The notes below the pieces were generated by a model that worked only from the letters and a program-made list of their open reading frames with translations, made no database searches and was not told the DNA's origin. A program made the translations under genes and the position numbers. A stretch of 64,000 nt of DNA from Desulfitobacterium metallireducens DSM 15288. GTDB taxonomy: Bacteria; Bacillota; Desulfitobacteriia; Desulfitobacteriales; Desulfitobacteriaceae. Below are positions 1 to 64,000 of the stretch, piece by piece (the first letter of the stretch is position 1; the number at the start of each line of letters is the position of its first letter). The stretch lies in contig NZ_CP007032.1 in assembly GCF_000231405.2 (NCBI RefSeq), positions 496,001 through 560,000 of the forward strand. Reading direction: 5' to 3'.

Positions 1-822
1 GCGAAAACTCTGGATAATCCACTTCTGAACCAAACCATTATTGACTCCGCAAATTATAGTCTGGAAGCCGGGGGAAAGAAGGTGCGACCGCTGATGGCCT
101 GGGCCATGGGCGTAAACGGGTACGGATTAGACCCGAAGGCAATTGCACCGCTTCTCCGATCCTTGGAGTATATGCATACTGCATCCTTGATCTACGATGA
201 CCTCCCCTCCCAGGATAATGCATATACTCGACGAGGCAGACAAACCCTACATGTGGTGTATAATATCGCTATAGCTGAATTGACGGGTCTCTTTCTAACC
301 CAAAAGGCTATTGAGGAATTGACGTCTCTTGACCCGTTCGATCCCAAAATCGTGTTGAACTTGATTCAGTATGCAACCCGCCTGATAGAGGATATGTGCA
401 AAGGTCAGGCGATGGATTTGGATTCTAAAGGTAAACGATTGACGCTGGAGCAATTGAATATGATGTATTTTTATAAAACAGGGCTAGCTTTCGAAGCTTC
501 ACTTGTTATGCCGGCTATTCTCGCACAGGAGAAAGAAGCGCAAATTGAAGCTTTGAAAGAATTCGCCCATCATGCAGGTATCGCCTTTCAGATCAAGGAC
601 GACCTGCTTGATGCTGAAGGTGATCCCGTCTTACTAGGAAAACTGACAGGCAAAGATGTTGAAAATAACAATTCAACCTTTGTGACACTCCTCGGATCGG
701 AGGGTGCCAGAAAGGAGATGTGGGATCATTACTGTCAGGCAATGGAGGAGTTGGAATATGTACCGCGAAATACCACTTTTCTAAAGCAGTTACTGAATTA
801 CATTGTGAAAAGGGATCATTAA
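1..822 (+). CDS. Polyprenyl (farnesyl/geranylgeranyl-type) diphosphate synthase, 5' end cut by window
   Basis: The reading frame is open from base 1, so the start lies outside the window; 273 residues are visible, and a usual family length of about 290-300 means only some 20-25 are missing. Visible are GGKKVRP (about residue 24), the first Asp-rich motif DDLPSQDN followed by RRGRQTLH (about 66) and the second Asp-rich motif DDLLD (about 200), which bind Mg-diphosphate in trans-prenyl chain elongation. The enzyme condenses IPP with allylic diphosphates in the cytoplasm. The stretch after the first motif is somewhat diverged (RRGRQTLH where RRGxPTxH is usual), so chain length cannot be told. 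The next gene begins about 40 bases later on the same strand but is unrelated. Confidence 0.85.
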   Translation, partial: AKTLDNPLLNQTIIDSANYSLEAGGKKVRPLMAWAMGVNGYGLDPKAIAPLLRSLEYMHTASLIYDDLPSQDNAYTRRGRQTLHVVYNIAIAELTGLFLTQKAIEELTSLDPFDPKIVLNLIQYATRLIEDMCKGQAMDLDSKGKRLTLEQLNMMYFYKTGLAFEASLVMPAILAQEKEAQIEALKEFAHHAGIAFQIKDDLLDAEGDPVLLGKLTGKDVENNNSTFVTLLGSEGARKEMWDHYCQAMEELEYVPRNTTFLKQLLNYIVKRDH

Positions 823-864
823 CATACGGTTAAACGCAGAATAAGAAAAGGGTGAGGTGTGACT

Positions 865-2361
865 ATGAAAATAAAGAAGATCATGAACATAGCAGTAATT
901 TCTTTGTGTTTATGCCTTGCTACTGGTGTTGGAGCCTTTATATATAATGCTGAAGGTTCATATAAAATAAACAACGATTTTGTAAGTGTCCCACTTCAGT
1001 TTAACCCGGACGACTCTTCATCAACTTATCAAATGAATAAAGCAGAAGTCACCGTTTATGGAGGTTTTGTTAAGGGAATTCAAAAGGATAAAGATGGTAC
1101 AGAAAGCCTTGTTATCAGGGCGTTGTCCCCCTTGCCTTCTTTGGAAATTAAAGGAAATACAACGGACAATATTTCGTTGAGACTTGAAAACATAAACCCT
1201 GATTTTTATGCAAAGAGTATTGTTACAAACAACTTGCCGAGTGCAAAGGTGACGGTCAACACCTTGCAGTTAAGTGTAGCATTAGATGTCGGGAAAATTA
1301 TTAATATCGACCCCATACAGCCAGCCGGGACTGATAGTACGGGAAAATATAAATATGTAATACTAGGGGATAATCGGGATGGCTACGATACGTTTGCTCA
1401 GATCATTCAGCAGGCGAACGGATTAGATCCGGTATTTGTTATTGACAATGGGGACCTGGTATTCAGTGGAAAACCAAACCAATACAGATTGTTTGATAAG
1501 ACGGTGGGAAACATCTCTACGACATTTTGCACGACTCTGGGCAATCACGATATTCGCGGGAATGGCCGGGACTCCTATACCACGTTATATGGCCCTGCTT
1601 ATTATTCTTTTGATTTCGCAAACAGTCATTTTGTGTTTTTGGATTCATCTCCAGGCTGGGCAGAAAAACAAGCGATTTCAGACGAACAATATACCTGGCT
1701 AGAAAATGATTTAAAAAAGGCGCAGGGTAAACGTATTTTTGTTATTAGCCATATTCCGCCCCAAGACCCACGAAGTGGTGTAACAAAAAATGAAATTCCA
1801 AACTATGTAGACGAAGTTAAAGACAACGGAAATTGGCTGGAACAGAAATTAAACAACTACAGTGAAACCAAAAGCATGAATCATGGTTTCCAGGATTCAG
1901 AGGAAGCGGCAAAGTTTGAAAATCTCATGAGTACCTATCATGTAGATACGGTTTACTTATCTCATATCCACAGCTATCTGGAATACACAAAAGATGGTGT
2001 GCGTTATCTTATTACGGGTGGTGCAGGAGCAGAGCTTTTGACAGAAAATAGCTATTATCATTATATGATAGCAAAAATGGGTGATGTTAAAACCACCACA
2101 ATAGTTGAATTGCCATCACCGGCAAATAACTATCTTGCGAGATATGGGGCAACTATACAATTATTTGCTAATGCGATGTATGAAGAAAATCCTGTTGCAG
2201 TTGTGTTTCTAATGGCAGGAATTGTTTTACTCTTGCTATTACTAATTATCAAGATTTATCTGTGGAAAAGCCAACCATTCAATAATTTGGGAAGATGGCT
2301 GCTTGATACCGGAAAATATGCAGTGAAACGTTTTAAGGAGTTATTTGGGAATAAAGGTTAA
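865..2361 (+). CDS. Membrane-anchored metallophosphoesterase
   Basis: A calcineurin-like phosphoesterase of about 498 residues. In order: an N-terminal hydrophobic segment (about 5-25), a beta-rich region of some 140 residues, then metal-site motifs GDNRDG (about 168), NGD (about 194), GNHD (about 226), SHIPP (about 294) and HIHS (about 366), and a C-terminal membrane segment (about 452-470) followed by a basic tail. The first motif is GDNR rather than GDxH, seen in some extracytoplasmic subfamilies. The catalytic domain should lie outside the membrane. The substrate is not deducible. I prefer ATG 865 to GTG 859 because the GGTGAGG box then has a spacing of about 7. It stands alone, followed at once by an IS remnant. 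Confidence 0.8.
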   Translation: MKIKKIMNIAVISLCLCLATGVGAFIYNAEGSYKINNDFVSVPLQFNPDDSSSTYQMNKAEVTVYGGFVKGIQKDKDGTESLVIRALSPLPSLEIKGNTTDNISLRLENINPDFYAKSIVTNNLPSAKVTVNTLQLSVALDVGKIINIDPIQPAGTDSTGKYKYVILGDNRDGYDTFAQIIQQANGLDPVFVIDNGDLVFSGKPNQYRLFDKTVGNISTTFCTTLGNHDIRGNGRDSYTTLYGPAYYSFDFANSHFVFLDSSPGWAEKQAISDEQYTWLENDLKKAQGKRIFVISHIPPQDPRSGVTKNEIPNYVDEVKDNGNWLEQKLNNYSETKSMNHGFQDSEEAAKFENLMSTYHVDTVYLSHIHSYLEYTKDGVRYLITGGAGAELLTENSYYHYMIAKMGDVKTTTIVELPSPANNYLARYGATIQLFANAMYEENPVAVVFLMAGIVLLLLLLIIKIYLWKSQPFNNLGRWLLDTGKYAVKRFKELFGNKG

Positions 2362-2475
2362 CCTTCATCTTCTTACCCTTGATGTATACCGTGGCTTCGC
2401 CCCAATCGATGTGGATGGCTTCGCCGGGATCATAGGATAAGAGATGAAGGCTTTCGCTTGTTTGCTCTTTACAAA
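2362..2475 (-). pseudogene. IS21-family transposase (IstA) remnant
   Basis: Read on the minus strand, about 38 codons stay open and contain SYDPGEAIHIDWGEATVYIK followed by GKKMKV, the typical catalytic-core segment of IS21 IstA transposases (consensus YDPGEAxQxDWGEA). Both ends are missing, there is no start, and no IstB ATPase gene or terminal repeats are nearby. It abuts the stop codon of the metallophosphoesterase gene, so it is a decayed insertion between that gene and the FRG gene. Confidence 0.6.
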
Positions 2476-2482
2476 TTTGCGT

Positions 2483-3391
2483 TTATAGCCGTGGAATATT
2501 CTGAATGGAACTTAGGGCAGCAGTAGGCAGCTGGCCTTCCTCTTGGACTTCAAGGTTGATTTGACGGGAAACTTCAGTGATATCTGGGTAGAGTGTAAAT
2601 CTTGTCACGCCATAGCGCTCAAGTTGAGCCAAGATTAAAGGAATGCTTGCAGCATCAACACAGATCTCAAGGAGATAGTTTGAAGCGTCTGGCAAAAGAT
2701 TTAGCGGGGTAATTTCTTTATCATGGGGGAATACAGTGAAAACACCTTTTTGAGCGACGATATGCGGGTTGTTTAAGGGACCGATGGCTGCGGCAGGTTT
2801 CTTGTTGGCAAGGATTTCAGCATTGGGTCCAAAGTAGAGATTGAAAGTTTCTTCATCAACATTGGGGATATAGCCAGGTTTAACAAAACTATGAAAGGAG
2901 AACGCTTCATTGAGCCGAACGGGATTAAGAATCCAAACAGCGGCATCGGGTCGACCATCGTTGGCTGTCCGACCGTCCAATGCGAAGAAAAGGCCAGTGA
3001 GCGCGTCGCGACTCCAATCCAATATTCGGGTTGGCACCCCATAGTGCTGCATTATAAAGAGCCAGTGCCAATAAGCAGCTGGACCATTCGGTATAGGGAA
3101 AGAGGGCAACCCCTGAACAAAAGGAATTGCATAGGACTTGAATTTAGATAGATAGATAACTTCCATGAGGGGATTGCGCGGTTTTCGAGCGATGTTGGGT
3201 ATTAGATCCCATGGAACTGGTTTTGAGGGTTGGTTTAGTTCGTTTTGACCGCGGTACCATAATTCACATCTCCCCGTAGTGGTGCAGATTCTCTGGAACG
3301 CATTATTCACGGCATTTAGATACTCTTCAACACTCTTAATCCGAGCCACACATTGAGTAACCGGACTTGCAGGCTGTACTCCATTAAGCAT
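2483..3391 (-). CDS. FRG-domain protein
   Basis: A 302-residue soluble protein. Residues about 20-210 fit the FRG domain, named after a conserved Phe-Arg-Gly-like motif: here LWYRGQ near residue 45, then HYGVPTRILDWSRDALTGLF near residue 115. The biochemical role of FRG proteins is not established; they are frequent in accessory and phage/defence-linked regions. The C-terminal third (about 210-302) is not recognised. The start is set by GGAGGTGG upstream of ATG 3391. It is flanked by an IS21 remnant on one side and an orphan hairpin on the other, which suggests an accessory gene acquired by transfer, but there is no partner gene beside it. Confidence 0.75.
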   Translation of the reverse strand: MLNGVQPASPVTQCVARIKSVEEYLNAVNNAFQRICTTTGRCELWYRGQNELNQPSKPVPWDLIPNIARKPRNPLMEVIYLSKFKSYAIPFVQGLPSFPIPNGPAAYWHWLFIMQHYGVPTRILDWSRDALTGLFFALDGRTANDGRPDAAVWILNPVRLNEAFSFHSFVKPGYIPNVDEETFNLYFGPNAEILANKKPAAAIGPLNNPHIVAQKGVFTVFPHDKEITPLNLLPDASNYLLEICVDAASIPLILAQLERYGVTRFTLYPDITEVSRQINLEVQEEGQLPTAALSSIQNIPRL

Positions 3392-3478
3392 TTCTCCACC
3401 TCCTCTATAAGATATGAAGGTGAATGTTAATGCGGAAGTGATGAAGGTCTAATCTTTAAACGGAATAACAGATATTAA

Positions 3479-3502
3479 AGAGCTGCCAAAGATGGCAGCT
3501 CT
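3479..3502. terminator. Perfect hairpin between divergent genes (terminator-like)
   Basis: A 10-bp perfect stem (AGAGCTGCCA / TGGCAGCTCT) with a 4-base loop, followed by CTTTGCTT on the plus strand and TTTAATAT on the minus strand. It lies upstream of both neighbouring genes (FRG on minus, sigma on plus), where an ordinary terminator is not expected. It may be left over from a lost gene or act as a leader attenuator. Confidence 0.4.
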
Positions 3503-3648
3503 CTTTGCTTAACCTGAAATTATAGGATGCAGAAGGATATTTATTCCAATAAGGCGAAGACGAATATATTACCTAACAAAGAATTTTTTGGGTTGGAATG
3601 AAACCTTTTGATCTTCCCAATTGTGTTTTAAGTGTAAGGGGTGTTGGT

Positions 3649-4140
3649 GTGGAAAGTAATCATACGAACGATTCTATAACTAAAGTATTAGAAACATATG
3701 CCGATACGGTCTGGAGGTTATGCTTAGTATATATGAGAAATAACGCCGATGCTGAAGACGCATTTCAAAATGTTTTTATGAAGTTGAACCAGCAATGGCC
3801 TAAGTTCAATAGCGAGGATCATATAAAAGCTTGGCTGATAAGAGTTACAAAAAATGAATGTAAGAATCAACTTAAGAGCTTTTGGCGTAAACATGTTATT
3901 ACGATTGATGAGGTTATTTCCCCCATTGAAAATGATCATAACAAAGAGGTAGTAAAGGTTGTGATGCAACTCCCTACAAAATATAGGGATATTTTGTATC
4001 TTCACTACTTCGAAGGTTACAAAGTAAACGAAATTGTTACAATTCTTGAATCTAATGAATCTACAATTAAGACACGATTGAAACGCGCACGAGAGCTTTT
4101 GAAAAAAGAGCTGGTTGAGGGAGGCTTCCAATATGAATAA
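3649..4140 (+). CDS. ECF-type RNA polymerase sigma factor
   Basis: A sigma-70 family, ECF-like factor of about 163 residues with region 2 (YADTVWRLCLVYMRNNADAEDAFQNVF, in short pieces from residue 15) and region 4 (LPTKYRDILYLHYFEGY then a helix-turn-helix near 125-155). The frame is open from ATG 3598, but GTG 3649 has AAGGGG seven bases upstream and gives a normal region 2 position, so I use it. It overlaps the next gene: ATG 4133 lies inside its last codons. Translational coupling to a membrane-spanning partner is the usual sign of a sigma/anti-sigma pair, so the partner likely controls it. The promoters it recognises are not known. Confidence 0.85.
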   Translation: MESNHTNDSITKVLETYADTVWRLCLVYMRNNADAEDAFQNVFMKLNQQWPKFNSEDHIKAWLIRVTKNECKNQLKSFWRKHVITIDEVISPIENDHNKEVVKVVMQLPTKYRDILYLHYFEGYKVNEIVTILESNESTIKTRLKRARELLKKELVEGGFQYE

Positions 4141-6262
4141 AGACCTATTTGAAGGGTTCAATGATTTAGAACCCGATCGGTCTTTGATATTAAAAACTCA
4201 AATAAAAATGGAAGAAGAGGTTCATCAAACGTCTAAAAGAGCGGGAGGGAATTATTACATGAGGAAAATCTACATGATTGCAACATTAAGTTTCATACTT
4301 ATAGCAGGAATGTTCATTTCTAATCAGCAGCAAAAGCCTTCCAGTTTGTTACCTACCGTAGCCTCTTCCAACGTTGAAGAGTTACCGGTTGTCGGTGATG
4401 ATCAAAACTTAAAGAGATTGCTTTCAGAGGTTGAAAGCAATCAAGCAGGGACTAGACATAGTGTGGGTATGGTAGGCGGCGGTTTACCCGCAGCAGATAG
4501 CAGCTCTGCAATAAAATCAGCTGTATCAGCAAGCCAAAATCTTTCTGCAGAATCAGGCGGAGTAGCCTATTCGGGGACCAATCTGCAAGTGGAAGGTGTG
4601 GATGAGGCCGACATTGTTAAGACAGACGGGAATTACCTCTATCAAATTTCTAATGACTCGAAAAATGGAAATAATCCTCAAGTCATAATATCTAAAATTA
4701 ATCCAGCGAGTGACTTGAAGGTAGTAAGCAGATTAGAATTTGATTCACAAGAATTTAAGCCTCTTGAGATGTATGTTGACTCGAAAACACTCGTTGTTAT
4801 TGGGACGAGTTATGAACGCATGGATTCAGCTGTAGGAGCTATGGGTGGACCTGTCACAGAAATGTTGGTCTATGACCTCAAGGATAAAAATAATCCCCAA
4901 AAACTTAGAGAAGTGAAGCTTGATGGAGATTATGTTTCTTCCAGAAAGATTGGCTCAGCTGTATATTTTGTCGTTAATAAATATATCGATTACTACAGAA
5001 TCCTTAAAGAAGATCAAGCCCCGATAAAGCCAAAATATTATGATTCCCTTTGTCAAGAGAGCTATAAAGAAGTCAATTTCTCTGAGATACACTATTTCCC
5101 AGGCACAATTGAGCCTAATTATCTAATGATCGCTGGAATGGATTTAGATCATCCTGACAAAGAAGCAAAAGTATCAACCTATCTTGGGTCAGGACGTAAT
5201 ATCTATGCTTCGACCTCTTCTTTGTATGTGGCAATGCCGCATTATGAATTTGAACAATCCGCATTGACACAGGAACCTGCTGTTGAGGACGCTATTTCCA
5301 GAATGCCAGCAAATATAACGACCCAAATCTATAAGTTTGGTTTTAATCAGGGGGAAATTACATATCAAGGAAAAGGGGAAGTTCCTGGTCAGATTCTTAA
5401 TCAGTTCTCCATGGACGAATATCAAGGTTATTTCCGAATTGCAACCACGAAGGGAGAAATAGGGGCTACTTCGGGTAATGAATCGACTAATAATGTTTAT
5501 ACCCTTGATCAAAACATGCAGGAAAGTGGAAAATTAGAAGGATTAGCGCCCGGTGAAAGAATTTATTCGGTCCGTTTTATGGGAGATCGTGCCTATATGG
5601 TAACCTTTAAGCAGGTTGATCCATTGTTTGTAATCGATCTTAAAGATCCTAAGCAGCCAAAAGCATTAGGAGAGTTAAAAATCCCAGGGTATAGCGATTA
5701 TTTACAACCTTATGATGAAAACCATTTAATTGGGATAGGTAAAGAGACTGTTGAAGCCGCCCTTCCTAGTGGTCCTAATGGGCAACAGCAAACTATGGCC
5801 TTCTATCTTGGCATGAAACTCGCTATGTTTGACGTGAGTGATGTGACTCATCCCAAAGAACTATTTAAAGAAACAATCGGAGATCGGGGAACTGACTCTG
5901 AGGTACTCAGAAATCATAAGGCTCTATTATTTGACAAAGAAAAGAATCTTCTAGCCTTCCCTGTGGTTGTTTTTGAGACTAAGGGGTCTCAGCAAAAAGA
6001 AGTATCCCTCAATACTCCGCCTCAGTACGGAGAAATAACCTTTCAAGGGGCATATGTGTATAACATTGATCTAGAGCAAGGGTTTACACTCAAAGGAAAA
6101 ATTACTCATGTTAAGGAAACTTCGCAGAAATATCGAATCGACCAAGCCGCTATCCAAAGAATTCTTTTTGTTGGTGAAAACCTTTATACAGTCTCACCAG
6201 GGAAGATTAAAGTAAATGATTTAAAAACATTAGATGAGAAGGGTGCTTTAGATCTTCAATAA
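4133..6262 (+). CDS. Membrane-anchored beta-propeller protein, probable partner of the adjacent sigma factor
   Basis: About 709 residues. A cytoplasmic N-terminus of about 45 residues is followed by one membrane segment (IYMIATLSFILIAGMFIS) and a large outside part matching the secreted Beta_propel family; the marker is GTNLQVEGVDEADIVKTDG (about residue 150), then repeated strands such as LVIDLKDPKQPKALGEL. The start is ATG 4133, preceded by GAGGGAGG, overlapping the sigma gene by 8 bases. Topology (short inside tail, one span, sensor outside) resembles an anti-sigma factor, but I see no recognised anti-sigma fold or zinc motif in the tail, so that role is inferred from context. No terminator of note separates it from the convergent gene. 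Confidence 0.75.
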   Translation: MNKDLFEGFNDLEPDRSLILKTQIKMEEEVHQTSKRAGGNYYMRKIYMIATLSFILIAGMFISNQQQKPSSLLPTVASSNVEELPVVGDDQNLKRLLSEVESNQAGTRHSVGMVGGGLPAADSSSAIKSAVSASQNLSAESGGVAYSGTNLQVEGVDEADIVKTDGNYLYQISNDSKNGNNPQVIISKINPASDLKVVSRLEFDSQEFKPLEMYVDSKTLVVIGTSYERMDSAVGAMGGPVTEMLVYDLKDKNNPQKLREVKLDGDYVSSRKIGSAVYFVVNKYIDYYRILKEDQAPIKPKYYDSLCQESYKEVNFSEIHYFPGTIEPNYLMIAGMDLDHPDKEAKVSTYLGSGRNIYASTSSLYVAMPHYEFEQSALTQEPAVEDAISRMPANITTQIYKFGFNQGEITYQGKGEVPGQILNQFSMDEYQGYFRIATTKGEIGATSGNESTNNVYTLDQNMQESGKLEGLAPGERIYSVRFMGDRAYMVTFKQVDPLFVIDLKDPKQPKALGELKIPGYSDYLQPYDENHLIGIGKETVEAALPSGPNGQQQTMAFYLGMKLAMFDVSDVTHPKELFKETIGDRGTDSEVLRNHKALLFDKEKNLLAFPVVVFETKGSQQKEVSLNTPPQYGEITFQGAYVYNIDLEQGFTLKGKITHVKETSQKYRIDQAAIQRILFVGENLYTVSPGKIKVNDLKTLDEKGALDLQ

Positions 6263-6285
6263 CTATTTTAAGCAGGGTTGTTGCG

Positions 6286-7767
6286 TTAAATATCTAATCT
6301 CTCTTGGTCATTCATTGAATATCCAGCGACTTTAAGATCACTCATTGTCACTGTATCATCTTTTATTACGATGTTCTTAAGCTTTTTAACGGCCCCATAA
6401 GCTTCTTTTAAGGAAAGCTTATCACCTCTCGCCGATATAACCCATAACGTTTTATACCCTTTAGGTATTGTGAGAAGTTTTTCTTCACCTTGGCCATCCG
6501 TAAAATAGATTAACAAATTAACCTTATTTTGATTCGCATATTCAAAAACGGGGGTAAATTGAGTGCCGCCTCTCATATTGATTCGATCTTTTATGTCCTT
6601 TACCGATTTGACTTTATACACACGCCTAATTTCAGTATCACATTCGATAATCATAATTTCATGATTATAATTTTTTACGATAGCGAGGACTTCTTTAATG
6701 GCTTGATTAAACTCTTCATCACTAATGCTTCCGCTGATATCAAGTGCAACAAGAATTTTTGCTTTATGACTCCTCAGTTGACCTCTTAAATCGAATCGAT
6801 CGGGCTGTCTTCTATTCCTTCTGGTTATCGTCTTCTTTTTTTGACTTTCAACAGTTCCCATTAACCTCTTAAGATATAAATTCCAAAGCAATTCACCCTT
6901 GTTGTTTTTAAGGGAGGATATCATGCTTTCTAAATAATTGGGGATGTAACCTTTTTGAGCATTATCAGCAAACTTCTCCGTAAATTCTTGAAGCGTTTTT
7001 TCATCGATATCACTGGAATCTTCCCAAAGGTCATGGGATTTTTCAGGATCATACTTTGTTTCTATTCTTTCATTTTTATCATTATTACCATCAGCTGCTT
7101 CATCCTCGTCTGCTCCATCTTGATCATTATCTTCTTCGGACTCATTATCGACTTCGAGTAAATCGATGGCAGTTTGAATTTCTCCCACATAATATTCAAA
7201 AGGTTTAAAGGGCAGGAGTTTTAAAGAATAATTTAAATTTACCCAATCTAAGGTAACAGCATAGGGGGGGAGATAATCTAAATAGGTATTAACGACGATA
7301 TTCATGGCCATATTGATCGCTAATGGGCTGTAGCCATCCTTAAATTCTTTTGCTCTGATGAAATGCAGAGATACGATATGGAGTATTTCGTGTTTAATGG
7401 TGCTTTCCATTTGCTTGAGATTAAGAGTTAAAAAAATGAGGGGATTAAAATAGATAACATATTTAGCCCCTTTGAAATTTACAGCCGTAGGGCTACTGAT
7501 ATCGAATCGTATTTCTCTGGACATTTGGATTAAAAAATAGCCGTAGAAATTGTCTTTGTCTTCCATGAGACTTAGATTCACTTTATCGATAAGGGCGAAA
7601 AACTCGTCTCTGAATTCTTTAGGAATAGTTATCCTGAAAGGTTCATTTTTAGGCCTAGATTTGCTATGAGCTTTACTTTTTGCTTTGAAATAATCGACAA
7701 TAATTATTTCTGCCTTATCACAAAGGTCTTTCACTTGGTGATCAAAAAAAGTTTCCATCAATTTCAC
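6286..7767 (-). CDS. Putative metallopeptidase plus VWA-like domain protein (DUF2201 family)
   Basis: 493 residues. The N-terminal half carries a zinc-site pattern HExxHxxxLH (HEILHIVSLH, residues 126-135). A very acidic linker lies at about 205-235. The C-terminal domain (about 335-490) is VWA-like with an intact metal site: DISGS at 343-347, GGT at 400-402 and TDG at 423-425. This two-part layout is that of DUF2201 proteins, which commonly sit beside MoxR-type ATPases. No signal peptide or membrane segment is visible, so it is cytoplasmic. It overlaps the upstream ATPase gene by 4 bases, so the two are probably co-translated. Whether the peptidase site is active is unknown. Confidence 0.85.
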   Translation of the reverse strand: MKLMETFFDHQVKDLCDKAEIIIVDYFKAKSKAHSKSRPKNEPFRITIPKEFRDEFFALIDKVNLSLMEDKDNFYGYFLIQMSREIRFDISSPTAVNFKGAKYVIYFNPLIFLTLNLKQMESTIKHEILHIVSLHFIRAKEFKDGYSPLAINMAMNIVVNTYLDYLPPYAVTLDWVNLNYSLKLLPFKPFEYYVGEIQTAIDLLEVDNESEEDNDQDGADEDEAADGNNDKNERIETKYDPEKSHDLWEDSSDIDEKTLQEFTEKFADNAQKGYIPNYLESMISSLKNNKGELLWNLYLKRLMGTVESQKKKTITRRNRRQPDRFDLRGQLRSHKAKILVALDISGSISDEEFNQAIKEVLAIVKNYNHEIMIIECDTEIRRVYKVKSVKDIKDRINMRGGTQFTPVFEYANQNKVNLLIYFTDGQGEEKLLTIPKGYKTLWVISARGDKLSLKEAYGAVKKLKNIVIKDDTVTMSDLKVAGYSMNDQERLDI

Positions 7768-8921
7768 CTGATTAAACGATAAGATTCAAAATATGATTCT
7801 ACAAAGGCTTCATTTTCAATAGCCTGTTTGTATACTTCAGGATAACTGTTCTTAATATCTTTCATGATTCCTATCTTTAAATCGACAGGGTATAGTTTCA
7901 AAAACTCAATAAGCCTGTTGATAAAGAAAACCCGGCTTTCACTGAGCCTTAGCGAGGGACGAAAGTCGCTGGTTGCACTTAAGATGTTTGATTCTAGGCT
8001 TTTGAGAATATTCTTGGCGGATAGATAAAGTCTTGTATGACTTTCATTTTTTACGCTCTCTATAATCGATTCAGGAAGAGAATCTCCGGAAAAAACATAT
8101 TCATAAGATATGAGTGGACGATAATCGGATTCAACAAAGCTTACAAACTCTTCTGCAATGACTCTTCCGACATTTCCTTTGATCACATTTAAAAACACGG
8201 ATCTAGGAATAGAATCTTTTTTCTCTTTGTAGATTTTATAACTGCTGGAAATTCGCTCATAGCTTCTGGGCGTTGCTCGAAGATCATCTTCGTTGATCTT
8301 GTGCAAATAATCGGGGAAGGTTGAGATAAACTCGATAACCTTTGGCTCAATTCCTGCCGCTATGGCCCAATCTATCCACTGATTATAATCAGGCTCCATA
8401 TATAACCAGACAAATCGATTTTCTTGCGCTGCATCCATATCGACAACTTGGTAATCAAAATCCGAACCATATTTACTGGAAGGATTCATAGCAGCACATA
8501 TTTTTACACCTTCAGGTAACGTATAGCCATTGATTTCTCGATTTAAGATTAAATTCATAAGTTCTTGTTGTACGGTATGTTCACACCGATTGATCTCGTC
8601 GATAAATAAAAGAACGGTTTTTCCCTGAGATATTTCTTCATCAATTTCCTTAAGCTTATGATGGACGGCATAGACAGTAGCTTTCTTTTCAACCGGATTT
8701 CCTTCAGAATTAACTCTTGGATAAGATTCTATCGTGGGCAGACCGCCTATTTCACCTTCTTTAAGGAGATTCCCATTGATAACAATTAAACTCCAGTGAT
8801 AATCTTCCGCAATTTTTTTGGCTAACGCTGTTTTTCCGATTCCGCTTTCACCGACGATTAAAGGGACTTCTCCCGTCGATAGGACTAAGTCAACACTTTT
8901 TAAGGTGTCTATAAAATTCAT
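7764..8921 (-). CDS. MoxR-type AAA+ ATPase
   Basis: 385 residues with Walker A GESGIGKT (24-31) and Walker B VLLFIDEIN (DE at 108-109), then an AAA+ core with RATPRSYERIS-type sensor region near 215-230. MoxR ATPases act as chaperone-like remodelling machines that work with VWA-domain partners; the partner is the next gene, overlapping by 4 bases. The gene upstream (repeat protein) ends 12 bases before this start, giving one three-gene transcription unit. The substrate or complex remodelled is not known from the sequence. Confidence 0.88.
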   Translation of the reverse strand: MNFIDTLKSVDLVLSTGEVPLIVGESGIGKTALAKKIAEDYHWSLIVINGNLLKEGEIGGLPTIESYPRVNSEGNPVEKKATVYAVHHKLKEIDEEISQGKTVLLFIDEINRCEHTVQQELMNLILNREINGYTLPEGVKICAAMNPSSKYGSDFDYQVVDMDAAQENRFVWLYMEPDYNQWIDWAIAAGIEPKVIEFISTFPDYLHKINEDDLRATPRSYERISSSYKIYKEKKDSIPRSVFLNVIKGNVGRVIAEEFVSFVESDYRPLISYEYVFSGDSLPESIIESVKNESHTRLYLSAKNILKSLESNILSATSDFRPSLRLSESRVFFINRLIEFLKLYPVDLKIGIMKDIKNSYPEVYKQAIENEAFVESYFESYRLIR

Positions 8922-8933
8922 TTTCTTGCACTC

Positions 8934-9737
8934 CTATATCATTTTCAGCTTTTCATCGACTGCGATTTTTTTTGCCTTTTTGCTTCCATATTGATAAATA
9001 AACATGATCTTGTCGATTGGCATAATGGGGCTGTTTTTATCGATATTGCTGCAATTTAAAAAATCTCTGACATATTTTTCTTCAACATCTTCATTGGATA
9101 AGGATTCCTTTAACACGTTTTCTAATTCATCTTCAGATATTTCTTTGATAACGTATTTAATCACTAAGATATTGACTTTCAAAAATTCTAATATTTTATG
9201 TTTATCTAACTCATTGATAAAGGTAATAGCGTTCTCATTATTCTTGATCGCGATAAGCTCTGCATTATGCGTGGGAGATTTTATATATCTCAAGGCATCA
9301 TAACTCAATTTTACAGCCTCTTCTTGTACACTTGAGTAAGGTTCTTTTATAAACCGTAGTGAATCATAATTTTTTCTTACCGCCAATAATTGCAATTCTT
9401 CACTTGGGTTTTTGACATATTGAATAGCCCATCCCGCTTGACTTATGGCTAATTTCATTAACTGATCATTTGGATTTTTAATGTACTCTAAGTTAATCCA
9501 TCCATCATGGATCGCTTTTATCATCATATCTTCTGTAGGGTTATTTATAAATTGAATCGCTCGAGCATTATTGGCTATCGCTTGTTCTTGCATCTCTGGA
9601 GTTGGATTATCAATATATTCTAAGGTCAGGCCATTTTTTCGAATAGCCAATAACTTCATCTCATCGGTAGGTTCATTGATATGTGCAATAGTACTCGGAT
9701 TATTCTTGATCATTTCAATAAGCTTTGCTTCTTCCAT
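8934..9737 (-). CDS. 22-residue helical-repeat protein, first gene of the MoxR-VWA unit
   Basis: 267 residues, not assigned to a named family with certainty. Residues about 1-185 consist of roughly eight repeats of 22 residues, pattern PTxEMxxxAIxxNxxxIxxI followed by xN; clear copies are EPTDEMKLLAIRKNGLTLEY and NPTPEMQEQAIANNARAIQF. The pattern recalls DUF4116/HEAT-like helical hairpins and would form a solenoid suited to protein binding. The C-terminal 80 residues are different and charged. It precedes the ATPase gene by 12 bases, so it is a likely substrate adaptor or regulator of the ATPase-VWA pair; this is inference. Confidence 0.75.
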   Translation of the reverse strand: MEEAKLIEMIKNNPSTIAHINEPTDEMKLLAIRKNGLTLEYIDNPTPEMQEQAIANNARAIQFINNPTEDMMIKAIHDGWINLEYIKNPNDQLMKLAISQAGWAIQYVKNPSEELQLLAVRKNYDSLRFIKEPYSSVQEEAVKLSYDALRYIKSPTHNAELIAIKNNENAITFINELDKHKILEFLKVNILVIKYVIKEISEDELENVLKESLSNEDVEEKYVRDFLNCSNIDKNSPIMPIDKIMFIYQYGSKKAKKIAVDEKLKMI

Positions 9738-9846
9738 AGGTTCTTTCCTTCTGTCATTATTTTTAGTATTAGTTAGTATAATTAATCTGCTTTTTAAGTC
9801 AATCTAATGAGTATGATTATACCACTGTAAAAACGAAGGGGCTATA

Positions 9847-9927
9847 AATGCTGCTGAAACAAAAAACGAAGTGTATGTCATTGACCCAATTCTAAGCGTT
9901 CTGATTGCCTTATACCTAATGTTGACT
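9847..9927 (+). pseudogene. Possible remnant of a cation-efflux (CDF) transporter
   Basis: In the otherwise gene-free stretch 9738-9985, one frame reads VYVIDPILSVLIALYLM, which resembles the segment around the conserved DPxLSxxIA motif of cation diffusion facilitators. There is no start, no other domain, and the match is short, so chance is possible. Confidence 0.25.
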
Positions 9928-9985
9928 TTAATTCCTTGTTATGTTAAATTTAAATTTTTACTCTTTAATAGAGTTGGAGGTTTAT

Positions 9986-10354
9986 ATGATGGATTTAAAA
10001 GTTAGAGCAAGAAAATTAAAGTCAGATATACCTGCTGTATTTATAGCTTTGAAGAAGAAAGAAACACCAGTAATCGCAAAGATTTTGGCTGGAATTACAA
10101 TTGGATATGCGTTATCACCTATTGATTTTATACCAGATTTTATACCAGTTATAGGTTTTTTAGACGACCTTATTTTACTTCCAATACTTGTTGCAATAAC
10201 AATAAAATTTATACCAGAAGAAATATTAACTCAATGCAGAATTGAAGCAGAAAACTTATGGAGTAGTGGTAAACCTAAAAGGTGGTATTTTGCAATACCA
10301 ATAATATTAATTTGGGTGGTATTAATACTGCTAATTTTCAAACATCGTTTATAA
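9986..10354 (+). CDS. YkvA-like DUF1232 membrane protein
   Basis: About 122 residues. The DUF1232 core is YALSPIDFIPDFIPVIGFLD (about residues 40-60), followed by a hydrophobic C-terminal segment (about 100-120). The function of this small membrane-associated family is not known. I use ATG 9986 (or 9989), which follows GGAGG by 5-8 bases, rather than the upstream ATG 9941. Its TAA stop overlaps the stop codon of the convergent GNAT gene inside a TTATAA palindrome, leaving no terminator space between the two. Confidence 0.75.
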   Translation: MMDLKVRARKLKSDIPAVFIALKKKETPVIAKILAGITIGYALSPIDFIPDFIPVIGFLDDLILLPILVAITIKFIPEEILTQCRIEAENLWSSGKPKRWYFAIPIILIWVVLILLIFKHRL

Positions 10355-10912
10355 CGCCTTTCGAACAATATCATAATGGCTAAATGTTTTATACAAAGAA
10401 AATCCCGCCTTTATATACATGGATAGAGGTCCATTATAGTGTTGAGCACTCGTTAGTTCCCCCTTCTTTGGATATGCTTCTATATACTTATATCCCTTAT
10501 TTGAGTAGTCATTACATATTACATTTAGTATTTGGCTGGCTACACCCTTCCTTCTATATTCTGGAGAAATAACAAAGCAAACAATAGAACAGATTTTTTC
10601 CTCTGCTCCATCCCATAGCTCTTTATTCAATAGAAGCCTCGAATAATTATTCTTATCGTTTACATTGCACCAACCTACAGGCTCTCCATCAAGGTAAGCT
10701 AAATACCCTTTCATTTTATCCTGTTGAATTGATTTAATGGCGGACAGACGATTACTTTTCCCTGTCTGCCGTTTCAATTCATCATCATTTAAATGATAGA
10801 AACGACAATAGCAGCCAGCCCACTCTTTGTTATCAGTAAAAGCTACTTTATCAAAAAAATATAAGAAATCGTCTGTAAGTTCTTTAGATATCGGATAGAT
10901 AGTTAGTTCCAC
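10349..10912 (-). CDS. GNAT-family N-acetyltransferase
   Basis: 187 residues with the acetyl-CoA loop signature in VISPEYRRKGVASQIL (about residues 112-127), motif A of GNAT enzymes, and a C-terminal strand MYIKAGFSLYKTF typical of the fold. The N-terminal part has a CYCRFYH stretch found in GNAT proteins of unknown substrate. It transfers an acetyl group from acetyl-CoA to an amine; the acceptor cannot be told. It converges on the DUF1232 gene with overlapping stop codons. No operon partner. Confidence 0.8.
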   Translation of the reverse strand: MELTIYPISKELTDDFLYFFDKVAFTDNKEWAGCYCRFYHLNDDELKRQTGKSNRLSAIKSIQQDKMKGYLAYLDGEPVGWCNVNDKNNYSRLLLNKELWDGAEEKICSIVCFVISPEYRRKGVASQILNVICNDYSNKGYKYIEAYPKKGELTSAQHYNGPLSMYIKAGFSLYKTFSHYDIVRKAL

Positions 10913-11105
10913 TATTAATCCCCCTCTTATTTAATACGTTATATCATTCCATATAATAGCATAATTCACCTTTTATTGGTTAAAAAACTTGTTCCCTTGA
11001 CTCTTATACAGCTTAAAAATTAGAGAAATAAAATATTTGCAAAGGGATTTAGGTATAAAGGAAGAATATGAATATATAGGAAAATTATTGTCAGAAGGTG
11101 GATGC

Positions 11106-11966
11106 ATGCTCAAAAAGTTACGACGCTTGTTTCTTTTGAGTGGTCTTGTATTAACGCTAATTCTTCTGCTTACGGCATGTGGGACGAAGAATACCCCAGA
11201 GCCAGTGGATGAGAAAACCCACACCAATTTTACAGTTGCTGGGTCAGGAAGCAACTTACCGATCACCCAACGTTTAATTGAGGGGTATATGAAAAAATCA
11301 GGGCAAACTATAACCTTACCGAAAAGTATAGGTTCGGGTGGAGCGATTAAGGCCCTGAGGAATAACGCCATTGATTTGGGATTACTTTCACGGCCGTTAA
11401 AACCTGAGGAAGTGGATCAAGGCCTAAAGCAAATTCCCTATGCTCGTGTCGCGGTGGTCATAGGAGTTCATCCTAGTGTTTTAGAGGAACAAATAACGGG
11501 GGATGACCTGGCAGCGATTTTTAAAGGAACAAAAAGCCAGTGGCGTAACGGACAAAATGTTATACTGTTTTCCCGCGAAGAGGGAGATAGTACAAATGAG
11601 GTTTTGAAAAAGGAAATACCTGGTTTTAAAGAGGCTTTAACTGAGTCCTTAGAGGCTAAACGGTGGCAGGTTTCTTTTACTGATGAGGAAGAGGCCCAGG
11701 CAATAACTCAAACCAAAAATTCAATCGGTTTTACGGACAGTGCGGCATTGGCCGTTGAGAAACATGAAATTAAACCTCTATTATTTGATGGAATCCAACC
11801 GACGATTGAAAATGTTGAAAAGGGAACGTATAAGCTGTCCAAGGATATTTATTTTGCGTATAAAGAACCTCTTTCAAAGGAAGCTCAAACCTTTCTAGAG
11901 TACGTATGGTCTAATGAAGGACAGGAAATAATCCGTTCAGCACACGGAATTCCACTAGGGAAGTGA
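11106..11966 (+). CDS. PstS-like phosphate/anion-binding lipoprotein
   Basis: About 286 residues. A lipoprotein signal peptide ends in LLTAC (Cys25), then a PstS-type periplasmic-binding fold begins with VAGSGSNLPITQRLIEGY and GSGGAIKALRNNAIDLGLLS, the oxyanion-binding pattern (SGSG/GSGG). I use ATG 11106, preceded by AGAAGGTGG, because it gives a clean signal peptide. No Pst permease or ATPase follows. Instead the next gene, a GGDEF-EAL protein, overlaps the stop, so the pair may sense an extracellular anion and pass it to c-di-GMP metabolism; that coupling is inference. Confidence 0.8.
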   Translation: MLKKLRRLFLLSGLVLTLILLLTACGTKNTPEPVDEKTHTNFTVAGSGSNLPITQRLIEGYMKKSGQTITLPKSIGSGGAIKALRNNAIDLGLLSRPLKPEEVDQGLKQIPYARVAVVIGVHPSVLEEQITGDDLAAIFKGTKSQWRNGQNVILFSREEGDSTNEVLKKEIPGFKEALTESLEAKRWQVSFTDEEEAQAITQTKNSIGFTDSAALAVEKHEIKPLLFDGIQPTIENVEKGTYKLSKDIYFAYKEPLSKEAQTFLEYVWSNEGQEIIRSAHGIPLGK

Positions 11967-11971
11967 GTCCT

Positions 11972-13831
11972 ATGGAAAAAACAATTCATTTTTATCGAGA
12001 CTTTTCTATTAAAATGCGCCATCTTGCAATCTCGGCAGCTCTTTTGATTTGTCTATCAATGCCTCTCACGTTTTTTGTCCTGAGCTGGTCCAATGATAAA
12101 GAACTCGCCAAAGTGGATGCAGACAAAATGGTTGAGGTTTTGATTCCTGTGATTCGAGAAAGCCCAGATTTTTGGAGCTATAATGTTCAAAAGTTTACCC
12201 AAGTTCTACATACGCACGAACTAAGTAATATCAGTGCGATCAGAATTTACAATTCGCGCGGAAATCTCCTTTATGAGGAGGTTAATTATACTCCGGCATG
12301 GATGGCAAGTTCTCGAATTCCTATTATCTTTAATCAAGGGCTCTATGGTTATGTCGAAATCAGTATCGATGCTTCCCGAACGCTGTATTCTAGTCTGTTG
12401 GTTTTCGTCCTGTTTATGGCCATTGGTGGGCTCGCTGGTTTGGCCTTGTATCGGTTTCCTGCGAAAATTGTTCGACAGTCCCAAGAAAAAACCCTGGAGG
12501 TCTTTGAAAAGCTTCGTCATCTTTCCTATTATGATAGCTTGACCGACTTACCGAATCGTTTTCATTTTCAGGAGATTTTAGAAAAGTGTATTCAGCAGAA
12601 TTCAGAAGATAAACCTTGGGCACTTTGCTTTCTCGATCTTGATCGCTTTAAAATTGTTAATGATACATTAGGCCATAATAAAGGCAATCTTCTGTTGCAA
12701 GCAGTGAGTCAACGCTTAAAGGAGTGTGTTGATCATCCAGGACTTTTAGCTCGCTTTGGAGGGGATGAATTTACAATTATCCTTCAGGAAATTAAGGATA
12801 AAGCGGAGATTGAGCGAGTTGCGGCAAAGATCGTTGAAGATTTTAAACGCCCTTTTTCTATTGCGGGATACGATCTTTATGTGACGGTAAGTTTGGGGAT
12901 TAGTGTTTATCCTCAGAATGGAAGAAATACTGAGACGTTGATTCGATGTGCAGATATCGCTATGTACCGAGCGAAAGAGGCAGGGAAGAATCAATATGCT
13001 TTCTTTGCAGCGGAAATGACCCAAGTGGCCAAGGAACGACTTAAACTTGAAGTGAAATTACGTAAGGCGTTTGAACAGCAGGAGCTTTTCCTGAATTATC
13101 AACCGCGAGTTAACATGAAGACTGGAAAGATGGCCGGGATGGAGGCCCTCATGCGATGGCTGGATCTGGACTTGGGAAGCGTGTCTCCTGCAGAGTTTAT
13201 TCCGCTGGCTGAAGAGACAGGGCTTATCGTGCCGATGGGCAAATGGGCTTTGCAAACAGCTTGCCGTCAGACTCGTGAGTGGCAGCATATGGGACTAAAG
13301 AATCTGACGCTGTCCGTTAATATTTCGACACTTCAATTTCAGCAGGCGGATGTTGTTGAGATGATTTTAGGGGTACTACAAGAAACCGGCTTAGATCCGC
13401 ATTTCTTGGAACTTGAATTAACGGAAAGCCTTTTCATGGTTGAGCGAGTGGAGGCCATTCGTAAGTTGAACTTACTCGTCGAGAAAGGAATTCAGATTTC
13501 CATCGATGATTTTGGAACTGGGTATTCCTCCTTAAATTATCTGCGCTATCTTCCCGTTAATGTTATCAAGATTGATAAAGAATTTATGCGCAATATCGGT
13601 AAGTTAGCGTATGATGAAGCTCTGGCAGAAGCGATCATCGCGATGGCTCATAGTCTAAACTTGCGAGTTGTCGCCGAGGGGATAGAGACTGAAACCCAGT
13701 ATCGTTTTATTCGGGCTAAGGGATGTGATGAGATGCAGGGGTATTTCTTTAGCGAGCCAGTCGATGCAATAACCTTTGAAACTTTAGCTTTTCATGTCCA
13801 AGCGGACCAGGTTAAAGTTGCTTTGATCTGA
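11972..13831 (+). CDS. Membrane GGDEF-EAL c-di-GMP synthase/phosphodiesterase
   Basis: About 619 residues. Two membrane segments (about 13-36 and 144-163) enclose an outside domain of some 105 residues. Then a GGDEF domain (about 185-345) with intact active site RFGGDEF (GGDEF about 263-267), and an EAL domain (about 360-605) with MEALMRW, ELTES and DDFGTGYSS (about 511), all catalytic residues seen. It may both make and break c-di-GMP. ATG 11972 is chosen over GTG 11963, which lies too close to the AGGGAA box. It is coupled to the PstS-like lipoprotein gene upstream, the probable source of its input signal. Confidence 0.92.
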   Translation: MEKTIHFYRDFSIKMRHLAISAALLICLSMPLTFFVLSWSNDKELAKVDADKMVEVLIPVIRESPDFWSYNVQKFTQVLHTHELSNISAIRIYNSRGNLLYEEVNYTPAWMASSRIPIIFNQGLYGYVEISIDASRTLYSSLLVFVLFMAIGGLAGLALYRFPAKIVRQSQEKTLEVFEKLRHLSYYDSLTDLPNRFHFQEILEKCIQQNSEDKPWALCFLDLDRFKIVNDTLGHNKGNLLLQAVSQRLKECVDHPGLLARFGGDEFTIILQEIKDKAEIERVAAKIVEDFKRPFSIAGYDLYVTVSLGISVYPQNGRNTETLIRCADIAMYRAKEAGKNQYAFFAAEMTQVAKERLKLEVKLRKAFEQQELFLNYQPRVNMKTGKMAGMEALMRWLDLDLGSVSPAEFIPLAEETGLIVPMGKWALQTACRQTREWQHMGLKNLTLSVNISTLQFQQADVVEMILGVLQETGLDPHFLELELTESLFMVERVEAIRKLNLLVEKGIQISIDDFGTGYSSLNYLRYLPVNVIKIDKEFMRNIGKLAYDEALAEAIIAMAHSLNLRVVAEGIETETQYRFIRAKGCDEMQGYFFSEPVDAITFETLAFHVQADQVKVALI

Positions 13832-13852
13832 AATGCACTCTATCGTTAACAT

Positions 13853-13876
13853 GGGGCTGTTGCACAATAAACTGAA
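13853..13876 (+). repeat. Copy of a GGGGCTGTTGCA element (IS-end-like)
   Basis: GGGGCTGTTGCACAATAAAC with ACTGAA is repeated with two indels/changes at 59812-59837. Such ends are typical of IS elements; here only one end is recognisable and there is no transposase. Confidence 0.4.
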
Positions 13877-13936
13877 TGGTTTGTTTGGGCTACAACGTAA
13901 ATAGGTACATAAGAAGAGGCTTATCAAAGTATACAT

Positions 13937-13994
13937 AAAAAACATCCGATCAGTGAGAAAACGAAAGTTTAACTCACTGATCGGATGTTTTTTT
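13937..13994. terminator. Bidirectional terminator between convergent genes
   Basis: A 17-bp perfect stem (AACATCCGATCAGTGAG and its complement) with a 15-base loop, flanked by A-tract on the left and T-tract on the right. It serves the GGDEF-EAL gene from the left and the methyltransferase gene from the right. Confidence 0.85.
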
Positions 13995-14003
13995 ATTCAA
14001 CAC

Positions 14004-14708
14004 TCATCGTATAGTCTTTACCCACTTTGCTACCACAAAGCCAGGATTTCCTTCCCTTTTTTCCTCGATAGAAAGGGCTTCAGAGGTTGTTTGAACATTC
14101 GGTGGGAAGAAAAGACATTCGCCAATTTCGGCAGAACCACCGATTTGCCAGGAACATATTTCTTCTTTGGTATAAAGAGCAGCACGGGCGAAGACCGAAT
14201 TGGGCTTGTTGCGAGCTGATTCCGCATAGTACTCACTCCAGGCACTCATGCCGGCGATGAGTCCGATCATTAGGCAACCCCCGGGCTTTAAACGACTAAA
14301 AAGTTTTTGCAATACTTTTTCCGGTTCAGGCACAAATTCAAAGGCGGTCATGGAAAAAATTCCATCATAGGTTTCGAGTTGATCAGGAATTTCTGTAATA
14401 TCAGCATGCCACCAGTGAACACGATTCGTTTTTGAGGTGTTTTCCTCAATCGCCGCTAGTTTCTTTTTGGCCAGAGCCATCATTTCACCGGAAATATCGA
14501 CTGCAGTGACCTCATAGCCCTCTTGCACAAGCCAGCTCGTATATTGTCCAGTACCACATCCGATCTCAAGAACCTTTGGACCCGGTGTCTTGAACATGGA
14601 CTGGGCCAGGTGACGTTCAACTTGATCAGATACTGATCCAAGCTCAGTATCATACCAGGAATCATAACGTGCAGCAACGGGGTCAAAAAGTGCTTCGTTC
14701 ATTCGCAA
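14004..14708 (-). CDS. Class I SAM-dependent methyltransferase
   Basis: 234 residues with the SAM-binding motif VLEIGCGTGQYT (about 46-57), acidic loop EVTAVDIS (about 69-76) and a post-motif ADITEIPDQLETYDGIFSM region. The fold is that of methyltransferases of the UbiE/type 11 group. The acceptor is unknown. It starts 10 bases after the Kup gene ends on the same strand, so it may be carried on the same transcript, although a functional link with potassium uptake is not evident. Confidence 0.85.
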   Translation of the reverse strand: MRMNEALFDPVAARYDSWYDTELGSVSDQVERHLAQSMFKTPGPKVLEIGCGTGQYTSWLVQEGYEVTAVDISGEMMALAKKKLAAIEENTSKTNRVHWWHADITEIPDQLETYDGIFSMTAFEFVPEPEKVLQKLFSRLKPGGCLMIGLIAGMSAWSEYYAESARNKPNSVFARAALYTKEEICSWQIGGSAEIGECLFFPPNVQTTSEALSIEEKREGNPGFVVAKWVKTIR

Positions 14709-14717
14709 TCACCTCTA

Positions 14718-16724
14718 TTATCTAGTTTCTCTTTCGAGTTTGATTGATCTCGGGGCTCCAAAGTGTAAAGGAACGTGTTCAATTTTAACATCCGTATGTT
14801 CGAGCCCAAACCATCTCACCGGAGAAACTGTAATTTCCTTTATATAGAGTCTAAATTGCATGATTAATCGTTCATATAAAGGAAGATCACTATCATAACC
14901 CAGTTCTTCACGGACTAAAACAAAACAGAAATCCCCAATGTTACTGTTGACTGCATTTGTAGAATACACTTGCGGTTGTTGTTTTATTTCATCGGCCTCC
15001 ATCAGATCGGTTACCACTTGCCTTAAATACGTACTCACTTTTTGTTCCATCCTAAATCCCAAACGCAGTTGCACTTTGAAAACAAAATCGGTTCCGAAGT
15101 TTTCCACGGAGTAGGCCATCGTCCTGGGTTCATCGGTCACTTCTACGTTTACAAACCAATAAACTTCCGCTCTTTTTGGCCGTTTATCTAAAATCGAATA
15201 AATAATTTCATTGTTGACCTTTCCTGGTTTTGATTTGCTGGTTAGATAAACTAAATTCGTGGCATATACCGGAATATGTTCATCTCTTCTAAGATGATCA
15301 AGCTTAGTAATATAATCTTCCAATGAAACGGCTTTTGACACAACTTGTTGAAGTTTTGCCGCTTTAAACCATAAAACCATCATGATTAAAATGAGAGAGG
15401 CGATAATTATTGTTACAAATCCACCATGGAAAAACTTCGAAGCACTCGAAATGAAAAAAGCAGTTTCCAAAGTTCCAAAAAGGATAACCATTAGAAACGA
15501 AAGTACCCTGGATACGTTTTTTTGAAGAAGATAATTAAACAACAAGATTGTGGTCATCAGCATCGTAATAGTAATTGCTAACCCATAAGCTGATTCCATG
15601 TGTGCAGAAGTTTGAAAGAAGAGAACCACTCCTATACACGATAACATTAAAAGGATATTAACGATTGGAATGTACATTTGGCCTTTTGACATAGCAGGAT
15701 AGTAGGTTCTTAATCTCGGTAATAGATCCAACTTAATGGCTTCGGAAACCAGTGTAAAGGATCCGGAAATTAAAGCTTGGGAAGCAATAATCGCGGCTAT
15801 CGTTGCAAAGGCAACACCAAAGATGCGAAAGTCAGACGGCATCATCTCAAAAAAAGGATTAAATCCTATTATCTTATGAAAGCCCGGATTGTCCTTGATC
15901 TGTAATAACCAAGCTCCTTGACCAAAATAGTTAAGCAATAAGCAAATCTTTACAAATGGCCAAGTTGCGTAGATATTTCTTCTCCCGACATGTCCTAAAT
16001 CCGAATACAACGCTTCTGCTCCCGTTGTAGCTAAGAATACACTACCCAAGATTGCAAATCCGACTTTATTTTCGTCACTAAACAAGAGTTTAATTCCATA
16101 GTAGGGAGAAAAAGATTTTAAGATATCAAGGTTTCCGAAAACATGGATAATACCGAAAACACCTAACATGAGAAACCATAAAACCATAATGGGTCCAAAT
16201 AATCGTCCTATGATCTCAGTTCCCGTTCGTTGGATCAGGAACAGGACACAAAGAATGATAACGGTAATCAAAAGAACAGTGGATTGGTTCGAGCCAAAGT
16301 TATTTATATAGCTGGGAATACCTTTTAATCCTTCTACAGCAGTTGTGACAGTAACGGCCGGAGTCAAAACGCCGTCTGCTAAAAGGGCTGCTCCCCCAAT
16401 CATCGCTGGAACAATCAGCCAGGCACCCCGCTTTCGAATTAGTGAATACAGGGCAAGGATGCCGCCTTCTCCATGATTATCTGCTTTGAGTGCAATTAGA
16501 ACGTACTTGATCGTGGTAAGTAAGGTAAGAGTCCAGAAAATAAGGGAAAGAGAACCGTATATAAATTCAGGGGTAATTGATCTTAATCCACCGTTACCTT
16601 CAACTAATGCCTTCATAACATATAAGGGTGATGTACCAATATCACCATAAACAACACCGATTGTTACGAGCATACCAGCTAAGGTTAAGGGCCGTTCTTT
16701 GCAGATATTTAATGCCTTTTCCAT
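14718..16724 (-). CDS. kup: Kup-type potassium uptake transporter
   Basis: 668 residues, about twelve membrane segments in the first 440 residues and a cytoplasmic tail. The signature GVVYGDIGTSPLYVMKAL (about 22-39) and GGILALYSLI are those of the Kup/HAK/KT family, which takes up potassium with protons at the cell membrane. A c-di-AMP riboswitch lies in the 5' leader (16845-17045), so high c-di-AMP should stop transcription. This fits the known role of c-di-AMP in lowering potassium import in Firmicutes. GAAGGGA precedes ATG 16724. The methyltransferase gene follows closely. Confidence 0.95.
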   Translation of the reverse strand: MEKALNICKERPLTLAGMLVTIGVVYGDIGTSPLYVMKALVEGNGGLRSITPEFIYGSLSLIFWTLTLLTTIKYVLIALKADNHGEGGILALYSLIRKRGAWLIVPAMIGGAALLADGVLTPAVTVTTAVEGLKGIPSYINNFGSNQSTVLLITVIILCVLFLIQRTGTEIIGRLFGPIMVLWFLMLGVFGIIHVFGNLDILKSFSPYYGIKLLFSDENKVGFAILGSVFLATTGAEALYSDLGHVGRRNIYATWPFVKICLLLNYFGQGAWLLQIKDNPGFHKIIGFNPFFEMMPSDFRIFGVAFATIAAIIASQALISGSFTLVSEAIKLDLLPRLRTYYPAMSKGQMYIPIVNILLMLSCIGVVLFFQTSAHMESAYGLAITITMLMTTILLFNYLLQKNVSRVLSFLMVILFGTLETAFFISSASKFFHGGFVTIIIASLILIMMVLWFKAAKLQQVVSKAVSLEDYITKLDHLRRDEHIPVYATNLVYLTSKSKPGKVNNEIIYSILDKRPKRAEVYWFVNVEVTDEPRTMAYSVENFGTDFVFKVQLRLGFRMEQKVSTYLRQVVTDLMEADEIKQQPQVYSTNAVNSNIGDFCFVLVREELGYDSDLPLYERLIMQFRLYIKEITVSPVRWFGLEHTDVKIEHVPLHFGAPRSIKLERETR

Positions 16725-16844
16725 TGTTCTATCCCTTCATATCTATTTGTAAGCCTTCTGTATAAACAATTTTACGTAGGTAGTCGCGTATGAAGTTTTC
16801 TCGATTAGCTACAAGTTTATTTCATACTGTGATGTTCACAAAAA

Positions 16845-17045
16845 AGAAAAAACCCCATTTGGGGTTAATGTCTTGCATAACAAACCAAAGGGTATGGTTT
16901 GCTTTTTGCCCCCTTTCAACGCTTACGAGGTTAGCTGTCGGGTTCGGATTGAAAGGAATTTACCCGTCACCTTTCGGTGATTCACCCCATTTGGCTAATC
17001 GATAGCCGGACTTGGTTCCCCCGCTTCCATAGAATTCAGCGCTGG
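16845..17045 (-). promoter_or_regulatory. c-di-AMP (ydaO-yuaA) riboswitch with terminator, kup leader
   Basis: On the minus strand the leader contains the hallmark segments of the ydaO class in order: GCGGGGGAACCAA, GGGGTGAATC, and CCGAACCCGACAGC followed by TAACCTCGTAAGC. The closing helix pairs CAGCGCT (about 17039-17045) with AGCGTTG (about 16917-16923). Downstream an AAACCA/TGGTTT hairpin and then an intrinsic terminator, AACCCC-AAAT-GGGGTT plus T-tract (16851-16866), form the expression platform. A -10-like TATTAT is seen near 17060-17068. Confidence 0.9.
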
Positions 17046-17244
17046 CTATATTTAACTTAAACTATAATAATCCCTATATATTAGATTGTATAGCACCAAA
17101 TTTGGGCAGATACTTTTTATATTCTCCAATAAGGCCTATATTTTACTGTAGTTCGTTTGATTATTAACAACATGCGCTATATCTTCATTTTTCTACAAAA
17201 TCCTCGACTTTTGTGTTAGAGTCTTAAACAATTTGAATACTAAG

Positions 17245-17273
17245 TTGACAGACAAAATGTGTTGTTGTAGACT
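17245..17273 (+). promoter_or_regulatory. Sigma-A promoter of the lysine-riboswitch operon
   Basis: TTGACA (17245-17250), a 17-base spacer and TAGACT (17268-17273). It places the transcription start just before the lysine riboswitch. Confidence 0.7.
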
Positions 17274-17289
17274 GAGCTTAATTATATAT

Positions 17290-17555
17290 TAACCTCACTT
17301 TTAATGGTGAGGTAGAGGCGCGGCTTTCAACAGTCTTTAGTAGAGTTTGAGATGCGGAGAAACTAAGGAGAAGGGTAGGTCGCCGAAGTTAATAATATTC
17401 TCAGTATTATTAGCTGGGTCTGTAGTTAAGAGCTACAGGACTGTCTCAATAAACTACCCAGTTTATTGAGTTGAGCTATCTCATTTGGGATTAAAAGGGG
17501 GAATATAGGGTAACTATACAAATAGAGACCTGAGTTCATCTCAGGTCTTTTTTTA
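17290..17555 (+). promoter_or_regulatory. Lysine riboswitch (L box) with terminator
   Basis: Conserved lysine-riboswitch blocks are present in order: GAGGTAGAGGCGC, CTTTAGTAGAG, GGAGAA and AAGGGTAGGTCGCCGAAG, TAGCTGGGTCTG and AGGACTGTCTC. They are followed by an intrinsic terminator with stem AGACCTGAG/CTCAGGTCT and seven T (17526-17555), directly before the substrate-binding protein gene. Lysine binding should stop transcription, marking the downstream importer as a lysine transporter. Confidence 0.88.
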
Positions 17556-17593
17556 ATGGTTTAAAATTAGTAGAATTAAAGGAGAGGGTATTT

Positions 17594-18442
17594 GTGAGAA
17601 AGAAGTTAACGTTATTATTTGTAATTTCCTTATCTCTTATCATGTTGGTATCAGGATGCGGATCAAGCAATAGCACTGAAAGTTCAAAAGCCCCTGCAGC
17701 CGCAACAAATGGAACCTTCAAGGTTGGGATGGAAGCGGGATATGCGCCGTTCAACTGGACTCAAAAGGATGCGTCCAATGGTGGGGTTAAAATCGAGGGA
17801 ACTTCAGAATATGCTGGCGGTTATGACGTAGAAATCGCTAAGAAAATTGCAAAAGGGTTAGGAAAAGATCTCGTTATTGTTAAAACAGAATGGGATGGTC
17901 TTGTTCCTGCCTTAACTTCGGGTAAGATTGATGCGATCATCGCAGGGATGTCTCCGACTGAAAAACGTAAGGAAACCATTGATTTCACAAACAACTACTA
18001 TAAATCTAATTTGGTCATGGTCGTTAAAAACGGCGGAAAATATCAAGGCGCGACTTCGATTCAAGATTTCAAAGGTGCGAAAATCACAGCTCAATTAAAC
18101 ACCTTCCATTATTCAGTGATTGATCAAATTAATGGTGTTGCTAAACAACCCGCGATGGACAATTTCCCAGCAATGAGGGTTGCTCTTGAATCAGGGGTTA
18201 TTGATGGATATGTTTCAGAACGACCGGAAGCTGTAAGTGCTCAAACTGCGAATTCTAATTTCAAAATGGTTGAATTTAAAGAGGGTTTTGTGACTTCACC
18301 GGATGATACGGCAATTGCTGTGGGAATTGCTAAAGGAAGTCAGCTCACTCCTAAAATCAATGAAATCTTAGCGGGAATTTCAGAGCAAGAACAGACAAGT
18401 ATTATGGATACGGCAATTAAGAATCAACCCGCTACTAAATAA
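17594..18442 (+). CDS. Amino-acid (probably lysine) ABC importer, substrate-binding lipoprotein
   Basis: 282 residues. Lipoprotein signal peptide with lipobox VSGC (Cys22), a low-complexity Ser/Ala tether, then a family 3 solute-binding domain (FKVGMEAGYAPFNWT, later SGKIDAIIAGMSPTEKR). It captures a polar amino acid outside the membrane and delivers it to the permease encoded next. The start is GTG 17594, preceded by GGAGAGGG. The lysine riboswitch in the leader, rather than the protein sequence, points to lysine as substrate. An imperfect hairpin (18467-18502) separates it from the permease gene and probably lowers downstream expression. Confidence 0.88.
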   Translation: MRKKLTLLFVISLSLIMLVSGCGSSNSTESSKAPAAATNGTFKVGMEAGYAPFNWTQKDASNGGVKIEGTSEYAGGYDVEIAKKIAKGLGKDLVIVKTEWDGLVPALTSGKIDAIIAGMSPTEKRKETIDFTNNYYKSNLVMVVKNGGKYQGATSIQDFKGAKITAQLNTFHYSVIDQINGVAKQPAMDNFPAMRVALESGVIDGYVSERPEAVSAQTANSNFKMVEFKEGFVTSPDDTAIAVGIAKGSQLTPKINEILAGISEQEQTSIMDTAIKNQPATK

Positions 18443-18466
18443 GGTTGGAACATTTTAATATGATTA

Positions 18467-18502
18467 TCAAAACCGGCTACATTATAATGCAGTCGGTTTT
18501 AT
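18467..18502 (+). terminator. Intercistronic hairpin, partial terminator
   Basis: AAAACCGGCTACATT pairs with AATGCAGTCGGTTTT with one wobble and one mismatch. Its position between binding-protein and permease genes suggests partial termination that gives more binding protein than membrane parts. Confidence 0.5.
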
Positions 18503-18529
18503 GATGTTTCTATCATAAGGAGGAGAAAA

Positions 18530-19294
18530 ATGAGCTTTCAATGGCTTGTAAGAATTGTTTCAGAAAACGGGCCCATGTTCATTCGTGGCGCTGGATTGAC
18601 CCTTTATATTTCCTTGATTGGTACAATTATTGGTTCAATAATTGGGCTATTAGTAGGAATTATTCGGACGATCCCCATGCCTGAGCGTGGAGTGAAAAGA
18701 CAATTTTTAAGAGTAATCAATGCTATTCTATCGATATATATTGAATTCTTCCGCGGAACGCCGATGATTGTTCAGGCTATGGTTATCTATTATGGTTCGG
18801 CGCAAGCTTTTGGCTTGGATATCAATCGTACAGTGGCAGCCATCTTTATCGTATCCATTAACACAGGAGCCTATATGTCAGAAATCGTGCGTGGTGGTAT
18901 TGTATCGATCGAGAAAGGTCAATTCGAAGCGGCTCAGGCGATTGGCATGAATCATATTCAAACGATGATGAATGTCGTTTTACCTCAAGTTATTCGCAAC
19001 ATTTTACCGGCAACAGGGAATGAATTTGTCATTAACATTAAAGATACTTCTGTTCTTAACGTAATTGCAGTATCGGAGTTATATTTCCAAACAAAATCGG
19101 TTGCAGGCAACAACTTTAGATATTTTGAATCTTTCTTTGTAGCTTGTGTGCTCTATTTTATTATGACGTTTACGGTTACAAGAATTCTGCGCTATTTTGA
19201 AAGAAAATTAGATGGCCCAGACGACTACATTATGATGGGCAATCAAATGCAAGTCGAAACACCAGAAGATATACTTCGCAGAACAAAAAACTAA
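18530..19294 (+). CDS. Amino-acid ABC importer permease (lysine system)
   Basis: 254 residues with five or so membrane segments of the HisM/GlnP type. The N-terminal helix follows MFIRGAGLTLYISLIGTIIG, and the ATPase-contact EAA loop reads EAAQAIGMNHIQTMMNVVLP (about residues 133-152). AAGGAGGAG precedes ATG 18530. It forms the channel together with the binding protein upstream and the ATPase downstream; a homodimer is expected as only one permease gene is present. The C-terminus extends some 25 charged residues beyond the last span. Confidence 0.9.
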   Translation: MSFQWLVRIVSENGPMFIRGAGLTLYISLIGTIIGSIIGLLVGIIRTIPMPERGVKRQFLRVINAILSIYIEFFRGTPMIVQAMVIYYGSAQAFGLDINRTVAAIFIVSINTGAYMSEIVRGGIVSIEKGQFEAAQAIGMNHIQTMMNVVLPQVIRNILPATGNEFVINIKDTSVLNVIAVSELYFQTKSVAGNNFRYFESFFVACVLYFIMTFTVTRILRYFERKLDGPDDYIMMGNQMQVETPEDILRRTKN

Positions 19295-19329
19295 CAGTTG
19301 ATTTAACGATTCGATAGAGGAGGGGAATT

Positions 19330-20070
19330 ATGGACAAGGTCATTGATATTCAACATCTAAGTAAATCCTTTGGGAGTCATGAAGTGTTGAAGGACATAGA
19401 TTTTTCTGTTAAATCGGGAGAAGTGGTTTGCATCATTGGGTCATCCGGATCTGGGAAATCAACACTTCTGCGTTGTATAAATCTCCTGGAAAAGCCAAGT
19501 GGCGGTCAAATCATTTATCAGGGGGAAAATATTCTTGATGATAAACATGATGTGTATGAATATCGTCAAAAGTTAGGTATGGTATTTCAACAATTTAACT
19601 TATTTAATAATCACAATGTCTTAAACAATTGTGTTGTGGGACAAATAAAAGTGCTCAAACGTCCTAAAGAAGAAGCTGAAAAAATTGCCATGAACTATTT
19701 AAGAGTTGTGGGTATGGAAAATTATATTAACGCAAAGCCGAGACAATTGTCGGGTGGGCAGAAACAACGGGTTGCGATTGCAAGAGCACTTTCCATGAAT
19801 CCGGATGTGATGCTGTTTGATGAGCCGACATCGGCGCTTGATCCTGAAATGGTCGGAGAGGTACTCAAAGTCATGAAGGAACTTGCGGGTACAGGTCTTA
19901 CAATGTTGATCGTTACGCATGAAATGGGATTTGCGAAAGAAGTCGCAGATCGCGTCGTTTTTATGGATAAAGGGGTTATTGCCGAAGAAGGAGCGCCCGA
20001 GCAAATCTTCAATAATCCAACCCAAGAACGGACTCGAGAATTCTTAAAACGCACCTTAATCCAGGGATAA
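19330..20070 (+). CDS. Amino-acid ABC importer ATPase (lysine system)
   Basis: 246 residues. All ABC motifs are visible: Walker A GSSGSGKS (about 37), Q-loop FQQFNLF, signature LSGGQKQR (about 138), Walker [13 protein letters not shown] and switch His in VTHEMGFA. It is of the GlnQ/HisP group that powers polar amino-acid import. AGGAGGGG precedes ATG 19330. The operon ends at a strong terminator (20101-20156). Confidence 0.92.
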
Positions 20071-20100
20071 GTTGAATTTATATATGTGCTAAACTCTTGA

Positions 20101-20156
20101 AAAAAAGGTAGAGTGGATCTCACTTTAAACATGAAATCCTGACTCTACCTTTTCTT
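20101..20156. terminator. Terminator after lysine ABC operon
   Basis: AAAAGGTAGAGT pairs with ACTCTACCTTTT, with a 27-base loop and flanking A and T tracts. Confidence 0.75.
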
Positions 20157-20189
20157 GTCATTTTTTATTTTGCATTTTATTATTAGTGT

Positions 20190-20543
20190 CTAATCAAATA
20201 AGATTAAGGCGATGAATTCCAAGTCGGATGTTCCTGTATTTTGAATAGAATGTTTTTCGCCATTCCGAGTAATAATCACATCTCCAGGTTTAACGCTTTT
20301 GGGGTCACCGTTATCATTGACTAGGCCTTCCCCACTTAGAATGACATAGGTTTCAGTATCTCCAACATGTTCGTGAAGACCAATAGATGTGCCTGGTTTT
20401 AAGACATTTTTAGCAAATAGACGGCCTTTACTATTGAATTCATTGCTTTCTACTTCAAGAAAGTGTGTTATCTGTATTTCACCTTTTCCTCCGCGAAATT
20501 CAGAAACATTATCTTGTCTTAAATCTTTAAAACATTTAATCAT
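20190..20543 (-). CDS. Small cupin-domain protein
   Basis: 117 residues forming one cupin barrel. The first metal motif reads GTSIGLHEHVGDTETYVILSG (in part: HEH at about 59-61, E at about 66) and the second PGDVIITRNGEKHSIQN (His at about 97), so a metal site is likely intact. Such short cupins include isomerases, sugar-binding and stress proteins; the substrate is not known. The gene stands alone with AGGAGGTAAG upstream. Confidence 0.8.
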   Translation of the reverse strand: MIKCFKDLRQDNVSEFRGGKGEIQITHFLEVESNEFNSKGRLFAKNVLKPGTSIGLHEHVGDTETYVILSGEGLVNDNGDPKSVKPGDVIITRNGEKHSIQNTGTSDLEFIALILFD

Positions 20544-20631
20544 AATATCTTACCTCCTAAAAACTAAATTCTATAAATCTAAGTTCTATAAAAAATTATA
20601 GCATAATTCGTTTCAGTAGCCAGTATAGGGG

Positions 20632-21495
20632 CTATTTAAATTGTTGTTGAAAGGAAGTCAACGACATCCCTCCTGGAATTCGAATGCGCTTAAGCGTCAG
20701 AGGGTTATCACCTAAATGAACTCTTCCTGGATTAGTCGTAAAACCAAGCTTATATCCTAGTCTTGGCATCATTTCGAGTGTCTTGGTGTTATAACGACTT
20801 GAGGGAAAGCATAAGGCCTCAACATTTCCTCCAAGATGATTTTCAAGATCCTTTTTAGAGAGGACAAGTTCTTTTTCAAGTTGCTGGGAGGAAATTATGG
20901 ATAAGTCTGGGTGAGTTTGGGTATGACTTGCAATGCTGTTACCCTGGTTTGTAAGCTCAGTTAGTTGTTCCCAGGTCATCATATCGGGACCTACCGAATT
21001 TGTGATAATAAAAAAGGTTGCGCTAAAGCCATTTTCATGTAAAATAGGCCAAGCTGACTGATAATTATCAGAATATCCATCATCAAAGGTAATGAGAATA
21101 GGCTTTTCAGGGACGGGTTTATTATTAACTAAAGCTTGATAAAAATCCTCAAGTGACAATGTTGTATATTCTTGGGATTTTAACCATTTCATTTCTTCAG
21201 CGAATTGTTCTACAGGGACACCCAAGTTATTACCCGGTATCGTGCTGATTGAATGATACATAAGAACGGGTATACCCTCTGCTGGAAATGCACTCAGTTT
21301 TACTGAAGTAGGTTTGATTGGGTTAGGTTCTATATTTTGAGATTCCTGTTCCTTTAGCTGTTCCTGTGGAGGTTCTGAACTCGCAGTATTGAACCAGGAC
21401 CCTTTTGGAGGAGAAAGCAGAGGATGAAAAAATAGAGTAAGAAGAGAAATACCTATAATTAGACCGATGGCATAAATATATCTTTTATGATTCAT
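20632..21495 (-). CDS. Membrane-anchored polysaccharide deacetylase
   Basis: 287 residues. An N-terminal anchor or uncleaved signal (about 7-23), a Gln/Pro/Glu-rich linker (about 35-65), then a NodB domain with PVLMYHSI (about 76), TFDDGY (137-141, catalytic and metal Asp) and SHTQTH (190-195, metal His pair). It should remove acetyl groups from cell-wall or exopolysaccharide sugars outside the cell. The exact polymer is unknown. It is divergent from the following sigma operon. Confidence 0.88.
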   Translation of the reverse strand: MNHKRYIYAIGLIIGISLLTLFFHPLLSPPKGSWFNTASSEPPQEQLKEQESQNIEPNPIKPTSVKLSAFPAEGIPVLMYHSISTIPGNNLGVPVEQFAEEMKWLKSQEYTTLSLEDFYQALVNNKPVPEKPILITFDDGYSDNYQSAWPILHENGFSATFFIITNSVGPDMMTWEQLTELTNQGNSIASHTQTHPDLSIISSQQLEKELVLSKKDLENHLGGNVEALCFPSSRYNTKTLEMMPRLGYKLGFTTNPGRVHLGDNPLTLKRIRIPGGMSLTSFQQQFK

Positions 21496-21803
21496 ATTTG
21501 TTATCTCCTTTCAGATTGGGTTACATCATGATATTTTTATATAAGCTAAAACTTTTTCTAATTCTAAACGTGTAATAGTTAAAGAGGTAAATGGAATACA
21601 TCTGACTACAAAATGGTAGTCTAGGGGTTAAGTGGTATAATTCTTGCGACAGTGTTGTTATGTATCTATTTTTATAGGAGATATAAGGCACCTATTATTC
21701 ACTTTATCATGAAGTACTTAGAAAATGGAATTCAAATATTTCATTCTCTCGGAAAGATAAAAGTGCGTGTATTACCGAAAATTGATTGAGGTGATCGTGA
21801 ATT
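21496..21803. other. Intergenic region between divergent deacetylase and sigma operon
   Basis: No gene is seen. TATAAT at 21636-21641 could be a -10 box for the sigma operon, without a clear -35, and GAGGTGATC just before GTG 21804 is its ribosome site. Confidence 0.4.
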
Positions 21804-22355
21804 GTGGATGAGCACAACTTAATAAAAAGGTGTCAGCAGGGGGATAAAGAGGCATTCCAATTATTGATAAGCCAGTATCATCCTTTTGTCTATAAATTCC
21901 TCATTAGAACGACCGATAACGAACAGACAGCAGAGGATTTGACCCAGGAAACGTTTTTAAAGGTCATCCGAAATATCGAGAAGTTTGATACGATGGGACA
22001 GGCGAAGTTCTCGACCTACGTCATTACGATTGCTAAAAATGCCTATATTGATTACTTAAGAAAAGAAAAGAAGTTCAGATACAATATTCCTTTTCCTGAA
22101 AACTTTAATGTTGAGGATTCTAGTGTTCATGTTGAAGATACAATCGTTGATAAGCTGTATGGGCAAGGTATTCTAACGGACTTGGAAGATTTGCCTGAGG
22201 AACAAAGGATCGTTATCAAGTTGAAATATATTGAAGGTCTAACCTTGAAGGAAATTGGCGATCAGCTTGAGCTTGAGCCCAAAACGGTAAAAAGCAGGAT
22301 TCATAATGGTATCGTTAGGTTAAGGAAATTATTAGACAAAGGTGATGAAAGATGA
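21804..22355 (+). CDS. ECF-type RNA polymerase sigma factor, envelope cluster
   Basis: 183 residues with sigma region 2 (YHPFVYKFLIRTTDNEQTAE, DLTQETFLKV) and region 4 (LPEEQRIVIKLKYIEGLTLK followed by the helix-turn-helix). Start GTG 21804 with GAGGTG upstream. The next gene starts inside its last codons (ATG 22352) and encodes a small membrane protein, the usual place of an anti-sigma factor. Genes downstream (zinc-ribbon membrane protein, DedA, two PAP2 phosphatases, a lipid glycosyltransferase) suggest it responds to envelope stress or lipid-carrier shortage, which is inference. Confidence 0.9.
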   Translation: MDEHNLIKRCQQGDKEAFQLLISQYHPFVYKFLIRTTDNEQTAEDLTQETFLKVIRNIEKFDTMGQAKFSTYVITIAKNAYIDYLRKEKKFRYNIPFPENFNVEDSSVHVEDTIVDKLYGQGILTDLEDLPEEQRIVIKLKYIEGLTLKEIGDQLELEPKTVKSRIHNGIVRLRKLLDKGDER

Positions 22356-22639
22356 ATATGAAAGAGATTGATCAAAGGGCGACAGCTGTTTTATTAGCTT
22401 CATTAGATAGGGATCTTGATCTAAAGTGTATGCAACTGAAAGAAAAGCATAAGGAGACGAAATTACAGAAAACCTTTTTTTTAAGCTGCCTCATTATTTT
22501 ACTTTCTTTCTTATTGCAAATCGTATTTAAGGTCTTTAACTTGAACTTCTTATTGATCTTTGTAGTTTATCAGGGATTGGCATTATTTCTTTTAACACCT
22601 TTCGTGCTTAATTTTAATAAAGGGGGGATATCACAATGA
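22352..22639 (+). CDS. Small two-span membrane protein, candidate anti-sigma factor
   Basis: 95 residues, not recognised as a named family. A charged cytoplasmic N-terminus of about 38 residues is followed by two membrane segments (about 41-60 and 67-87). It overlaps the sigma gene by 4 bases and the next gene by 4 bases. The layout is like that of YxlC, the small partner in the B. subtilis SigY anti-sigma pair, but sequence similarity was not tested. Confidence 0.6.
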   Translation: MNMKEIDQRATAVLLASLDRDLDLKCMQLKEKHKETKLQKTFFLSCLIILLSFLLQIVFKVFNLNFLLIFVVYQGLALFLLTPFVLNFNKGGISQ

Positions 22640-23559
22640 GTAGGCTTGAAGCGTTAATCTATAAGCTAAATTTTAAGAAGGCAACCCTAACCTTTATCGT
22701 CATATCTGGGATGCTTTTGCTTCTCTGTTTGTCTAGCATAGCTTATGTATCTCGTGATAAAATTACTATGATTATGGATTACCAAAAAGTTTCCGATACG
22801 TTTGAAAGAGAGGGTGTAACGGATAGATTAAAAACGCAATTACAGAAGTTAGCAACGGACTCAAAGGATATCAATAACGTTGTAATATTAGATAAGGATA
22901 ACACACTTGTTTATAAAGCGAATAATAACCTTATCGGTAATAAGACAAAGCTGCAATTAGTCCCTTATGAAATGAGCAAAGGATACCTTCAAGATAAAGA
23001 TAATCCAGATCAGCTATATAAGGTTGTAAAACCAGAAAATATGATTTTAAATAAAGATTATATCCAAAATGAACAGCAGGTAAGGCAGGACCTTGAAAAT
23101 GAATTGTCTTACGAAACGGATTTTACTTCGAAAGAGGCTTATTTACTGAACTATTTAATAGACAGAGGCACCCAAAGCAAAGTTCTTATGATCAGGACGG
23201 CTAATCCTATTCCTTATGCGGAAAGAATCCTTGAAATTACCGGTGCATTAATAGGATTAATCGTGGCGTTTTATTGGATTGGGTTAGCGCTTTGGGTCTT
23301 CAAAGATGCGGGTAGAAGAAAGTTGAATGCTTCGTTATGGGGATTACTCATCCTTATAACAAATTTGGTTGGCTTCGTGGTTTATCTGATTTATACACAA
23401 AATAATCTAACCTGTTATAAGTGCGGGGCTTTGCAGAGTAAGTTGAACATTTTCTGCTGCCATTGTGGGACTGAGATCAATGAATCCTGTGTGAATTGCA
23501 AATCGATCGTCAGCAAAGGGGATCAATACTGCAGTCTGTGCGGGAGCAAGATTAACTGA
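22636..23559 (+). CDS. Membrane protein with C-terminal double zinc ribbon
   Basis: 307 residues. One membrane segment at about 15-37, an outside domain of about 160 residues, two further spans (about 198-220 and 233-255), then a cytoplasmic double zinc ribbon: CYKCGALQSKLNIFCCHCG and CVNCKSIVSKGDQYCSLCG (CxxC pairs). The start ATG 22636 lies inside the preceding gene. The outside domain has an LxxxDKDNTLVYKA strand pattern reminiscent of Cache-like sensors, unproven. In this operon it could carry an envelope signal to the sigma factor. Confidence 0.65.
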   Translation: MSRLEALIYKLNFKKATLTFIVISGMLLLLCLSSIAYVSRDKITMIMDYQKVSDTFEREGVTDRLKTQLQKLATDSKDINNVVILDKDNTLVYKANNNLIGNKTKLQLVPYEMSKGYLQDKDNPDQLYKVVKPENMILNKDYIQNEQQVRQDLENELSYETDFTSKEAYLLNYLIDRGTQSKVLMIRTANPIPYAERILEITGALIGLIVAFYWIGLALWVFKDAGRRKLNASLWGLLILITNLVGFVVYLIYTQNNLTCYKCGALQSKLNIFCCHCGTEINESCVNCKSIVSKGDQYCSLCGSKIN

Positions 23560-23581
23560 TTTTTGGGAGGCACTCTAAAAA

Positions 23582-24235
23582 ATGAATTTTATAAAGTTTG
23601 GCATTGATGTTTTACTCCATTTGGATAAGTATTTGAACGTGATTATTCAGAATTATGGTTTCGGAACTTATTTGATTCTATTCTTAATTATCTTTGGCGA
23701 AACAGGGTTGGTTGTTACTCCGTTTCTTCCAGGGGACTCGCTCTTATTTGCAGCAGGTGCCTTTGCAGCCATAGGATCGCTTGATATTAAGCTCTTGCTT
23801 TTGATCGTAAGTGTAGCCGCAGTGCTTGGAGATACGGTAAACTATAGTATTGGTAAGTCGATTGGTCATAAAATCTATGAGATGGAAAACGTCAAGTTTA
23901 TTAAAAAGGAACATCTATTAAAAGCTCGTGATTTCTATGAAAAATATGGGGCAGTTACGATCATCATAGCTCGATTTATCCCTATTATTCGTACCTTTGC
24001 ACCTTTTGTTGCAGGAATAGGGGAAATGCGATATGTAAAATTCCTTTCGTATAATATCGTTGGGGGGCTGACATGGGCGGCTCTGGTTACATTGGTCGGT
24101 TTCTATTTTGGGAATCTGCCTGCGGTTAAACATAACTTTTCCTTAGTTATTTTTGCCATCATCTTCATTTCGATTTTGCCAGCCATATTTGGAGTGGTTA
24201 AACAAAAATTAACGGTCAGAGAAGACAAGGCATGA
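23582..24235 (+). CDS. DedA-family membrane protein
   Basis: 217 residues with the DedA/SNARE-associated signature: [22 protein letters not shown] (in pieces, about residues 40-60) and [14 protein letters not shown] (about 140), plus four to six membrane helices with re-entrant loops. DedA proteins include recently described flippases that return undecaprenyl phosphate across the membrane. Here it sits between an ECF sigma operon and PAP2 phosphatases, which fits a lipid-carrier recycling role. AGGAGG-like GGGAGG precedes the ATG. A terminator follows. Confidence 0.88.
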
Positions 24236-24263
24236 TCGTCCTATAAACTCATAAAAGCTTAAG

Positions 24264-24302
24264 AAAAGAGTTTAGGTTTATGCAACCTAACTCTTTTTTT
24301 TG
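24264..24302 (+). terminator. Terminator after dedA-like gene
   Basis: AAAAGAGTT-TAGGTT pairs with AACCTA-ACTCTTTT around a 5-base loop, followed by T-tract. Confidence 0.8.
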
Positions 24303-24340
24303 CGTGTAATAGATGTAACTTAAAATAATTAAAGGGGCCG

Positions 24341-24937
24341 ATGGAAATGTTTATGAATTTATTTGTATTTAAAGCAATTAACGGGGCTGCCCATATGAAT
24401 GGAACTCTTGACGAGATGATGATTTTGTTTTCAAACTACAGTCCGCTTCTATTTGTGGCTGCGATTGCAGCATTATATCTTTATGGAGTTTATCGTAAAG
24501 ATAAGATGTTTAGATATGCAGCAATCGATGCATTTGCAGTAACTGTGATGAGTTTATTTTTAGGCTTCGTAATCGGCATATTTTATTATGAACCAAGACC
24601 TTTTGTCACAGATCATGTTAATTTACTCACGCCCCATGCGCCAGATGCGTCTTTTCCTAGTGACCATTCTTTAGGAACGATGAGTATTGCATTGGGGATT
24701 AATAACACTTATAGAGTTTTTGGAACAATAATGATAATACTATCCTTATTAGTAGGGGTTTCAAGAGTCTATGTTGGCGTTCATTATCCGATGGATGTGC
24801 TCGGTAGCTACCTGATCGTGATGGGTGTAAATTTCATATATAGGCATTTATTACGTGAGAAAATAAGAACTCTTTATTCAAAAATAGAAGAGTATTTATT
24901 AAATCGTATTTCTAGGATAAAACATGAAGAGTGTTGA
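24341..24937 (+). CDS. PAP2 phosphatase, BcrC-like undecaprenyl-diphosphatase
   Basis: 198 residues, five or six spans. The three PAP2 motifs are YYEPRP (about 84-89), PSDHS (about 104-108) and SRVYVGVHYPMDV (about 147-159). The PSDHS form and N-terminal region (FKAINGAAHMNGTLDEMM) are those of BcrC-type undecaprenyl pyrophosphate phosphatases, which regenerate the lipid carrier outside the membrane. It is followed by a glycolipid glycosyltransferase and a second PAP2 gene. Confidence 0.82.
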   Translation: MEMFMNLFVFKAINGAAHMNGTLDEMMILFSNYSPLLFVAAIAALYLYGVYRKDKMFRYAAIDAFAVTVMSLFLGFVIGIFYYEPRPFVTDHVNLLTPHAPDASFPSDHSLGTMSIALGINNTYRVFGTIMIILSLLVGVSRVYVGVHYPMDVLGSYLIVMGVNFIYRHLLREKIRTLYSKIEEYLLNRISRIKHEEC

Positions 24938-24979
24938 TGTTAAGGCGAATTAGTTTGAAATCTCATGGAGGTTAGCTAG

Positions 24980-26131
24980 ATGAGTAGTTTACGGGTATTA
25001 GTCATCTCCGCCAAGTTTGGAGCGGGGCACGTAAGAGCTGCTGAGGCGGTTATTGATGTTATTCGGGAGAAAAACCCCCATGCTGAGATTTATCATGAGG
25101 ATTTTGGAGCGTACCTAAATAAGGTGTTTAATTCAGTATTAAAAACCGCATATATTGATATGATTAAATATACCCCCAAATTATGGGGAAAGTTCTATTA
25201 CAAAACATCGGAGATTCCCCCCGATTCCTTATTTCAGCGCTTTTTAAATGGGTTGGGTCGCCGTGAATTGCTAACATATATTCACACTTTACAGCCTGAT
25301 CTAATCGTATGTACGTATCCAACGATATCGGGTGTTCTTGCTCAGCTTAGAAAAAATCAACTCCTTAATATTCCTTTAGCTACGGTAGTGACTGATTATG
25401 CCATTCACAACCAATGGGTTCATCAAGGGATTGATTTATACCTTGTGGGTTCGCAAGAAGTATACGAGGGCTTAGTTAAACGGGGAATAGATCCTAATTG
25501 CATTAAAATAACAGGAATTCCAGTTAGCCTCAAATTTGAAAGCGAGTTAAACCGCAAAGAGTTGGTCGATAAATTTGGGCTTAATCCAAAACATCCTACG
25601 ATTTTGGTGATGGGAGGGGCTTACGGAGTTTTAAATGGCGCATCACGTATATGCAAGATGATTGCTGGAAGTGAAATTCCTGTTCAGTTAATCATCGTTT
25701 GCGGGAAGGATAAACGGTTATATAATACGATTGAACGTGCAGTGAGAGAATCAAAAAATAAAGTGTTACTTTTTGGGTTTGTGAGAAATGTTGAGGAACT
25801 TATGACCGTCTCGGATGTTGTTATAACTAAAGCCGGTGGCTTAACTGTGTCAGAAGCATTAACCAAACAATTACCCCTCGTGATTTACAAACCTATACCG
25901 GGTCAAGAAGAAGAAAATGCTAATTTTCTAAAAAGAATAGGCGCAGGAAAGATCGCAACCCATGAGGAGGAACTCGGTCAAATCATGGGTGCTCTTATAG
26001 AGAACTTGGATGAGAGAGAGACGATGCGTCAAGCGGCTTCATGTGCAATACCCGGTCGAGCGGCAGAAAAGGCTGCAGATTATATGTTAGAGCTCATTGA
26101 CGATTGGAACAGCACACAAAAAGCAGGTTAG
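24980..26131 (+). CDS. Diacylglycerol glycosyltransferase (MGDG synthase/UgtP type)
   Basis: 383 residues, GT-B fold. The N-terminal domain begins with VLVISAKFGAGHVRAAEAV (about residues 5-23), the MGDG-synthase marker; the C-terminal domain holds VMGGAYGVLNG (about 211) and the nucleotide-sugar region KAGGLTVSEAL (about 284) with PGQEEENANFL. It adds glucose or galactose from a UDP-sugar to diacylglycerol at the membrane, giving glycolipids and possibly a lipoteichoic acid anchor. It lies between two PAP2 genes on the same strand, so phosphatidate phosphatase activity of a neighbour could supply diacylglycerol. Confidence 0.85.
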   Translation: MSSLRVLVISAKFGAGHVRAAEAVIDVIREKNPHAEIYHEDFGAYLNKVFNSVLKTAYIDMIKYTPKLWGKFYYKTSEIPPDSLFQRFLNGLGRRELLTYIHTLQPDLIVCTYPTISGVLAQLRKNQLLNIPLATVVTDYAIHNQWVHQGIDLYLVGSQEVYEGLVKRGIDPNCIKITGIPVSLKFESELNRKELVDKFGLNPKHPTILVMGGAYGVLNGASRICKMIAGSEIPVQLIIVCGKDKRLYNTIERAVRESKNKVLLFGFVRNVEELMTVSDVVITKAGGLTVSEALTKQLPLVIYKPIPGQEEENANFLKRIGAGKIATHEEELGQIMGALIENLDERETMRQAASCAIPGRAAEKAADYMLELIDDWNSTQKAG

Positions 26132-26176
26132 TTAAACGTGTATTAAAGCATAGATTAAAGGTGGAGAAGACCGGGT

Positions 26177-26743
26177 ATGAACTTTATACAAAGTTTTGAT
26201 TGGGGATTTTTGAACTTCATTAATAATTTTCATAATCCCTTTATGGATCAGTTGATGATTATTCTGACGTTCTTAGGGAATCTGGGACTGATTTGGATTT
26301 TAATAGCCGTAGGGTTATTGTTTTTACCCCAATATAGAAAAGTTGGCTTCATGGTCATTTGCGCATTAATATTAAGTTCAATTTTGGGTGACGAATTATT
26401 GAAGAATCTTATACAAAGGCCAAGGCCTTTTGTAGCTGATCCAGCAGCTCAACTCCTCATAACTAAGCCTTTATCCTACTCCTTTCCATCAGGACATACT
26501 GCATCTGCGTTTGCTGCGGCAGGAATACTTGCGAAAATGGTGAAGAAATACAGAGGCTATGTAATCGCGCTGGCTTCGCTGATCGCTTTTTCGAGGATGT
26601 ATCTCTTCGTCCACTATCCTACAGATATAATTGGAGGAATTATCGTAGGTCTTTTTAGTTCAAAAATTGTATTGTACTTCTTTGAACTGGAGAGTCAAAG
26701 GTCTAGTCATAAAGATGAAAGCAAAGGAAATATGGGTGTTTAA
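26177..26743 (+). CDS. PAP2-family membrane phosphatase
   Basis: 188 residues, six spans. Motifs KNLIQRPRPF (about 74-83), PSGHTASAFA (about 103-112) and SRMYLFVHYPTDIIGG (about 138-153) keep all catalytic residues. The PSGH form differs from the BcrC-like neighbour and is common in phosphatidic acid or phosphatidylglycerophosphate phosphatases. Located just after the glycosyltransferase gene, it could make its diacylglycerol substrate; undecaprenyl diphosphate is the alternative. A terminator follows. Confidence 0.85.
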   Translation: MNFIQSFDWGFLNFINNFHNPFMDQLMIILTFLGNLGLIWILIAVGLLFLPQYRKVGFMVICALILSSILGDELLKNLIQRPRPFVADPAAQLLITKPLSYSFPSGHTASAFAAAGILAKMVKKYRGYVIALASLIAFSRMYLFVHYPTDIIGGIIVGLFSSKIVLYFFELESQRSSHKDESKGNMGV

Positions 26744-26753
26744 GTTTATTGAA

Positions 26754-26800
26754 AAAGATCTCCAATTGTAGAATTCTATATCTACAGTAGGAGATCTTCC
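26754..26800. terminator. Terminator after PAP2 gene
   Basis: AAGATCTCC pairs with GGAGATCTT across a longer loop containing a second small hairpin (TGTAGA/TCTACA). Confidence 0.65.
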
Positions 26801-26828
26801 TTATAAGTGGAATGAAAAATTTGCTGAT

Positions 26829-27599
26829 TTAGTTCGTAAACAAATAACTTGTCATCGATAAGGAACCCATGGTGCAGGTGTCATTGTAAATGGAAAGATG
26901 GTCACTTTCATCTGAAGCACCTAATACATAAAGCAAGGGATCAAAATGCTCCGAAGTAGGAACCGCTAATTCGGCAGATGATCCTGCTTTTTTATAATTT
27001 AAAATATCCTTATACTCCCTTTTCATAACTTTACTTTTGATGTAATTATCAAATTCTAGGGCCCAGTCATTGCCACTTTTCATTTCCCACTTGATTTTAG
27101 AAAGATTATGCACAACGTTACCGCTGCCCAAAATGAGTACTCCTTTTTCCCTAAGAGCTTTTATCTCTTTTCCTATTTCAAAATGATAGTCCGGATTTTT
27201 ATCCTGGTTTACACTCATTTGGAAAACAGGGATATCTGCCTTGGGATACATGACTTTTAGAATAGACCATGTGCCATGATCAATTCCCCAGCTATTATCG
27301 AGCTGAGTGCTTTGACTTATTAAATCTTTGGTAAAATGGGCGATATCTGGAGCTCCTTCAGGCTGAAAATCTACCTTATACAATTCTTGGGGAAAACCAT
27401 ACATGTCATAAATCGTTTTAGGATGAGGATCATCCATGATTCGGGTTCCCTCTGTGGACCAGTGAGCTGATATGGCTAGGATTGCTTTGGGTTTGGGGAT
27501 CTTGTCGGCAAGTTTAATCCAATTTTGTGTAAATGGATTGTCCTCAATCGCATTCATAGGAGAACCATGTCCGATAAATACTACAGGCATTTTGTTCAT
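26829..27599 (-). CDS. Extradiol ring-cleavage dioxygenase, DODA/YgiD family
   Basis: About 256 residues. Class III extradiol motifs: VVFIGHGSPMNAI (His near residue 10), AILAISAHWST (His near 47) and VLILGSGNVVHNLS (His near 168), which together bind the metal. The family includes 4,5-DOPA dioxygenase YgiD. In an anaerobe this may be a different activity or a stress function; the true substrate is unknown. Start set at ATG 27599, six bases after GAGGTG, rather than the upstream GTG that is part of that box. Confidence 0.85.
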   Translation of the reverse strand: MNKMPVVFIGHGSPMNAIEDNPFTQNWIKLADKIPKPKAILAISAHWSTEGTRIMDDPHPKTIYDMYGFPQELYKVDFQPEGAPDIAHFTKDLISQSTQLDNSWGIDHGTWSILKVMYPKADIPVFQMSVNQDKNPDYHFEIGKEIKALREKGVLILGSGNVVHNLSKIKWEMKSGNDWALEFDNYIKSKVMKREYKDILNYKKAGSSAELAVPTSEHFDPLLYVLGASDESDHLSIYNDTCTMGSLSMTSYLFTN

Positions 27600-27888
27600 A
27601 TATAACACCTCGTTAACTGGTTTTGAACATCAGTTTTATTTTATAATTACTTTATGTAAGTATAATACTATATGTAACTTAGATTCGTCAAGAAAATACT
27701 TGATAAATAATAAAATAGAAGGCGGCTCTCAGTTGAAACGTCAAATTTCAGCTTAGAACTGCTTTTTTTTATTGTATTTTTAAATTTTTGTGACAATACT
27801 TCGGCAAAGTTTTCTGGAAATTTATGAGAGAATATATTGATTGAGATTTACGAGCTAAAAAATATTCCATATGAAGGGGAGGAGTCAA

Positions 27889-30048
27889 TTGGGACATAAA
27901 CGATTTCTTAATATCATCGTGGCTTGCCTTGTTATTTTGCAATTCAGTGTTTATCCCAAGTCTGCGCTAGGGGCGGACCAAACGATTTCACCAGCGGCTT
28001 CCGTATCAGAGAAAGTACTCATTTCAGCAGATCAAGCTTTACAAATTGCGAAGAGTAACTTTCAAATTCCTCAAAAATATACTCAGTTATTTACCAATTT
28101 CAATGATTACAATGGACGTACATCCTATTCTCTGAATTGGAATTCGACTGAGCCGCCAGGTGGAAGTTTCAATGTTGAAGTCGATGCAAGCACTGGCAAA
28201 ATCCTCAGTATGAATAATTGGGATCAACCCGGACAACCCAGTTTTAAGATTCCGACTATTACATCGTCAGAGGCTGAAAAAATAGCCTTAGAGCTTGTTA
28301 CAAAATTAGCTGGAGACTATCTGCCAGACTTGAAATTAGTCAAGAATGAAGGGCAAGTCGTTACCTTAAATAACTACCAGCCTTTTATGTATAATTTTCG
28401 TTGGATGCGTGTTGTTAATGGTATTCCTTTCCCAGGAAATGAAATCAATGTAAGTGTTAGTGGAGAAGATGGGCAGGTCCAAAACTATTATTTTAATTGG
28501 AGTAAAGATTTAGCATTTCCTGATGCCTCAAAAGTTATTTCACTTGAAAAAGCGAATCAGGTTTTTACAGATACTTCGATGCTTGAATTGATGTATTACT
28601 TATCGCCAGCCATGGACATTAACAATCCAAAACCTCTACGCGTTTTACCGGTATATAGCTTATCAAGCCAGTACTTAAATGGGGCAATTGATGCTCTAAG
28701 TGGAAATCCCGTAACTTTGGATCCACAAGTAGGGATATATAAAGCGATGGGAGCAGCAATGGGCGATACCCCTACGGGTGTAAGCCAAGACACAAAAGTT
28801 AATGATCCGCAAGTCAGCAGAGATAAAGCCGTAGAAATTGTTAAAAAAATGATTGATATACCTAACGATCTAACTCTTCGCAATTCGAGCTTAAACCCAG
28901 ATTGGCAAAATCCGAATACACAAGTATGGCAATTAGATTGGAGACCAGAGCCTTTTGGCCCCGGAGATAATCGCTATTTGAATGCTCGGGTCAATGCGAA
29001 TACAGGGGATCTGATCAGTTTAAATCTGCCCAGTACCATCAATCCGAGTGATTCATCTGAACCCATAACTAGAGAAGAGGCTCAACAAGTCGCGGAAGAA
29101 TTCCTTAAACGGGCTCAACCTCAACATTTTACAGAGACCAAACTTCAAACACCTTACCCATATGGAGGAAAGATGCCTCCAAATCTTCAGTCTTTTAACT
29201 ATGTAAGGCAGGTTAATGGGATTCCAGTTTCAAACAATATGATGAATGTTGCCGTGGATACGGTTTCCAAACGTGTCATTCAATATAATATGAACTGGTC
29301 AAACGTTGAGTTTCCCGGTCTAGATAATTTGATCTCTCTCAATCAAGCGACAGAAATTTTTTTGAAAGAACGCCCCCTTACCCTGAGTTACACCCTAATC
29401 TATCAACAAATAGAACAAAAAGATGTACGTCTTGTATATCAACCCCAAATCAATTATAGCCCTTCAACAGCTCAAATGATTGATGCGAAGACAGGCGACC
29501 CTCTGGATTGGTCAGGTAAGCCAAAATCGCAATGGGTGGTCCCCCTTTATTTTAACGATATTCAGGGAAACTTTGCAGAGAAAGAAATTGGCTTAATGGG
29601 TCTTACCGGAGCTTTTGGTGAATATGGAGATCAATTTAACCCAAACAAAACGGCCACAGTACTTGAATTACTGAGAGCAATGGCCATAGCTGAGGGAAAT
29701 GGGCGAGATCGTGTTTTATCTGATGATGAAGTGTTAAAACTAGCAAAGGAACGCGGCTGGATGAAGGGAGATACGTATGTACTTCATGAACTGAATCGGG
29801 AATATCTATCGAAAGTTGTAATTCGCTTAATCGGGATGGAAAAAGCTGCTCAAGTCAAGGGAATTTACACGGTTCCCTTTGCCGATGTAGGTTCAATTTC
29901 AGGGGACTCAATGGGATATATTGCTTTAACCTGGGGATTGGGTCTTCTGAAAATTGACGATACCCATTTTGCGCCGCAAAAAGGAGTAACAAGAGCCGAA
30001 GCCGCTTATGCTTTAGTTCATGCGTATGATGTCTTGAATCGAAAGTGA
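27889..30048 (+). CDS. Secreted YcdB/PepSY-repeat protein with S-layer homology region
   Basis: About 719 residues. TTG 27889 follows GGGGAGGAG with proper spacing and gives a classic signal peptide ending near SALGA (about residue 27); the in-frame ATG 27871 would place the ribosome site inside the gene. The mature part has three or four YcdB/PepSY-like units, each with WDQPGQ or WSNVEFP-type strands and ALxIAxxNF helices, a fold seen in protease inhibitors and cell-wall proteins. The last 170 residues match S-layer homology repeats (FADVGSISGDSMGYIALTWG, then GVTRAEAAYAL), so the protein is likely held on secondary cell-wall polymer. Alone in its transcription unit. Confidence 0.82.
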   Translation: MGHKRFLNIIVACLVILQFSVYPKSALGADQTISPAASVSEKVLISADQALQIAKSNFQIPQKYTQLFTNFNDYNGRTSYSLNWNSTEPPGGSFNVEVDASTGKILSMNNWDQPGQPSFKIPTITSSEAEKIALELVTKLAGDYLPDLKLVKNEGQVVTLNNYQPFMYNFRWMRVVNGIPFPGNEINVSVSGEDGQVQNYYFNWSKDLAFPDASKVISLEKANQVFTDTSMLELMYYLSPAMDINNPKPLRVLPVYSLSSQYLNGAIDALSGNPVTLDPQVGIYKAMGAAMGDTPTGVSQDTKVNDPQVSRDKAVEIVKKMIDIPNDLTLRNSSLNPDWQNPNTQVWQLDWRPEPFGPGDNRYLNARVNANTGDLISLNLPSTINPSDSSEPITREEAQQVAEEFLKRAQPQHFTETKLQTPYPYGGKMPPNLQSFNYVRQVNGIPVSNNMMNVAVDTVSKRVIQYNMNWSNVEFPGLDNLISLNQATEIFLKERPLTLSYTLIYQQIEQKDVRLVYQPQINYSPSTAQMIDAKTGDPLDWSGKPKSQWVVPLYFNDIQGNFAEKEIGLMGLTGAFGEYGDQFNPNKTATVLELLRAMAIAEGNGRDRVLSDDEVLKLAKERGWMKGDTYVLHELNREYLSKVVIRLIGMEKAAQVKGIYTVPFADVGSISGDSMGYIALTWGLGLLKIDDTHFAPQKGVTRAEAAYALVHAYDVLNRK

Positions 30049-30065
30049 AAGTCAGTGTTTTAAAT

Positions 30066-30122
30066 CTATATAAATGGAACGGGGAATCTCAAGTTTAGAG
30101 ATTCCCCGTTCCATTTATATAG
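30066..30122. terminator. Long perfect inverted repeat (25-bp stem) after SLH gene
   Basis: A perfect 25-bp stem with a 7-base loop (AAGTTTA), from CTATATAAATGG to its mirror. The core GGGGAATCTC/GAGATTCCCC works as a terminator for the SLH gene, though no long T-tract follows. See findings. Confidence 0.7.
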
Positions 30123-30287
30123 CGAATTTTAAAATGTTCAGTCTTTTTGCAATTCAGACAAGAAAAAGTGCAAGTGAGGCACGTTTTCTTGCATCTTTAG
30201 CTTATTTTATGCTAAGAGTCGAATTTAATTATAATATAAAGTTGCTCTTAAATTTTATCTAAAATAATACAAAAGGAGATGGGAAAA

Positions 30288-32108
30288 ATGCATGCTCTCT
30301 ATTTAGTGATTGCAGCTGCGTGTGTTCTAATCATTGGGTACCGCCTTTATGGAACATTCTTAGCTACTAAAGTGCTCGCCATTAATCCGGCGATTCAAAC
30401 CCCGGCTCATAAGTATGAGGATGGTCACGACTTTGTGCCAACCAATCACTGGGTAACCTTTGGTCACCACTTCGCTGCAATTGCTGCAGCGGGACCGTTA
30501 GTTGGTCCAGTTTTAGCCGCTCAATTTGGTTATCTTCCAGGTGCACTCTGGATTCTTATTGGGGGAGTACTTGGAGGCGCTGTTCATGACATGGTTGTCC
30601 TCTTTGCTTCGATCCGTCATGATGGTCAATCTTTGGCGCAAATTGCTAAAAAAGAAATCGGACCTGTTACAGGTGTAGCAGCAAGTATTGCGGTCTTATT
30701 CGTTCTTTTGATTACTATGGCGGGTCTTTCAATTGTTATTGTTAATGCGTTGAAACATAATCCTTGGGGTACCTTTACAGTATCTATGACGATTCCAATT
30801 GCAATATTTATTGGAATTTATATGCGCTTTTTACGTCCTGGTAAATTAGCGGAAGCCTCTATTATCGGGGTTGGCTTGATTCTCCTTGCTGTTGCCCTCG
30901 GACCCCTTGTTCAGAATTCGGCATTGGCCCCCTATTTCAATTACAGTGATAAGGTTATCGAACTTGCACTGCCTATTTACGCTTTCTTTGCAGCAGCTTT
31001 GCCGGTTTGGTTCCTCCTTGCCCCTCGGGATTACTTGAGCTCCTATTTGAAGCTTGGGACCATCGGAGCACTTGCTTTGGGTATTATTTTCGTAAATCCT
31101 ATACTTCAAATGCCACCTGTAACCAAATTTGTTAACGGGGGTGGCCCGATTATTGCGGGTAAAGTTTGGCCTTTCGTTTTCATTACAATTGCGTGTGGTG
31201 CAATTTCTGGGTTCCATAGTTTGATTGCAGCAGGAACTACACCTAAAATGCTGGATAGTGAAAAAGATATTCAATTGGTTGGTTTCGGCGGCATGCTTAT
31301 CGAGTCGTTCGTCGCGATGATGGCTTTGATTGCAGCAACCGTTCTTCCCGTTGGAGACTATTTTGCGATCAATACCGCACCTCAAGTTTTTGCCACACTT
31401 GGAATGCAAGTGGATAAACTTCCTATGTTGTCTCAACTCATCGGACAAGATGTAGCGGGCCGTCCAGGTGGTGCAGTCTCCTTGGCTGTAGGTATGTCCT
31501 ATGTGTTTAGCAGTATTCCAGGTTTAACAGGTTTGATTGCTTACTGGTATCAATTTGCGATTATGTTCGAAGCTGTATTCATTCTTACAGCTGTCGATGC
31601 CGGTACTCGTTCTGCTCGTTATGTTGTCCAAGATATGATTGGTGTTGTTATTCCAAAGTTTAAGCAAATTAACTGGATGCCTGGAGCGCTTATCTCAGCT
31701 GCACTTGTATCCGTTACCTGGGGATATATGCTCTATGGAGGAGATATCTCAACCGTTTGGCCGTTGTTTGGAGTTTCGAATCAGCTACTCGCTTCGTTAG
31801 CTATGGTTGTGGGTACGACTCTAATCTTGAAAAACACGGGTCGCATTGCTTATGCATTGACTACTTTTATCCCGTTCGTTTTTCTCTTCATTACAACTCT
31901 CGACGCTTCTTATTTTAACCTAACTCATGTTTATATTCCGAAGGCTATGTGGACTAACGTCTTTATTTCGGTTTTACTCGCAGTTCTTTGCTTGCTCATC
32001 GTCTTTGACGCTGCACGCAAATGGATTACGATTATCAAGGATCAAAAAGGGATGAATGAAAGACGATTAGAACATGAAAAGGTAGTTCAAGAGCTTGCCG
32101 CAAAATAA
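30288..32108 (+). CDS. cstA: CstA-type peptide/pyruvate transporter
   Basis: 606 residues and about 15 membrane segments. Family marks: PTNHWVTFGHHFAAIAAAGP (about residues 47-66) and GVLGGAVHDMVVLFASIRHDG (in pieces), typical of carbon-starvation protein CstA, which imports peptides or pyruvate in enterobacteria and clostridia. ATG 30288 is used because AAAGGAG then has 8 bases of spacing; ATG 30279 touches the box. It is monocistronic, ended by a 40-base palindromic terminator. Substrate in this organism is not shown. Confidence 0.9.
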   Translation: MHALYLVIAAACVLIIGYRLYGTFLATKVLAINPAIQTPAHKYEDGHDFVPTNHWVTFGHHFAAIAAAGPLVGPVLAAQFGYLPGALWILIGGVLGGAVHDMVVLFASIRHDGQSLAQIAKKEIGPVTGVAASIAVLFVLLITMAGLSIVIVNALKHNPWGTFTVSMTIPIAIFIGIYMRFLRPGKLAEASIIGVGLILLAVALGPLVQNSALAPYFNYSDKVIELALPIYAFFAAALPVWFLLAPRDYLSSYLKLGTIGALALGIIFVNPILQMPPVTKFVNGGGPIIAGKVWPFVFITIACGAISGFHSLIAAGTTPKMLDSEKDIQLVGFGGMLIESFVAMMALIAATVLPVGDYFAINTAPQVFATLGMQVDKLPMLSQLIGQDVAGRPGGAVSLAVGMSYVFSSIPGLTGLIAYWYQFAIMFEAVFILTAVDAGTRSARYVVQDMIGVVIPKFKQINWMPGALISAALVSVTWGYMLYGGDISTVWPLFGVSNQLLASLAMVVGTTLILKNTGRIAYALTTFIPFVFLFITTLDASYFNLTHVYIPKAMWTNVFISVLLAVLCLLIVFDAARKWITIIKDQKGMNERRLEHEKVVQELAAK

Positions 32109-32141
32109 AAGTGGCCAAAAACTTTAGTGAAAATATTAGTA

Positions 32142-32181
32142 AAAAAGTGGGTGCCCCAGAATTCTGGGGCACCCACTTTTT
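32142..32181. terminator. Perfect 40-base palindromic terminator after cstA
   Basis: AAAAAGTGGGTGCCCCAGAA followed exactly by its reverse complement; A and T tracts at both ends would let it act in either direction. Confidence 0.85.
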
Positions 32182-32253
32182 AGGGTGCGCACAGAAACCA
32201 ATCAATTTATATCATCATATAGTGAGGTAAGCTTTGATTTAGGAGGGAAGGTC

Positions 32254-32802
32254 ATGTTTACCTTTAGCAACAGGCTCTTTTATCCAGTTCAGGTAGAACG
32301 GCAAGATCCTAAATTTGGACAAATCATGTTCGAACATTATGGAGGAAAGGATAGTGAATTTTCGGCAGTAACTCAATATCAAAATCACAGAGCAAATATG
32401 CCCAATCCTTATGTAAGTAAACTCTTAGGAATGATCGCTGCTGAGGAAATGAGCCACATGGAAATGATTTCTGTCGCGATCAAGAGGTTAGGTGGCCCTC
32501 CGCTCAGCTATGTAAATTCGCAAGGGACACCTTGGAATATCAATTATGTTGATCAGAGCCTTGATCCAATTGCCATGCTTCAAGCGGATGCTGAAGCTGA
32601 GATACGAGCACGAATTTTATATAATCAACATTTTACTATGACTCAGGACCCTGGCCTTAAGCAAATGATTAGCTTTTTGGGGAGCAGGGAAGATGTACAC
32701 AAACACCTTTTTCAAAGAGCCCAAGGTTTGATTGTACAGGGCGCAGGAGCTGAGCAGTTTAGACAACTGATTTTGGATTATAAAGCCAGCTTACAAATTT
32801 AA
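32254..32802 (+). CDS. cotJC: CotJC-like manganese catalase family spore-coat protein
   Basis: 182 residues, ferritin-like four-helix bundle of the manganese catalase family. Metal ligands are suggested by IMFEHYGGKDSE (about 25-36), AAEEMSHMEM (about 61-70) and ADAEAEIRARILY (about 110-122) plus a late EDVHKH. At this short length it matches CotJC of the spore coat rather than full catalase. The start ATG 32254 follows GGAGGGAAGG; the longer frame from 32185 begins inside the cstA terminator. Two tiny coat-peptide genes lie on the opposite strand downstream, strengthening a sporulation context. Confidence 0.82.
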   Translation: MFTFSNRLFYPVQVERQDPKFGQIMFEHYGGKDSEFSAVTQYQNHRANMPNPYVSKLLGMIAAEEMSHMEMISVAIKRLGGPPLSYVNSQGTPWNINYVDQSLDPIAMLQADAEAEIRARILYNQHFTMTQDPGLKQMISFLGSREDVHKHLFQRAQGLIVQGAGAEQFRQLILDYKASLQI

Positions 32803-32833
32803 TTCTCTATTTATCAAATATGAGTAAAATAAT

Positions 32834-32872
32834 AAGGTGCCTCAAAAAGAACTTCTTTTTGAGGCACCTTTG
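32834..32872. terminator. Bidirectional terminator between cotJC and small coat gene
   Basis: AAGGTGCCTCAAAAAG pairs perfectly with CTTTTTGAGGCACCTT around a 5-base loop. Confidence 0.85.
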
Positions 32873-32879
32873 CTGCTTA

Positions 32880-33020
32880 TTAGAAGATTACGCCAAGTGC
32901 AATAAGAATCAAAATTGCAATCGCAATTATTCCTACGCCTACGCCGCGACCTACAAAACCGCCACCGCAGCCGCATGCGCCATAGCCCATTCCGTATCCA
33001 CCAACGCCCATTCCGTACAT
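32880..33020 (-). CDS. YjcZ-like Gly-rich spore peptide (46 aa)
   Basis: 46 residues: a Gly/Tyr/Met-rich start (MYGMGVGGYGMGYGACG), then Cys-Gly repeats and one membrane helix GIIAIAILILIALGVIF. This is the layout of YjcZ-family sporulation peptides. GGAGG lies seven bases before ATG 33020. The location is likely the spore coat or membrane. It and the next minus-strand gene share the same architecture and may be duplicates. Confidence 0.8.
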   Translation of the reverse strand: MYGMGVGGYGMGYGACGCGGGFVGRGVGVGIIAIAILILIALGVIF

Positions 33021-33070
33021 TATTTCATCCTCCTTTTATCAATTTAAAAGATGATGCTAAAAGACATTAC

Positions 33071-33181
33071 TTAGAAGACGATACCCATTGCAATCAGTAG
33101 AAGAATGATTACGACTACGATAGCAATACCCGGTAAAAAGTTAGGACCACAACCTGCTACGCCAGCGCCTCCAAATGCCAT
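33071..33181 (-). CDS. YjcZ-like small spore membrane peptide (36 aa)
   Basis: 36 residues: MAFGGAGVAGCGPNFLPG followed by a membrane helix ending in IAMGIVF. AAGGAGG lies just upstream of ATG 33181. The C-terminus (IALGVIF / IAMGIVF) matches the neighbouring 46-residue peptide, so both belong to the YjcZ-like group. They are separated by 50 bases and probably co-transcribed. Confidence 0.75.
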   Translation of the reverse strand: MAFGGAGVAGCGPNFLPGIAIVVVIILLLIAMGIVF

Positions 33182-33230
33182 TTGAAATTCCTCCTTCTCT
33201 TAAGATAATACATCATACGCATACGCTACC

Positions 33231-34730
33231 TTATTTGCCACAATTTGGAAGAAAATAATTCTCTTGGAAGCGGAATTTTATATAAAAAGTTGTTCCGGTT
33301 GGTCCGGTTTGAACGTTTATTGTTGCATTATGTCTTTCAATAATACCGTAGCATACAGCCAGTCCCAGTCCGGTCCCGGTATCTTTCGTACTTAAGAAGG
33401 GTGTCCCTAATTTATTAAGGATTTCTGGTCTAATCCCGCAACCATGATCGTGGATAGCTAGAATGGCTTCTCCATCCTCGACATAAGTTCTTATAGATAA
33501 AATCCCATCAGATGTCATTGCTTCTAATCCATTACGCACAAGGTTCATGATGAGTTGTCTTATTTCTTTTACATTAAGCTTAAGGTTAGGGATGGGGTTT
33601 AAATTGAGTTGAATGATTTTATCATTGCTTGATGCATTGGTGACCATTAAAGGATACAGACGCTGTATGATTTCGTTAATGTTATTATCTTCTAATTCAG
33701 TCTCAATGGGTTTTGTTTTGGCAAGGGATAAGAATTCAGTGATAATTGCATTAGAATGGTCTAATTCACTGATCATCAGATCAAAATGACTTTTTGCTTG
33801 AGCAAATTCTGTTTTAGCACCTAGAAACTGTAAATAACCTCTAACAGTAGTGAGTGGATTACGAATTTCATGACCCAAGCCAGCGGCCATTACTCCAATC
33901 AGTTTGAGTCGATCTAACCGAGCCATTTCAGCTTTGAGCTGGGTTAAATCAGTGATGTCTATGCAGGTACATAATATTCCTGGCGAATTAGGTAACTGGA
34001 GGGATTGAACGGAAAAGAGACCGTTTCGAATTTCCCCGTTTTTAGTTTCAAATTCAGTTTCAAAATTTTTAATAGGAATGTTTTTTTCCGTTATGCCGTT
34101 ATTAAGTTCTGTAATCGTTTGATCTTCTGAAAATAGCTTAAAGAAATTGCAATTATGGCCAAGGATTTCCTCTCGCGAGTAACCGACTAACGTCTCAAAA
34201 CTTTTATTGACTTCAAGGAATGTTCCATCATTACTATTGAGTACATATAAGGGAATTTGGATCTCACTAAATACTTTAGTAAGAATTTCCTTGTATGCCC
34301 GCAAGGATTCCTCCGATTTTACCTGTTGTGAAGTTAAAGCGAGTATTATACTCTCAAAGTATTCATTTTTCTTTTGACCTTGTTCTTTCTCATTCTTAAT
34401 TTTATCTGATAAGGTCCCTAGGGCAAGGGCAACAAGGAATAGAAGCGCGTCAATCATAAAGACCTCAAAAAGGTTATTACGATGATGAGTATTATAGTCT
34501 AAAATAAACTCTTTAAGCTCCCAAGAACTAAAAATGAAAATTCCGATAGAAGCGAATAGAAAGCCACCTCTGAGCCCTAGATGGTAGCTAGCACCAATTA
34601 CAGGAATAAGGTAAAGGAGCCAGAAGAAGTCATGGTGGCGTATGCCCTCAGGAATATCAAGGAAGAGCGGAATCAAATAGAAGATGATCATAATTATGAC
34701 TAATTTCAAAGATAAAGTGTCACGTTTCAA
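33231..34730 (-). CDS. PAS-domain membrane histidine kinase (sporulation-kinase-like)
   Basis: 499 residues. About four N-terminal membrane helices (about 8-115), a PAS domain (about 160-275, YVLNSNDGTFLEVNKSFETL), a HisKA dimer helix with phospho-acceptor His in GHEIRNPLTTVRGYLQFL (about 287), and a HATPase domain with NLVRNGLEAM, DHGCGI and GTGLGLAVCYG. No receiver gene is adjacent, so it is an orphan kinase; the H-box form ExRNPLTxxRGYLQ is that of KinA/KinB-type kinases feeding Spo0A phosphorelays. It lies next to spore-coat genes, which fits. Confidence 0.88.
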   Translation of the reverse strand: MKRDTLSLKLVIIMIIFYLIPLFLDIPEGIRHHDFFWLLYLIPVIGASYHLGLRGGFLFASIGIFIFSSWELKEFILDYNTHHRNNLFEVFMIDALLFLVALALGTLSDKIKNEKEQGQKKNEYFESIILALTSQQVKSEESLRAYKEILTKVFSEIQIPLYVLNSNDGTFLEVNKSFETLVGYSREEILGHNCNFFKLFSEDQTITELNNGITEKNIPIKNFETEFETKNGEIRNGLFSVQSLQLPNSPGILCTCIDITDLTQLKAEMARLDRLKLIGVMAAGLGHEIRNPLTTVRGYLQFLGAKTEFAQAKSHFDLMISELDHSNAIITEFLSLAKTKPIETELEDNNINEIIQRLYPLMVTNASSNDKIIQLNLNPIPNLKLNVKEIRQLIMNLVRNGLEAMTSDGILSIRTYVEDGEAILAIHDHGCGIRPEILNKLGTPFLSTKDTGTGLGLAVCYGIIERHNATINVQTGPTGTTFYIKFRFQENYFLPNCGK

Positions 34731-34832
34731 AGTTATATCCCCATTTCCGAAAAAAATTCACCCTTCAAATTATAACTAGCATTTTAGATGAAAATTGTCG
34801 GAAAGAGTAAAGACTGGAAAATTTTTTAATAA

Positions 34833-35369
34833 TTATGTTTCAACCCAAAAGCCTTCTTCTTCAAGAGCTTTGCACGCTTTATCCATCACTTCGACTGACG
34901 GTGCTTCCAAGGTATGCAGGTGTAGACCAGAGGTAAGGGAAGAAAGCAAGGTAGCCTCTTTCTGCGTCATTTGGGAAAGAAAGTTTTTCACATCAAGGCG
35001 ACTTTTTAGGTTCAGCGGACGGAGAATTCTTCCGTAGACGGAATGTTCAATACCGACATCAAGCACTTGAACTCCGAAATCGACGAGCAGGGTCAATTCC
35101 CGCTCCGTATCCTGCGCAGAGTGTCGGCTAAAAATAACCCGTCGCACTCCATGAAGTAAAGAATCCTTAAAATAGATATAGCCCTGAGAGGTGGAAAGGA
35201 CAGGTTCTTCTTTAGCACGAAGCAGTGCCATATCCTGAACAATGACTTGTCGACTGACTTCGGTAATTTTGGCGAGTTGAGCGGCTTTAAGAGGTTCTGA
35301 GCTCTTTTTTAACAATTCAATTAAAAATTCGCGGCGTTCTTGACCGGATTTTTCTTTCTTTGCGGACAT
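34833..35369 (-). CDS. niaR: NiaR-type niacin-responsive repressor
   Basis: 178 residues: an N-terminal winged helix-turn-helix of the HTH_11 type (about 10-65, AAQLAKITEVSRQVIVQDMA) and a C-terminal 3H domain with conserved His near HGVRRVIFSRH, VGIEHSVYGRIL and LHLHTLEAP. NiaR/YrxA proteins repress NAD synthesis and niacin uptake genes when nicotinic acid is plentiful. It is divergent from nadB with 123 bases between the starts, so both are likely controlled from this interval. Confidence 0.88.
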   Translation of the reverse strand: MSAKKEKSGQERREFLIELLKKSSEPLKAAQLAKITEVSRQVIVQDMALLRAKEEPVLSTSQGYIYFKDSLLHGVRRVIFSRHSAQDTERELTLLVDFGVQVLDVGIEHSVYGRILRPLNLKSRLDVKNFLSQMTQKEATLLSSLTSGLHLHTLEAPSVEVMDKACKALEEEGFWVET

Positions 35370-35399
35370 TTAATCACCTACTTCAATACGATTCTACGG

Positions 35400-35470
35400 T
35401 CAGTAAGGAAAACTGTCAATATTGCTGTCTTGACACATGTAATGACATAGTGGTAAAACAGACGTATAAA
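35400..35470. promoter_or_regulatory. niaR-nadB divergent control region, candidate NiaR operator
   Basis: The interval holds TTGACA (35432-35437) within GTCTTGACACATGTAATGAC, a dyad-like arrangement of TGTC/GACA boxes suited to a dimeric repressor, and overlapping the -35 of nadB. The exact NiaR box was not tested. Confidence 0.45.
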
Positions 35471-35492
35471 AAGAGAGAGCTGGGTTAAAAAG

Positions 35493-37037
35493 ATGCAAAC
35501 GATTATAATGACTGATTTTCTAATCATTGGTAGCGGAATTGCGGGCTTGTCTGCAGCCTTAGGGGCATCCCCTTATGGAGAGGTAATGGTCATAGCGAAA
35601 GATCGGCCTGATATTTGTAATTCGACATTGGCTCAGGGCGGAATTGCAGCTGCTGTAGGAAAGAATGATTCTCCTGAAGAGCATACTCGCGACACTTTAA
35701 TAGCCGGTGCTGGTGCTTGCCAAGAAAAGACCGTTGAAATCTTAACGCAAGAAGCACCTCAAGTAATAGGTCGTCTAATTGAGCTAGGGACATGCTTTGA
35801 TCGAACAAATTCTGGTGAGCTAGCTTTAGGAAGAGAAGGGGCACACAGTCTGGCCCGAGTGATTCATCGTGGGGATGATACCGGCGCAGCAGTATGGGAA
35901 ACGCTGTTCCATAAAGTTCAAGAACAAAAGGTACAGTTTTTAGCGGAAACTCGGGCTGAGGCGCTTCTTGTTAAAGAAGGTCGTTGTTATGGGGCAATTG
36001 TGAGAAATATAGAAGGACTTCATCGAATTATCGCCCGAAGTGTTGTTCTCGCAACGGGAGGAATCGGAGAGCTTTATGGAAAAACGACAAATTCGCTTCT
36101 TAGTACGGGTGAAGGTTTGGCGCTAGCCTGGAAGGCTGGGGCAGTTTTAAGTGATCTTGAATTTGTTCAATTTCATCCGACCGCTTTGGCTTCAGAGGAT
36201 AATCCTCTTTTTCTCATTTCTGAAGCGGTTCGAGGTGAAGGAGCAGTACTCGTAACTGAAGAGCGTGAGCGTTTTATGATCCATTATCATCCCCGGGCTG
36301 ATTTAGCCCCCCGTGATGTAGTAACACGAGCTATCGTTGATGAACAACAAAAGGGGCATCGCGTTTATCTTGATGCTTCAGCTCTAGGCGATCATTTCGA
36401 ACATCGCTTCCCCAATATCTATGCTAAGGTTCAATCTTTAGGACTTGATCCAAGGAAGGACTTGATCCCGATTACTCCGGCAGCCCACTTTTTCATGGGG
36501 GGAATTCAGACGGACAGCTTTGGATGGACAAACATCAAAGGCTTATATGCTTGCGGGGAGTGTGCTTATACAGGCGTTCATGGAGCAAATCGCTTAGCGA
36601 GTAATTCCCTATTAGAGGGGTTGGTTTTTGGCAAGCGAGTAGCTCAGGCCTTGCATTCTCAAAGCGTAGATTCTGCTTTGCCTAGTATTGATTTCTCAGA
36701 ATTCAATTCAGCGATCAGGGAGACTCCCGAAAATATCAAGCCAATCGATTTGAAGGATCCGCGAGTTCAAGCGGTACAGAAACTAATGTGGTCTTCTGTG
36801 GGGATTATTCGTGAGGAAGCAGGAATGACGAAAGCTTATCAGGAGCTAAGTCAACTCGAAAATGAAGTGGAATTCAGTGAGGTTGAACTTAAGAATATGC
36901 TTCTTGTTGCGAAATTGATTACTTCGTCGGCGCTTCAACGTTTGGAAAGCCGAGGAAGTCATTATCGACTGGATTATCCTGAAGTTGATCCCGCTTGGCA
37001 ACCCAAACATTTGAGCTTAAGGAGGTATTCCGCATGA
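35493..37037 (+). CDS. nadB: L-aspartate oxidase
   Basis: 514 residues. FAD-binding start DFLIIGSGIAGLSAALGA (about 6-23), LAQGGIAAAVG (about 46), the substrate region REGAHSLARVIHRGDDTG (about 114) and C-terminal NRLASNSLLEGLVFGKRVA. It oxidises aspartate to iminoaspartate, the first step of de novo NAD synthesis; in anaerobes fumarate is a usual electron acceptor. First gene of nadB-nadC-nadA, whose start codons overlap the preceding stops. Confidence 0.95.
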   Translation: MQTIIMTDFLIIGSGIAGLSAALGASPYGEVMVIAKDRPDICNSTLAQGGIAAAVGKNDSPEEHTRDTLIAGAGACQEKTVEILTQEAPQVIGRLIELGTCFDRTNSGELALGREGAHSLARVIHRGDDTGAAVWETLFHKVQEQKVQFLAETRAEALLVKEGRCYGAIVRNIEGLHRIIARSVVLATGGIGELYGKTTNSLLSTGEGLALAWKAGAVLSDLEFVQFHPTALASEDNPLFLISEAVRGEGAVLVTEERERFMIHYHPRADLAPRDVVTRAIVDEQQKGHRVYLDASALGDHFEHRFPNIYAKVQSLGLDPRKDLIPITPAAHFFMGGIQTDSFGWTNIKGLYACGECAYTGVHGANRLASNSLLEGLVFGKRVAQALHSQSVDSALPSIDFSEFNSAIRETPENIKPIDLKDPRVQAVQKLMWSSVGIIREEAGMTKAYQELSQLENEVEFSEVELKNMLLVAKLITSSALQRLESRGSHYRLDYPEVDPAWQPKHLSLRRYSA

Positions 37038-37882
37038 ATCCCTTATACTATGAGGAGATCGTCAGACAGGCCCTAAGTGAAGATATTGGGTTCCAGGATC
37101 TGACGACAGAAGCGATTATTTCAGAAACGCATTGTTCAGTAGCCGAGATAACGGCAAAAGCTGAAGGAATTCTGGCAGGTCTGGATATTGCAAAACGTGC
37201 GTTTATGTTACTGGATGAGCAGATGAGCTTCCAAGCAAAAGTTCACGATGGTGAACGTGTTTTCCCAGGGCAAGTTGTAGCCGTGATAAAGGGGAGAACT
37301 CGTGCACTATTAGGTGGAGAACGAGTAGCTCTTAATTTACTGCAACGTTTATCAGGAATCGCGACGGAGACGAATCAAGCGGTTGAGTGTATTAAGAATT
37401 TTGACTGTCATATTATTGATACCCGTAAGACAATGCCAGGTTTAAGAGGGCTGGATAAGTATGCAGTGAAAATGGGGGGCGGATATAACCACCGTTTTGG
37501 ATTGTTTGATGCGATCCTCATTAAAGATAATCATATTGCAGCAGCGGGCGGAATTACAGAAGCGGTGAACTTAGTCCGTGAAAAGGTGGGACATATGGTT
37601 AAGGTTGAAGTCGAGACAGAAACTTTAGACCAGGTCGATGAAGCGCTCCGTACACCCGTGGATATCATCATGCTTGATAACATGTCCACAGAGCTAATGA
37701 AGCAAGCAGTGCAATGCATTGATAAGAAAGTTTTAACCGAAGCCTCAGGTGGGATTACCTTGGATTCCTTAGTTCAGGTCGCCTCAACAGGAGTAGATTT
37801 GATCTCTTTGGGTTGGTTAACCCATTCAGTAAAAGCTTTAGACTTGAGTCTGAATATTGTCGGGGAGAAAAGAGATGTTTAA
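37034..37882 (+). CDS. nadC: Nicotinate-nucleotide pyrophosphorylase (carboxylating)
   Basis: 282 residues. The quinolinate phosphoribosyltransferase core shows GERVALNLLQRLSGIAT, DTRKTMPGLRGLDKYAVKMG (about 137) and HRFGLFDAILIKDNH. It turns quinolinate and PRPP into nicotinate mononucleotide. ATG 37034 follows AAGGAGG and overlaps the nadB stop by 4 bases (ATGA); longer forms from 36995 lie inside nadB. Confidence 0.95.
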   Translation: MNPLYYEEIVRQALSEDIGFQDLTTEAIISETHCSVAEITAKAEGILAGLDIAKRAFMLLDEQMSFQAKVHDGERVFPGQVVAVIKGRTRALLGGERVALNLLQRLSGIATETNQAVECIKNFDCHIIDTRKTMPGLRGLDKYAVKMGGGYNHRFGLFDAILIKDNHIAAAGGITEAVNLVREKVGHMVKVEVETETLDQVDEALRTPVDIIMLDNMSTELMKQAVQCIDKKVLTEASGGITLDSLVQVASTGVDLISLGWLTHSVKALDLSLNIVGEKRDV

Positions 37883-38963
37883 AAGCCAGCAACCGATACC
37901 GGATCAATATATCTTAATGAGTGAGAAGGAACGTGATGAACGGATTTGTGCTATTAAAGCGAATCTGGGCTCAAAACTAGTTATTCTCGGTCACCATTAT
38001 CAACGAGATGATGTTATTCGATATGCTGATTACCGAGGAGATTCTTTAAAATTAGCGCAATTCGCGGCTCAAGAAAAAGATGCAGAGTATATCGTTTTCT
38101 GTGGTGTTCATTTCATGGCAGAAACGGCGGATATGTTGACGTCTTCCAAGCAGAAGATTATTTTGCCTGATCTGGGAGCAGGTTGCCCGATGGCTGAAAT
38201 GGCGGAACTCGAGGATGTAGAAGTGTGCTGGGAAATTCTTAAGGCGAAGTATACCCAAGAATTTATTCCAGTAACGTATGTTAATTCGAATGCTGAGGTC
38301 AAAGCGTTTTGCGGACGGAATGGGGGAATGACATGTACTTCTTCAAATGCCCCGAAGATTTTTGAACGATTAATGGGAGAAGGAAAAAGCATTCTATTTT
38401 TGCCCGATGAGCATCTCGGTCGTAACACGGGACTCCAATGGGGACTCCGTGACCAGGATATTCTTCTTTGGAATCGGGAAAATCCGGAGGAAGCTGAACT
38501 TCCTAAAGATGCTCCAAGACTGATTCTCTGGGATGGCTATTGTACTGTACATCAGAAGTTTGAACCTCAGCAGGTGGATGAAGTTCAAAAAAAATATCCG
38601 GGGATACAAGTTATGGTCCATCCAGAATGCAGCCATGCAGTGGTTAAAAAGGCGGATATCAGTGGTTCAACAGACTTTATTATTCGTCAAATTTCCGAAG
38701 CTCCGGCGGGAAGTGCCTGGGCGATTGGGACGGAGATCAATTTAGTGCATCGGTTAGCCCAAGAAAATCCAGATAAAAAGATTGTCAGTCTCAATGAAAA
38801 TACTTGCTTGTGTGTTATGATGAGCCGAATTAGCCAACCGCATCTTCTCTGGGCACTTGATAACCTTAAGGAAGGAAAGGTTGTTAATCAGATTACAGTG
38901 GATGATAAGATAGCTGCTGATGCAATAATGGCCTTGAATCGGATGCTAGCGCTGAGTAAATAG
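37875..38963 (+). CDS. nadA: Quinolinate synthase
   Basis: 362 residues. It condenses iminoaspartate with dihydroxyacetone phosphate to quinolinate using a 4Fe-4S cluster. Candidate cluster cysteines lie in FCGVHFMAETADML, HPECSHAVVKKAD and NENTCLCVMM, the positions known for the Bacillus-type long NadA; GRNGGMTCTSSNA is also present. ATG 37875 overlaps the end of nadC. The operon ends at a terminator (39001-39050). Confidence 0.95.
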   Translation: MFKSQQPIPDQYILMSEKERDERICAIKANLGSKLVILGHHYQRDDVIRYADYRGDSLKLAQFAAQEKDAEYIVFCGVHFMAETADMLTSSKQKIILPDLGAGCPMAEMAELEDVEVCWEILKAKYTQEFIPVTYVNSNAEVKAFCGRNGGMTCTSSNAPKIFERLMGEGKSILFLPDEHLGRNTGLQWGLRDQDILLWNRENPEEAELPKDAPRLILWDGYCTVHQKFEPQQVDEVQKKYPGIQVMVHPECSHAVVKKADISGSTDFIIRQISEAPAGSAWAIGTEINLVHRLAQENPDKKIVSLNENTCLCVMMSRISQPHLLWALDNLKEGKVVNQITVDDKIAADAIMALNRMLALSK

Positions 38964-39000
38964 GGATTGATCTCGGTAAATTTAACCTCAATTAAATGTA

Positions 39001-39050
39001 AATGCCAGTAACTCTTTCGCAGAAAGACTATAGAGTTACTGGCATTTGAT
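39001..39050. terminator. Terminator of the nadBCA operon
   Basis: Perfect 15-bp stem AATGCCAGTAACTCT with a 16-base loop, followed by TGATT. Confidence 0.8.
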
Positions 39051-39118
39051 TATAGACGAAAGGAGCTCTAATCATTTACAATGGACTGAGTTATCAATAT
39101 TCGGGCGGGGGAATATCA

Positions 39119-40291
39119 GTGAGTATAATTAACGCAAGTGAACTGCTTGAGGGCCTGTCCTTGGCCTTAGATGTCGCAGAAAACAAAACTTTTGAGCATG
39201 CGCAGCGGACAGCTTATATTGCGTTGTGCATTGCAAAAGAATTAAATCTTTCGGAAGAAGAACTTCAAGATATTTTTGCGGCCAGTCTCTTACATGATAT
39301 TGGGATGACGACCTCTTTAGCAGATTCACACCAAGATATTTCCCTTTTGGTAAAGCACTGTCAGACGGGTGCTCAAATGGTTAAACTCTTGCCTTTGCCG
39401 GTCAATGTTGCAGAATATATTAGATGGCATCATGCAAATTGGGATGGAAGTGGTCTCTTCGAACTAGCGGGTTCTTCTATTCCTCTAGGTGCTCAAATAA
39501 TCTATCTAGCCGATCAATCCGATGTTCTTCTCCAGGAACTGGGTTCAATCTACAATGATCGATCGGGGATTCAAAATGCTCTGCAGAAAAGGTCAGGTAT
39601 CCACTTTAACCCTTTGCTTGTTGAAGCGTTACTTTCTATTCAGAGCAAAGAAATATTTTGGCTGGATTACAGCTCCACTTACTTGCCAGAAATACTGCGG
39701 ACGATTCGCCCTAATATCAATTGGGCCATTTGCCCTGATCACTTAGAGCTAATCGCTGAGGTTTTTGCAGGGATTATTGATAACAAATCACCCTTTACTT
39801 ATGAACATTCTCAAGGGGTCACTCAGGTGGCGGTGCGCTTGGGTGAATATTTTAAGCTGGATCAGAGGACACTGAAAACCCTTAAAATTAGTGCTTTACT
39901 CCATGATCTCGGTAAGTTAACGATTCCCAATAGTATATTAGATAAACCCGGGAAGCTAACACCATTGGAATATCAAAGAATAAAAAGTCATGCCTATTAT
40001 ACCAAGCTTATTTTGGCAAAGATTAAAGGCTTAGAAACGATTCGTGATTGGGCAGGTAATCATCATGAAACTTTAGATGGAAAAGGTTATCCGGAAGGGA
40101 TTCCCGGAGAACGGTTAAGTCTGCCTGAACGAATTATCGCTTTAAGTGATGTCTATCAGGCACTTACGGAGAAGCGTCCGTACAGACAACCCCTTCCACA
40201 GTTAAAAGCAATGGAGATTATTCAGGGCCTCGTCAATGAGCACAAGCTTTGTCCTGAAGTCTTTGCTAGTTTTTCAAAAGTCCTAAGTTAA
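39119..40291 (+). CDS. Double HD-domain protein with HD-GYP c-di-GMP phosphodiesterase module
   Basis: 390 residues. The first HD domain has EHAQRTAYIAL and LLHDIGMTTSL (HD about 57-58) with a WHHANWDGSG loop. The second is a full HD-GYP: EHSQGVTQVAV, LLHDLGKLTIP (HD about 261-262) and NHHETLDGKGYPEGIPGERL. HD-GYP enzymes hydrolyse c-di-GMP. No membrane segment or sensor domain is present. Start GTG 39119 with GGCGGGGGA upstream. It precedes the nitrogen block but has no shared leader with it. Confidence 0.88.
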   Translation: MSIINASELLEGLSLALDVAENKTFEHAQRTAYIALCIAKELNLSEEELQDIFAASLLHDIGMTTSLADSHQDISLLVKHCQTGAQMVKLLPLPVNVAEYIRWHHANWDGSGLFELAGSSIPLGAQIIYLADQSDVLLQELGSIYNDRSGIQNALQKRSGIHFNPLLVEALLSIQSKEIFWLDYSSTYLPEILRTIRPNINWAICPDHLELIAEVFAGIIDNKSPFTYEHSQGVTQVAVRLGEYFKLDQRTLKTLKISALLHDLGKLTIPNSILDKPGKLTPLEYQRIKSHAYYTKLILAKIKGLETIRDWAGNHHETLDGKGYPEGIPGERLSLPERIIALSDVYQALTEKRPYRQPLPQLKAMEIIQGLVNEHKLCPEVFASFSKVLS

Positions 40292-40304
40292 TCAATTGGC
40301 GAAT

Positions 40305-40359
40305 GTATACAATATTTAGCACATGATTGGGTTGTATTTAAAGCTTCTCCAAGTATAAT
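40305..40359 (+). promoter_or_regulatory. GTATAC-type promoter, MCP-Cache gene
   Basis: GTATACAATATTT (from 40305) precedes TATAAT (40354-40359) by 49 bases; no consensus -35 is present, so an activator is likely. The same arrangement occurs at 41500, 49253 and 51567. Confidence 0.5.
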
Positions 40360-40399
40360 TATTAGAAGATCGATACAGTTTGCAATCCATTGAGAAGCA

Positions 40400-40440
40400 A
40401 AGGCGCTTCAGGAGGTAAAACTCTTGGGGTGCCTTTTTGT
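40400..40440 (+). terminator. Leader terminator with GCAAAGGCGC box, MCP-Cache gene
   Basis: A 15-bp GU-containing stem AAGGCGCTTCAGGAG/CTCTTGGGGTGCCTT with loop GTAAAA and T-tract. It begins within GCAAAGGCGC (40397-40406), 40 bases after the -10 box, before any gene, so it is an attenuator. Confidence 0.7.
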
Positions 40441-40478
40441 CTTTTTTCAATCAAGAACTAGGGGGGGAATCAGAAATC

Positions 40479-41486
40479 ATGTCGAATCAGAATCAACTCG
40501 AGCTCGATGCGTCATTTTTAATGATTGAGCTTAAAGAGGCTAATCAAAAGATGGGAACGGTTATCCATTCTATTCAGGAAATCGCTAAGCATACGAACTT
40601 ATTATCTCTCAATTCTGCGATTGAAGCGGCAAGGGCAGGGGAGGCTGGTCGAGGCTTCAGCGTTGTGGCCGATGAAATTAAAAAATTGGCAACCCGTAGT
40701 TTAGCCTCTACAAAGGAAAGTACACAAATTGTAGAAAATATCCAGTCTAAAGCTAATGAAATTATGGCTGTGCGTACCGCAGATGTAGCTTACGATACGA
40801 TTGATAAGATTGACCGTAATCTTTTTGAACGTAACTGTGATGCTCAGGCCTGGGCGAGCTTCGATAAAGTGAAAAGTTGTTTCAGTTCAACTGATCCTAA
40901 GCGGATTACGGTAGCCAATGATCTTTTAAAGATACTAGTGGATATTTATGAAGTCTATATGGATCTGTTTGTGCTCGATACTGAAGGAAATATTGCCGCT
41001 GCAGGGGTCCATCGTGAACTCATTGGCAAAAGCATGGCTAATCGAGAGTGGTTTCAAGAGGCAAAAGCAGTAAACGCAATCTCCGTAAGTGATTTATATT
41101 TATCTTCAATTGATAATCTCTATACGGTCGCATATACTTGTCCCATTTATAGTGATGAGGGTGGGATACTCGGGTATTTCTCAACCCGTTTTAATTGGAA
41201 GTTCATTTACGATATTATTGATTCAGCCCGAATTGGGAAAAACGGAGATATTTGGATTATCAATAAAGAAGGCTATATTATTGCTAGCCGAAATCGTAAA
41301 GGAATTCTCCAGGAGAATCTAAAGCATTTAGAAGCGGCTCAACGCGCCATAAATGGTGAGACGTATGGAGATTTTTTAGAAAATGATGCCAGCGGAAATT
41401 CTATAATATATGGATACGCACATACCAGAGGATATAATGCATACAAAGGGAAGAACTGGTCAGCGATTATCCGTGAGACGCTATAA
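40479..41486 (+). CDS. Soluble MCP signalling domain fused to C-terminal Cache sensor
   Basis: About 335 residues with no membrane segment. The first 95 residues carry a chemoreceptor tip: [20 protein letters not shown] then [18 protein letters not shown], the CheA/CheW-contact hairpin. The remainder (about 100-330) reads as a Cache/PAS-like sensor ([54 protein letters not shown]). Order is reversed relative to normal chemoreceptors, whose Cache domain is outside and N-terminal. ATG 40479 follows AGGGGGGGAA. It is preceded by the attenuator leader shared with hutP and amt genes, so it may sense amino acids in the cytoplasm. Confidence 0.75.
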
Positions 41487-41499
41487 TTGGAGTATTGAA

Positions 41500-41556
41500 G
41501 TATACATTGTTTTTTCCTAAAACGTCTAGACAATCGCTCGGAATATAGAGTAGAAT
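41500..41556 (+). promoter_or_regulatory. GTATAC-type promoter, hutP-like gene
   Basis: GTATACATTGTTTT (from 41500), TAGACA at 41527-41532 and TAGAAT at 41551-41556. Distances match the other three members of the set. Confidence 0.5.
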
Positions 41557-41576
41557 GAAACATCATTAGGCAATGG

Positions 41577-41626
41577 CGCCGTACAACCCCTGGGTTTCCA
41601 GGGAATTGTACGGCGTTTTATTTTTA
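41577..41626 (+). terminator. Leader terminator with GCAATGGCGC box, hutP-like gene
   Basis: Stem CGCCGTACAA/TTGTACGGCG continuing to CCCTGG/CCAGGG, loop GTTT, then T-tract. GCAATGGCGC (41570-41579) overlaps its base. Only some 15-20 leader bases precede it, so the hutP-like gene is itself attenuated. Confidence 0.75.
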
Positions 41627-41640
41627 AGGGGGCTTTATTT

Positions 41641-42081
41641 ATGAAAGAACGTAGTGATAATTATGGGGTTAGGCCTTCTTTGGAACGAGAGGCACTCTTC
41701 CTTGTTTTAACAGATACTCGAGAAAAAGAAAATGAGGTAAAACAGAAGCTTATAGCTGAGAATCTAAATTGTGCAGTTACTGAAATTGGAGGGACGGTAG
41801 CAACACTTCAGCCTACAGGAAAACTCACTCATTCCGTTATCTCGGCTGCCCTGAATACGGGAGTGATCAAAAAAGACCCCAAAGCAATTCATGCAGTAGT
41901 CCATGCAACGCTTGAAGCCACTAATAGCATTTTCGTGCATACCAATAGCAATGCCAGTTTTGCCCTAAAGATTGCGATGGTGACTGATAATGATTGGATT
42001 GCAATAGCCATATTTGGGCGTACTTCTGTAAATATTCTTTCTGAACATTGTCGGGTGGGGCTAGGGTACATGCATTTGTGA
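41641..42081 (+). CDS. hutP: HutP-family RNA-binding antiterminator
   Basis: 146 residues, about the length of B. subtilis HutP (148-151). Matching features are IHAVVHATLEATNS with H84, H88 and E92 (HutP H-A-x-x-H-A-T-x-E, which binds L-histidine and Mg), DWIAIAIFGRT (118-128; HutP DWIAVSLYGT) and a C-terminal GLGYMHL with H145. HutP hexamers, when bound to histidine, grip NAG-repeat RNA and destabilise a terminator in the hut leader. No hut catabolic genes are near; the neighbours are an amino-acid importer, Amt and PII genes. The N-terminus differs from the Bacillus protein. Ligand (histidine or another amino acid) is open. AAGGGGGC precedes the ATG. Confidence 0.82.
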   Translation: MKERSDNYGVRPSLEREALFLVLTDTREKENEVKQKLIAENLNCAVTEIGGTVATLQPTGKLTHSVISAALNTGVIKKDPKAIHAVVHATLEATNSIFVHTNSNASFALKIAMVTDNDWIAIAIFGRTSVNILSEHCRVGLGYMHL

Positions 42082-42190
42082 GTATACAGTATTCTTTAGT
42101 AGAATGGCTTGCTGTGTTATAGCGTAAATGCTAGATTTAAGCTACTATACTTTAATTTACGTTTATAAGAGGCTAGTAGGAGGAAAGACC
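42082..42190 (+). promoter_or_regulatory. GTATAC element and NAG-rich leader before amino-acid importer
   Basis: GTATACAGTATTC at 42082-42094 belongs to the same element family. Possible -10 boxes are TAGATT (42133, distance 51) or TATACT (42146). The short leader is rich in TAG/AAG triplets (CTAGATTTAAG, AAGAGGCTAGTAGGAGG) but has no terminator hairpin. Confidence 0.4.
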
Positions 42191-42191
42191 A

Positions 42192-42917
42192 GTGATTGAA
42201 CTCGAAGGGTTGCATAAACATTTTGGCTCATTACATGTACTAAAAGGGATCGATCTTAAGGTCGGATCGGGAGAAAAGTTAGTGGTGATCGGTCCCAGTG
42301 GTTCAGGTAAGAGTACCCTTATACGCTGTATGAATCTATTAGAAAAGCCTAGCTCAGGCAAGGTTACAGTTGATGGGGTGGAAATCACGGCTCATAAAGC
42401 TCCGATTGCTAAAATCCGTCAATCTGTGGCTATGGTTTTTCAACAATTTAATCTCTATCCACATAAAACGGTTTTAGAAAATCTTACTCTTGCCCCTACT
42501 TTAATTAAAAAAATTCCTAAAGATGAGGCAGAAGAGTCTGGATTGGCCTTTTTGGATCGAGTCGGCTTAAAGCAAAAGGCAGACGCTTATCCATCTCAGC
42601 TTTCTGGTGGACAGCAGCAACGGGTCGCAATCGCGAGAGCATTGAATATGCGGCCAAAAATTATGCTCTTTGATGAACCTACCTCTGCTTTGGATCCAGA
42701 AATGATCCAAGAGGTCTTGGACGTCATGGTTGATTTAGCTCATGAAGGAATCACCATGGTTGTGGTTACCCATGAAATGGGATTTGCCCGGCAAGTTGCT
42801 GACCGCGTGGTGTTCATGGATGATGGACAAATCTTAGAACAGGGGACCCCAGAACATTTCTTTGCAAATCCAACGCATGAACGGACTAAACAATTTTTAA
42901 GCCGGATTATTCGTTAG
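42192..42917 (+). CDS. glnQ: Polar amino-acid ABC importer ATPase (GlnQ type)
   Basis: 241 residues. Walker A GPSGSGKS (about 35), Q-loop FQQFNLY, signature LSGGQQQR (about 137), Walker [13 protein letters not shown] and [11 protein letters not shown] 42192 follows AGGAGGAAAG. First gene of a four-gene importer (ATPase, binding protein, two permeases) directly downstream of the HutP-like gene, which may control it. Substrate is probably glutamine, glutamate or aspartate by family resemblance. Confidence 0.9.
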
Positions 42918-42952
42918 ACCCAATTAGAAGAAAGAATAAAGGAGGTTTTTTT

Positions 42953-43771
42953 ATGAAGAAGTTTGGAGTTTTAATGATGAGTGCTTTGTTGGTTGGAAGC
43001 CTGTTAGCAGGGTGTGGTTCGAATACTGCAACCCCTTCAGGATCAAGCAGTGCTGATTCCGGGGTTTCATCTGATGTCAAAGCGATCAAGGATAGCGGTG
43101 TATTAAAGGTTGGGGTTAAAGTTGATGTACCTAAGTTTGGCTATAAAGATCCCAAAACGAGCAAAATTGAGGGGTTTGAAATCGATCTAGCCCATGAAAT
43201 GGCTAAGAAAATTGTTGGAGATCCAGAAAAAGTTGAGTTTACGGCAGTTACGGCAAAAACGCGGGGTCCGCTCCTCGATAATGGTAACGTGAATATGGAT
43301 ATCTCGACATTTACGATTACGGAAGAACGTAAAAATAGCTACAACTTCAGTGACCCCTACTATACAGACGGTGTAGGCTTACTCGTTAAAAAGGCTTCTG
43401 GGGCCCAAGGGTTGAAAGATCTAGACGGAAAGAAAATTGGGGTGGCTCAGAGCTCAACTAGTAAAAAGGCAGTTCAAGAAGAGGCTGATAAATTAGGAAT
43501 TAAAATTACGTTCCAAGAATTTGCAACTTATCCGGAAATTAAAGCCGCTTTAGATTCAGGACGGGTAGATGCGTTCTCCGTTGACCGCTCGATTCTCTTT
43601 GGTTACCTGGATGATTCTACAGCTCTGTTACCTGATAAGTTTAGCCCCCAAGAATATGGTATTGCGACTAAAAAGGGCAATGATGGACTAGCAAAGATTG
43701 TAAATGATACAGTGGGTGAGCTCAAAAAATCCGGTGATATTGATAAACTTATTAAGAAGTGGGGTCTGTAA
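42953..43771 (+). CDS. Polar amino-acid-binding lipoprotein
   Basis: 272 residues. Signal peptide with lipobox LAGC (Cys21), Ser-rich tether, then a family 3 binding domain: VGVKVDVPKFGYKDP, IEGFEIDLAHEMAKKI and NMDISTFTITEERKNSYNFS. The resemblance is to glutamate/aspartate/glutamine receptors such as PEB1a and GlnH. It delivers ligand to the two permeases encoded next. AAAGGAGG precedes ATG 42953. Confidence 0.88.
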   Translation: MKKFGVLMMSALLVGSLLAGCGSNTATPSGSSSADSGVSSDVKAIKDSGVLKVGVKVDVPKFGYKDPKTSKIEGFEIDLAHEMAKKIVGDPEKVEFTAVTAKTRGPLLDNGNVNMDISTFTITEERKNSYNFSDPYYTDGVGLLVKKASGAQGLKDLDGKKIGVAQSSTSKKAVQEEADKLGIKITFQEFATYPEIKAALDSGRVDAFSVDRSILFGYLDDSTALLPDKFSPQEYGIATKKGNDGLAKIVNDTVGELKKSGDIDKLIKKWGL

Positions 43772-43773
43772 AC

Positions 43774-44445
43774 GTGGTTGGACCATTTGCCTGGTTTAAA
43801 TGGCAAGCACTCTTCCAAGATTGGCGTATTTTTGCAGAGGGATTTGGCAATACCCTATTAGCCTCTGTCCTAGCACTCGCTCTAGCTTTGGTTTTAGGCA
43901 TCGTGTTTGGGGTGTTGGGAACGACGCATAATAAGATTTTCAAGGCCGTAAACCGTGTGTACGTTGAATTTATTCAAAATACTCCTCTGGTCATTCAAGT
44001 CTTCTTTGTCTATAACGGATTACCGCATTTGGGAATTATGCTTCCGGTTTTAACGGTCGGGGTATTGGGTGTAGGAATCTATCATGGAGCCTATATTGCG
44101 GAAGTAGTAAGAGCCGGCATTGAATCGATTCATCGTGGGCAGATGGAAGCCGCTTTATCCCAAGGGTTTTCTTTTTGGGAAGCGATGCGGTATATCATTT
44201 TACCTCAGGCTGCTCAGGTCGTTTTACCTCCTCTCACGAATCAAGCTGTGAGTTTGATTAAGAATACCTCCGTCCTAGCCATGGTTGCTGGAGGAGAATT
44301 GATGTATCATGCAGATTCATGGTCTGCGGATAACCTTTATTATGGTCCAGCTTATGTGACGGTAGGATTGCTTTATCTTGCCTTATGCTTCCCCTTAGCC
44401 CAATTTGCGCGACATCTGGAGCGTAAGACGGAGGTGTCGATGTAA
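43774..44445 (+). CDS. Polar amino-acid ABC importer permease 1
   Basis: About 223 residues, five spans, HisM/GlnP family: [40 protein letters not shown], and EAA loop [20 protein letters not shown] (about 128-147). GTG 43774 is preferred; the longer frame from 43759 overlaps the binding-protein stop. It overlaps the second permease start by 1 base (TAATG). The two permeases should form a heterodimer. Confidence 0.88.
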
Positions 44446-45092
44446 TGCAGGAAGTATTTCAGCCTTATGTCTTCCGCTTTTTAGGGCAAGGGTTAGTTAC
44501 GACGCTTTACCTAGCGTTCATGACGATTCTGTTTAGCTTTATTTTTGGGACAATCCTAGGTATTGCTCGTTATTCTCAAAAACCTATTATCTCTCAGATT
44601 GCTGCTGTCTATGTTGAGATCGTCCGTAACATTCCTTTGCTTTTGTTCATCTTAGTGATGCGCTTTGCGACAACCCTAAAGCCGCTAAATTCTGGAATAT
44701 TGGCGATGACGATTTTTACTTCAGCTATCATTGCCGAAATTGTACGGGGTGGTTTGAAATCAATCAGTAAGGGCCAGTGGGAAGCCGCTAAATCACAAGG
44801 GTTCTCGTATGTACAGACCTTGTTTCACATTGTCTTGCCCCAAGCGCTGAGTAAGATGATTCCTCCATTGGTTTCTCAGTTTATTACGGTAATTAAGGAT
44901 ACTTCTTTTGTCTGGGCTGTAGGCGTAGAGGAGCTGACAGGGAAAGGTTTAATCATTATGGGACAGTTCGGATCAACCGCACAAGTGTTTACCCTGTTCG
45001 GAATGATTGCCTTAACTTACTTTGTCATAAACTATGTGTTATCTGTTTTCGCACGAAATCAACAGCGTAAGGCTATCTATCAGAGTTACTAA
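44445..45092 (+). CDS. Polar amino-acid ABC importer permease 2
   Basis: 215 residues, HisM/GlnP family: [37 protein letters not shown] and EAA loop [20 protein letters not shown] (about 107-126). Partner of the preceding permease. The operon ends at a strong hairpin (45117-45157). Confidence 0.9.
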
Positions 45093-45116
45093 CTATTGAT
45101 TAATGATTTAATGCTA

Positions 45117-45157
45117 AAGGTCCTTGAACGACGAGATGTTATTCAAGGACCTTTTTT
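45117..45157. terminator. Terminator of the glnQ-type operon
   Basis: AAAGGTCCTTGAA pairs with TTCAAGGACCTTT, followed by T-tract. Confidence 0.85.
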
Positions 45158-45286
45158 AACGTTCTTTAGTAGAAAGTAGGACTTGACTATAGTAACTAAG
45201 TGATAAAAATATACGTGCTTGAATAAAGTAAGTAGATATAATAAAATAGCCATAAATGATAGAATAGGAAGAGGAGATTAAAAATC

Positions 45287-45667
45287 ATGAATTTTACTAA
45301 AGCAAGTGCATTCCAGGCTTTTCGAAAAATGGATAATGCATGTAATCCTGGATGCCAGTGTACACCTCTGTGTCAGTTATATGTTGCCAAGGAGATCATG
45401 AGTAAATCAGTAGAAACGGGTCAAAAATCTACTGATGATTTACCTAAGGACATTTTAGAGATGTTCAGGAGTATTCCGATTGTACCGGAGCGGTATAATC
45501 AGATGGAGCTCCATGACGCTTTTGAAGCGGTGCAAAATATTTGTGATAATTGTCCTGGTTTTGCCCATAGCCAATATTGTGTTGTTAATGTTGTTCTTAC
45601 GGCATTAGGGACTTTGGTTTATGGGAAAAGTTTCGTGAGTGAGAAGGATCAGGCTGCTAATGTGTGA
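45287..45667 (+). CDS. Small cysteine-rich protein of unknown function
   Basis: 126 residues; I do not recognise it. Two Cys groups, CNPGCQCTPLC (about 19-29) and CDNCPGFAHSQYC (about 86-98), could bind zinc or an iron-sulphur cluster. The middle is helical and charged, with no signal peptide or membrane span. AGAGGAGA precedes ATG 45287. A promoter of its own is likely because a terminator lies 130 bases upstream. It sits between the amino-acid importer and pflB, so a redox or nitrogen-linked role is possible but not shown. Confidence 0.6.
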   Translation: MNFTKASAFQAFRKMDNACNPGCQCTPLCQLYVAKEIMSKSVETGQKSTDDLPKDILEMFRSIPIVPERYNQMELHDAFEAVQNICDNCPGFAHSQYCVVNVVLTALGTLVYGKSFVSEKDQAANV

Positions 45668-45709
45668 TAATTTTGTTTATTTAGATTTTTGCGACTTAGT
45701 CCGTACCTC

Positions 45710-45738
45710 TTGCCAGAAGGTAAAGCCTTGATTATAAT
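45710..45738 (+). promoter_or_regulatory. Sigma-A promoter of pflB
   Basis: TTGCCA (45710-45715), 17-base spacer, TATAAT (45733-45738). A 90-base leader follows and then a terminator-like hairpin. Confidence 0.6.
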
Positions 45739-45825
45739 AGTGAATATCCATTAAGAGAAACGGTTACATGACTGGCGGAAATATTGTAGACTTAACTACG
45801 ATGAAGTGTAACTGGAGAAATGCCG

Positions 45826-45883
45826 ACCGCCTGGGCGATTATTTACAGGAATGTAAAATAATCGTTCAGGCGGTTTTTTATTT
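45826..45883 (+). terminator. Leader attenuator upstream of pflB
   Basis: A long stem ACCGCCTGGGCGATTATTT paired with AAATAATCGTTCAGGCGGT (two wobbles, one bulge), 5-base loop and T-tract. It lies between the promoter and the start of pflB, so pflB is probably controlled by read-through. Confidence 0.75.
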
Positions 45884-45923
45884 TCCTACACAAAAGCGAA
45901 ATGTGAAGGGGATGCACAAAGAG

Positions 45924-48194
45924 ATGGAACAAAAGACGATGCAGGAACTGAAAGAAAAGCAACAAAAGAATGAATGGCAGGGTTTCAAAGAGGGTTCATG
46001 GCAAACAAAAATTGATGTCCGTGACTTTATTCAAACGAACTATGCACCTTATTTAGGTGATGATCAATTTCTGAGTACTAAAACGGAGAAAACGGCGATT
46101 CTCTGGGCACAATGTCTAGAGTATTTGAAAAAAGAAAGAGATAATGGTGGCGTGTTAAGTATCGACACGAACCGGGTGACAGGAATCAATGCTTATGGCC
46201 CAGGATATATCCAACAGGAGAATGAAGTTATCGTGGGTCTTCAGACAGAGAAACCGCTAGAACGTTCTGTTAATCCTTTTGGGGGCTTAAGAATGGCCAA
46301 ACAGTCCTGTGAAGCGTATGGCGTTCATATGGACAAAACACAGGAAGAATTTTTTAGAAAATATCGGAAGACCCATAATGATGGTGTTTTTGATGCGTAT
46401 ACCCCAGAAATGCGTAAAGCGCGAGGCCATGCTATTATCACGGGATTGCCGGATGCCTACGGGCGGGGAAGAATCATAGGGGATTATCGGAGAGTGGCCT
46501 TATACGGAGTGAACACTTTAATTGAAGCCAAGGAAGCGGATTTATTGGTCTTGGTCAATGTTCCCATGAATGAGGAAAACATTCGTTTGCGTGAAGAAAT
46601 CAGAGAACAAATTAAAGCGCTCCATGAGCTTATCGAGATGGGGACAACGTATGGTTTTGATATTACTCGCCCGGCTAAGAATGCTCGAGAAGCTTTTCAA
46701 TGGGTGTATTTTGCTTATCTTGCTACAATCAAGGCAGAAAATGGCGCAGCGATGTCACTGGGAAGAGTAAGCACTTTCCTTGATATTTATGTAGAACGGG
46801 ATTTAGCACAGGGGGTTTTAACAGAGAAGGAAGCCCAAGAAATTGTGGATCAATTTATTATTAAGTTAAGGATGGCTCGTGAACTTCGGACTCCTGAATA
46901 TGAAGAACTTTTTGCGGGAGATCCCATGTGGATTACGGAATCTATTGGGGGGATGGGAGTAGATGGTCGGACCCTAGTCACCAAGAATTCCTATCGTTTT
47001 CTGCATACCCTCTATAATTTAGGTCCGGCTCCTGAACCGAACTTGACGGTTTTATGGTCAAAGGATTTGCCTGAGACGTTTAAACAATTTTGCGCAAAGG
47101 CTTCAATCGATACCAGTTCTATACAGTATGAAAATGATGATTTGATGCGTGAGTATTTCGAGGATGATTACGGGATTGCCTGCTGTGTCTCCGCAATGAA
47201 GATCGGCTATCAAATGCAGTTATTCGGCGCCCGAACAAATCTCGCTAAGATATTACTCCTCGCTATCAATGGCGGTAAAGATGAAAAAACAGGGGAACAA
47301 TTAACACCGGAAATTCCTGCTATTGAGGATGAGGTGCTCGATTTCGATAAAGTAAAAGAGAACTTTGATTTTCTTCAAGATTGGGTTTCTAAACTTTACA
47401 TTAACACGCTCAATATTATTCATTACATGCATGACAAATATGCCTATGAAAGAATACAAATGGCCTTGCATGACAGTAACGTGGAACGGGTTATGGCTCT
47501 TGGAATTGCTGGCTTTTCAGTGGTTGTAGATTCCTTTAGCGCCATCAAGTATGCTAAAGTCTATCCGATTCGCAATGAACAAGGGATCGCCATCGACTTT
47601 AGGATTGAAGGCGATTTCCCGAAATACGGAAATGATGATGATCGTGTCGACCAAATGGGCGTGGATCTCGTGAAAAGTTTTAGTGAAAATTTAAAGAAAT
47701 ACCCTGCTCACCGCCATGCTAAGCATACGCTTTCAGTTTTGACTATTACGTCAAATGTCATGTATGGTAAGAAAACAGGGGCTACACCGGATGGACGTAA
47801 AAAAGGAGAACCCTTTGCACCTGGGGCGAACCCGATGCATGGACGCGATACAAATGGCGCTTTAGCAAGCTTGAACTCCGTTGCGAAGCTCCCTTATGAA
47901 GCATGTATGGATGGAATTAGTAATACGTTCTCAATCGTACCTAAAGCTTTAGGTAAAGCACCAGAAGAGCGGGAGAAAAACCTAATCCAGCTTTTTGATG
48001 GCTACTTTGGTCAACGGGCTCACCACTTAAATGTTAATGTCATGGACCGAGCCTTATTAGAGAAGGCTATGGAAGAACCTGAAAACTATCCTCAGTTAAC
48101 GGTCAGGGTCTCCGGTTATGCTGTGCATTTTACGAAGCTCAGTAAGGCGCATCAACTTGAGGTTATTAAGAGAACGTTTTTCGAAAGAATGTAA
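45924..48194 (+). CDS. pflB: Pyruvate formate-lyase (formate C-acetyltransferase)
   Basis: About 756 residues. Active-site pair in [13 protein letters not shown] (Cys-Cys) and the glycyl-radical site RVSGYAVHF near the C-terminus identify true PFL, together with [17 protein letters not shown]. It splits pyruvate and CoA into acetyl-CoA and formate without oxygen, once the radical is made by PflA. An open frame runs back to 45768, but that includes the leader hairpin, so the start is ATG 45924 (or 45912, which touches AAGGGG). pflA follows after 360 bases holding a decayed gene. Confidence 0.95.
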
Positions 48195-48503
48195 GCAAGA
48201 CTGTAATCGTAACTCGCTCCGAAGAATTGTTAAACCTTCGAAGAATTACCTTAGTAAAGAAACCCTTAACAGCCGAAGGATTTTGATTTACAGGAGAGAA
48301 CGGCTTCTAAGCAAGCGGTTACCAGACTGCTCGAAAAGTACGTAGAGGAGACGGGTTGGGAACAGGACGTTTCCAACCGCCAACAGAGCCATGGACGGCG
48401 ATTTTGGCGGGTACCCGTCGGAGCGCAGGGCTTGAGCGCTAGTCTGGTCCGCGAAGCTTACAGAGTGAACGATGTAAAGCAAATCCTGGAGAGATTAGCT
48501 TAA
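48173..48503 (+). pseudogene. Frameshifted gene remnant between pflB and pflA
   Basis: Not recognised. One frame (from about 48173) gives KTVIVTRSEELLNLRRITLV and KKPLTAEGF and stops at 48278-48280 (TGA). After a one-base shift in the TTTT run there, it continues as DLQERTASKQAVTRLLEKYV through RFWRVPVGAQ and EAYRVNDVKQILERLA to TAA 48501-48503. Read together it makes a plausible charged protein of about 105 residues, but there is no ATG/GTG start (only TTG 48227, without ribosome site). The second half is richer in GC than its surroundings. Confidence 0.4.
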
Positions 48504-48556
48504 AGTGATATCAAACGAAAGCCACAAGCTCTGACTATAAGCAAAGGAGGATACGT

Positions 48557-49282
48557 ATGAAGGGAAGAATTCATTCGATCGAGAGTTTTGGAACGGTGGA
48601 CGGACCTGGAATTCGGTGTGTGGTTTTCCTTCAAGGGTGTTCTCTGAGATGTCGGTATTGTCATAATCCGGATACTTGGGATTGTCAGGGTGGACAAGAA
48701 ATCGATTCTGAGGAGGTCGTTCAAAAAGTACTTCGCTTTAAATCCTATTTTGGGGAAAAGGGAGGAATCACTTTATCAGGGGGTGAGCCTCTACTTCAGC
48801 CCGACTTCGCTGCGGCGATTTTAAAGAGATGTAAAGAAGAGGGGATTCATACTGCTGTGGATACTTCAGGTTGGGTGGATATTTCTGCATTGGATAAGGT
48901 TCTCCCCTATACTGATCTCTTCCTCTTAGACATTAAGGGTTTAAATGAAGAAAACTATACGTGGATAACGGGCCAGAAGACTCAAAAATTCCATGAGGCT
49001 CTTCAGTTGATTAAAGAAAAGAAAACGGATCTTTGGTTACGGTATGTTGTTTTACCTGGGATCAATGATACGGATCAGCATCGAGAAAAGTTAAAAGAGT
49101 TTGTTCAGGCTTTATCGCCACAAGTTCAAAATGTTGAGTTGCTTCCTTACCATCCCTTAGGAATTCACAAATGGGAAAAACTTGGTTTGAAGTACACGCT
49201 GTATGATCTTGAAATACCAAACCAAGATAAGATCGATCAGTTTTCTCATGATGTATACAGTGTTTTTAAAAGAAATGACTAG
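48557..49282 (+). CDS. pflA: Pyruvate formate-lyase activating enzyme
   Basis: 241 residues, radical SAM enzyme. Cluster motif CSLRCRYCHNPDTW (CxxxCxxC, about 30-37) after SFGTVDGPGIRCVVFLQG, then SGGEPLLQPDF and DTSGW, as in PflA. It uses SAM and a 4Fe-4S cluster to form the glycyl radical on PflB. AAAGGAGG precedes ATG 48557. A GTATAC element for the next unit lies inside its last codons. Confidence 0.95.
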   Translation: MKGRIHSIESFGTVDGPGIRCVVFLQGCSLRCRYCHNPDTWDCQGGQEIDSEEVVQKVLRFKSYFGEKGGITLSGGEPLLQPDFAAAILKRCKEEGIHTAVDTSGWVDISALDKVLPYTDLFLLDIKGLNEENYTWITGQKTQKFHEALQLIKEKKTDLWLRYVVLPGINDTDQHREKLKEFVQALSPQVQNVELLPYHPLGIHKWEKLGLKYTLYDLEIPNQDKIDQFSHDVYSVFKRND

Positions 49283-49308
49283 TCGGATGCTTAAGTATAC
49301 GCTATAAT
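49253..49308 (+). promoter_or_regulatory. GTATAC-type promoter of the amt1-glnB unit
   Basis: GTATACAGTGTTTT (from 49253, within the end of pflA), TAGTCG at 49280-49285 and TATAAT at 49303-49308 with 17 bases between. Distance from element to -10 is 50, as at the other sites. Confidence 0.55.
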
Positions 49309-49365
49309 AAGGTCATCGAAAGCGAAGTGATATTCACTTCCTGCGAATTCTCAAGAATGGCAAAG

Positions 49366-49418
49366 GCGCCATATAGTTATCTGGGATGACCAGATAATTA
49401 TATGGCGCTATTTTTTTT
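49366..49418 (+). terminator. First leader terminator of amt1, with GCAAAGGCGC box
   Basis: A 19-bp stem GCGCCATATAGTTATCTGG with one wobble, loop GATGA, then TATTTTTTTT. GCAAAGGCGC at 49360-49369 overlaps the base. A small GAAGTGA/TCACTTC hairpin (49324-49340) lies before it. Confidence 0.85.
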
Positions 49419-49463
49419 GCTAATTTTACGAGGGGTTTAGTTGAGAAGCGTGTTCAGGTGAAG

Positions 49464-49502
49464 TTTAGAGTTTTAGAGTTTTAGAGTTTTAGAGTTTTAG
49501 AG
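49464..49502 (+). repeat. Tandem TTTTAGAG repeats in the amt1 leader
   Basis: Four perfect TTTTAGAG units preceded by one TTTAGAG unit, 39 bases, in the RNA between two leader terminators. Each gives UAG and GAG triplets with 8-base periodicity; further AAG/CAG/GAG triplets flank it (GAGAAGCG, TTCAGGTGAAG before; CGAAGTCGAGAG after). Confidence 0.9.
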
Positions 49503-49587
49503 TTCGAAGTCGAGAGTAAAATCTGTGACCAAGGTCACTTCATATGAGTGGGCACCAAACTATTGTTTGGAGAGTAAAAAGTGATTA

Positions 49588-49634
49588 AGAGAGCCCTTAT
49601 CCGTAAGGATAGGTGTGCTCTCTTCTTTTTTAAA
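49588..49634 (+). terminator. Second leader terminator of amt1
   Basis: AGAGAGC pairs with GCTCTCT around an inner hairpin CCTTA-TCCG-TAAGG, then TCTTTTTT. Upstream are a CCAAAC-TATT-GTTTGG hairpin and AGTGATTAAGAGAGCC, both repeated in the 55 kb leader. Confidence 0.75.
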
Positions 49635-49746
49635 AAAATACAGAAGAATCGATCTCAAGTCAAACTGTTAAGGAGGTGATGCCCTACTGAATGGGCAAGA
49701 AGACTCACACGTAATTTGGGGGATAAATAAACAAGGGGGTAAAACA

Positions 49747-51138
49747 ATGAAAAAATTATGGACTTTATTAATTGCTCTTATAAGTATGTTAGCGCTTCCT
49801 GCATCGGTTTTTGCGGCAGACGGCTCGGTGATTGATACCGGGGATACCAGTTTTATTATTATTTCAACGGCTTTGGTTCTTCTGATGACTCCAGGTTTGG
49901 CTCTTTTCTATGGGGGTATGGTCAGAAAGAAAAATGTATTAAGTACGACCATGCATAGTTTTATTATTATGGCTTTAGCCTCAGTTCAATGGGTTGTAAT
50001 TGGTTTTACGTTAGCCTTTGGTCCAGATCAAAGCGGTTTCATCGGTGCTTTAAACTGGTTGGGCCTTTCCGGAGTAGGTATTGATCCTAATCCTGATTAT
50101 GCAGCAACGATTCCCTTTATTGTCTTTATGGCTTTTCAAATGATGTTTGCCATCATTACACCCGCTTTAATTACAGGTTCGATTGCGGAACGGATGAGAT
50201 TTCCCGCTTTCCTGGTCTTTATTCTCTTATGGATGACCTTCGTTTATGACCCCTTGGCTCACTGGGTTTGGGGCGTTGGCGGATTCCTTCGTACGATGGG
50301 AGCTCTCGACTTTGCAGGAGGTACAGTTGTTCATATTAGTTCCGGTGTTTCCGGTTTAGTTGCGGCGTTAGTCCTGGGTAAACGTAAGGGATATGGGAAA
50401 GAACCGATGGCTCCTCATCAAATTCCAATGACGGTTTTGGGGGCAGGGTTACTTTGGTTCGGCTGGTTTGGTTTTAATGCTGGGAGTGCTCTCGGAGCGA
50501 ATGGCTTAGCAGGAATCGCTCTTGTCACAACAAATACCTCGGCAGCGATAGGAGCTTTAGCTTGGATGGCTGCAGAATGGCTCCATCGCGGGAAACCAAC
50601 GGTTCTTGGGGCGGCAAGTGGTGCAGTCGCTGGTTTAGTTGCTATTACACCTGGCGCAGGATTTGTTACTCCAATGGCATCTATCCTAATCGGTTTGGTC
50701 GGAGGAATTATCTGCTACTTTGCAGTGAGCGTTCTTAAAGCGAAATTAGGTTATGATGATGCACTCGATGCCTTTGGCTGCCATGGCATTGGCGGAATCT
50801 GGGGGGCTTTAGCAACAGGGTTATTTGCGACCAAAACAATCAATCCTGCCGGAGCTGATGGCCTTTTGTATGGCAATCCTACACAATTAGGAATTCAAGC
50901 TTTAAGTGTTGTTGTCACGATTGTTCTTGCAGCTGCTGCAACTTTCGTCATTCTAAAAGGGGTTGGAGTATTTATAAAATTACGGGCGACTGATGAAGAA
51001 GAGGAGACAGGATTGGATTTGTCCATGCATGGAGAAGAAGCGTATTCAGATTTTATTGGCAATGAAATTTTGTTATCCGTAGTTCCTTCTAAATCAATGG
51101 CTTTTAATCCAATTATCAGTAAACAACCGTCTCATTAA
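49747..51138 (+). CDS. amt: Ammonium transporter, signal-peptide type (Amt1)
   Basis: 463 residues. A cleavable-looking signal peptide (ends near VFAADG, about residue 24) then eleven spans of the Amt/Mep family. The channel shows QMMFAIITPAL, GGTVVHISSGVSGLVAAL (first pore His) and DAFGCHGIGGIWG (second pore His), so the twin-His site is intact. It passes ammonium into the cell and is normally plugged by a PII protein, whose gene follows 50 bases later. The leader has two terminators and NAG repeats. Confidence 0.95.
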   Translation: MKKLWTLLIALISMLALPASVFAADGSVIDTGDTSFIIISTALVLLMTPGLALFYGGMVRKKNVLSTTMHSFIIMALASVQWVVIGFTLAFGPDQSGFIGALNWLGLSGVGIDPNPDYAATIPFIVFMAFQMMFAIITPALITGSIAERMRFPAFLVFILLWMTFVYDPLAHWVWGVGGFLRTMGALDFAGGTVVHISSGVSGLVAALVLGKRKGYGKEPMAPHQIPMTVLGAGLLWFGWFGFNAGSALGANGLAGIALVTTNTSAAIGALAWMAAEWLHRGKPTVLGAASGAVAGLVAITPGAGFVTPMASILIGLVGGIICYFAVSVLKAKLGYDDALDAFGCHGIGGIWGALATGLFATKTINPAGADGLLYGNPTQLGIQALSVVVTIVLAAAATFVILKGVGVFIKLRATDEEEETGLDLSMHGEEAYSDFIGNEILLSVVPSKSMAFNPIISKQPSH

Positions 51139-51190
51139 AAAGAGATTTTGCTAAAACAGTACAAAACAGTAAAAGAGGGAGTGGAATGAC

Positions 51191-51529
51191 ATGAAAAAAA
51201 TAGAAGCGATTATCCGCCCGGGTAAGTTAGATCATGTTAAAGATGCCTTAGATCAATGTGGGGTGAAAGGACTAACGGTTAGCCAAGTCATCGGAGCGGG
51301 AAACCAGAAGGGACATACTCAGGTTTATCGCGGAGTAGAGTATTCGACCTATTTGCTTCCGAAAGTGAAAATCGAAGTCGTTGTATCCAATAACAACTGC
51401 GATGAAGTCATAAAAGTTCTTACTGAAGCCGCTAGGACAGGAGAAATTGGAGATGGAAAGATTTTTGTTACCTCAATCGAAAATGTCATAAAAATTAGAA
51501 CAGGGGAAACTGGAGAACAAGCGCTCTAG
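51191..51529 (+). CDS. glnB: Nitrogen regulatory PII protein with Tyr51
   Basis: 112 residues, trimeric [23 protein letters not shown] start, T-loop about 37-55 with Tyr51 in RGVEYSTY, B-loop TGEIGDGKIFV and C-loop KIRTGETGEQAL. It binds ATP/ADP and 2-oxoglutarate and should gate Amt1, encoded just upstream. Tyr51 is the uridylylation site in proteobacteria; whether it is modified here is not known. The ribosome site is AGAGGGAGTGG. Confidence 0.95.
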   Translation: MKKIEAIIRPGKLDHVKDALDQCGVKGLTVSQVIGAGNQKGHTQVYRGVEYSTYLLPKVKIEVVVSNNNCDEVIKVLTEAARTGEIGDGKIFVTSIENVIKIRTGETGEQAL

Positions 51530-51566
51530 TCAGAGCTAAGGTAGGGTAAGGTGAATTAACGAGATA

Positions 51567-51623
51567 GTATACAGTATTCAAAAGTTCAAACCTATAGACG
51601 CCTCTTTGAGCTCGTGCTATAAT
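51567..51623 (+). promoter_or_regulatory. GTATAC-type promoter of amt2
   Basis: GTATACAGTATTC at 51567-51579, TAGACG at 51595-51600 and TATAAT at 51618-51623 with a 17-base spacer. Confidence 0.6.
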
Positions 51624-51661
51624 CAAAATCGCTAAGACATTTATGATTTAGTGAGAGCAAT

Positions 51662-51708
51662 GGGGCTCTAGAAAAGCATTCGCTTTTTTAGAGCCTCTTT
51701 TTGTTTTT
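51662..51708 (+). terminator. Leader terminator of amt2, with GCAATGGGGC box
   Basis: A 16-bp stem GGGGCTCTAGAAAAGC paired with GCTTTTTTAGAGCCTC (two wobbles), loop ATTC, then TTTTTG. GCAATGGGGC at 51657-51666 overlaps its base. It precedes the gene, so it is an attenuator. Confidence 0.8.
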
Positions 51709-51746
51709 CTTTTGATTTAGCTCTTATTTTTAAGGAGGTTTTCGGC

Positions 51747-53006
51747 ATGAATTTCAATACTGGAGATATCACTTTTGTGCTCATGAGTACCGCACTTGTT
51801 TTTTTAATGACTCCGGGATTGGCCTTTTTCTATGGGGGAATGGTGCGAAAACGCCATGTACTTTCGATCATGATGCAAAGTTTTGTAGCTATCGGGGTAG
51901 TCACGGTAATTTGGACTTTGTTCGGATATTCTTTGGCTTTTGGAACGGATCATGGACATTTGCTGGGGAGTTTTGATTGGTTTGCTTTAAAGGGAGTGGG
52001 GTTAAACCCAAACCCAGATTATGCTCCAACCATTCCCCATCTACTCTTCTTTCTGTTTCAACTCATGTTCGCCATTATTACGCCAGCTGTTATCAGTGGA
52101 GCAATGGCTGAAAGAATGCGCTTCCCTGCCTTCTTACTCTTCACTGCGCTATGGACTATTGTTGTCTATGTTCCACTGTCCCATTGGGTCTGGGGTACAG
52201 GGGGATGGTTGCGAAATCTCGGACTGATGGATTTCGCAGGAGGAACTGTTGTTGAAATGGCTTCGGGTGTTTCTGGATTGGTGGCAGCGCTTGTTGTGGG
52301 TAGACGGTTAAGAAGTAAAGAAGATTTAGCCATACCCCATAACATGCCAAATGTGCTGTTAGGGGGAGGACTTTTGTGGTTTGGCTGGTTTGGATTTAAT
52401 GCAGGTGGAGCGATGGGGGCTAATTCGATTGCGGTCCTGGCCTTTGTGACAACTCAGCTAGCAGGAGCAACTGGGTTGATAGGTTGGGCTCTCATCGAGT
52501 GGTTTCAGCATCGTAAAGTTACCGTCTTTGGCGTGATCAGCGGCGCCCTTTCAGGGTTGGTCGCCATCACACCCGCCTCGGGCTTTGTCTCTCCAACTAG
52601 TGCCCTTTTGATCGGATTTGTTGCCGGAGGACTTTGTTATTTAGGGGTTAGTGTTTTAAAGACGAGATTGGGTTATGATGATGCTCTCGATGTTTTTGGA
52701 ATTCATGGTATTGGAGGAACTTGGGGGACAATTGCTACAGGGATATTTGCCGATCTCTCCCTCAATCCCCAAGGTAAAAATGGTCTCATCAATGGGGGAG
52801 GATTTGAAGCGCTTCTCATTCAACTGCTTGCTGTAGTTGTGACTTATGCGTTTGTCGGAGGAATAACCTGGTTCCTTTTAAAGGTGATTGCGGTCTTTAC
52901 GCCTTTAAAAGCAACAGATGAAGAGCAAGTCAATGGGCTTGATTTAACCCAGCATGGAGAAAATGCTTACCCCGACTTTGAATATAGCGAGAACTATATC
53001 ATGTAA
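51747..53006 (+). CDS. amt: Ammonium transporter without signal peptide, Glu variant (Amt2)
   Basis: 419 residues of the Amt/Mep family, without the N-terminal extension of Amt1. The first pore position reads GGTVVEMASGVSGLVAAL, with Glu where Amt1 and AmtB have His; the second pore His is kept (DVFGIHGIGGTWG). His-to-Glu at this site is known in fungal Mep1/Mep3 and changes selectivity and capacity. AAGGAGG precedes ATG 51747. A PII gene converges on it 8 bases beyond the stop. Confidence 0.93.
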   Translation: MNFNTGDITFVLMSTALVFLMTPGLAFFYGGMVRKRHVLSIMMQSFVAIGVVTVIWTLFGYSLAFGTDHGHLLGSFDWFALKGVGLNPNPDYAPTIPHLLFFLFQLMFAIITPAVISGAMAERMRFPAFLLFTALWTIVVYVPLSHWVWGTGGWLRNLGLMDFAGGTVVEMASGVSGLVAALVVGRRLRSKEDLAIPHNMPNVLLGGGLLWFGWFGFNAGGAMGANSIAVLAFVTTQLAGATGLIGWALIEWFQHRKVTVFGVISGALSGLVAITPASGFVSPTSALLIGFVAGGLCYLGVSVLKTRLGYDDALDVFGIHGIGGTWGTIATGIFADLSLNPQGKNGLINGGGFEALLIQLLAVVVTYAFVGGITWFLLKVIAVFTPLKATDEEQVNGLDLTQHGENAYPDFEYSENYIM

Positions 53007-53013
53007 AAGGATC

Positions 53014-53364
<351 letters not shown>

Positions 53365-53439
53365 CTAAAATTACTTCGTATGATTAACTTAACAAAAAAC
53401 CACGCATTAATAAAGAAATTTATCAAAGGAGGTGTCGTT

Positions 53440-54960
53440 ATGGAGTCGATTCCCCAAAAACAAGGTGTCTCAGTTAAGGAAATATTGCACCTCCCGATTC
53501 TTAAGGATGCAAAAGTCGTGAGCGGGCTGGAAGGTTTAGACCGGATTGTCCGCTCCATTGATAATATGGAAGTACCGGAAATTAAACCATGGCTTAGAGA
53601 AGGAGAAATTCTTCTCACGACAACCTCTTTTAGCCATAATGAACCGAATCTTTTAACAAAGTTAGTTGAGGATTTGGCTCAAGCCGGAGCTGCTGCTCTT
53701 GTGTTCAAACCGGGGCAATTTATTCAGCAGATTCCCGATGAAATGATAGATCTTAGCAATCGTTATCAATTACCGTTAATTTCCGTTCCTGTGGAGACTT
53801 CATTCATTGATATTACGCAGTCGGTGATGGAGTTGGTCCTTAATTGGCAAAGGGTACTTTTAAGTCGAGCAGAAGAAATTGGGACCACGTTAACAAACAT
53901 GGTACTGGAAAATAAGGGTATCCAGGCTCTTGCCGACAATGTATCCGGTTTATTACATGTTCCAATTTCTATTTTAGACGGCGACGGCAATGTACTTGCC
54001 CAAGCGCCCAAGGAGATAATTCCGAATACAACAGGTTGTTTAGAATGGGACATCATGGTGAATAAGCAAGTTGCCGGTAAAGTTATTGTGAATAAGGAAT
54101 CCTTAGATGCGATGGAACAGGTTTGTGTTGATCAGGCTAGAATCGTATTTTCGTTAGAGCTAATGCGAATGAAGACTGCTGAACAGACAGAAGCAAGGTT
54201 GAGAGGGAACTTTATTGATGAACTTCTTTCAGAGTTACCTCCTTCGGAACTCGAGGTTCGGAAAAAGGGGTGTCAGCTGGATATTGATCCAGATAAACTC
54301 TGGGAAATTGGAATTGTTGAAGGCATTAATTCCGATTTAGATGGGTCAATTCTTTCTGAATTAAAGGCTTTAGTGATGAGTGAAGGGCAACGGATGAAAC
54401 TGAAACCCCAAATGGAAAGAAGAGGAACCCAAATTCTCTTTTTATTGCCTTCAATGAAAGATGAAGACACCCCTTGGTTAGATATCCTTAAGTTATGGAT
54501 TGATCAGTCTTTGGGGGATGCAAAAACGCGAATTCATATCGGAATGGGGACTCAATGTTTCCTCTGGAACATTTATCAAAGTTATCTTGAGGCGAGAAAG
54601 GCCTTAGAAATTACGTCGAAGACGTACGCGCAATATGGCTTAGTTCCCTATGAAAAAATAGAAATATACGAAATATTAGCAGATTCCGTGAAGAATAAGG
54701 AGCTTTCCGATTTATTTCAAAAAAAACTAGGAAAACTCCTCCGCTATGATCAAGAAACAGGGAGTGAGCTTTTAAAAACCCTATATAGGTATCTTGAATT
54801 AGGAAAGAATATGCAGGAGACGGCCAAGCAACTTTATATTCACCGAAACTCGGTAAAATATCGACTGGAGCGAATCGCAGAAATTGCTGAACTTGATCTC
54901 AGTTCAGCGCATCAGAGCTTTATCTATCATCTCTTAATAACTTGGTATTTACTCAAGTAA
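53440..54960 (+). CDS. PucR-family transcriptional regulator
   Basis: About 506 residues. An N-terminal PucR domain (about 10-125; VSGLEGLDRIVRSIDNMEVP, then GEILLTTTSF), a GAF-like middle (about 150-250), a GGDEF-like region, and a C-terminal helix-turn-helix of the PucR/CdaR type in MQETAKQLYIHRNSVKYRLE (about 465-484). Such proteins activate purine or amino-acid catabolic and nitrogen genes. AAAGGAGGTG precedes ATG 53440. Its place between PII/Amt genes and an ABC exporter makes it a candidate for the GTATAC element. Confidence 0.9.
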   Translation: MESIPQKQGVSVKEILHLPILKDAKVVSGLEGLDRIVRSIDNMEVPEIKPWLREGEILLTTTSFSHNEPNLLTKLVEDLAQAGAAALVFKPGQFIQQIPDEMIDLSNRYQLPLISVPVETSFIDITQSVMELVLNWQRVLLSRAEEIGTTLTNMVLENKGIQALADNVSGLLHVPISILDGDGNVLAQAPKEIIPNTTGCLEWDIMVNKQVAGKVIVNKESLDAMEQVCVDQARIVFSLELMRMKTAEQTEARLRGNFIDELLSELPPSELEVRKKGCQLDIDPDKLWEIGIVEGINSDLDGSILSELKALVMSEGQRMKLKPQMERRGTQILFLLPSMKDEDTPWLDILKLWIDQSLGDAKTRIHIGMGTQCFLWNIYQSYLEARKALEITSKTYAQYGLVPYEKIEIYEILADSVKNKELSDLFQKKLGKLLRYDQETGSELLKTLYRYLELGKNMQETAKQLYIHRNSVKYRLERIAEIAELDLSSAHQSFIYHLLITWYLLK

Positions 54961-54992
54961 TTTGTAAATCAAATAAGAATAAAGGGAAAATT

Positions 54993-55112
54993 GTATACAG
55001 AAGAAAATTACAATTCGTGGTTTACCACGATATATATTAGGCACAAATCTTAAGGATTTGAGTGAAGTAGTGATAAAGAGAGCCATTTCAAAATGAAGGG
55101 CTCTTTTTCTTA
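54993..55112 (+). promoter_or_regulatory. GTATAC-containing leader with terminator, NAG-rich
   Basis: GTATACAGAAGAAAA (54993) is a weaker element copy with TATATT 40 bases on. The leader has a CAAATC-TTAAG-GATTTG hairpin (about 55043-55059), then AGTGATAAAGAGAGCC, and a terminator (AGAGCC/GGGCTCT, T-tract, 55079-55112). Hairpin and AG-rich linker match the second amt1 leader. Confidence 0.55.
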
Positions 55113-55242
55113 TTATTTAGGGAATTTCAATTCTTGTATCAGATCAGCATCTTGAGCATAAGGTGAATAAAAGTAATCAGAAGTTTTGTTATTACTCAAA
55201 GGTTTTTGGTAAAAAGTAAGGTAAGGGCTAGAAAGGAGAGAA

Positions 55243-55323
55243 ATGAGAATGTGGATTTGGATCATATTTGGTGTGCTTTCGGTCATCATATGGAATTTTA
55301 CTCCTTCGTGGTCAAAGCATTGA
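55243..55323 (+). CDS. 26-residue single-span peptide
   Basis: Start ATG 55243 with AAAGGAGAG at ideal spacing; the peptide MRMWIWIIFGVLSVIIWNFT ends in PSWSKH. It is one hydrophobic helix with a basic end. A terminator follows at 55347-55393. It is the only gene between two terminators in the 520-base stretch after pucR. The function is unknown; small membrane regulators of transporters look like this. Confidence 0.5.
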   Translation: MRMWIWIIFGVLSVIIWNFTPSWSKH

Positions 55324-55346
55324 AGAGTTTAGTAAGAATGAAGAGT

Positions 55347-55393
55347 AAAGCCGTGTACTAATTCTTATAAGGGGGTTGTACACGGCTTTATAT
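55347..55393 (+). terminator. Terminator after the 26-residue peptide
   Basis: AAAGCCGTGTAC pairs perfectly with GTACACGGCTTT, 19-base loop, then ATATT. Confidence 0.7.
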
Positions 55394-55479
55394 TGCTTCT
55401 ATTTATGGGCTCATTGCATTATAATGGCTTTGTAAGAGAGATATATAAGTAGTGGTAATCTGTATGAATGAGGAACATC

Positions 55480-56214
55480 ATGAAAGAAGAAAATTGCATC
55501 GTCCTAAAAGATGTCAATAAAGATTTTGGGAAAAAGCATATCTTAAAGGATATCAATCTTCAAATTCCCTCTGGGCATATCTATGGCCTATTGGGTCCTT
55601 CAGGCTGTGGAAAAACAACAATGGTTAAAATTATGGCTGGAATTCTTGAACCCACTTCGGGTGAGGCCTATGTCTTAGGGGAACGCATGCCTAAACTTAA
55701 TTTAATGAAAAAGATTGGATACATGGCTCAGGGTGATGCGCTTTATACAGCATTGACGGCTGCAGAAAATCTGCAGTTTTTTGGTGCGATGTATGGAATG
55801 TCAAAAGCACAGATTAAGAAAAGATCAGCAGAAGTCATGGAACTCGTCAATCTTTTGGATCATTTAAATAAGCCTGTACAATCGTATTCAGGTGGAATGA
55901 AACGGCGACTTTCGTTAGCCATTGCAATCCTGCATAATCCACCCATTCTTATCTTGGATGAACCTACTGTCGGTATCGATCCTGTACTCAGAAAAAGCAT
56001 CTGGCAGGAGCTTAACAAACTCGCTGATCAAGGAGTTACAATTCTCGTAACAACCCATGTGATGGATGAGGCGGATAAATGCCACAACTTGGCTATGATG
56101 CGTGAGGGGCGCTTGATTGCGAAGGGCACCTCAGTGGAATTACAGGAGAAGATTGGTGTTCATAGCCTTGAAGAAGCGTTTATTTATTATGGAGGAAATC
56201 AATATGAAGGTTAG
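55480..56214 (+). CDS. ABC-2 type exporter ATPase
   Basis: About 244 residues. Walker A GPSGCGKT (about 37), signature YSGGMKRR (about 139), Walker B LILDEPTVGIDP and switch VTTHVMDEADKC, the drug/lipid-exporter group (YbhF/DrrA type). ATG 55480 is chosen over 55468 because GAGGAA lies just upstream. It overlaps the permease start by 11 bases. With the next two genes it forms an ATPase-permease-adaptor exporter. Confidence 0.9.
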   Translation: MKEENCIVLKDVNKDFGKKHILKDINLQIPSGHIYGLLGPSGCGKTTMVKIMAGILEPTSGEAYVLGERMPKLNLMKKIGYMAQGDALYTALTAAENLQFFGAMYGMSKAQIKKRSAEVMELVNLLDHLNKPVQSYSGGMKRRLSLAIAILHNPPILILDEPTVGIDPVLRKSIWQELNKLADQGVTILVTTHVMDEADKCHNLAMMREGRLIAKGTSVELQEKIGVHSLEEAFIYYGGNQYEG

Positions 56215-57232
56215 AGCTTTGGCTTTGCGGATTTTAAACCAACTGCGTCATGATAAACGGACTCTAGCCCTAATGTTGATTGCCCCCATCTTTTTGATTA
56301 CCTTGGTTTATTTTATTTTAGGAGATGCGTCGACTACAGTTAAAGTAGCGGTGATCAATGCTCCTGAAAATTATATACAAAGTCTTGAGAAGAATAACGT
56401 TATCGTTACACGGGCTAGCGAAAGTGAAGCACGAGCAGCTTTAGAGCAGAGAAAAGTTGTGGCAACGCTTGAGATGCTCAACGGGAAATCTACAATTGAA
56501 GTCGATGGCAGTAATCCGACGAAAGCAAAATTAGCTTTAGCAGCTTTTGAAGGAGCTAAGGCGAGTACTAATGCTAATATGACGACGATACATCCTGATT
56601 TGCGCTCTGAGGTAAACTACATCTATGGGACTGACGATTTATCCACCTTTGATAATTTTGGCGCGACACTTATCGGCTTTATTATTTTTTTCTTTGTTTT
56701 TTTGGTCGCCGGTATTTCTTTTCTACAGGAAAGAACCTCAGGGACTTTGGAAAAACTCCTGTCAATGCCCCTTCGTCGCTGGGAAATTGTCACGGGCTAT
56801 GTTCTTGGTTTTGGCCTGTTTACGGTTTTACAGTCTTTAATCTTTTCATGGTATTGTGTTTATATCCTAGACATCATGATGATCGGCTCGTTCCCTTTAG
56901 TCATTCTGATCACTTTGCTGGCAGCGGTTGTTGCCCTGACCTTAGGTATTCTAGCCTCCACTGCAGCGAGCAATGAATTTCAAATGATGCAGTTCATCCC
57001 GATCGTGATTGTTCCGCAGCTCTTTTTTTCTGGACTGTTTGATCTGCCGTCTTCAATTCAGGCTTTAGGACGAGTGATGCCCCTCTATTATATTGCTGAT
57101 GCTCTGACTCAAGTGATGCTTAGGGGAAGCGCTTTTTCCGCAATTGCCAGTGATCTGGCTGTATTGCTCGGATTTTCTGTTCTGTTTATGCTGCTGAATA
57201 CGCAGATGCTTAAGAAATACCGCCGCATTTAA
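56204..57232 (+). CDS. ABC-2 type exporter permease
   Basis: About 342 residues. One N-terminal span (LALMLIAPIFLITLVYFIL, about 21-39), a large outside domain (about 40-165), then five spans, as in ABC-2 permeases of the YbhS/R and YhaP type. LQERTSGTLEKLLSMPLRRW is the conserved coupling stretch (about 183-202). ATG 56204 follows GGAGG. The substrate is unknown. Confidence 0.88.
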   Translation: MKVRALALRILNQLRHDKRTLALMLIAPIFLITLVYFILGDASTTVKVAVINAPENYIQSLEKNNVIVTRASESEARAALEQRKVVATLEMLNGKSTIEVDGSNPTKAKLALAAFEGAKASTNANMTTIHPDLRSEVNYIYGTDDLSTFDNFGATLIGFIIFFFVFLVAGISFLQERTSGTLEKLLSMPLRRWEIVTGYVLGFGLFTVLQSLIFSWYCVYILDIMMIGSFPLVILITLLAAVVALTLGILASTAASNEFQMMQFIPIVIVPQLFFSGLFDLPSSIQALGRVMPLYYIADALTQVMLRGSAFSAIASDLAVLLGFSVLFMLLNTQMLKKYRRI

Positions 57233-57250
57233 GTTTGGGGGGAATTATTG

Positions 57251-58249
57251 ATGAAACATGTTCTGAAAATCAGCGGTCTGCTTGTTCTTATTTTATCGCT
57301 TGCGGGGTGTTCTCCTTTTCAGCAAAGCTCTTCGATCGTGCTCAAGGGTGAGGTGGAAACACAGATTATTGCCCACTACAGCGAGGTCTCTGGGAAGATT
57401 GTCAAATTACCGATCGAGCTAGGAAAGCTTGTCAAAGCTGGCGATGTCATTGCTGAAATAGACGATAGCAATGAACAATATGCTTTAGAACAGCTGAAAG
57501 CCGGACTTGCCAAAAAACAAGCCGCCTTAGCCGATTTGAAATCAGCAACTGATCCGGCAGAAATCAAGCAAGGAGAAAACAATGTAACCCTTGCCCAAAA
57601 AGCAATTGATCGCGCGCAACTTGCCTCCGATCGTGCGCAAAAAGATTATGATACTGCACAGACTTTGTTGAGCAAGGAGGCTATCGCGCAAGCTTCTCTC
57701 GATGATGCTAAATATAAAGCAGACCTTGCTCAGCTTGACCTCGCAACGGCTCAAACCCAGTTAGATAATGCGAGTCAAAAATTAGTTTTACTAAATAAGG
57801 GAGCAGATCAAGAGAAAATTGCCTCAGCCCAAGCCGATATTGACCTCACGCAAAGTCAAATCCGTCAAGAAGAGGAAAGGTTAACAAAATTTAAGATTAA
57901 AGCTCTGGGGGATGGCACAATTATCAGTTCGAATTTTGGATTAGGGGCAATAGTGTCTCCTGGGTCTAATCTGGCAGATATCGCGGTTAAAACGGAGAAA
58001 TATCTAGTCGCCTATCTTCCAGAGGAGTATTTACCTAAAGTTGACTATGGTCAAGAACTCGTCGTTAGGAATGGAAAAGAGGAATACAAGGGAACGGTCA
58101 GCTTTATTGATTTAGAAGCACAGTATACGCCTAAGGACATGCAAACCTCGGCAAATAAAAATAAGGATAGTGTAAAGATCAAAGTACGGCTGGCTGAGGA
58201 TTCTCCGTTAAAAGTCGGGGAAAGCGCAGAGCTGCTTATCGATAAATAA
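57251..58249 (+). CDS. HlyD-family adaptor lipoprotein
   Basis: About 332 residues. Lipoprotein signal with SLAGC (about Cys20), a split lipoyl/barrel-sandwich domain (GKIVKLPIELGKLVKAGDVI and the late DGTIISSNFGLGAIVSPGS) around a long coiled coil (about 85-205, rich in Ala, Gln, Lys, with AQKAIDRAQLASDRAQKDY). It is the membrane fusion part of the exporter encoded before it. ATG 57251, with TGGGGGGAA upstream. Confidence 0.88.
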   Translation: MKHVLKISGLLVLILSLAGCSPFQQSSSIVLKGEVETQIIAHYSEVSGKIVKLPIELGKLVKAGDVIAEIDDSNEQYALEQLKAGLAKKQAALADLKSATDPAEIKQGENNVTLAQKAIDRAQLASDRAQKDYDTAQTLLSKEAIAQASLDDAKYKADLAQLDLATAQTQLDNASQKLVLLNKGADQEKIASAQADIDLTQSQIRQEEERLTKFKIKALGDGTIISSNFGLGAIVSPGSNLADIAVKTEKYLVAYLPEEYLPKVDYGQELVVRNGKEEYKGTVSFIDLEAQYTPKDMQTSANKNKDSVKIKVRLAEDSPLKVGESAELLIDK

Positions 58250-58283
58250 AGAGGTTGAAAGCGAAGAGTAAGGAATAAGGAGT

Positions 58284-58583
58284 TCAAGTTAATTTTAGCA
58301 GAAGCAAAATTTGAAATATCGATAATATAGGTGGGTAAAAAGCATAAACTACTGAAACTATTAATAGTACCACTGCTGAAAATATAAATCCCAATCCTAT
58401 TATCTTTATATAATTTAAATAATATTTATTTGTTGGTTTTATATATTTAGGTACATAAAAGCATTTCCATTTAGCCCAATAAAACTCCGCTCCTATTATA
58501 TTAGGTTTATATATCGAAAGTATGCCTAAAATGGCAAAAAGCATTGCTACAATCATCAACGCTAAAAGTGTACTTACTTTCAA
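58284..58583 (-). CDS. Two-span membrane protein of unknown function
   Basis: 99 residues, not recognised. Spans at about 5-25 and 60-90 flank a Lys/Tyr/Trp-rich middle (AEFYWAKWKCFYVPKYIKPT). The start is TTG 58583 with AGGAGGAG eight bases upstream. It stands opposite to its neighbours, and its AT-rich base use differs from the exporter operon, which hints at transfer. Confidence 0.6.
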   Translation of the reverse strand: MKVSTLLALMIVAMLFAILGILSIYKPNIIGAEFYWAKWKCFYVPKYIKPTNKYYLNYIKIIGLGFIFSAVVLLIVSVVYAFYPPILSIFQILLLLKLT

Positions 58584-58809
58584 ATTTTACTCCTCCTAAC
58601 AATTTATAATTGATTATTTTTCTTCATGTTATCTAACACATAAAGTTTAATTCACCCTTTCTAAGCCGTTTTCCTGTGCACAGGCATCATACTTTTAGTA
58701 ATATTTAGACTAGTGAAAGAATATGTTAGTGCTATGCCTTGAACTAATGATTGGTGCTACTTATAATATAATTAAAGTATAGGATTAAAAAATCTTAGGA
58801 GGTATTCAT

Positions 58810-59763
58810 ATGAAAGGTTGGTTATTTACCCAAACTGGAGTTCCTCTGAAGTTGATTGAAAAAGAAGATCCTCATGCAACTCCCAATCACGTTGTTATTG
58901 ACGTCAAGGCCACTGGTCTTTGCCACTCGGACGTTGCCGCACTGGAAGATCCGGGCTGGATGCCCTTGTTTCCAAATGGACCGGTTATCATGGGGCATGA
59001 GTGTGCCGGTATCGTCACTGAAGTCGGGGAAGGTGTAGTGGATTTAAAAATTGGAGACCGTGTAGGTGTTAATCCTCTCGATCATGAAACACGCGAAGCG
59101 ACTGGATATAACTACGATGGAGGGTATGCCAACAAAGTGCGAGTCCCAGCCAAACAGTGTGTAAAGATTCCGGATGGTGTATCCTTTGTAGAAGGTGCAG
59201 CATCAACGGATGCTGGACTCACCGCCTATCATGCGCTTTTTGCTATTGGCGAAGCTAAATCGGGTACGAAGGTTGGTATTATCGGAATCGGGGGGTTGGG
59301 TCAGTTTGCTGCGCAGATGGCGATGATCAAGGGCTGTGAAGTGTATGCAACAGATGTATCACCTGCCGCACGCAAACTCGCAGAAGAACTAGGCTGTAAA
59401 AAGGTTTATGAGCAAGTTCTCGATCTGAAAGAAGCTGAATGTGAGTTGATTGTCGATTATGCCGGCTTTGGGCAAACCACGGCAGATGCTCTCGACGCTG
59501 TGAAACCGGGTGGAACGGTTGTTATTGTCGGTATGGGTATCCTGCAATCCACGATTAACACCTATTTAATGATTACAAAGCAACTGAAGCTCCTTGGAAG
59601 CAATGGAGGAACGGTTGAGGATCTCAAGGGTGTATATGATTGTTTCTCTACAGGGAAAATGAGTCCACAGCTGACAACGATACCCTTTGAAGAAATAGAT
59701 AAGGGCTTGGAAAAGCTTAAGAATCACGAAGTCAAGGGTCGACTGGTTGCTGTCTTTGAGTGA
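58810..59763 (+). CDS. Zinc-type alcohol dehydrogenase (MDR family)
   Basis: 317 residues. Catalytic zinc region ATGLCHSDVAAL (Cys about 37) and IMGHECAGIVTEVG (GHE about 60-62), then a Rossmann domain with VGIIGIGGLGQFAAQMA (about 152) binding NAD(P). The four structural-zinc Cys of classical ADHs are missing and the chain is short, as in some MDR reductases. It interconverts an alcohol and aldehyde/ketone; substrate unknown. AGGAGG precedes ATG 58810. Confidence 0.88.
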   Translation: MKGWLFTQTGVPLKLIEKEDPHATPNHVVIDVKATGLCHSDVAALEDPGWMPLFPNGPVIMGHECAGIVTEVGEGVVDLKIGDRVGVNPLDHETREATGYNYDGGYANKVRVPAKQCVKIPDGVSFVEGAASTDAGLTAYHALFAIGEAKSGTKVGIIGIGGLGQFAAQMAMIKGCEVYATDVSPAARKLAEELGCKKVYEQVLDLKEAECELIVDYAGFGQTTADALDAVKPGGTVVIVGMGILQSTINTYLMITKQLKLLGSNGGTVEDLKGVYDCFSTGKMSPQLTTIPFEEIDKGLEKLKNHEVKGRLVAVFE

Positions 59764-59810
59764 GCCGGTTGCAGTATGATAGCGAAGGCTTTTAGCTGAA
59801 GTTATATAGA

Positions 59811-59859
59811 AGGGGCTGTTGCATCAAATAAACTGAAAGTTCATTTGTGCAGCAGCCCT
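59811..59859. repeat. GGGGCTGTTGCA element with inverted ends; possible terminator
   Basis: AGGGGCTGTTGCAT at 59811-59824 and TGTGCAGCAGCCCT at 59846-59859 are imperfect inverted repeats. The left half recurs at 13853-13876. It could be an IS remnant or a tiny MITE now used as terminator between convergent genes. Confidence 0.5.
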
Positions 59860-59942
59860 GTTTCTATTGTTGCTTCCCTTTTTAATTTGCGGCGTAAAAA
59901 TGAGCGGAATTATCTCAAGTCGAAATGACCCAATCCTCCTAC

Positions 59943-60908
59943 CTAAGGAATGAGAGTTTTATACATCTCAAGCGGAATTGAGGTTTCCCAATGCCCTGTG
60001 ATTTTCGCTATGCTAACACTAATAAACCAAACTGCGATAAGGGTTACCCCTAAGGCGAAGGGAGACGGGAATCGATGGAGCTTACGGGGTAATTTAAAGC
60101 TCAAAGTCCCTTTAACTGGGCAAACTTCAACACAGCTTAAACACCCTGTACACTCTGGTGAAGAAACACGTAGAGCTTCATCGACTTTGAGCTGATTAGG
60201 ACAGGCTTTTCGGCATTGACCGCAGCTGATACAGCTGCTACTGTCACGTGTTATCTTCCAAGGACTGATTACGCTGAATAGGCCTAAGAGTGCTCCATAA
60301 GGACAGAGATAGCGGCACCAAAATTGCTTAATCAAGAGGGACAACACCACCAAGACAGCGATTACGGTCATGCCAACTGCAGTGATATTTTGAAAGAACG
60401 TAAGCATCTTGACGTCAGCGATCATGTTATAGGGCGTTTGAAGAAAGGAATACGCTTCCATCGGGCTCATTCCGAAAAATATGAAGACAACAAAGAAGGT
60501 TAAAAGGATATATTTTACCGAGCGGAAAGGATAGTCAAGCCACTTGGGTAAGGTGTAGTTCGTTTTAAACATTTTTTGCCCAAGAAGTGATAGCCCTTCG
60601 GATAAGGTACCTATAGGACAAATCCAAGAACAGAATGCTCTTTTTAGAAAAAGTGAAATAAAGATTGCTGTTAAAAAAATCACGAGTGCTGCAGGATGAA
60701 TGGTGTCAAAAATCCCTAACCCTAACCATGCCCTTAATGAGACAAGAGCACTGATTGGTAGAAACGCTTCGACTCCGGGTGGACGGTTTACAGCGAGTGC
60801 AGAGTCAGCGGAGGTTATATAATTCACAAACATAAAGAATTTAATTCCGATAAGGAGTACTACGAGAGCAAATGCGATTTGAACCTTAATCCTAACCTTC
60901 TTTCTCAT
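59943..60908 (-). CDS. NapH-like membrane 4Fe-4S ferredoxin
   Basis: About 321 residues. Four to five spans, two CxxxCP loops (CSWICPIGTLSEG and CRYLCPYGALLG) and a C-terminal double 4Fe-4S ferredoxin (CISCGQCRKACPNQ; CTGCLSCVEVCP). This is the NapH/NosR-C/CcoG-like type that passes electrons from quinol or across the membrane. Third ATG 60908 is used, 9 bases after GAGGAGG. It lies 190 bases from an ApbE and ferric-reductase-like pair on the same strand, a common make-up of extracytoplasmic flavin electron-transfer systems. Confidence 0.88.
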   Translation of the reverse strand: MRKKVRIKVQIAFALVVLLIGIKFFMFVNYITSADSALAVNRPPGVEAFLPISALVSLRAWLGLGIFDTIHPAALVIFLTAIFISLFLKRAFCSWICPIGTLSEGLSLLGQKMFKTNYTLPKWLDYPFRSVKYILLTFFVVFIFFGMSPMEAYSFLQTPYNMIADVKMLTFFQNITAVGMTVIAVLVVLSLLIKQFWCRYLCPYGALLGLFSVISPWKITRDSSSCISCGQCRKACPNQLKVDEALRVSSPECTGCLSCVEVCPVKGTLSFKLPRKLHRFPSPFALGVTLIAVWFISVSIAKITGHWETSIPLEMYKTLIP

Positions 60909-61097
60909 TTTCATCATCCTCCTCTTCAAAAAACACTTTAGGCGGGTTGAATACTCTCTAATTATAGACTTCTTGACGAGGTATATCTAGGATTTATTTT
61001 ACAAAAAATGGTTATGTAAAAATGCTGAGCCCCTTTTATTAGGGCTCAGCATTTGAACTTCTGGAGCATGGTATGAGGCAATATTATATGTTTGGCC

Positions 61098-61667
61098 TTA
61101 TTTTGCGCCTTGTGTTAAATAGGGATCTTTCTCTGAGGATCCAATTATGAAGCGAATGAAGCCGAGAAACACGACGGCCACCATCGAAATGAGATACATC
61201 ATCCGAATTTCGGGGACGGATGTATCAGTCCCAAGAACAAAGCCATGGATAAATGTCATGAAAAATGTGGGATAGGAAAAGATATGAAGGGTATGCCATA
61301 CTTTGTTCGGGATTTTATGACGAAAATCAGAGGTAAAGACGAGAAGAAGAAGACCATAGGCCGAAAGGGTGCCTAGACCATTTAAAAACGGAGAGTGCTG
61401 AGCCGTAAAGGGAATTAAAATCTCACTCCAGGAAAACGGCATATACGGGTCGATAATGGTGATGACTCCATGTAGGAGTCCTATAACCATTCCGTAATGG
61501 GTCATTGATCTGTGAAATTTGATAAGTTTTCCCTTGATCGCGGGCTTGAGTCCAGGCATGCTTGATAAGATACCCGTACAGATACCTATCGCAATTAGGA
61601 TATAGGCTCCAATCCCTGAAAATCGGATCATTTGCCACAGAGGTAAGTTAAGAATAAAATCGATCAT
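61098..61667 (-). CDS. Ferric-reductase-like six-span haem protein
   Basis: 189 residues, five to six spans. His residues spaced inside helices (KFHRSMTHYGMVIGLLHGV and KVWHTLHIFSYPTFFMTFIH) fit b-haem ligation in ferric-reductase-like transmembrane domains (MsrQ/YedZ type). No flavin or NAD domain is attached. It follows apbE by 21 bases in the same operon, so it may exchange electrons with a flavinylated partner not seen here. Confidence 0.8.
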   Translation of the reverse strand: MIDFILNLPLWQMIRFSGIGAYILIAIGICTGILSSMPGLKPAIKGKLIKFHRSMTHYGMVIGLLHGVITIIDPYMPFSWSEILIPFTAQHSPFLNGLGTLSAYGLLLLVFTSDFRHKIPNKVWHTLHIFSYPTFFMTFIHGFVLGTDTSVPEIRMMYLISMVAVVFLGFIRFIIGSSEKDPYLTQGAK

Positions 61668-61688
61668 TAGTTTATTTTCACCTCAGGA

Positions 61689-62726
61689 TTATTTATAGAG
61701 AACGTGTTGAAAAGAAAGATCTTTCCATACTTTTCCTAAAGAGGACTTATCCCCATAAAAATAGGTTTCTTTTTGCGTTGTAAACATAACAGCTTCATAG
61801 CCGCTTGATTTTTGGGACAAGAGTTTAAGACCCTTTTCAAGCCCAAGGATACAGATTGCTTTTGTCCAAATTTCGCACTCAATCACATCAGGGCCAGTGA
61901 CTGTACACTGGACAACCTCACTTTGACTGGGCTGCATCGTATGGGGATCAATTAAATGATGCATCTGACCCTTAGGGCTAGACCACTGCCTTCCAAGTAT
62001 ACTCGAGGTTGCCACTGAGCCGTTATTAAGGGCGAGAAGTCCAATATCCTGACTGGGTTGCCACGGATTTTCGATTCCGATTAACCAGGGCTCTCCGCTA
62101 TCAGAGGAACTCCCCCAGACGGTGAGATCCCCCCCAGCGTTAACGAAACCTCTTTCAATTTTTAGCAGGTGTTGGTATTCATGAACTAAGCGCTTGACTG
62201 CCCAACTCTTAACAATTCCGCCTAAATCGATCTCAGCTCCTACAGGGAGTTGGATTGTCCTCGTTTCAGAATCCAGAATTAAGGATAAGGAGAACATTTC
62301 AGAGCTCAATTCATCCGTAAATTTACCGTAAGTTTGTTTCCTGGAGTTAATGGAGGAATCGAGAAACTGATCTTTAAGTTTCTCGAAGGAATCGTTATAG
62401 CCTGCCTTCTTTAAGGCGAATAGAATGAGCGGGTTAAAGACTCCTTCGGTAATTTTAGAATAGTTTTGGGCTAATTGCAGAACTTCAAGCATCAGGGGTG
62501 AAATCAATGTGGGTTTTCCGGCAGAGCTGTTTAATTGAGTCAGTTCGCTATCCTCTCGGAAACGGCTAAATTGCTTTTCCACGGTTTGGAACCAAATCCG
62601 GGCGAGTTGTGCTAGACCCGGAAATTCTTCGCGTTTGGACCATAGCATAAAATCGATATCGGTATTCATGGCTCGCAGTATGTCGGATTGAAGGGCTGCA
62701 GAATTGCAGTTTACTTGATCAAGCAT
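61689..62726 (-). CDS. apbE: FAD:protein FMN transferase
   Basis: 345 residues. ApbE marks: GAEIDLGGIVKSWAVKRL (about 180), GFVNAGGDLTVWGSS (about 205), LNNGSVATSS and HHLIDPHTMQPSQSE (about 265). It transfers FMN from FAD to a Thr/Ser of exported flavoproteins. There is no clear lipobox or signal, so it may stay at the inner side or the start may be different. ATG 62726 overlaps the stop of the upstream gene (TGATG). The target motif was not seen in the neighbours. Confidence 0.9.
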   Translation of the reverse strand: MLDQVNCNSAALQSDILRAMNTDIDFMLWSKREEFPGLAQLARIWFQTVEKQFSRFREDSELTQLNSSAGKPTLISPLMLEVLQLAQNYSKITEGVFNPLILFALKKAGYNDSFEKLKDQFLDSSINSRKQTYGKFTDELSSEMFSLSLILDSETRTIQLPVGAEIDLGGIVKSWAVKRLVHEYQHLLKIERGFVNAGGDLTVWGSSSDSGEPWLIGIENPWQPSQDIGLLALNNGSVATSSILGRQWSSPKGQMHHLIDPHTMQPSQSEVVQCTVTGPDVIECEIWTKAICILGLEKGLKLLSQKSSGYEAVMFTTQKETYFYGDKSSLGKVWKDLSFQHVLYK

Positions 62727-63049
62727 CAGGATCGCCTACTTCGCGTATTAGGAACCCTACTTTGGGATTGATTAGGCGATCGCTTAGGTGATTGACTAAA
62801 CGAATTTCCGGAATTGGAATTGCTGCTATTAAATTGTGAATTAGAACTATTTGAACTCCCTTGATTTGTGCTGAATGGATCCTTAGCACTGGATTGCTTA
62901 GAAGTTTGGGATTGAGTTTGTGGGGAAGCAGAAGCGGCGAGCACGGCTTGATCAAAAGAACGGCTTGCTTTAATGTCATTGAAGCCAATAACGATTGCCA
63001 AAGCAACGACAAGGCCTAATCCCCATTGGGTTGATTTTGAATTTATCAC
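62726..63049 (-). CDS. Small anchored Ser/Asn/Gln-rich protein
   Basis: 107 residues. A single N-terminal membrane or signal segment (GLGLVVALAIVIGFNDI, about 10-26) and a disordered tail of about 75 residues rich in Ser, Asn, Gln and finally Arg. No FMN-attachment motif is visible. It lies between htrA and apbE with stop/start overlap to apbE, so it is probably part of the same operon. Function unknown. Confidence 0.6.
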   Translation of the reverse strand: MINSKSTQWGLGLVVALAIVIGFNDIKASRSFDQAVLAASASPQTQSQTSKQSSAKDPFSTNQGSSNSSNSQFNSSNSNSGNSFSQSPKRSPNQSQSRVPNTRSRRS

Positions 63050-63068
63050 GGGTACCTCCAGTTTTGAA

Positions 63069-64000
63069 CTACTTCGAAGCTATTTCGCCGAGCGTGGCTT
63101 GAACAACTTGGGTATTGCCATCACGAATGAAAGTAATATTGATCTTATCTCCAACTTTGTATCGATATAGCTCGCGAACTAGATCACCTGAACTTTGCAC
63201 TGTCGCATCGTTAATCTTGGTGATGACATCACCTTGCTTGATTCCGGCTTTTTCAGCAGGACCCCCAGCAGAGGCTTCGGCAACATAGGCGCCCTTAGGC
63301 AAATTATTACTCTGAGCATAAGCATTGTATTGATCGTTCACTGAAACGTAGAGAGCAGGATGGGTTGCAGAACCTGTTTGGATGATTTGTTCAAGGGTAG
63401 GCAAAGCGTCTGAGATCGGGATAGAAAAACCCATCCCTTCGAACCCTGTCTGTGCATATTTGGCAGAGTTAATCCCAATCACTTTTCCTTGGTAATCCAC
63501 AAGGGGGCCACCACTATTGCCAGGGTTGATGGCGGCATCTGTCTGGATGAGACCAAAGCTGGACTCGCCTTGAATATCTAGAGTACGATTAAGAGCTGAA
63601 ATAACTCCGGTAGTTACAGAACGAGCGAAATCATTACCACCAGGATTACCGATAGCTACAACAGAGGCACCTACTTCTAAACTTGAGGAATCACCTAAAG
63701 CAACTGCGGTAAGGTTAGAAGTATCTGAAATCTGTAAAACCGCTAGGTCTGTGCGGGCGTCAGCGCCAACAAGCTTAGCTTCCAGGTTGCGGCCGTCACT
63801 TAAACTGACCGTTATTTTTTGTGCGCCGTCGATTACATGATTATTGGTGACAATATATCCTTTGGCAGCATCAATGATAAAACCAGACCCACTTCCCGCT
63901 TCTTGGAGCCCTGAAGCGGAGCTGTTATTATTGGACCGAAAATAACCGGAATTAGACTGACGAGTTGATTGGAAATTAGAAACACCAACGACTGCAGGAC
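63069..64000 (-). CDS. htrA: HtrA/DegP-type serine protease, 5' end cut by window
   Basis: The frame stays open to base 64000, so the N-terminus (anchor) is outside. 309 residues are visible. The trypsin-like triad is His54 (TNNHVIDG), Asp84 (ARTDLAVLQI) and Ser162 (GNSGGPLV) in visible numbering, all intact. A PDZ domain follows (about 215-305, AGGPAEKAGIKQGDVITKIN). It degrades misfolded proteins outside the membrane. It is the first visible gene of the htrA-small protein-apbE-ferric reductase run. Confidence 0.93.
   Translation of the reverse strand, partial: PAVVGVSNFQSTRQSNSGYFRSNNNSSASGLQEAGSGSGFIIDAAKGYIVTNNHVIDGAQKITVSLSDGRNLEAKLVGADARTDLAVLQISDTSNLTAVALGDSSSLEVGASVVAIGNPGGNDFARSVTTGVISALNRTLDIQGESSFGLIQTDAAINPGNSGGPLVDYQGKVIGINSAKYAQTGFEGMGFSIPISDALPTLEQIIQTGSATHPALYVSVNDQYNAYAQSNNLPKGAYVAEASAGGPAEKAGIKQGDVITKINDATVQSSGDLVRELYRYKVGDKINITFIRDGNTQVVQATLGEIASK

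Follow-up and report, generated by a model that had tools for sequence, protein, structure and literature searches.

In a family of anaerobic bacteria, a relative of HutP, the Bacillus regulator of histidine utilization, seems to have been redirected to switching on genes for nitrogenase and ammonium uptake by cancelling a stop signal in the RNA ahead of them. We analyzed a window of 64,000 nt from Desulfitobacterium metallireducens DSM 15288 (NZ_CP007032.1:496,001-560,000; coordinates below are window positions unless another contig or locus is named), in which a + strand gene at 41641-42081 encodes a HutP-family regulator of 146 aa that we assign to group B. It is highly probable that this paralogue is a metal/ligand-dependent antiterminator of nitrogen-acquisition operons that operates through R1, a conserved RNA of ~95 nt comprising a hairpin, three NAG triplets at an 8-nt period, and a terminator, and that in this genome it acts in trans on the ammonium transporter gene amt1.

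The open reading frame is real, and the HutP membership proposed in a first-pass annotation of the sequence was borne out by the profile search that the annotation had named as one way to refute it: PF09021 (Pfam HutP) matched residues 15-144 of 146 with 134.8 bits (E = 2.7e-39), far above the gathering score of 25 bits. The protein is a Pfam HutP member but other than HutP proper, scoring 30.2 bits against the NF002838 equivalog, whose cut-off is 155, and sharing ~21-25% identity with HutP. Solely HutP of Geobacillus and Bacillus was relevant among solved structures related by sequence, and an AlphaFold model built with 16 sequences from the window and its relatives (pLDDT 83) has the HutP fold, its strong structural matches being HutP crystal structures only (1vea, TM 0.79-0.80, E = 8e-9). 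In the alignment, H84, H88, and E92 correspond to H73, H77, and E81 of B. subtilis HutP, in agreement with the ligand residues named at first; H145, named along with them, matches instead the second conserved C-terminal histidine of HutP, and the third metal histidine (presumably H138) is matched by H136. Both C-terminal histidines are retained, as are the DWIA and IFG strands noted earlier, and H84, H88, H136, and E92 are almost invariant across group B. The loop after HutP H77 (HGVTRGEMLLGS in HutP) is ~8 residues shorter in the window protein, so that, judging from the alignment, the side-chain pocket probably differs from that of HutP.

Across the phylum, 257 of the 398 genomes sampled encode a PF09021 protein. 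In a survey of 46 genomes of the family, the matches were sorted by score and match length into three classes, of which groups A and C each form one clean clade in the tree (100/100). The very long branch of group A lands among the group B rows, which blurs the A/B border, and group B as a single clade is accordingly not provable. Group C has the histidine ammonia-lyase gene (hutH) next downstream in most loci. The D. metallireducens genome carries two PF09021 genes, and a genome-wide search of its 3.18 Mb found no hutH/PAL-family gene, which for hutH extends to the whole genome the earlier remark that hut genes are missing nearby. Group A lacks the metal histidines. At 60 of its 61 loci it stands before a gene for chorismate mutase, with DAHP synthase often coming next; its members look like regulators of aromatic amino acid synthesis rather than of hut. 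Since group A apparently governs another pathway and does without the metal histidines, family membership alone leaves the mechanism unfixed.

Group A “HutP” proteins (L001-L062; e.g., 6273-6731 of L100 and C1:1961811 of the D. metallireducens genome) are common across the phylum, and terminator-like hairpins were seen upstream of their genes in three leaders inspected. Distant HutP homologues also lie before genes that, read by eye, look carboxyltransferase-like, methyltransferase-like, and CoA-transferase-like (L150, L151, and L152), with NAG-N5-NAG-N5-NAG just 3' of hutP in L151 and L152.

Group B hutP lies immediately 5' of nif, anf, or amt operons in most of 25 relatives, the downstream genes being nifI1-nifI2-nifH-nifD-nifK, anfH-nifI-anfDGK, or amt. 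The named relatives are Desulfosporosinus, Paradesulfitobacterium, and Acididesulfobacillus and, farther off, Thermosediminibacter and a Spirochaetaceae MAG. The order hutP, NAG tract and terminator, operon recurs in these loci; a NAG-rich tract comes first after hutP, followed by the conserved element that closes in the terminator. That homologues consistently stand beside terminator-bearing leaders in nif and amt operons sustains the original suggestion of a HutP-family antiterminator of nitrogen uptake.

Within R1, the P2 hairpin (CCAAAUC/GAUUUGG) precedes a linker that bears the NAG triplets. Of the 36 distinct linkers, 28 have three AG steps at an exact 8-nt period (NAG-N5-NAG-N5-NAG), where 0.3 would be expected from shuffles; the figure expresses conservation rather than 28 independent events because the sequences are related; 7- and 9-nt AG periods show no excess over shuffles. 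Bacillus subtilis HutP binds NAG triplets (PMC7430163), and the occurrence of this recognition motif in the R1 linkers supports HutP-B as the reader of R1. NAG counts also exceed expectation in many of the upstream tracts, where AG steps over all sites give z values of 11.8 at 8 nt and 6.5 at 16 nt. The group C hutP-hutH leaders of the same bacteria are a useful internal control for the period: NAG triplets at 7 nt precede the terminator in 5 of 10, and a 9-nt period is as frequent. The spacing of 8 nt in R1 versus 7 nt in hutP-hutH leaders counts against HutP-B as the reader, as does the absence of a NAG tract outside R1 at several sites in trans.

In a second helix, P1, GGGC on the 5' side of P2 pairs with a GCCC that also belongs to the terminator's 5' arm, so that P1 and the terminator are mutually exclusive. 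The third NAG shares the first terminator pairs, not P1 (alignment columns 53-55 versus 59-64). In an alignment fitted to P2 and the terminator, not to P1, 98.7% of cells keep P1, some of them through changes from G-C to A-U or G-U. Two-sided changes are found in 7/7 P2 pairs and 7/14 terminator pairs, and the covariation measures of P1, P2, and the terminator lie above all shuffles and all slid controls.

A covariance model of R1 was built from 18 aligned nif/anf-type copies, with window and amt types left out. It detected R1 in 33 of the 46 family genomes, every one carrying group B hutP, which amounts to 33/36 genomes with the gene and 0/10 without (Fisher P = 7e-8); the genome counts are not independent, as most relatives come from one family. 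Two of the genomes with hutP-B and no R1 have hutP at a contig end (G020) or truncated (G027), while the third, G005, is a real exception to the pairing and counts against HutP-B as the reader. The model search did not find R1 in other genomes of the order. Nitrogenase is present in G037 and G038 together with neither hutP-B nor R1, and there is no nitrogenase in the window's genome, yet hutP-B and R1 are both there. R1 thus follows hutP-B, not nif, and the same genomes led us to reject R1 as a mere part of nif operons.

It is improbable that hutP-B is just a member of the same regulon and that R1 responds to something else, either directly to a small molecule or to a different RNA-binding protein. 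The hairpin is aptamer-like in being compact and conserved, with invariant nucleotides, but the tracking of hutP-B rather than nif, the three NAG triplets of the linker, and the position of R1 directly 3' of hutP, where hut operons from these bacteria also have their HutP-type targets, all speak for HutP-B. An Rfam search of the window returned lysine, c-di-AMP, and ZTP riboswitches only, none at the leaders described here, and a permissive Rfam scan of three relatives yielded only an unrelated TwoAYGGAY and chance matches. The ZTP riboswitch (45758-45843) overlaps the listed start of a pyruvate formate-lyase-like ORF (45768-48194), whose true start must therefore lie farther downstream; the lysine riboswitch and a minus-strand c-di-AMP riboswitch stand back to back (17305-17486 and 16905-17051).

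The R1 model has exactly two matches in the 3.18-Mb genome, both within the window and on the + strand. The R1 of amt1 (49544-49633) scores 47.6 bits with a model from which the window was absent. Its P1 antiterminator pairs GGGC 49550-49553 with GCCC 49593-49596, its P2 hairpin spans 49555-49570, its NAG triplets lie in 49570-49589, and its terminator occupies about 49588-49632. A partial transcript (49544-49597) folds as P1 plus P2, and the full-length one as P2 plus terminator. The + strand tract of UUUUAGAG repeats at 49436-49519 is, from its NAG counts and AG periodicity, a probable first landing site of HutP-B; the 123-nt stretch of the leader up to R1 contains 20 NAG versus 9.2 expected. 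The first NAG of this R1 stands 7 or 9 nt from the second instead of 8, a further point against HutP-B as the reader. The element lies 7.4 kb from hutP; in most relatives R1 is just 3' of hutP. Downstream on the + strand are the ORFs of the proposed target, the ammonium transporter Amt1 (49747-51138), and of a PII protein (51191-51529).

The second R1 (55033-55118; 40.8 bits, fold z -4.7), absent from the leaders listed in the first-pass annotation, has the triplets GAG-N5-UAG-N5-AAG at 55060-55078. A hydrophobic + strand ORF of 26 aa (MRMWIWIIFGVLSVIIWNFTPSWSKH, 55243-55323), preceded by an SD-like site and putatively encoding a small membrane peptide, has this R1 on one side and a terminator-like hairpin on the other, and may be its target. 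In relatives, R1 occurs in trans at nifI1-nifI2-nifHDKE (two tandem copies, L196), an alternative nitrogenase (two tandem copies, L190), amt-PII genes (L195 and L199), an SBP transporter with a nifH-like gene (L192), and a PAS/sigma-54 activator (L198). At L185-L194 it lies, after amt-glnK-CitMHS transporter genes, 5' of the gene for a protein of ~510 aa that belongs to no Pfam family, possibly a new nitrogen regulator or enzyme.

We infer that active HutP-B would bind the NAG triplets 8 nt apart in R1, at a landing site just 3' of P2 that overlaps the base of the intrinsic terminator, and that binding would keep the P1/P2 antiterminator in place and let RNA polymerase continue into the nifI-nifHDK, anf, or amt genes downstream. 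In the nif-less genome studied here, HutP-B would act in trans at two places, amt1 (49.5 kb) and the site at 55.0 kb. The opposite sign of regulation, with HutP-B promoting termination as a TRAP-like repressor, seems unlikely to us. The long, regularly spaced NAG tracts do look like TRAP targets, and many exceed the expected NAG count, but the known HutP antiterminates, and the third NAG sits not in P1 but at the terminator base, where binding should hinder the terminator.

Genes for a GlnQHP-type amino acid importer adjoin hutP on the + strand (42192-45092), and the first-pass annotation had remarked on this order. Fold and R1 scans of the hutP-glnQ intergenic region gave neither a terminator (fold z +0.6) nor an R1; we therefore rejected a direct target between the two genes, and action on the adjacent importer is not supported. 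That the protein is an ordinary histidine-sensing HutP controlling this importer is very improbable: H84, H88, E92, and H136 are retained, and importer genes adjoin hutP both in the window and at L071, where the same four precede hutP and nif follows, but the gap bears no terminator or R1 and holds a GTATACA box and a possible promoter of its own, the loop after H77 is shortened, and the neighbor in most relatives is nif or amt. Boxes of GTATACANTRTTYTT lie 5' of hutP, glnQ, amt1, and amt2 (41500-41514, 42082-42096, 49253-49267, and 51567-51581); the genome's only three exact copies are all within the window. The boxes are probably a DNA-level nitrogen operator.

Attenuator-like leaders had been noted in this region, and those at 41.57, 49.36, 49.54, and 51.65 kb do carry strong terminators, with fold z between -3.8 and -7.6. 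The ones at 41.6 and 51.7 kb, earlier listed as candidates for binding by the HutP-family protein, resemble ANTAR targets instead. On the + strand, the hutP leader terminator (41569-41622, fold z -5.6) starts with GGC-AAUGGC-GCC, the first attenuator of amt1 (49359-49421, fold z -7.6) has GGC-AAAGGC-GCC, and the amt2 leader terminator (51653-51705), which is not an R1, has GAGC-AAUGGG-GCUC. The terminators of all three leaders open with a small hairpin, overlapping the terminator in hutP and amt1, with A1 and G4 in a loop of six bases. This agrees with the second of the two tandem hexaloop hairpins (A1, G4) that precede the terminator in an ANTAR target. The sequence GGCAANGNNGCC occurs in 19 of 26 group B hutP leaders versus once in 208 kb of background strand. 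Two genes for ANTAR proteins are present in the genome, one of them immediately following glnA, and Ramesh (2012; PMC3369931) reported ANTAR targets ahead of PII, amt, and nitrogenase genes. The first hairpin of the tandem pair was not identified in the hutP, amt1, and amt2 leaders, so that ANTAR-type attenuation of these leaders is likely, not proved. With such an attenuator upstream in hutP as well as in amt1, nitrogen status would gate expression twice.

HutP proper is a hexamer whose activation depends on L-histidine and Mg2+, and the ligand of group B may possibly still be histidine. We offer only tentatively, as a doubtful extension, the idea that HutP proteins are diversified metal-chelate-sensing antiterminators, of which group B would sense, at the conserved metal site, an Mg2+-chelating metabolite of nitrogen status (2-oxoglutarate, glutamate, or glutamine), not histidine, to gate transcription of nitrogenase and amt genes.

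To our knowledge, the control of nitrogenase transcription in anaerobic Firmicutes is poorly known. If correct, our proposal describes a previously unnoticed mode of nitrogen-fixation control and adds a second protein class, beside ANTAR, to nif attenuation at Mo- and Fe-nitrogenase operons. HutP, known only from histidine utilization, would then be a general regulator that changes operons; the “HutP” label in clostridial genomes falls mostly on proteins unrelated to hut genes. R1 is in addition a defined RNA element open to in vitro work. No paper linking HutP with nif was found in the open-access literature, in which work on clostridial nif operons is silent on HutP; since the search was confined to open-access sources, an earlier report may still exist.

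The proposed system can be set beside three known ones. TRAP is an amino-acid-regulated protein that, like HutP-B in our model, reads repeated GAG/UAG triplets, but its fold and oligomer differ from those of HutP and its effect is termination. The ANTAR system, described by Ramesh (2012; PMC3369931) in passages that do not mention HutP, likewise attenuates PII, amt, and nitrogenase operons, and ANTAR-like hairpins share the leaders described here, but HutP-B and the R1 fold are different, and R1 is a separate, second attenuator. The closest likeness is to HutP of B. subtilis and Geobacillus (PF09021 and NF002838; 1wmq, 1vea, and 4ok9), with which group B shares the fold, the metal histidines, a gene placed 5' of the target terminator in most relatives, and NAG triplets before that terminator. 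Unlike HutP, group B has a shorter ligand-side loop and an identity and equivalog score that set it apart, a NAG period of 8 rather than 7, and an added P1/P2 antiterminator, and its predicted targets are nif, anf, and amt operons rather than hut.
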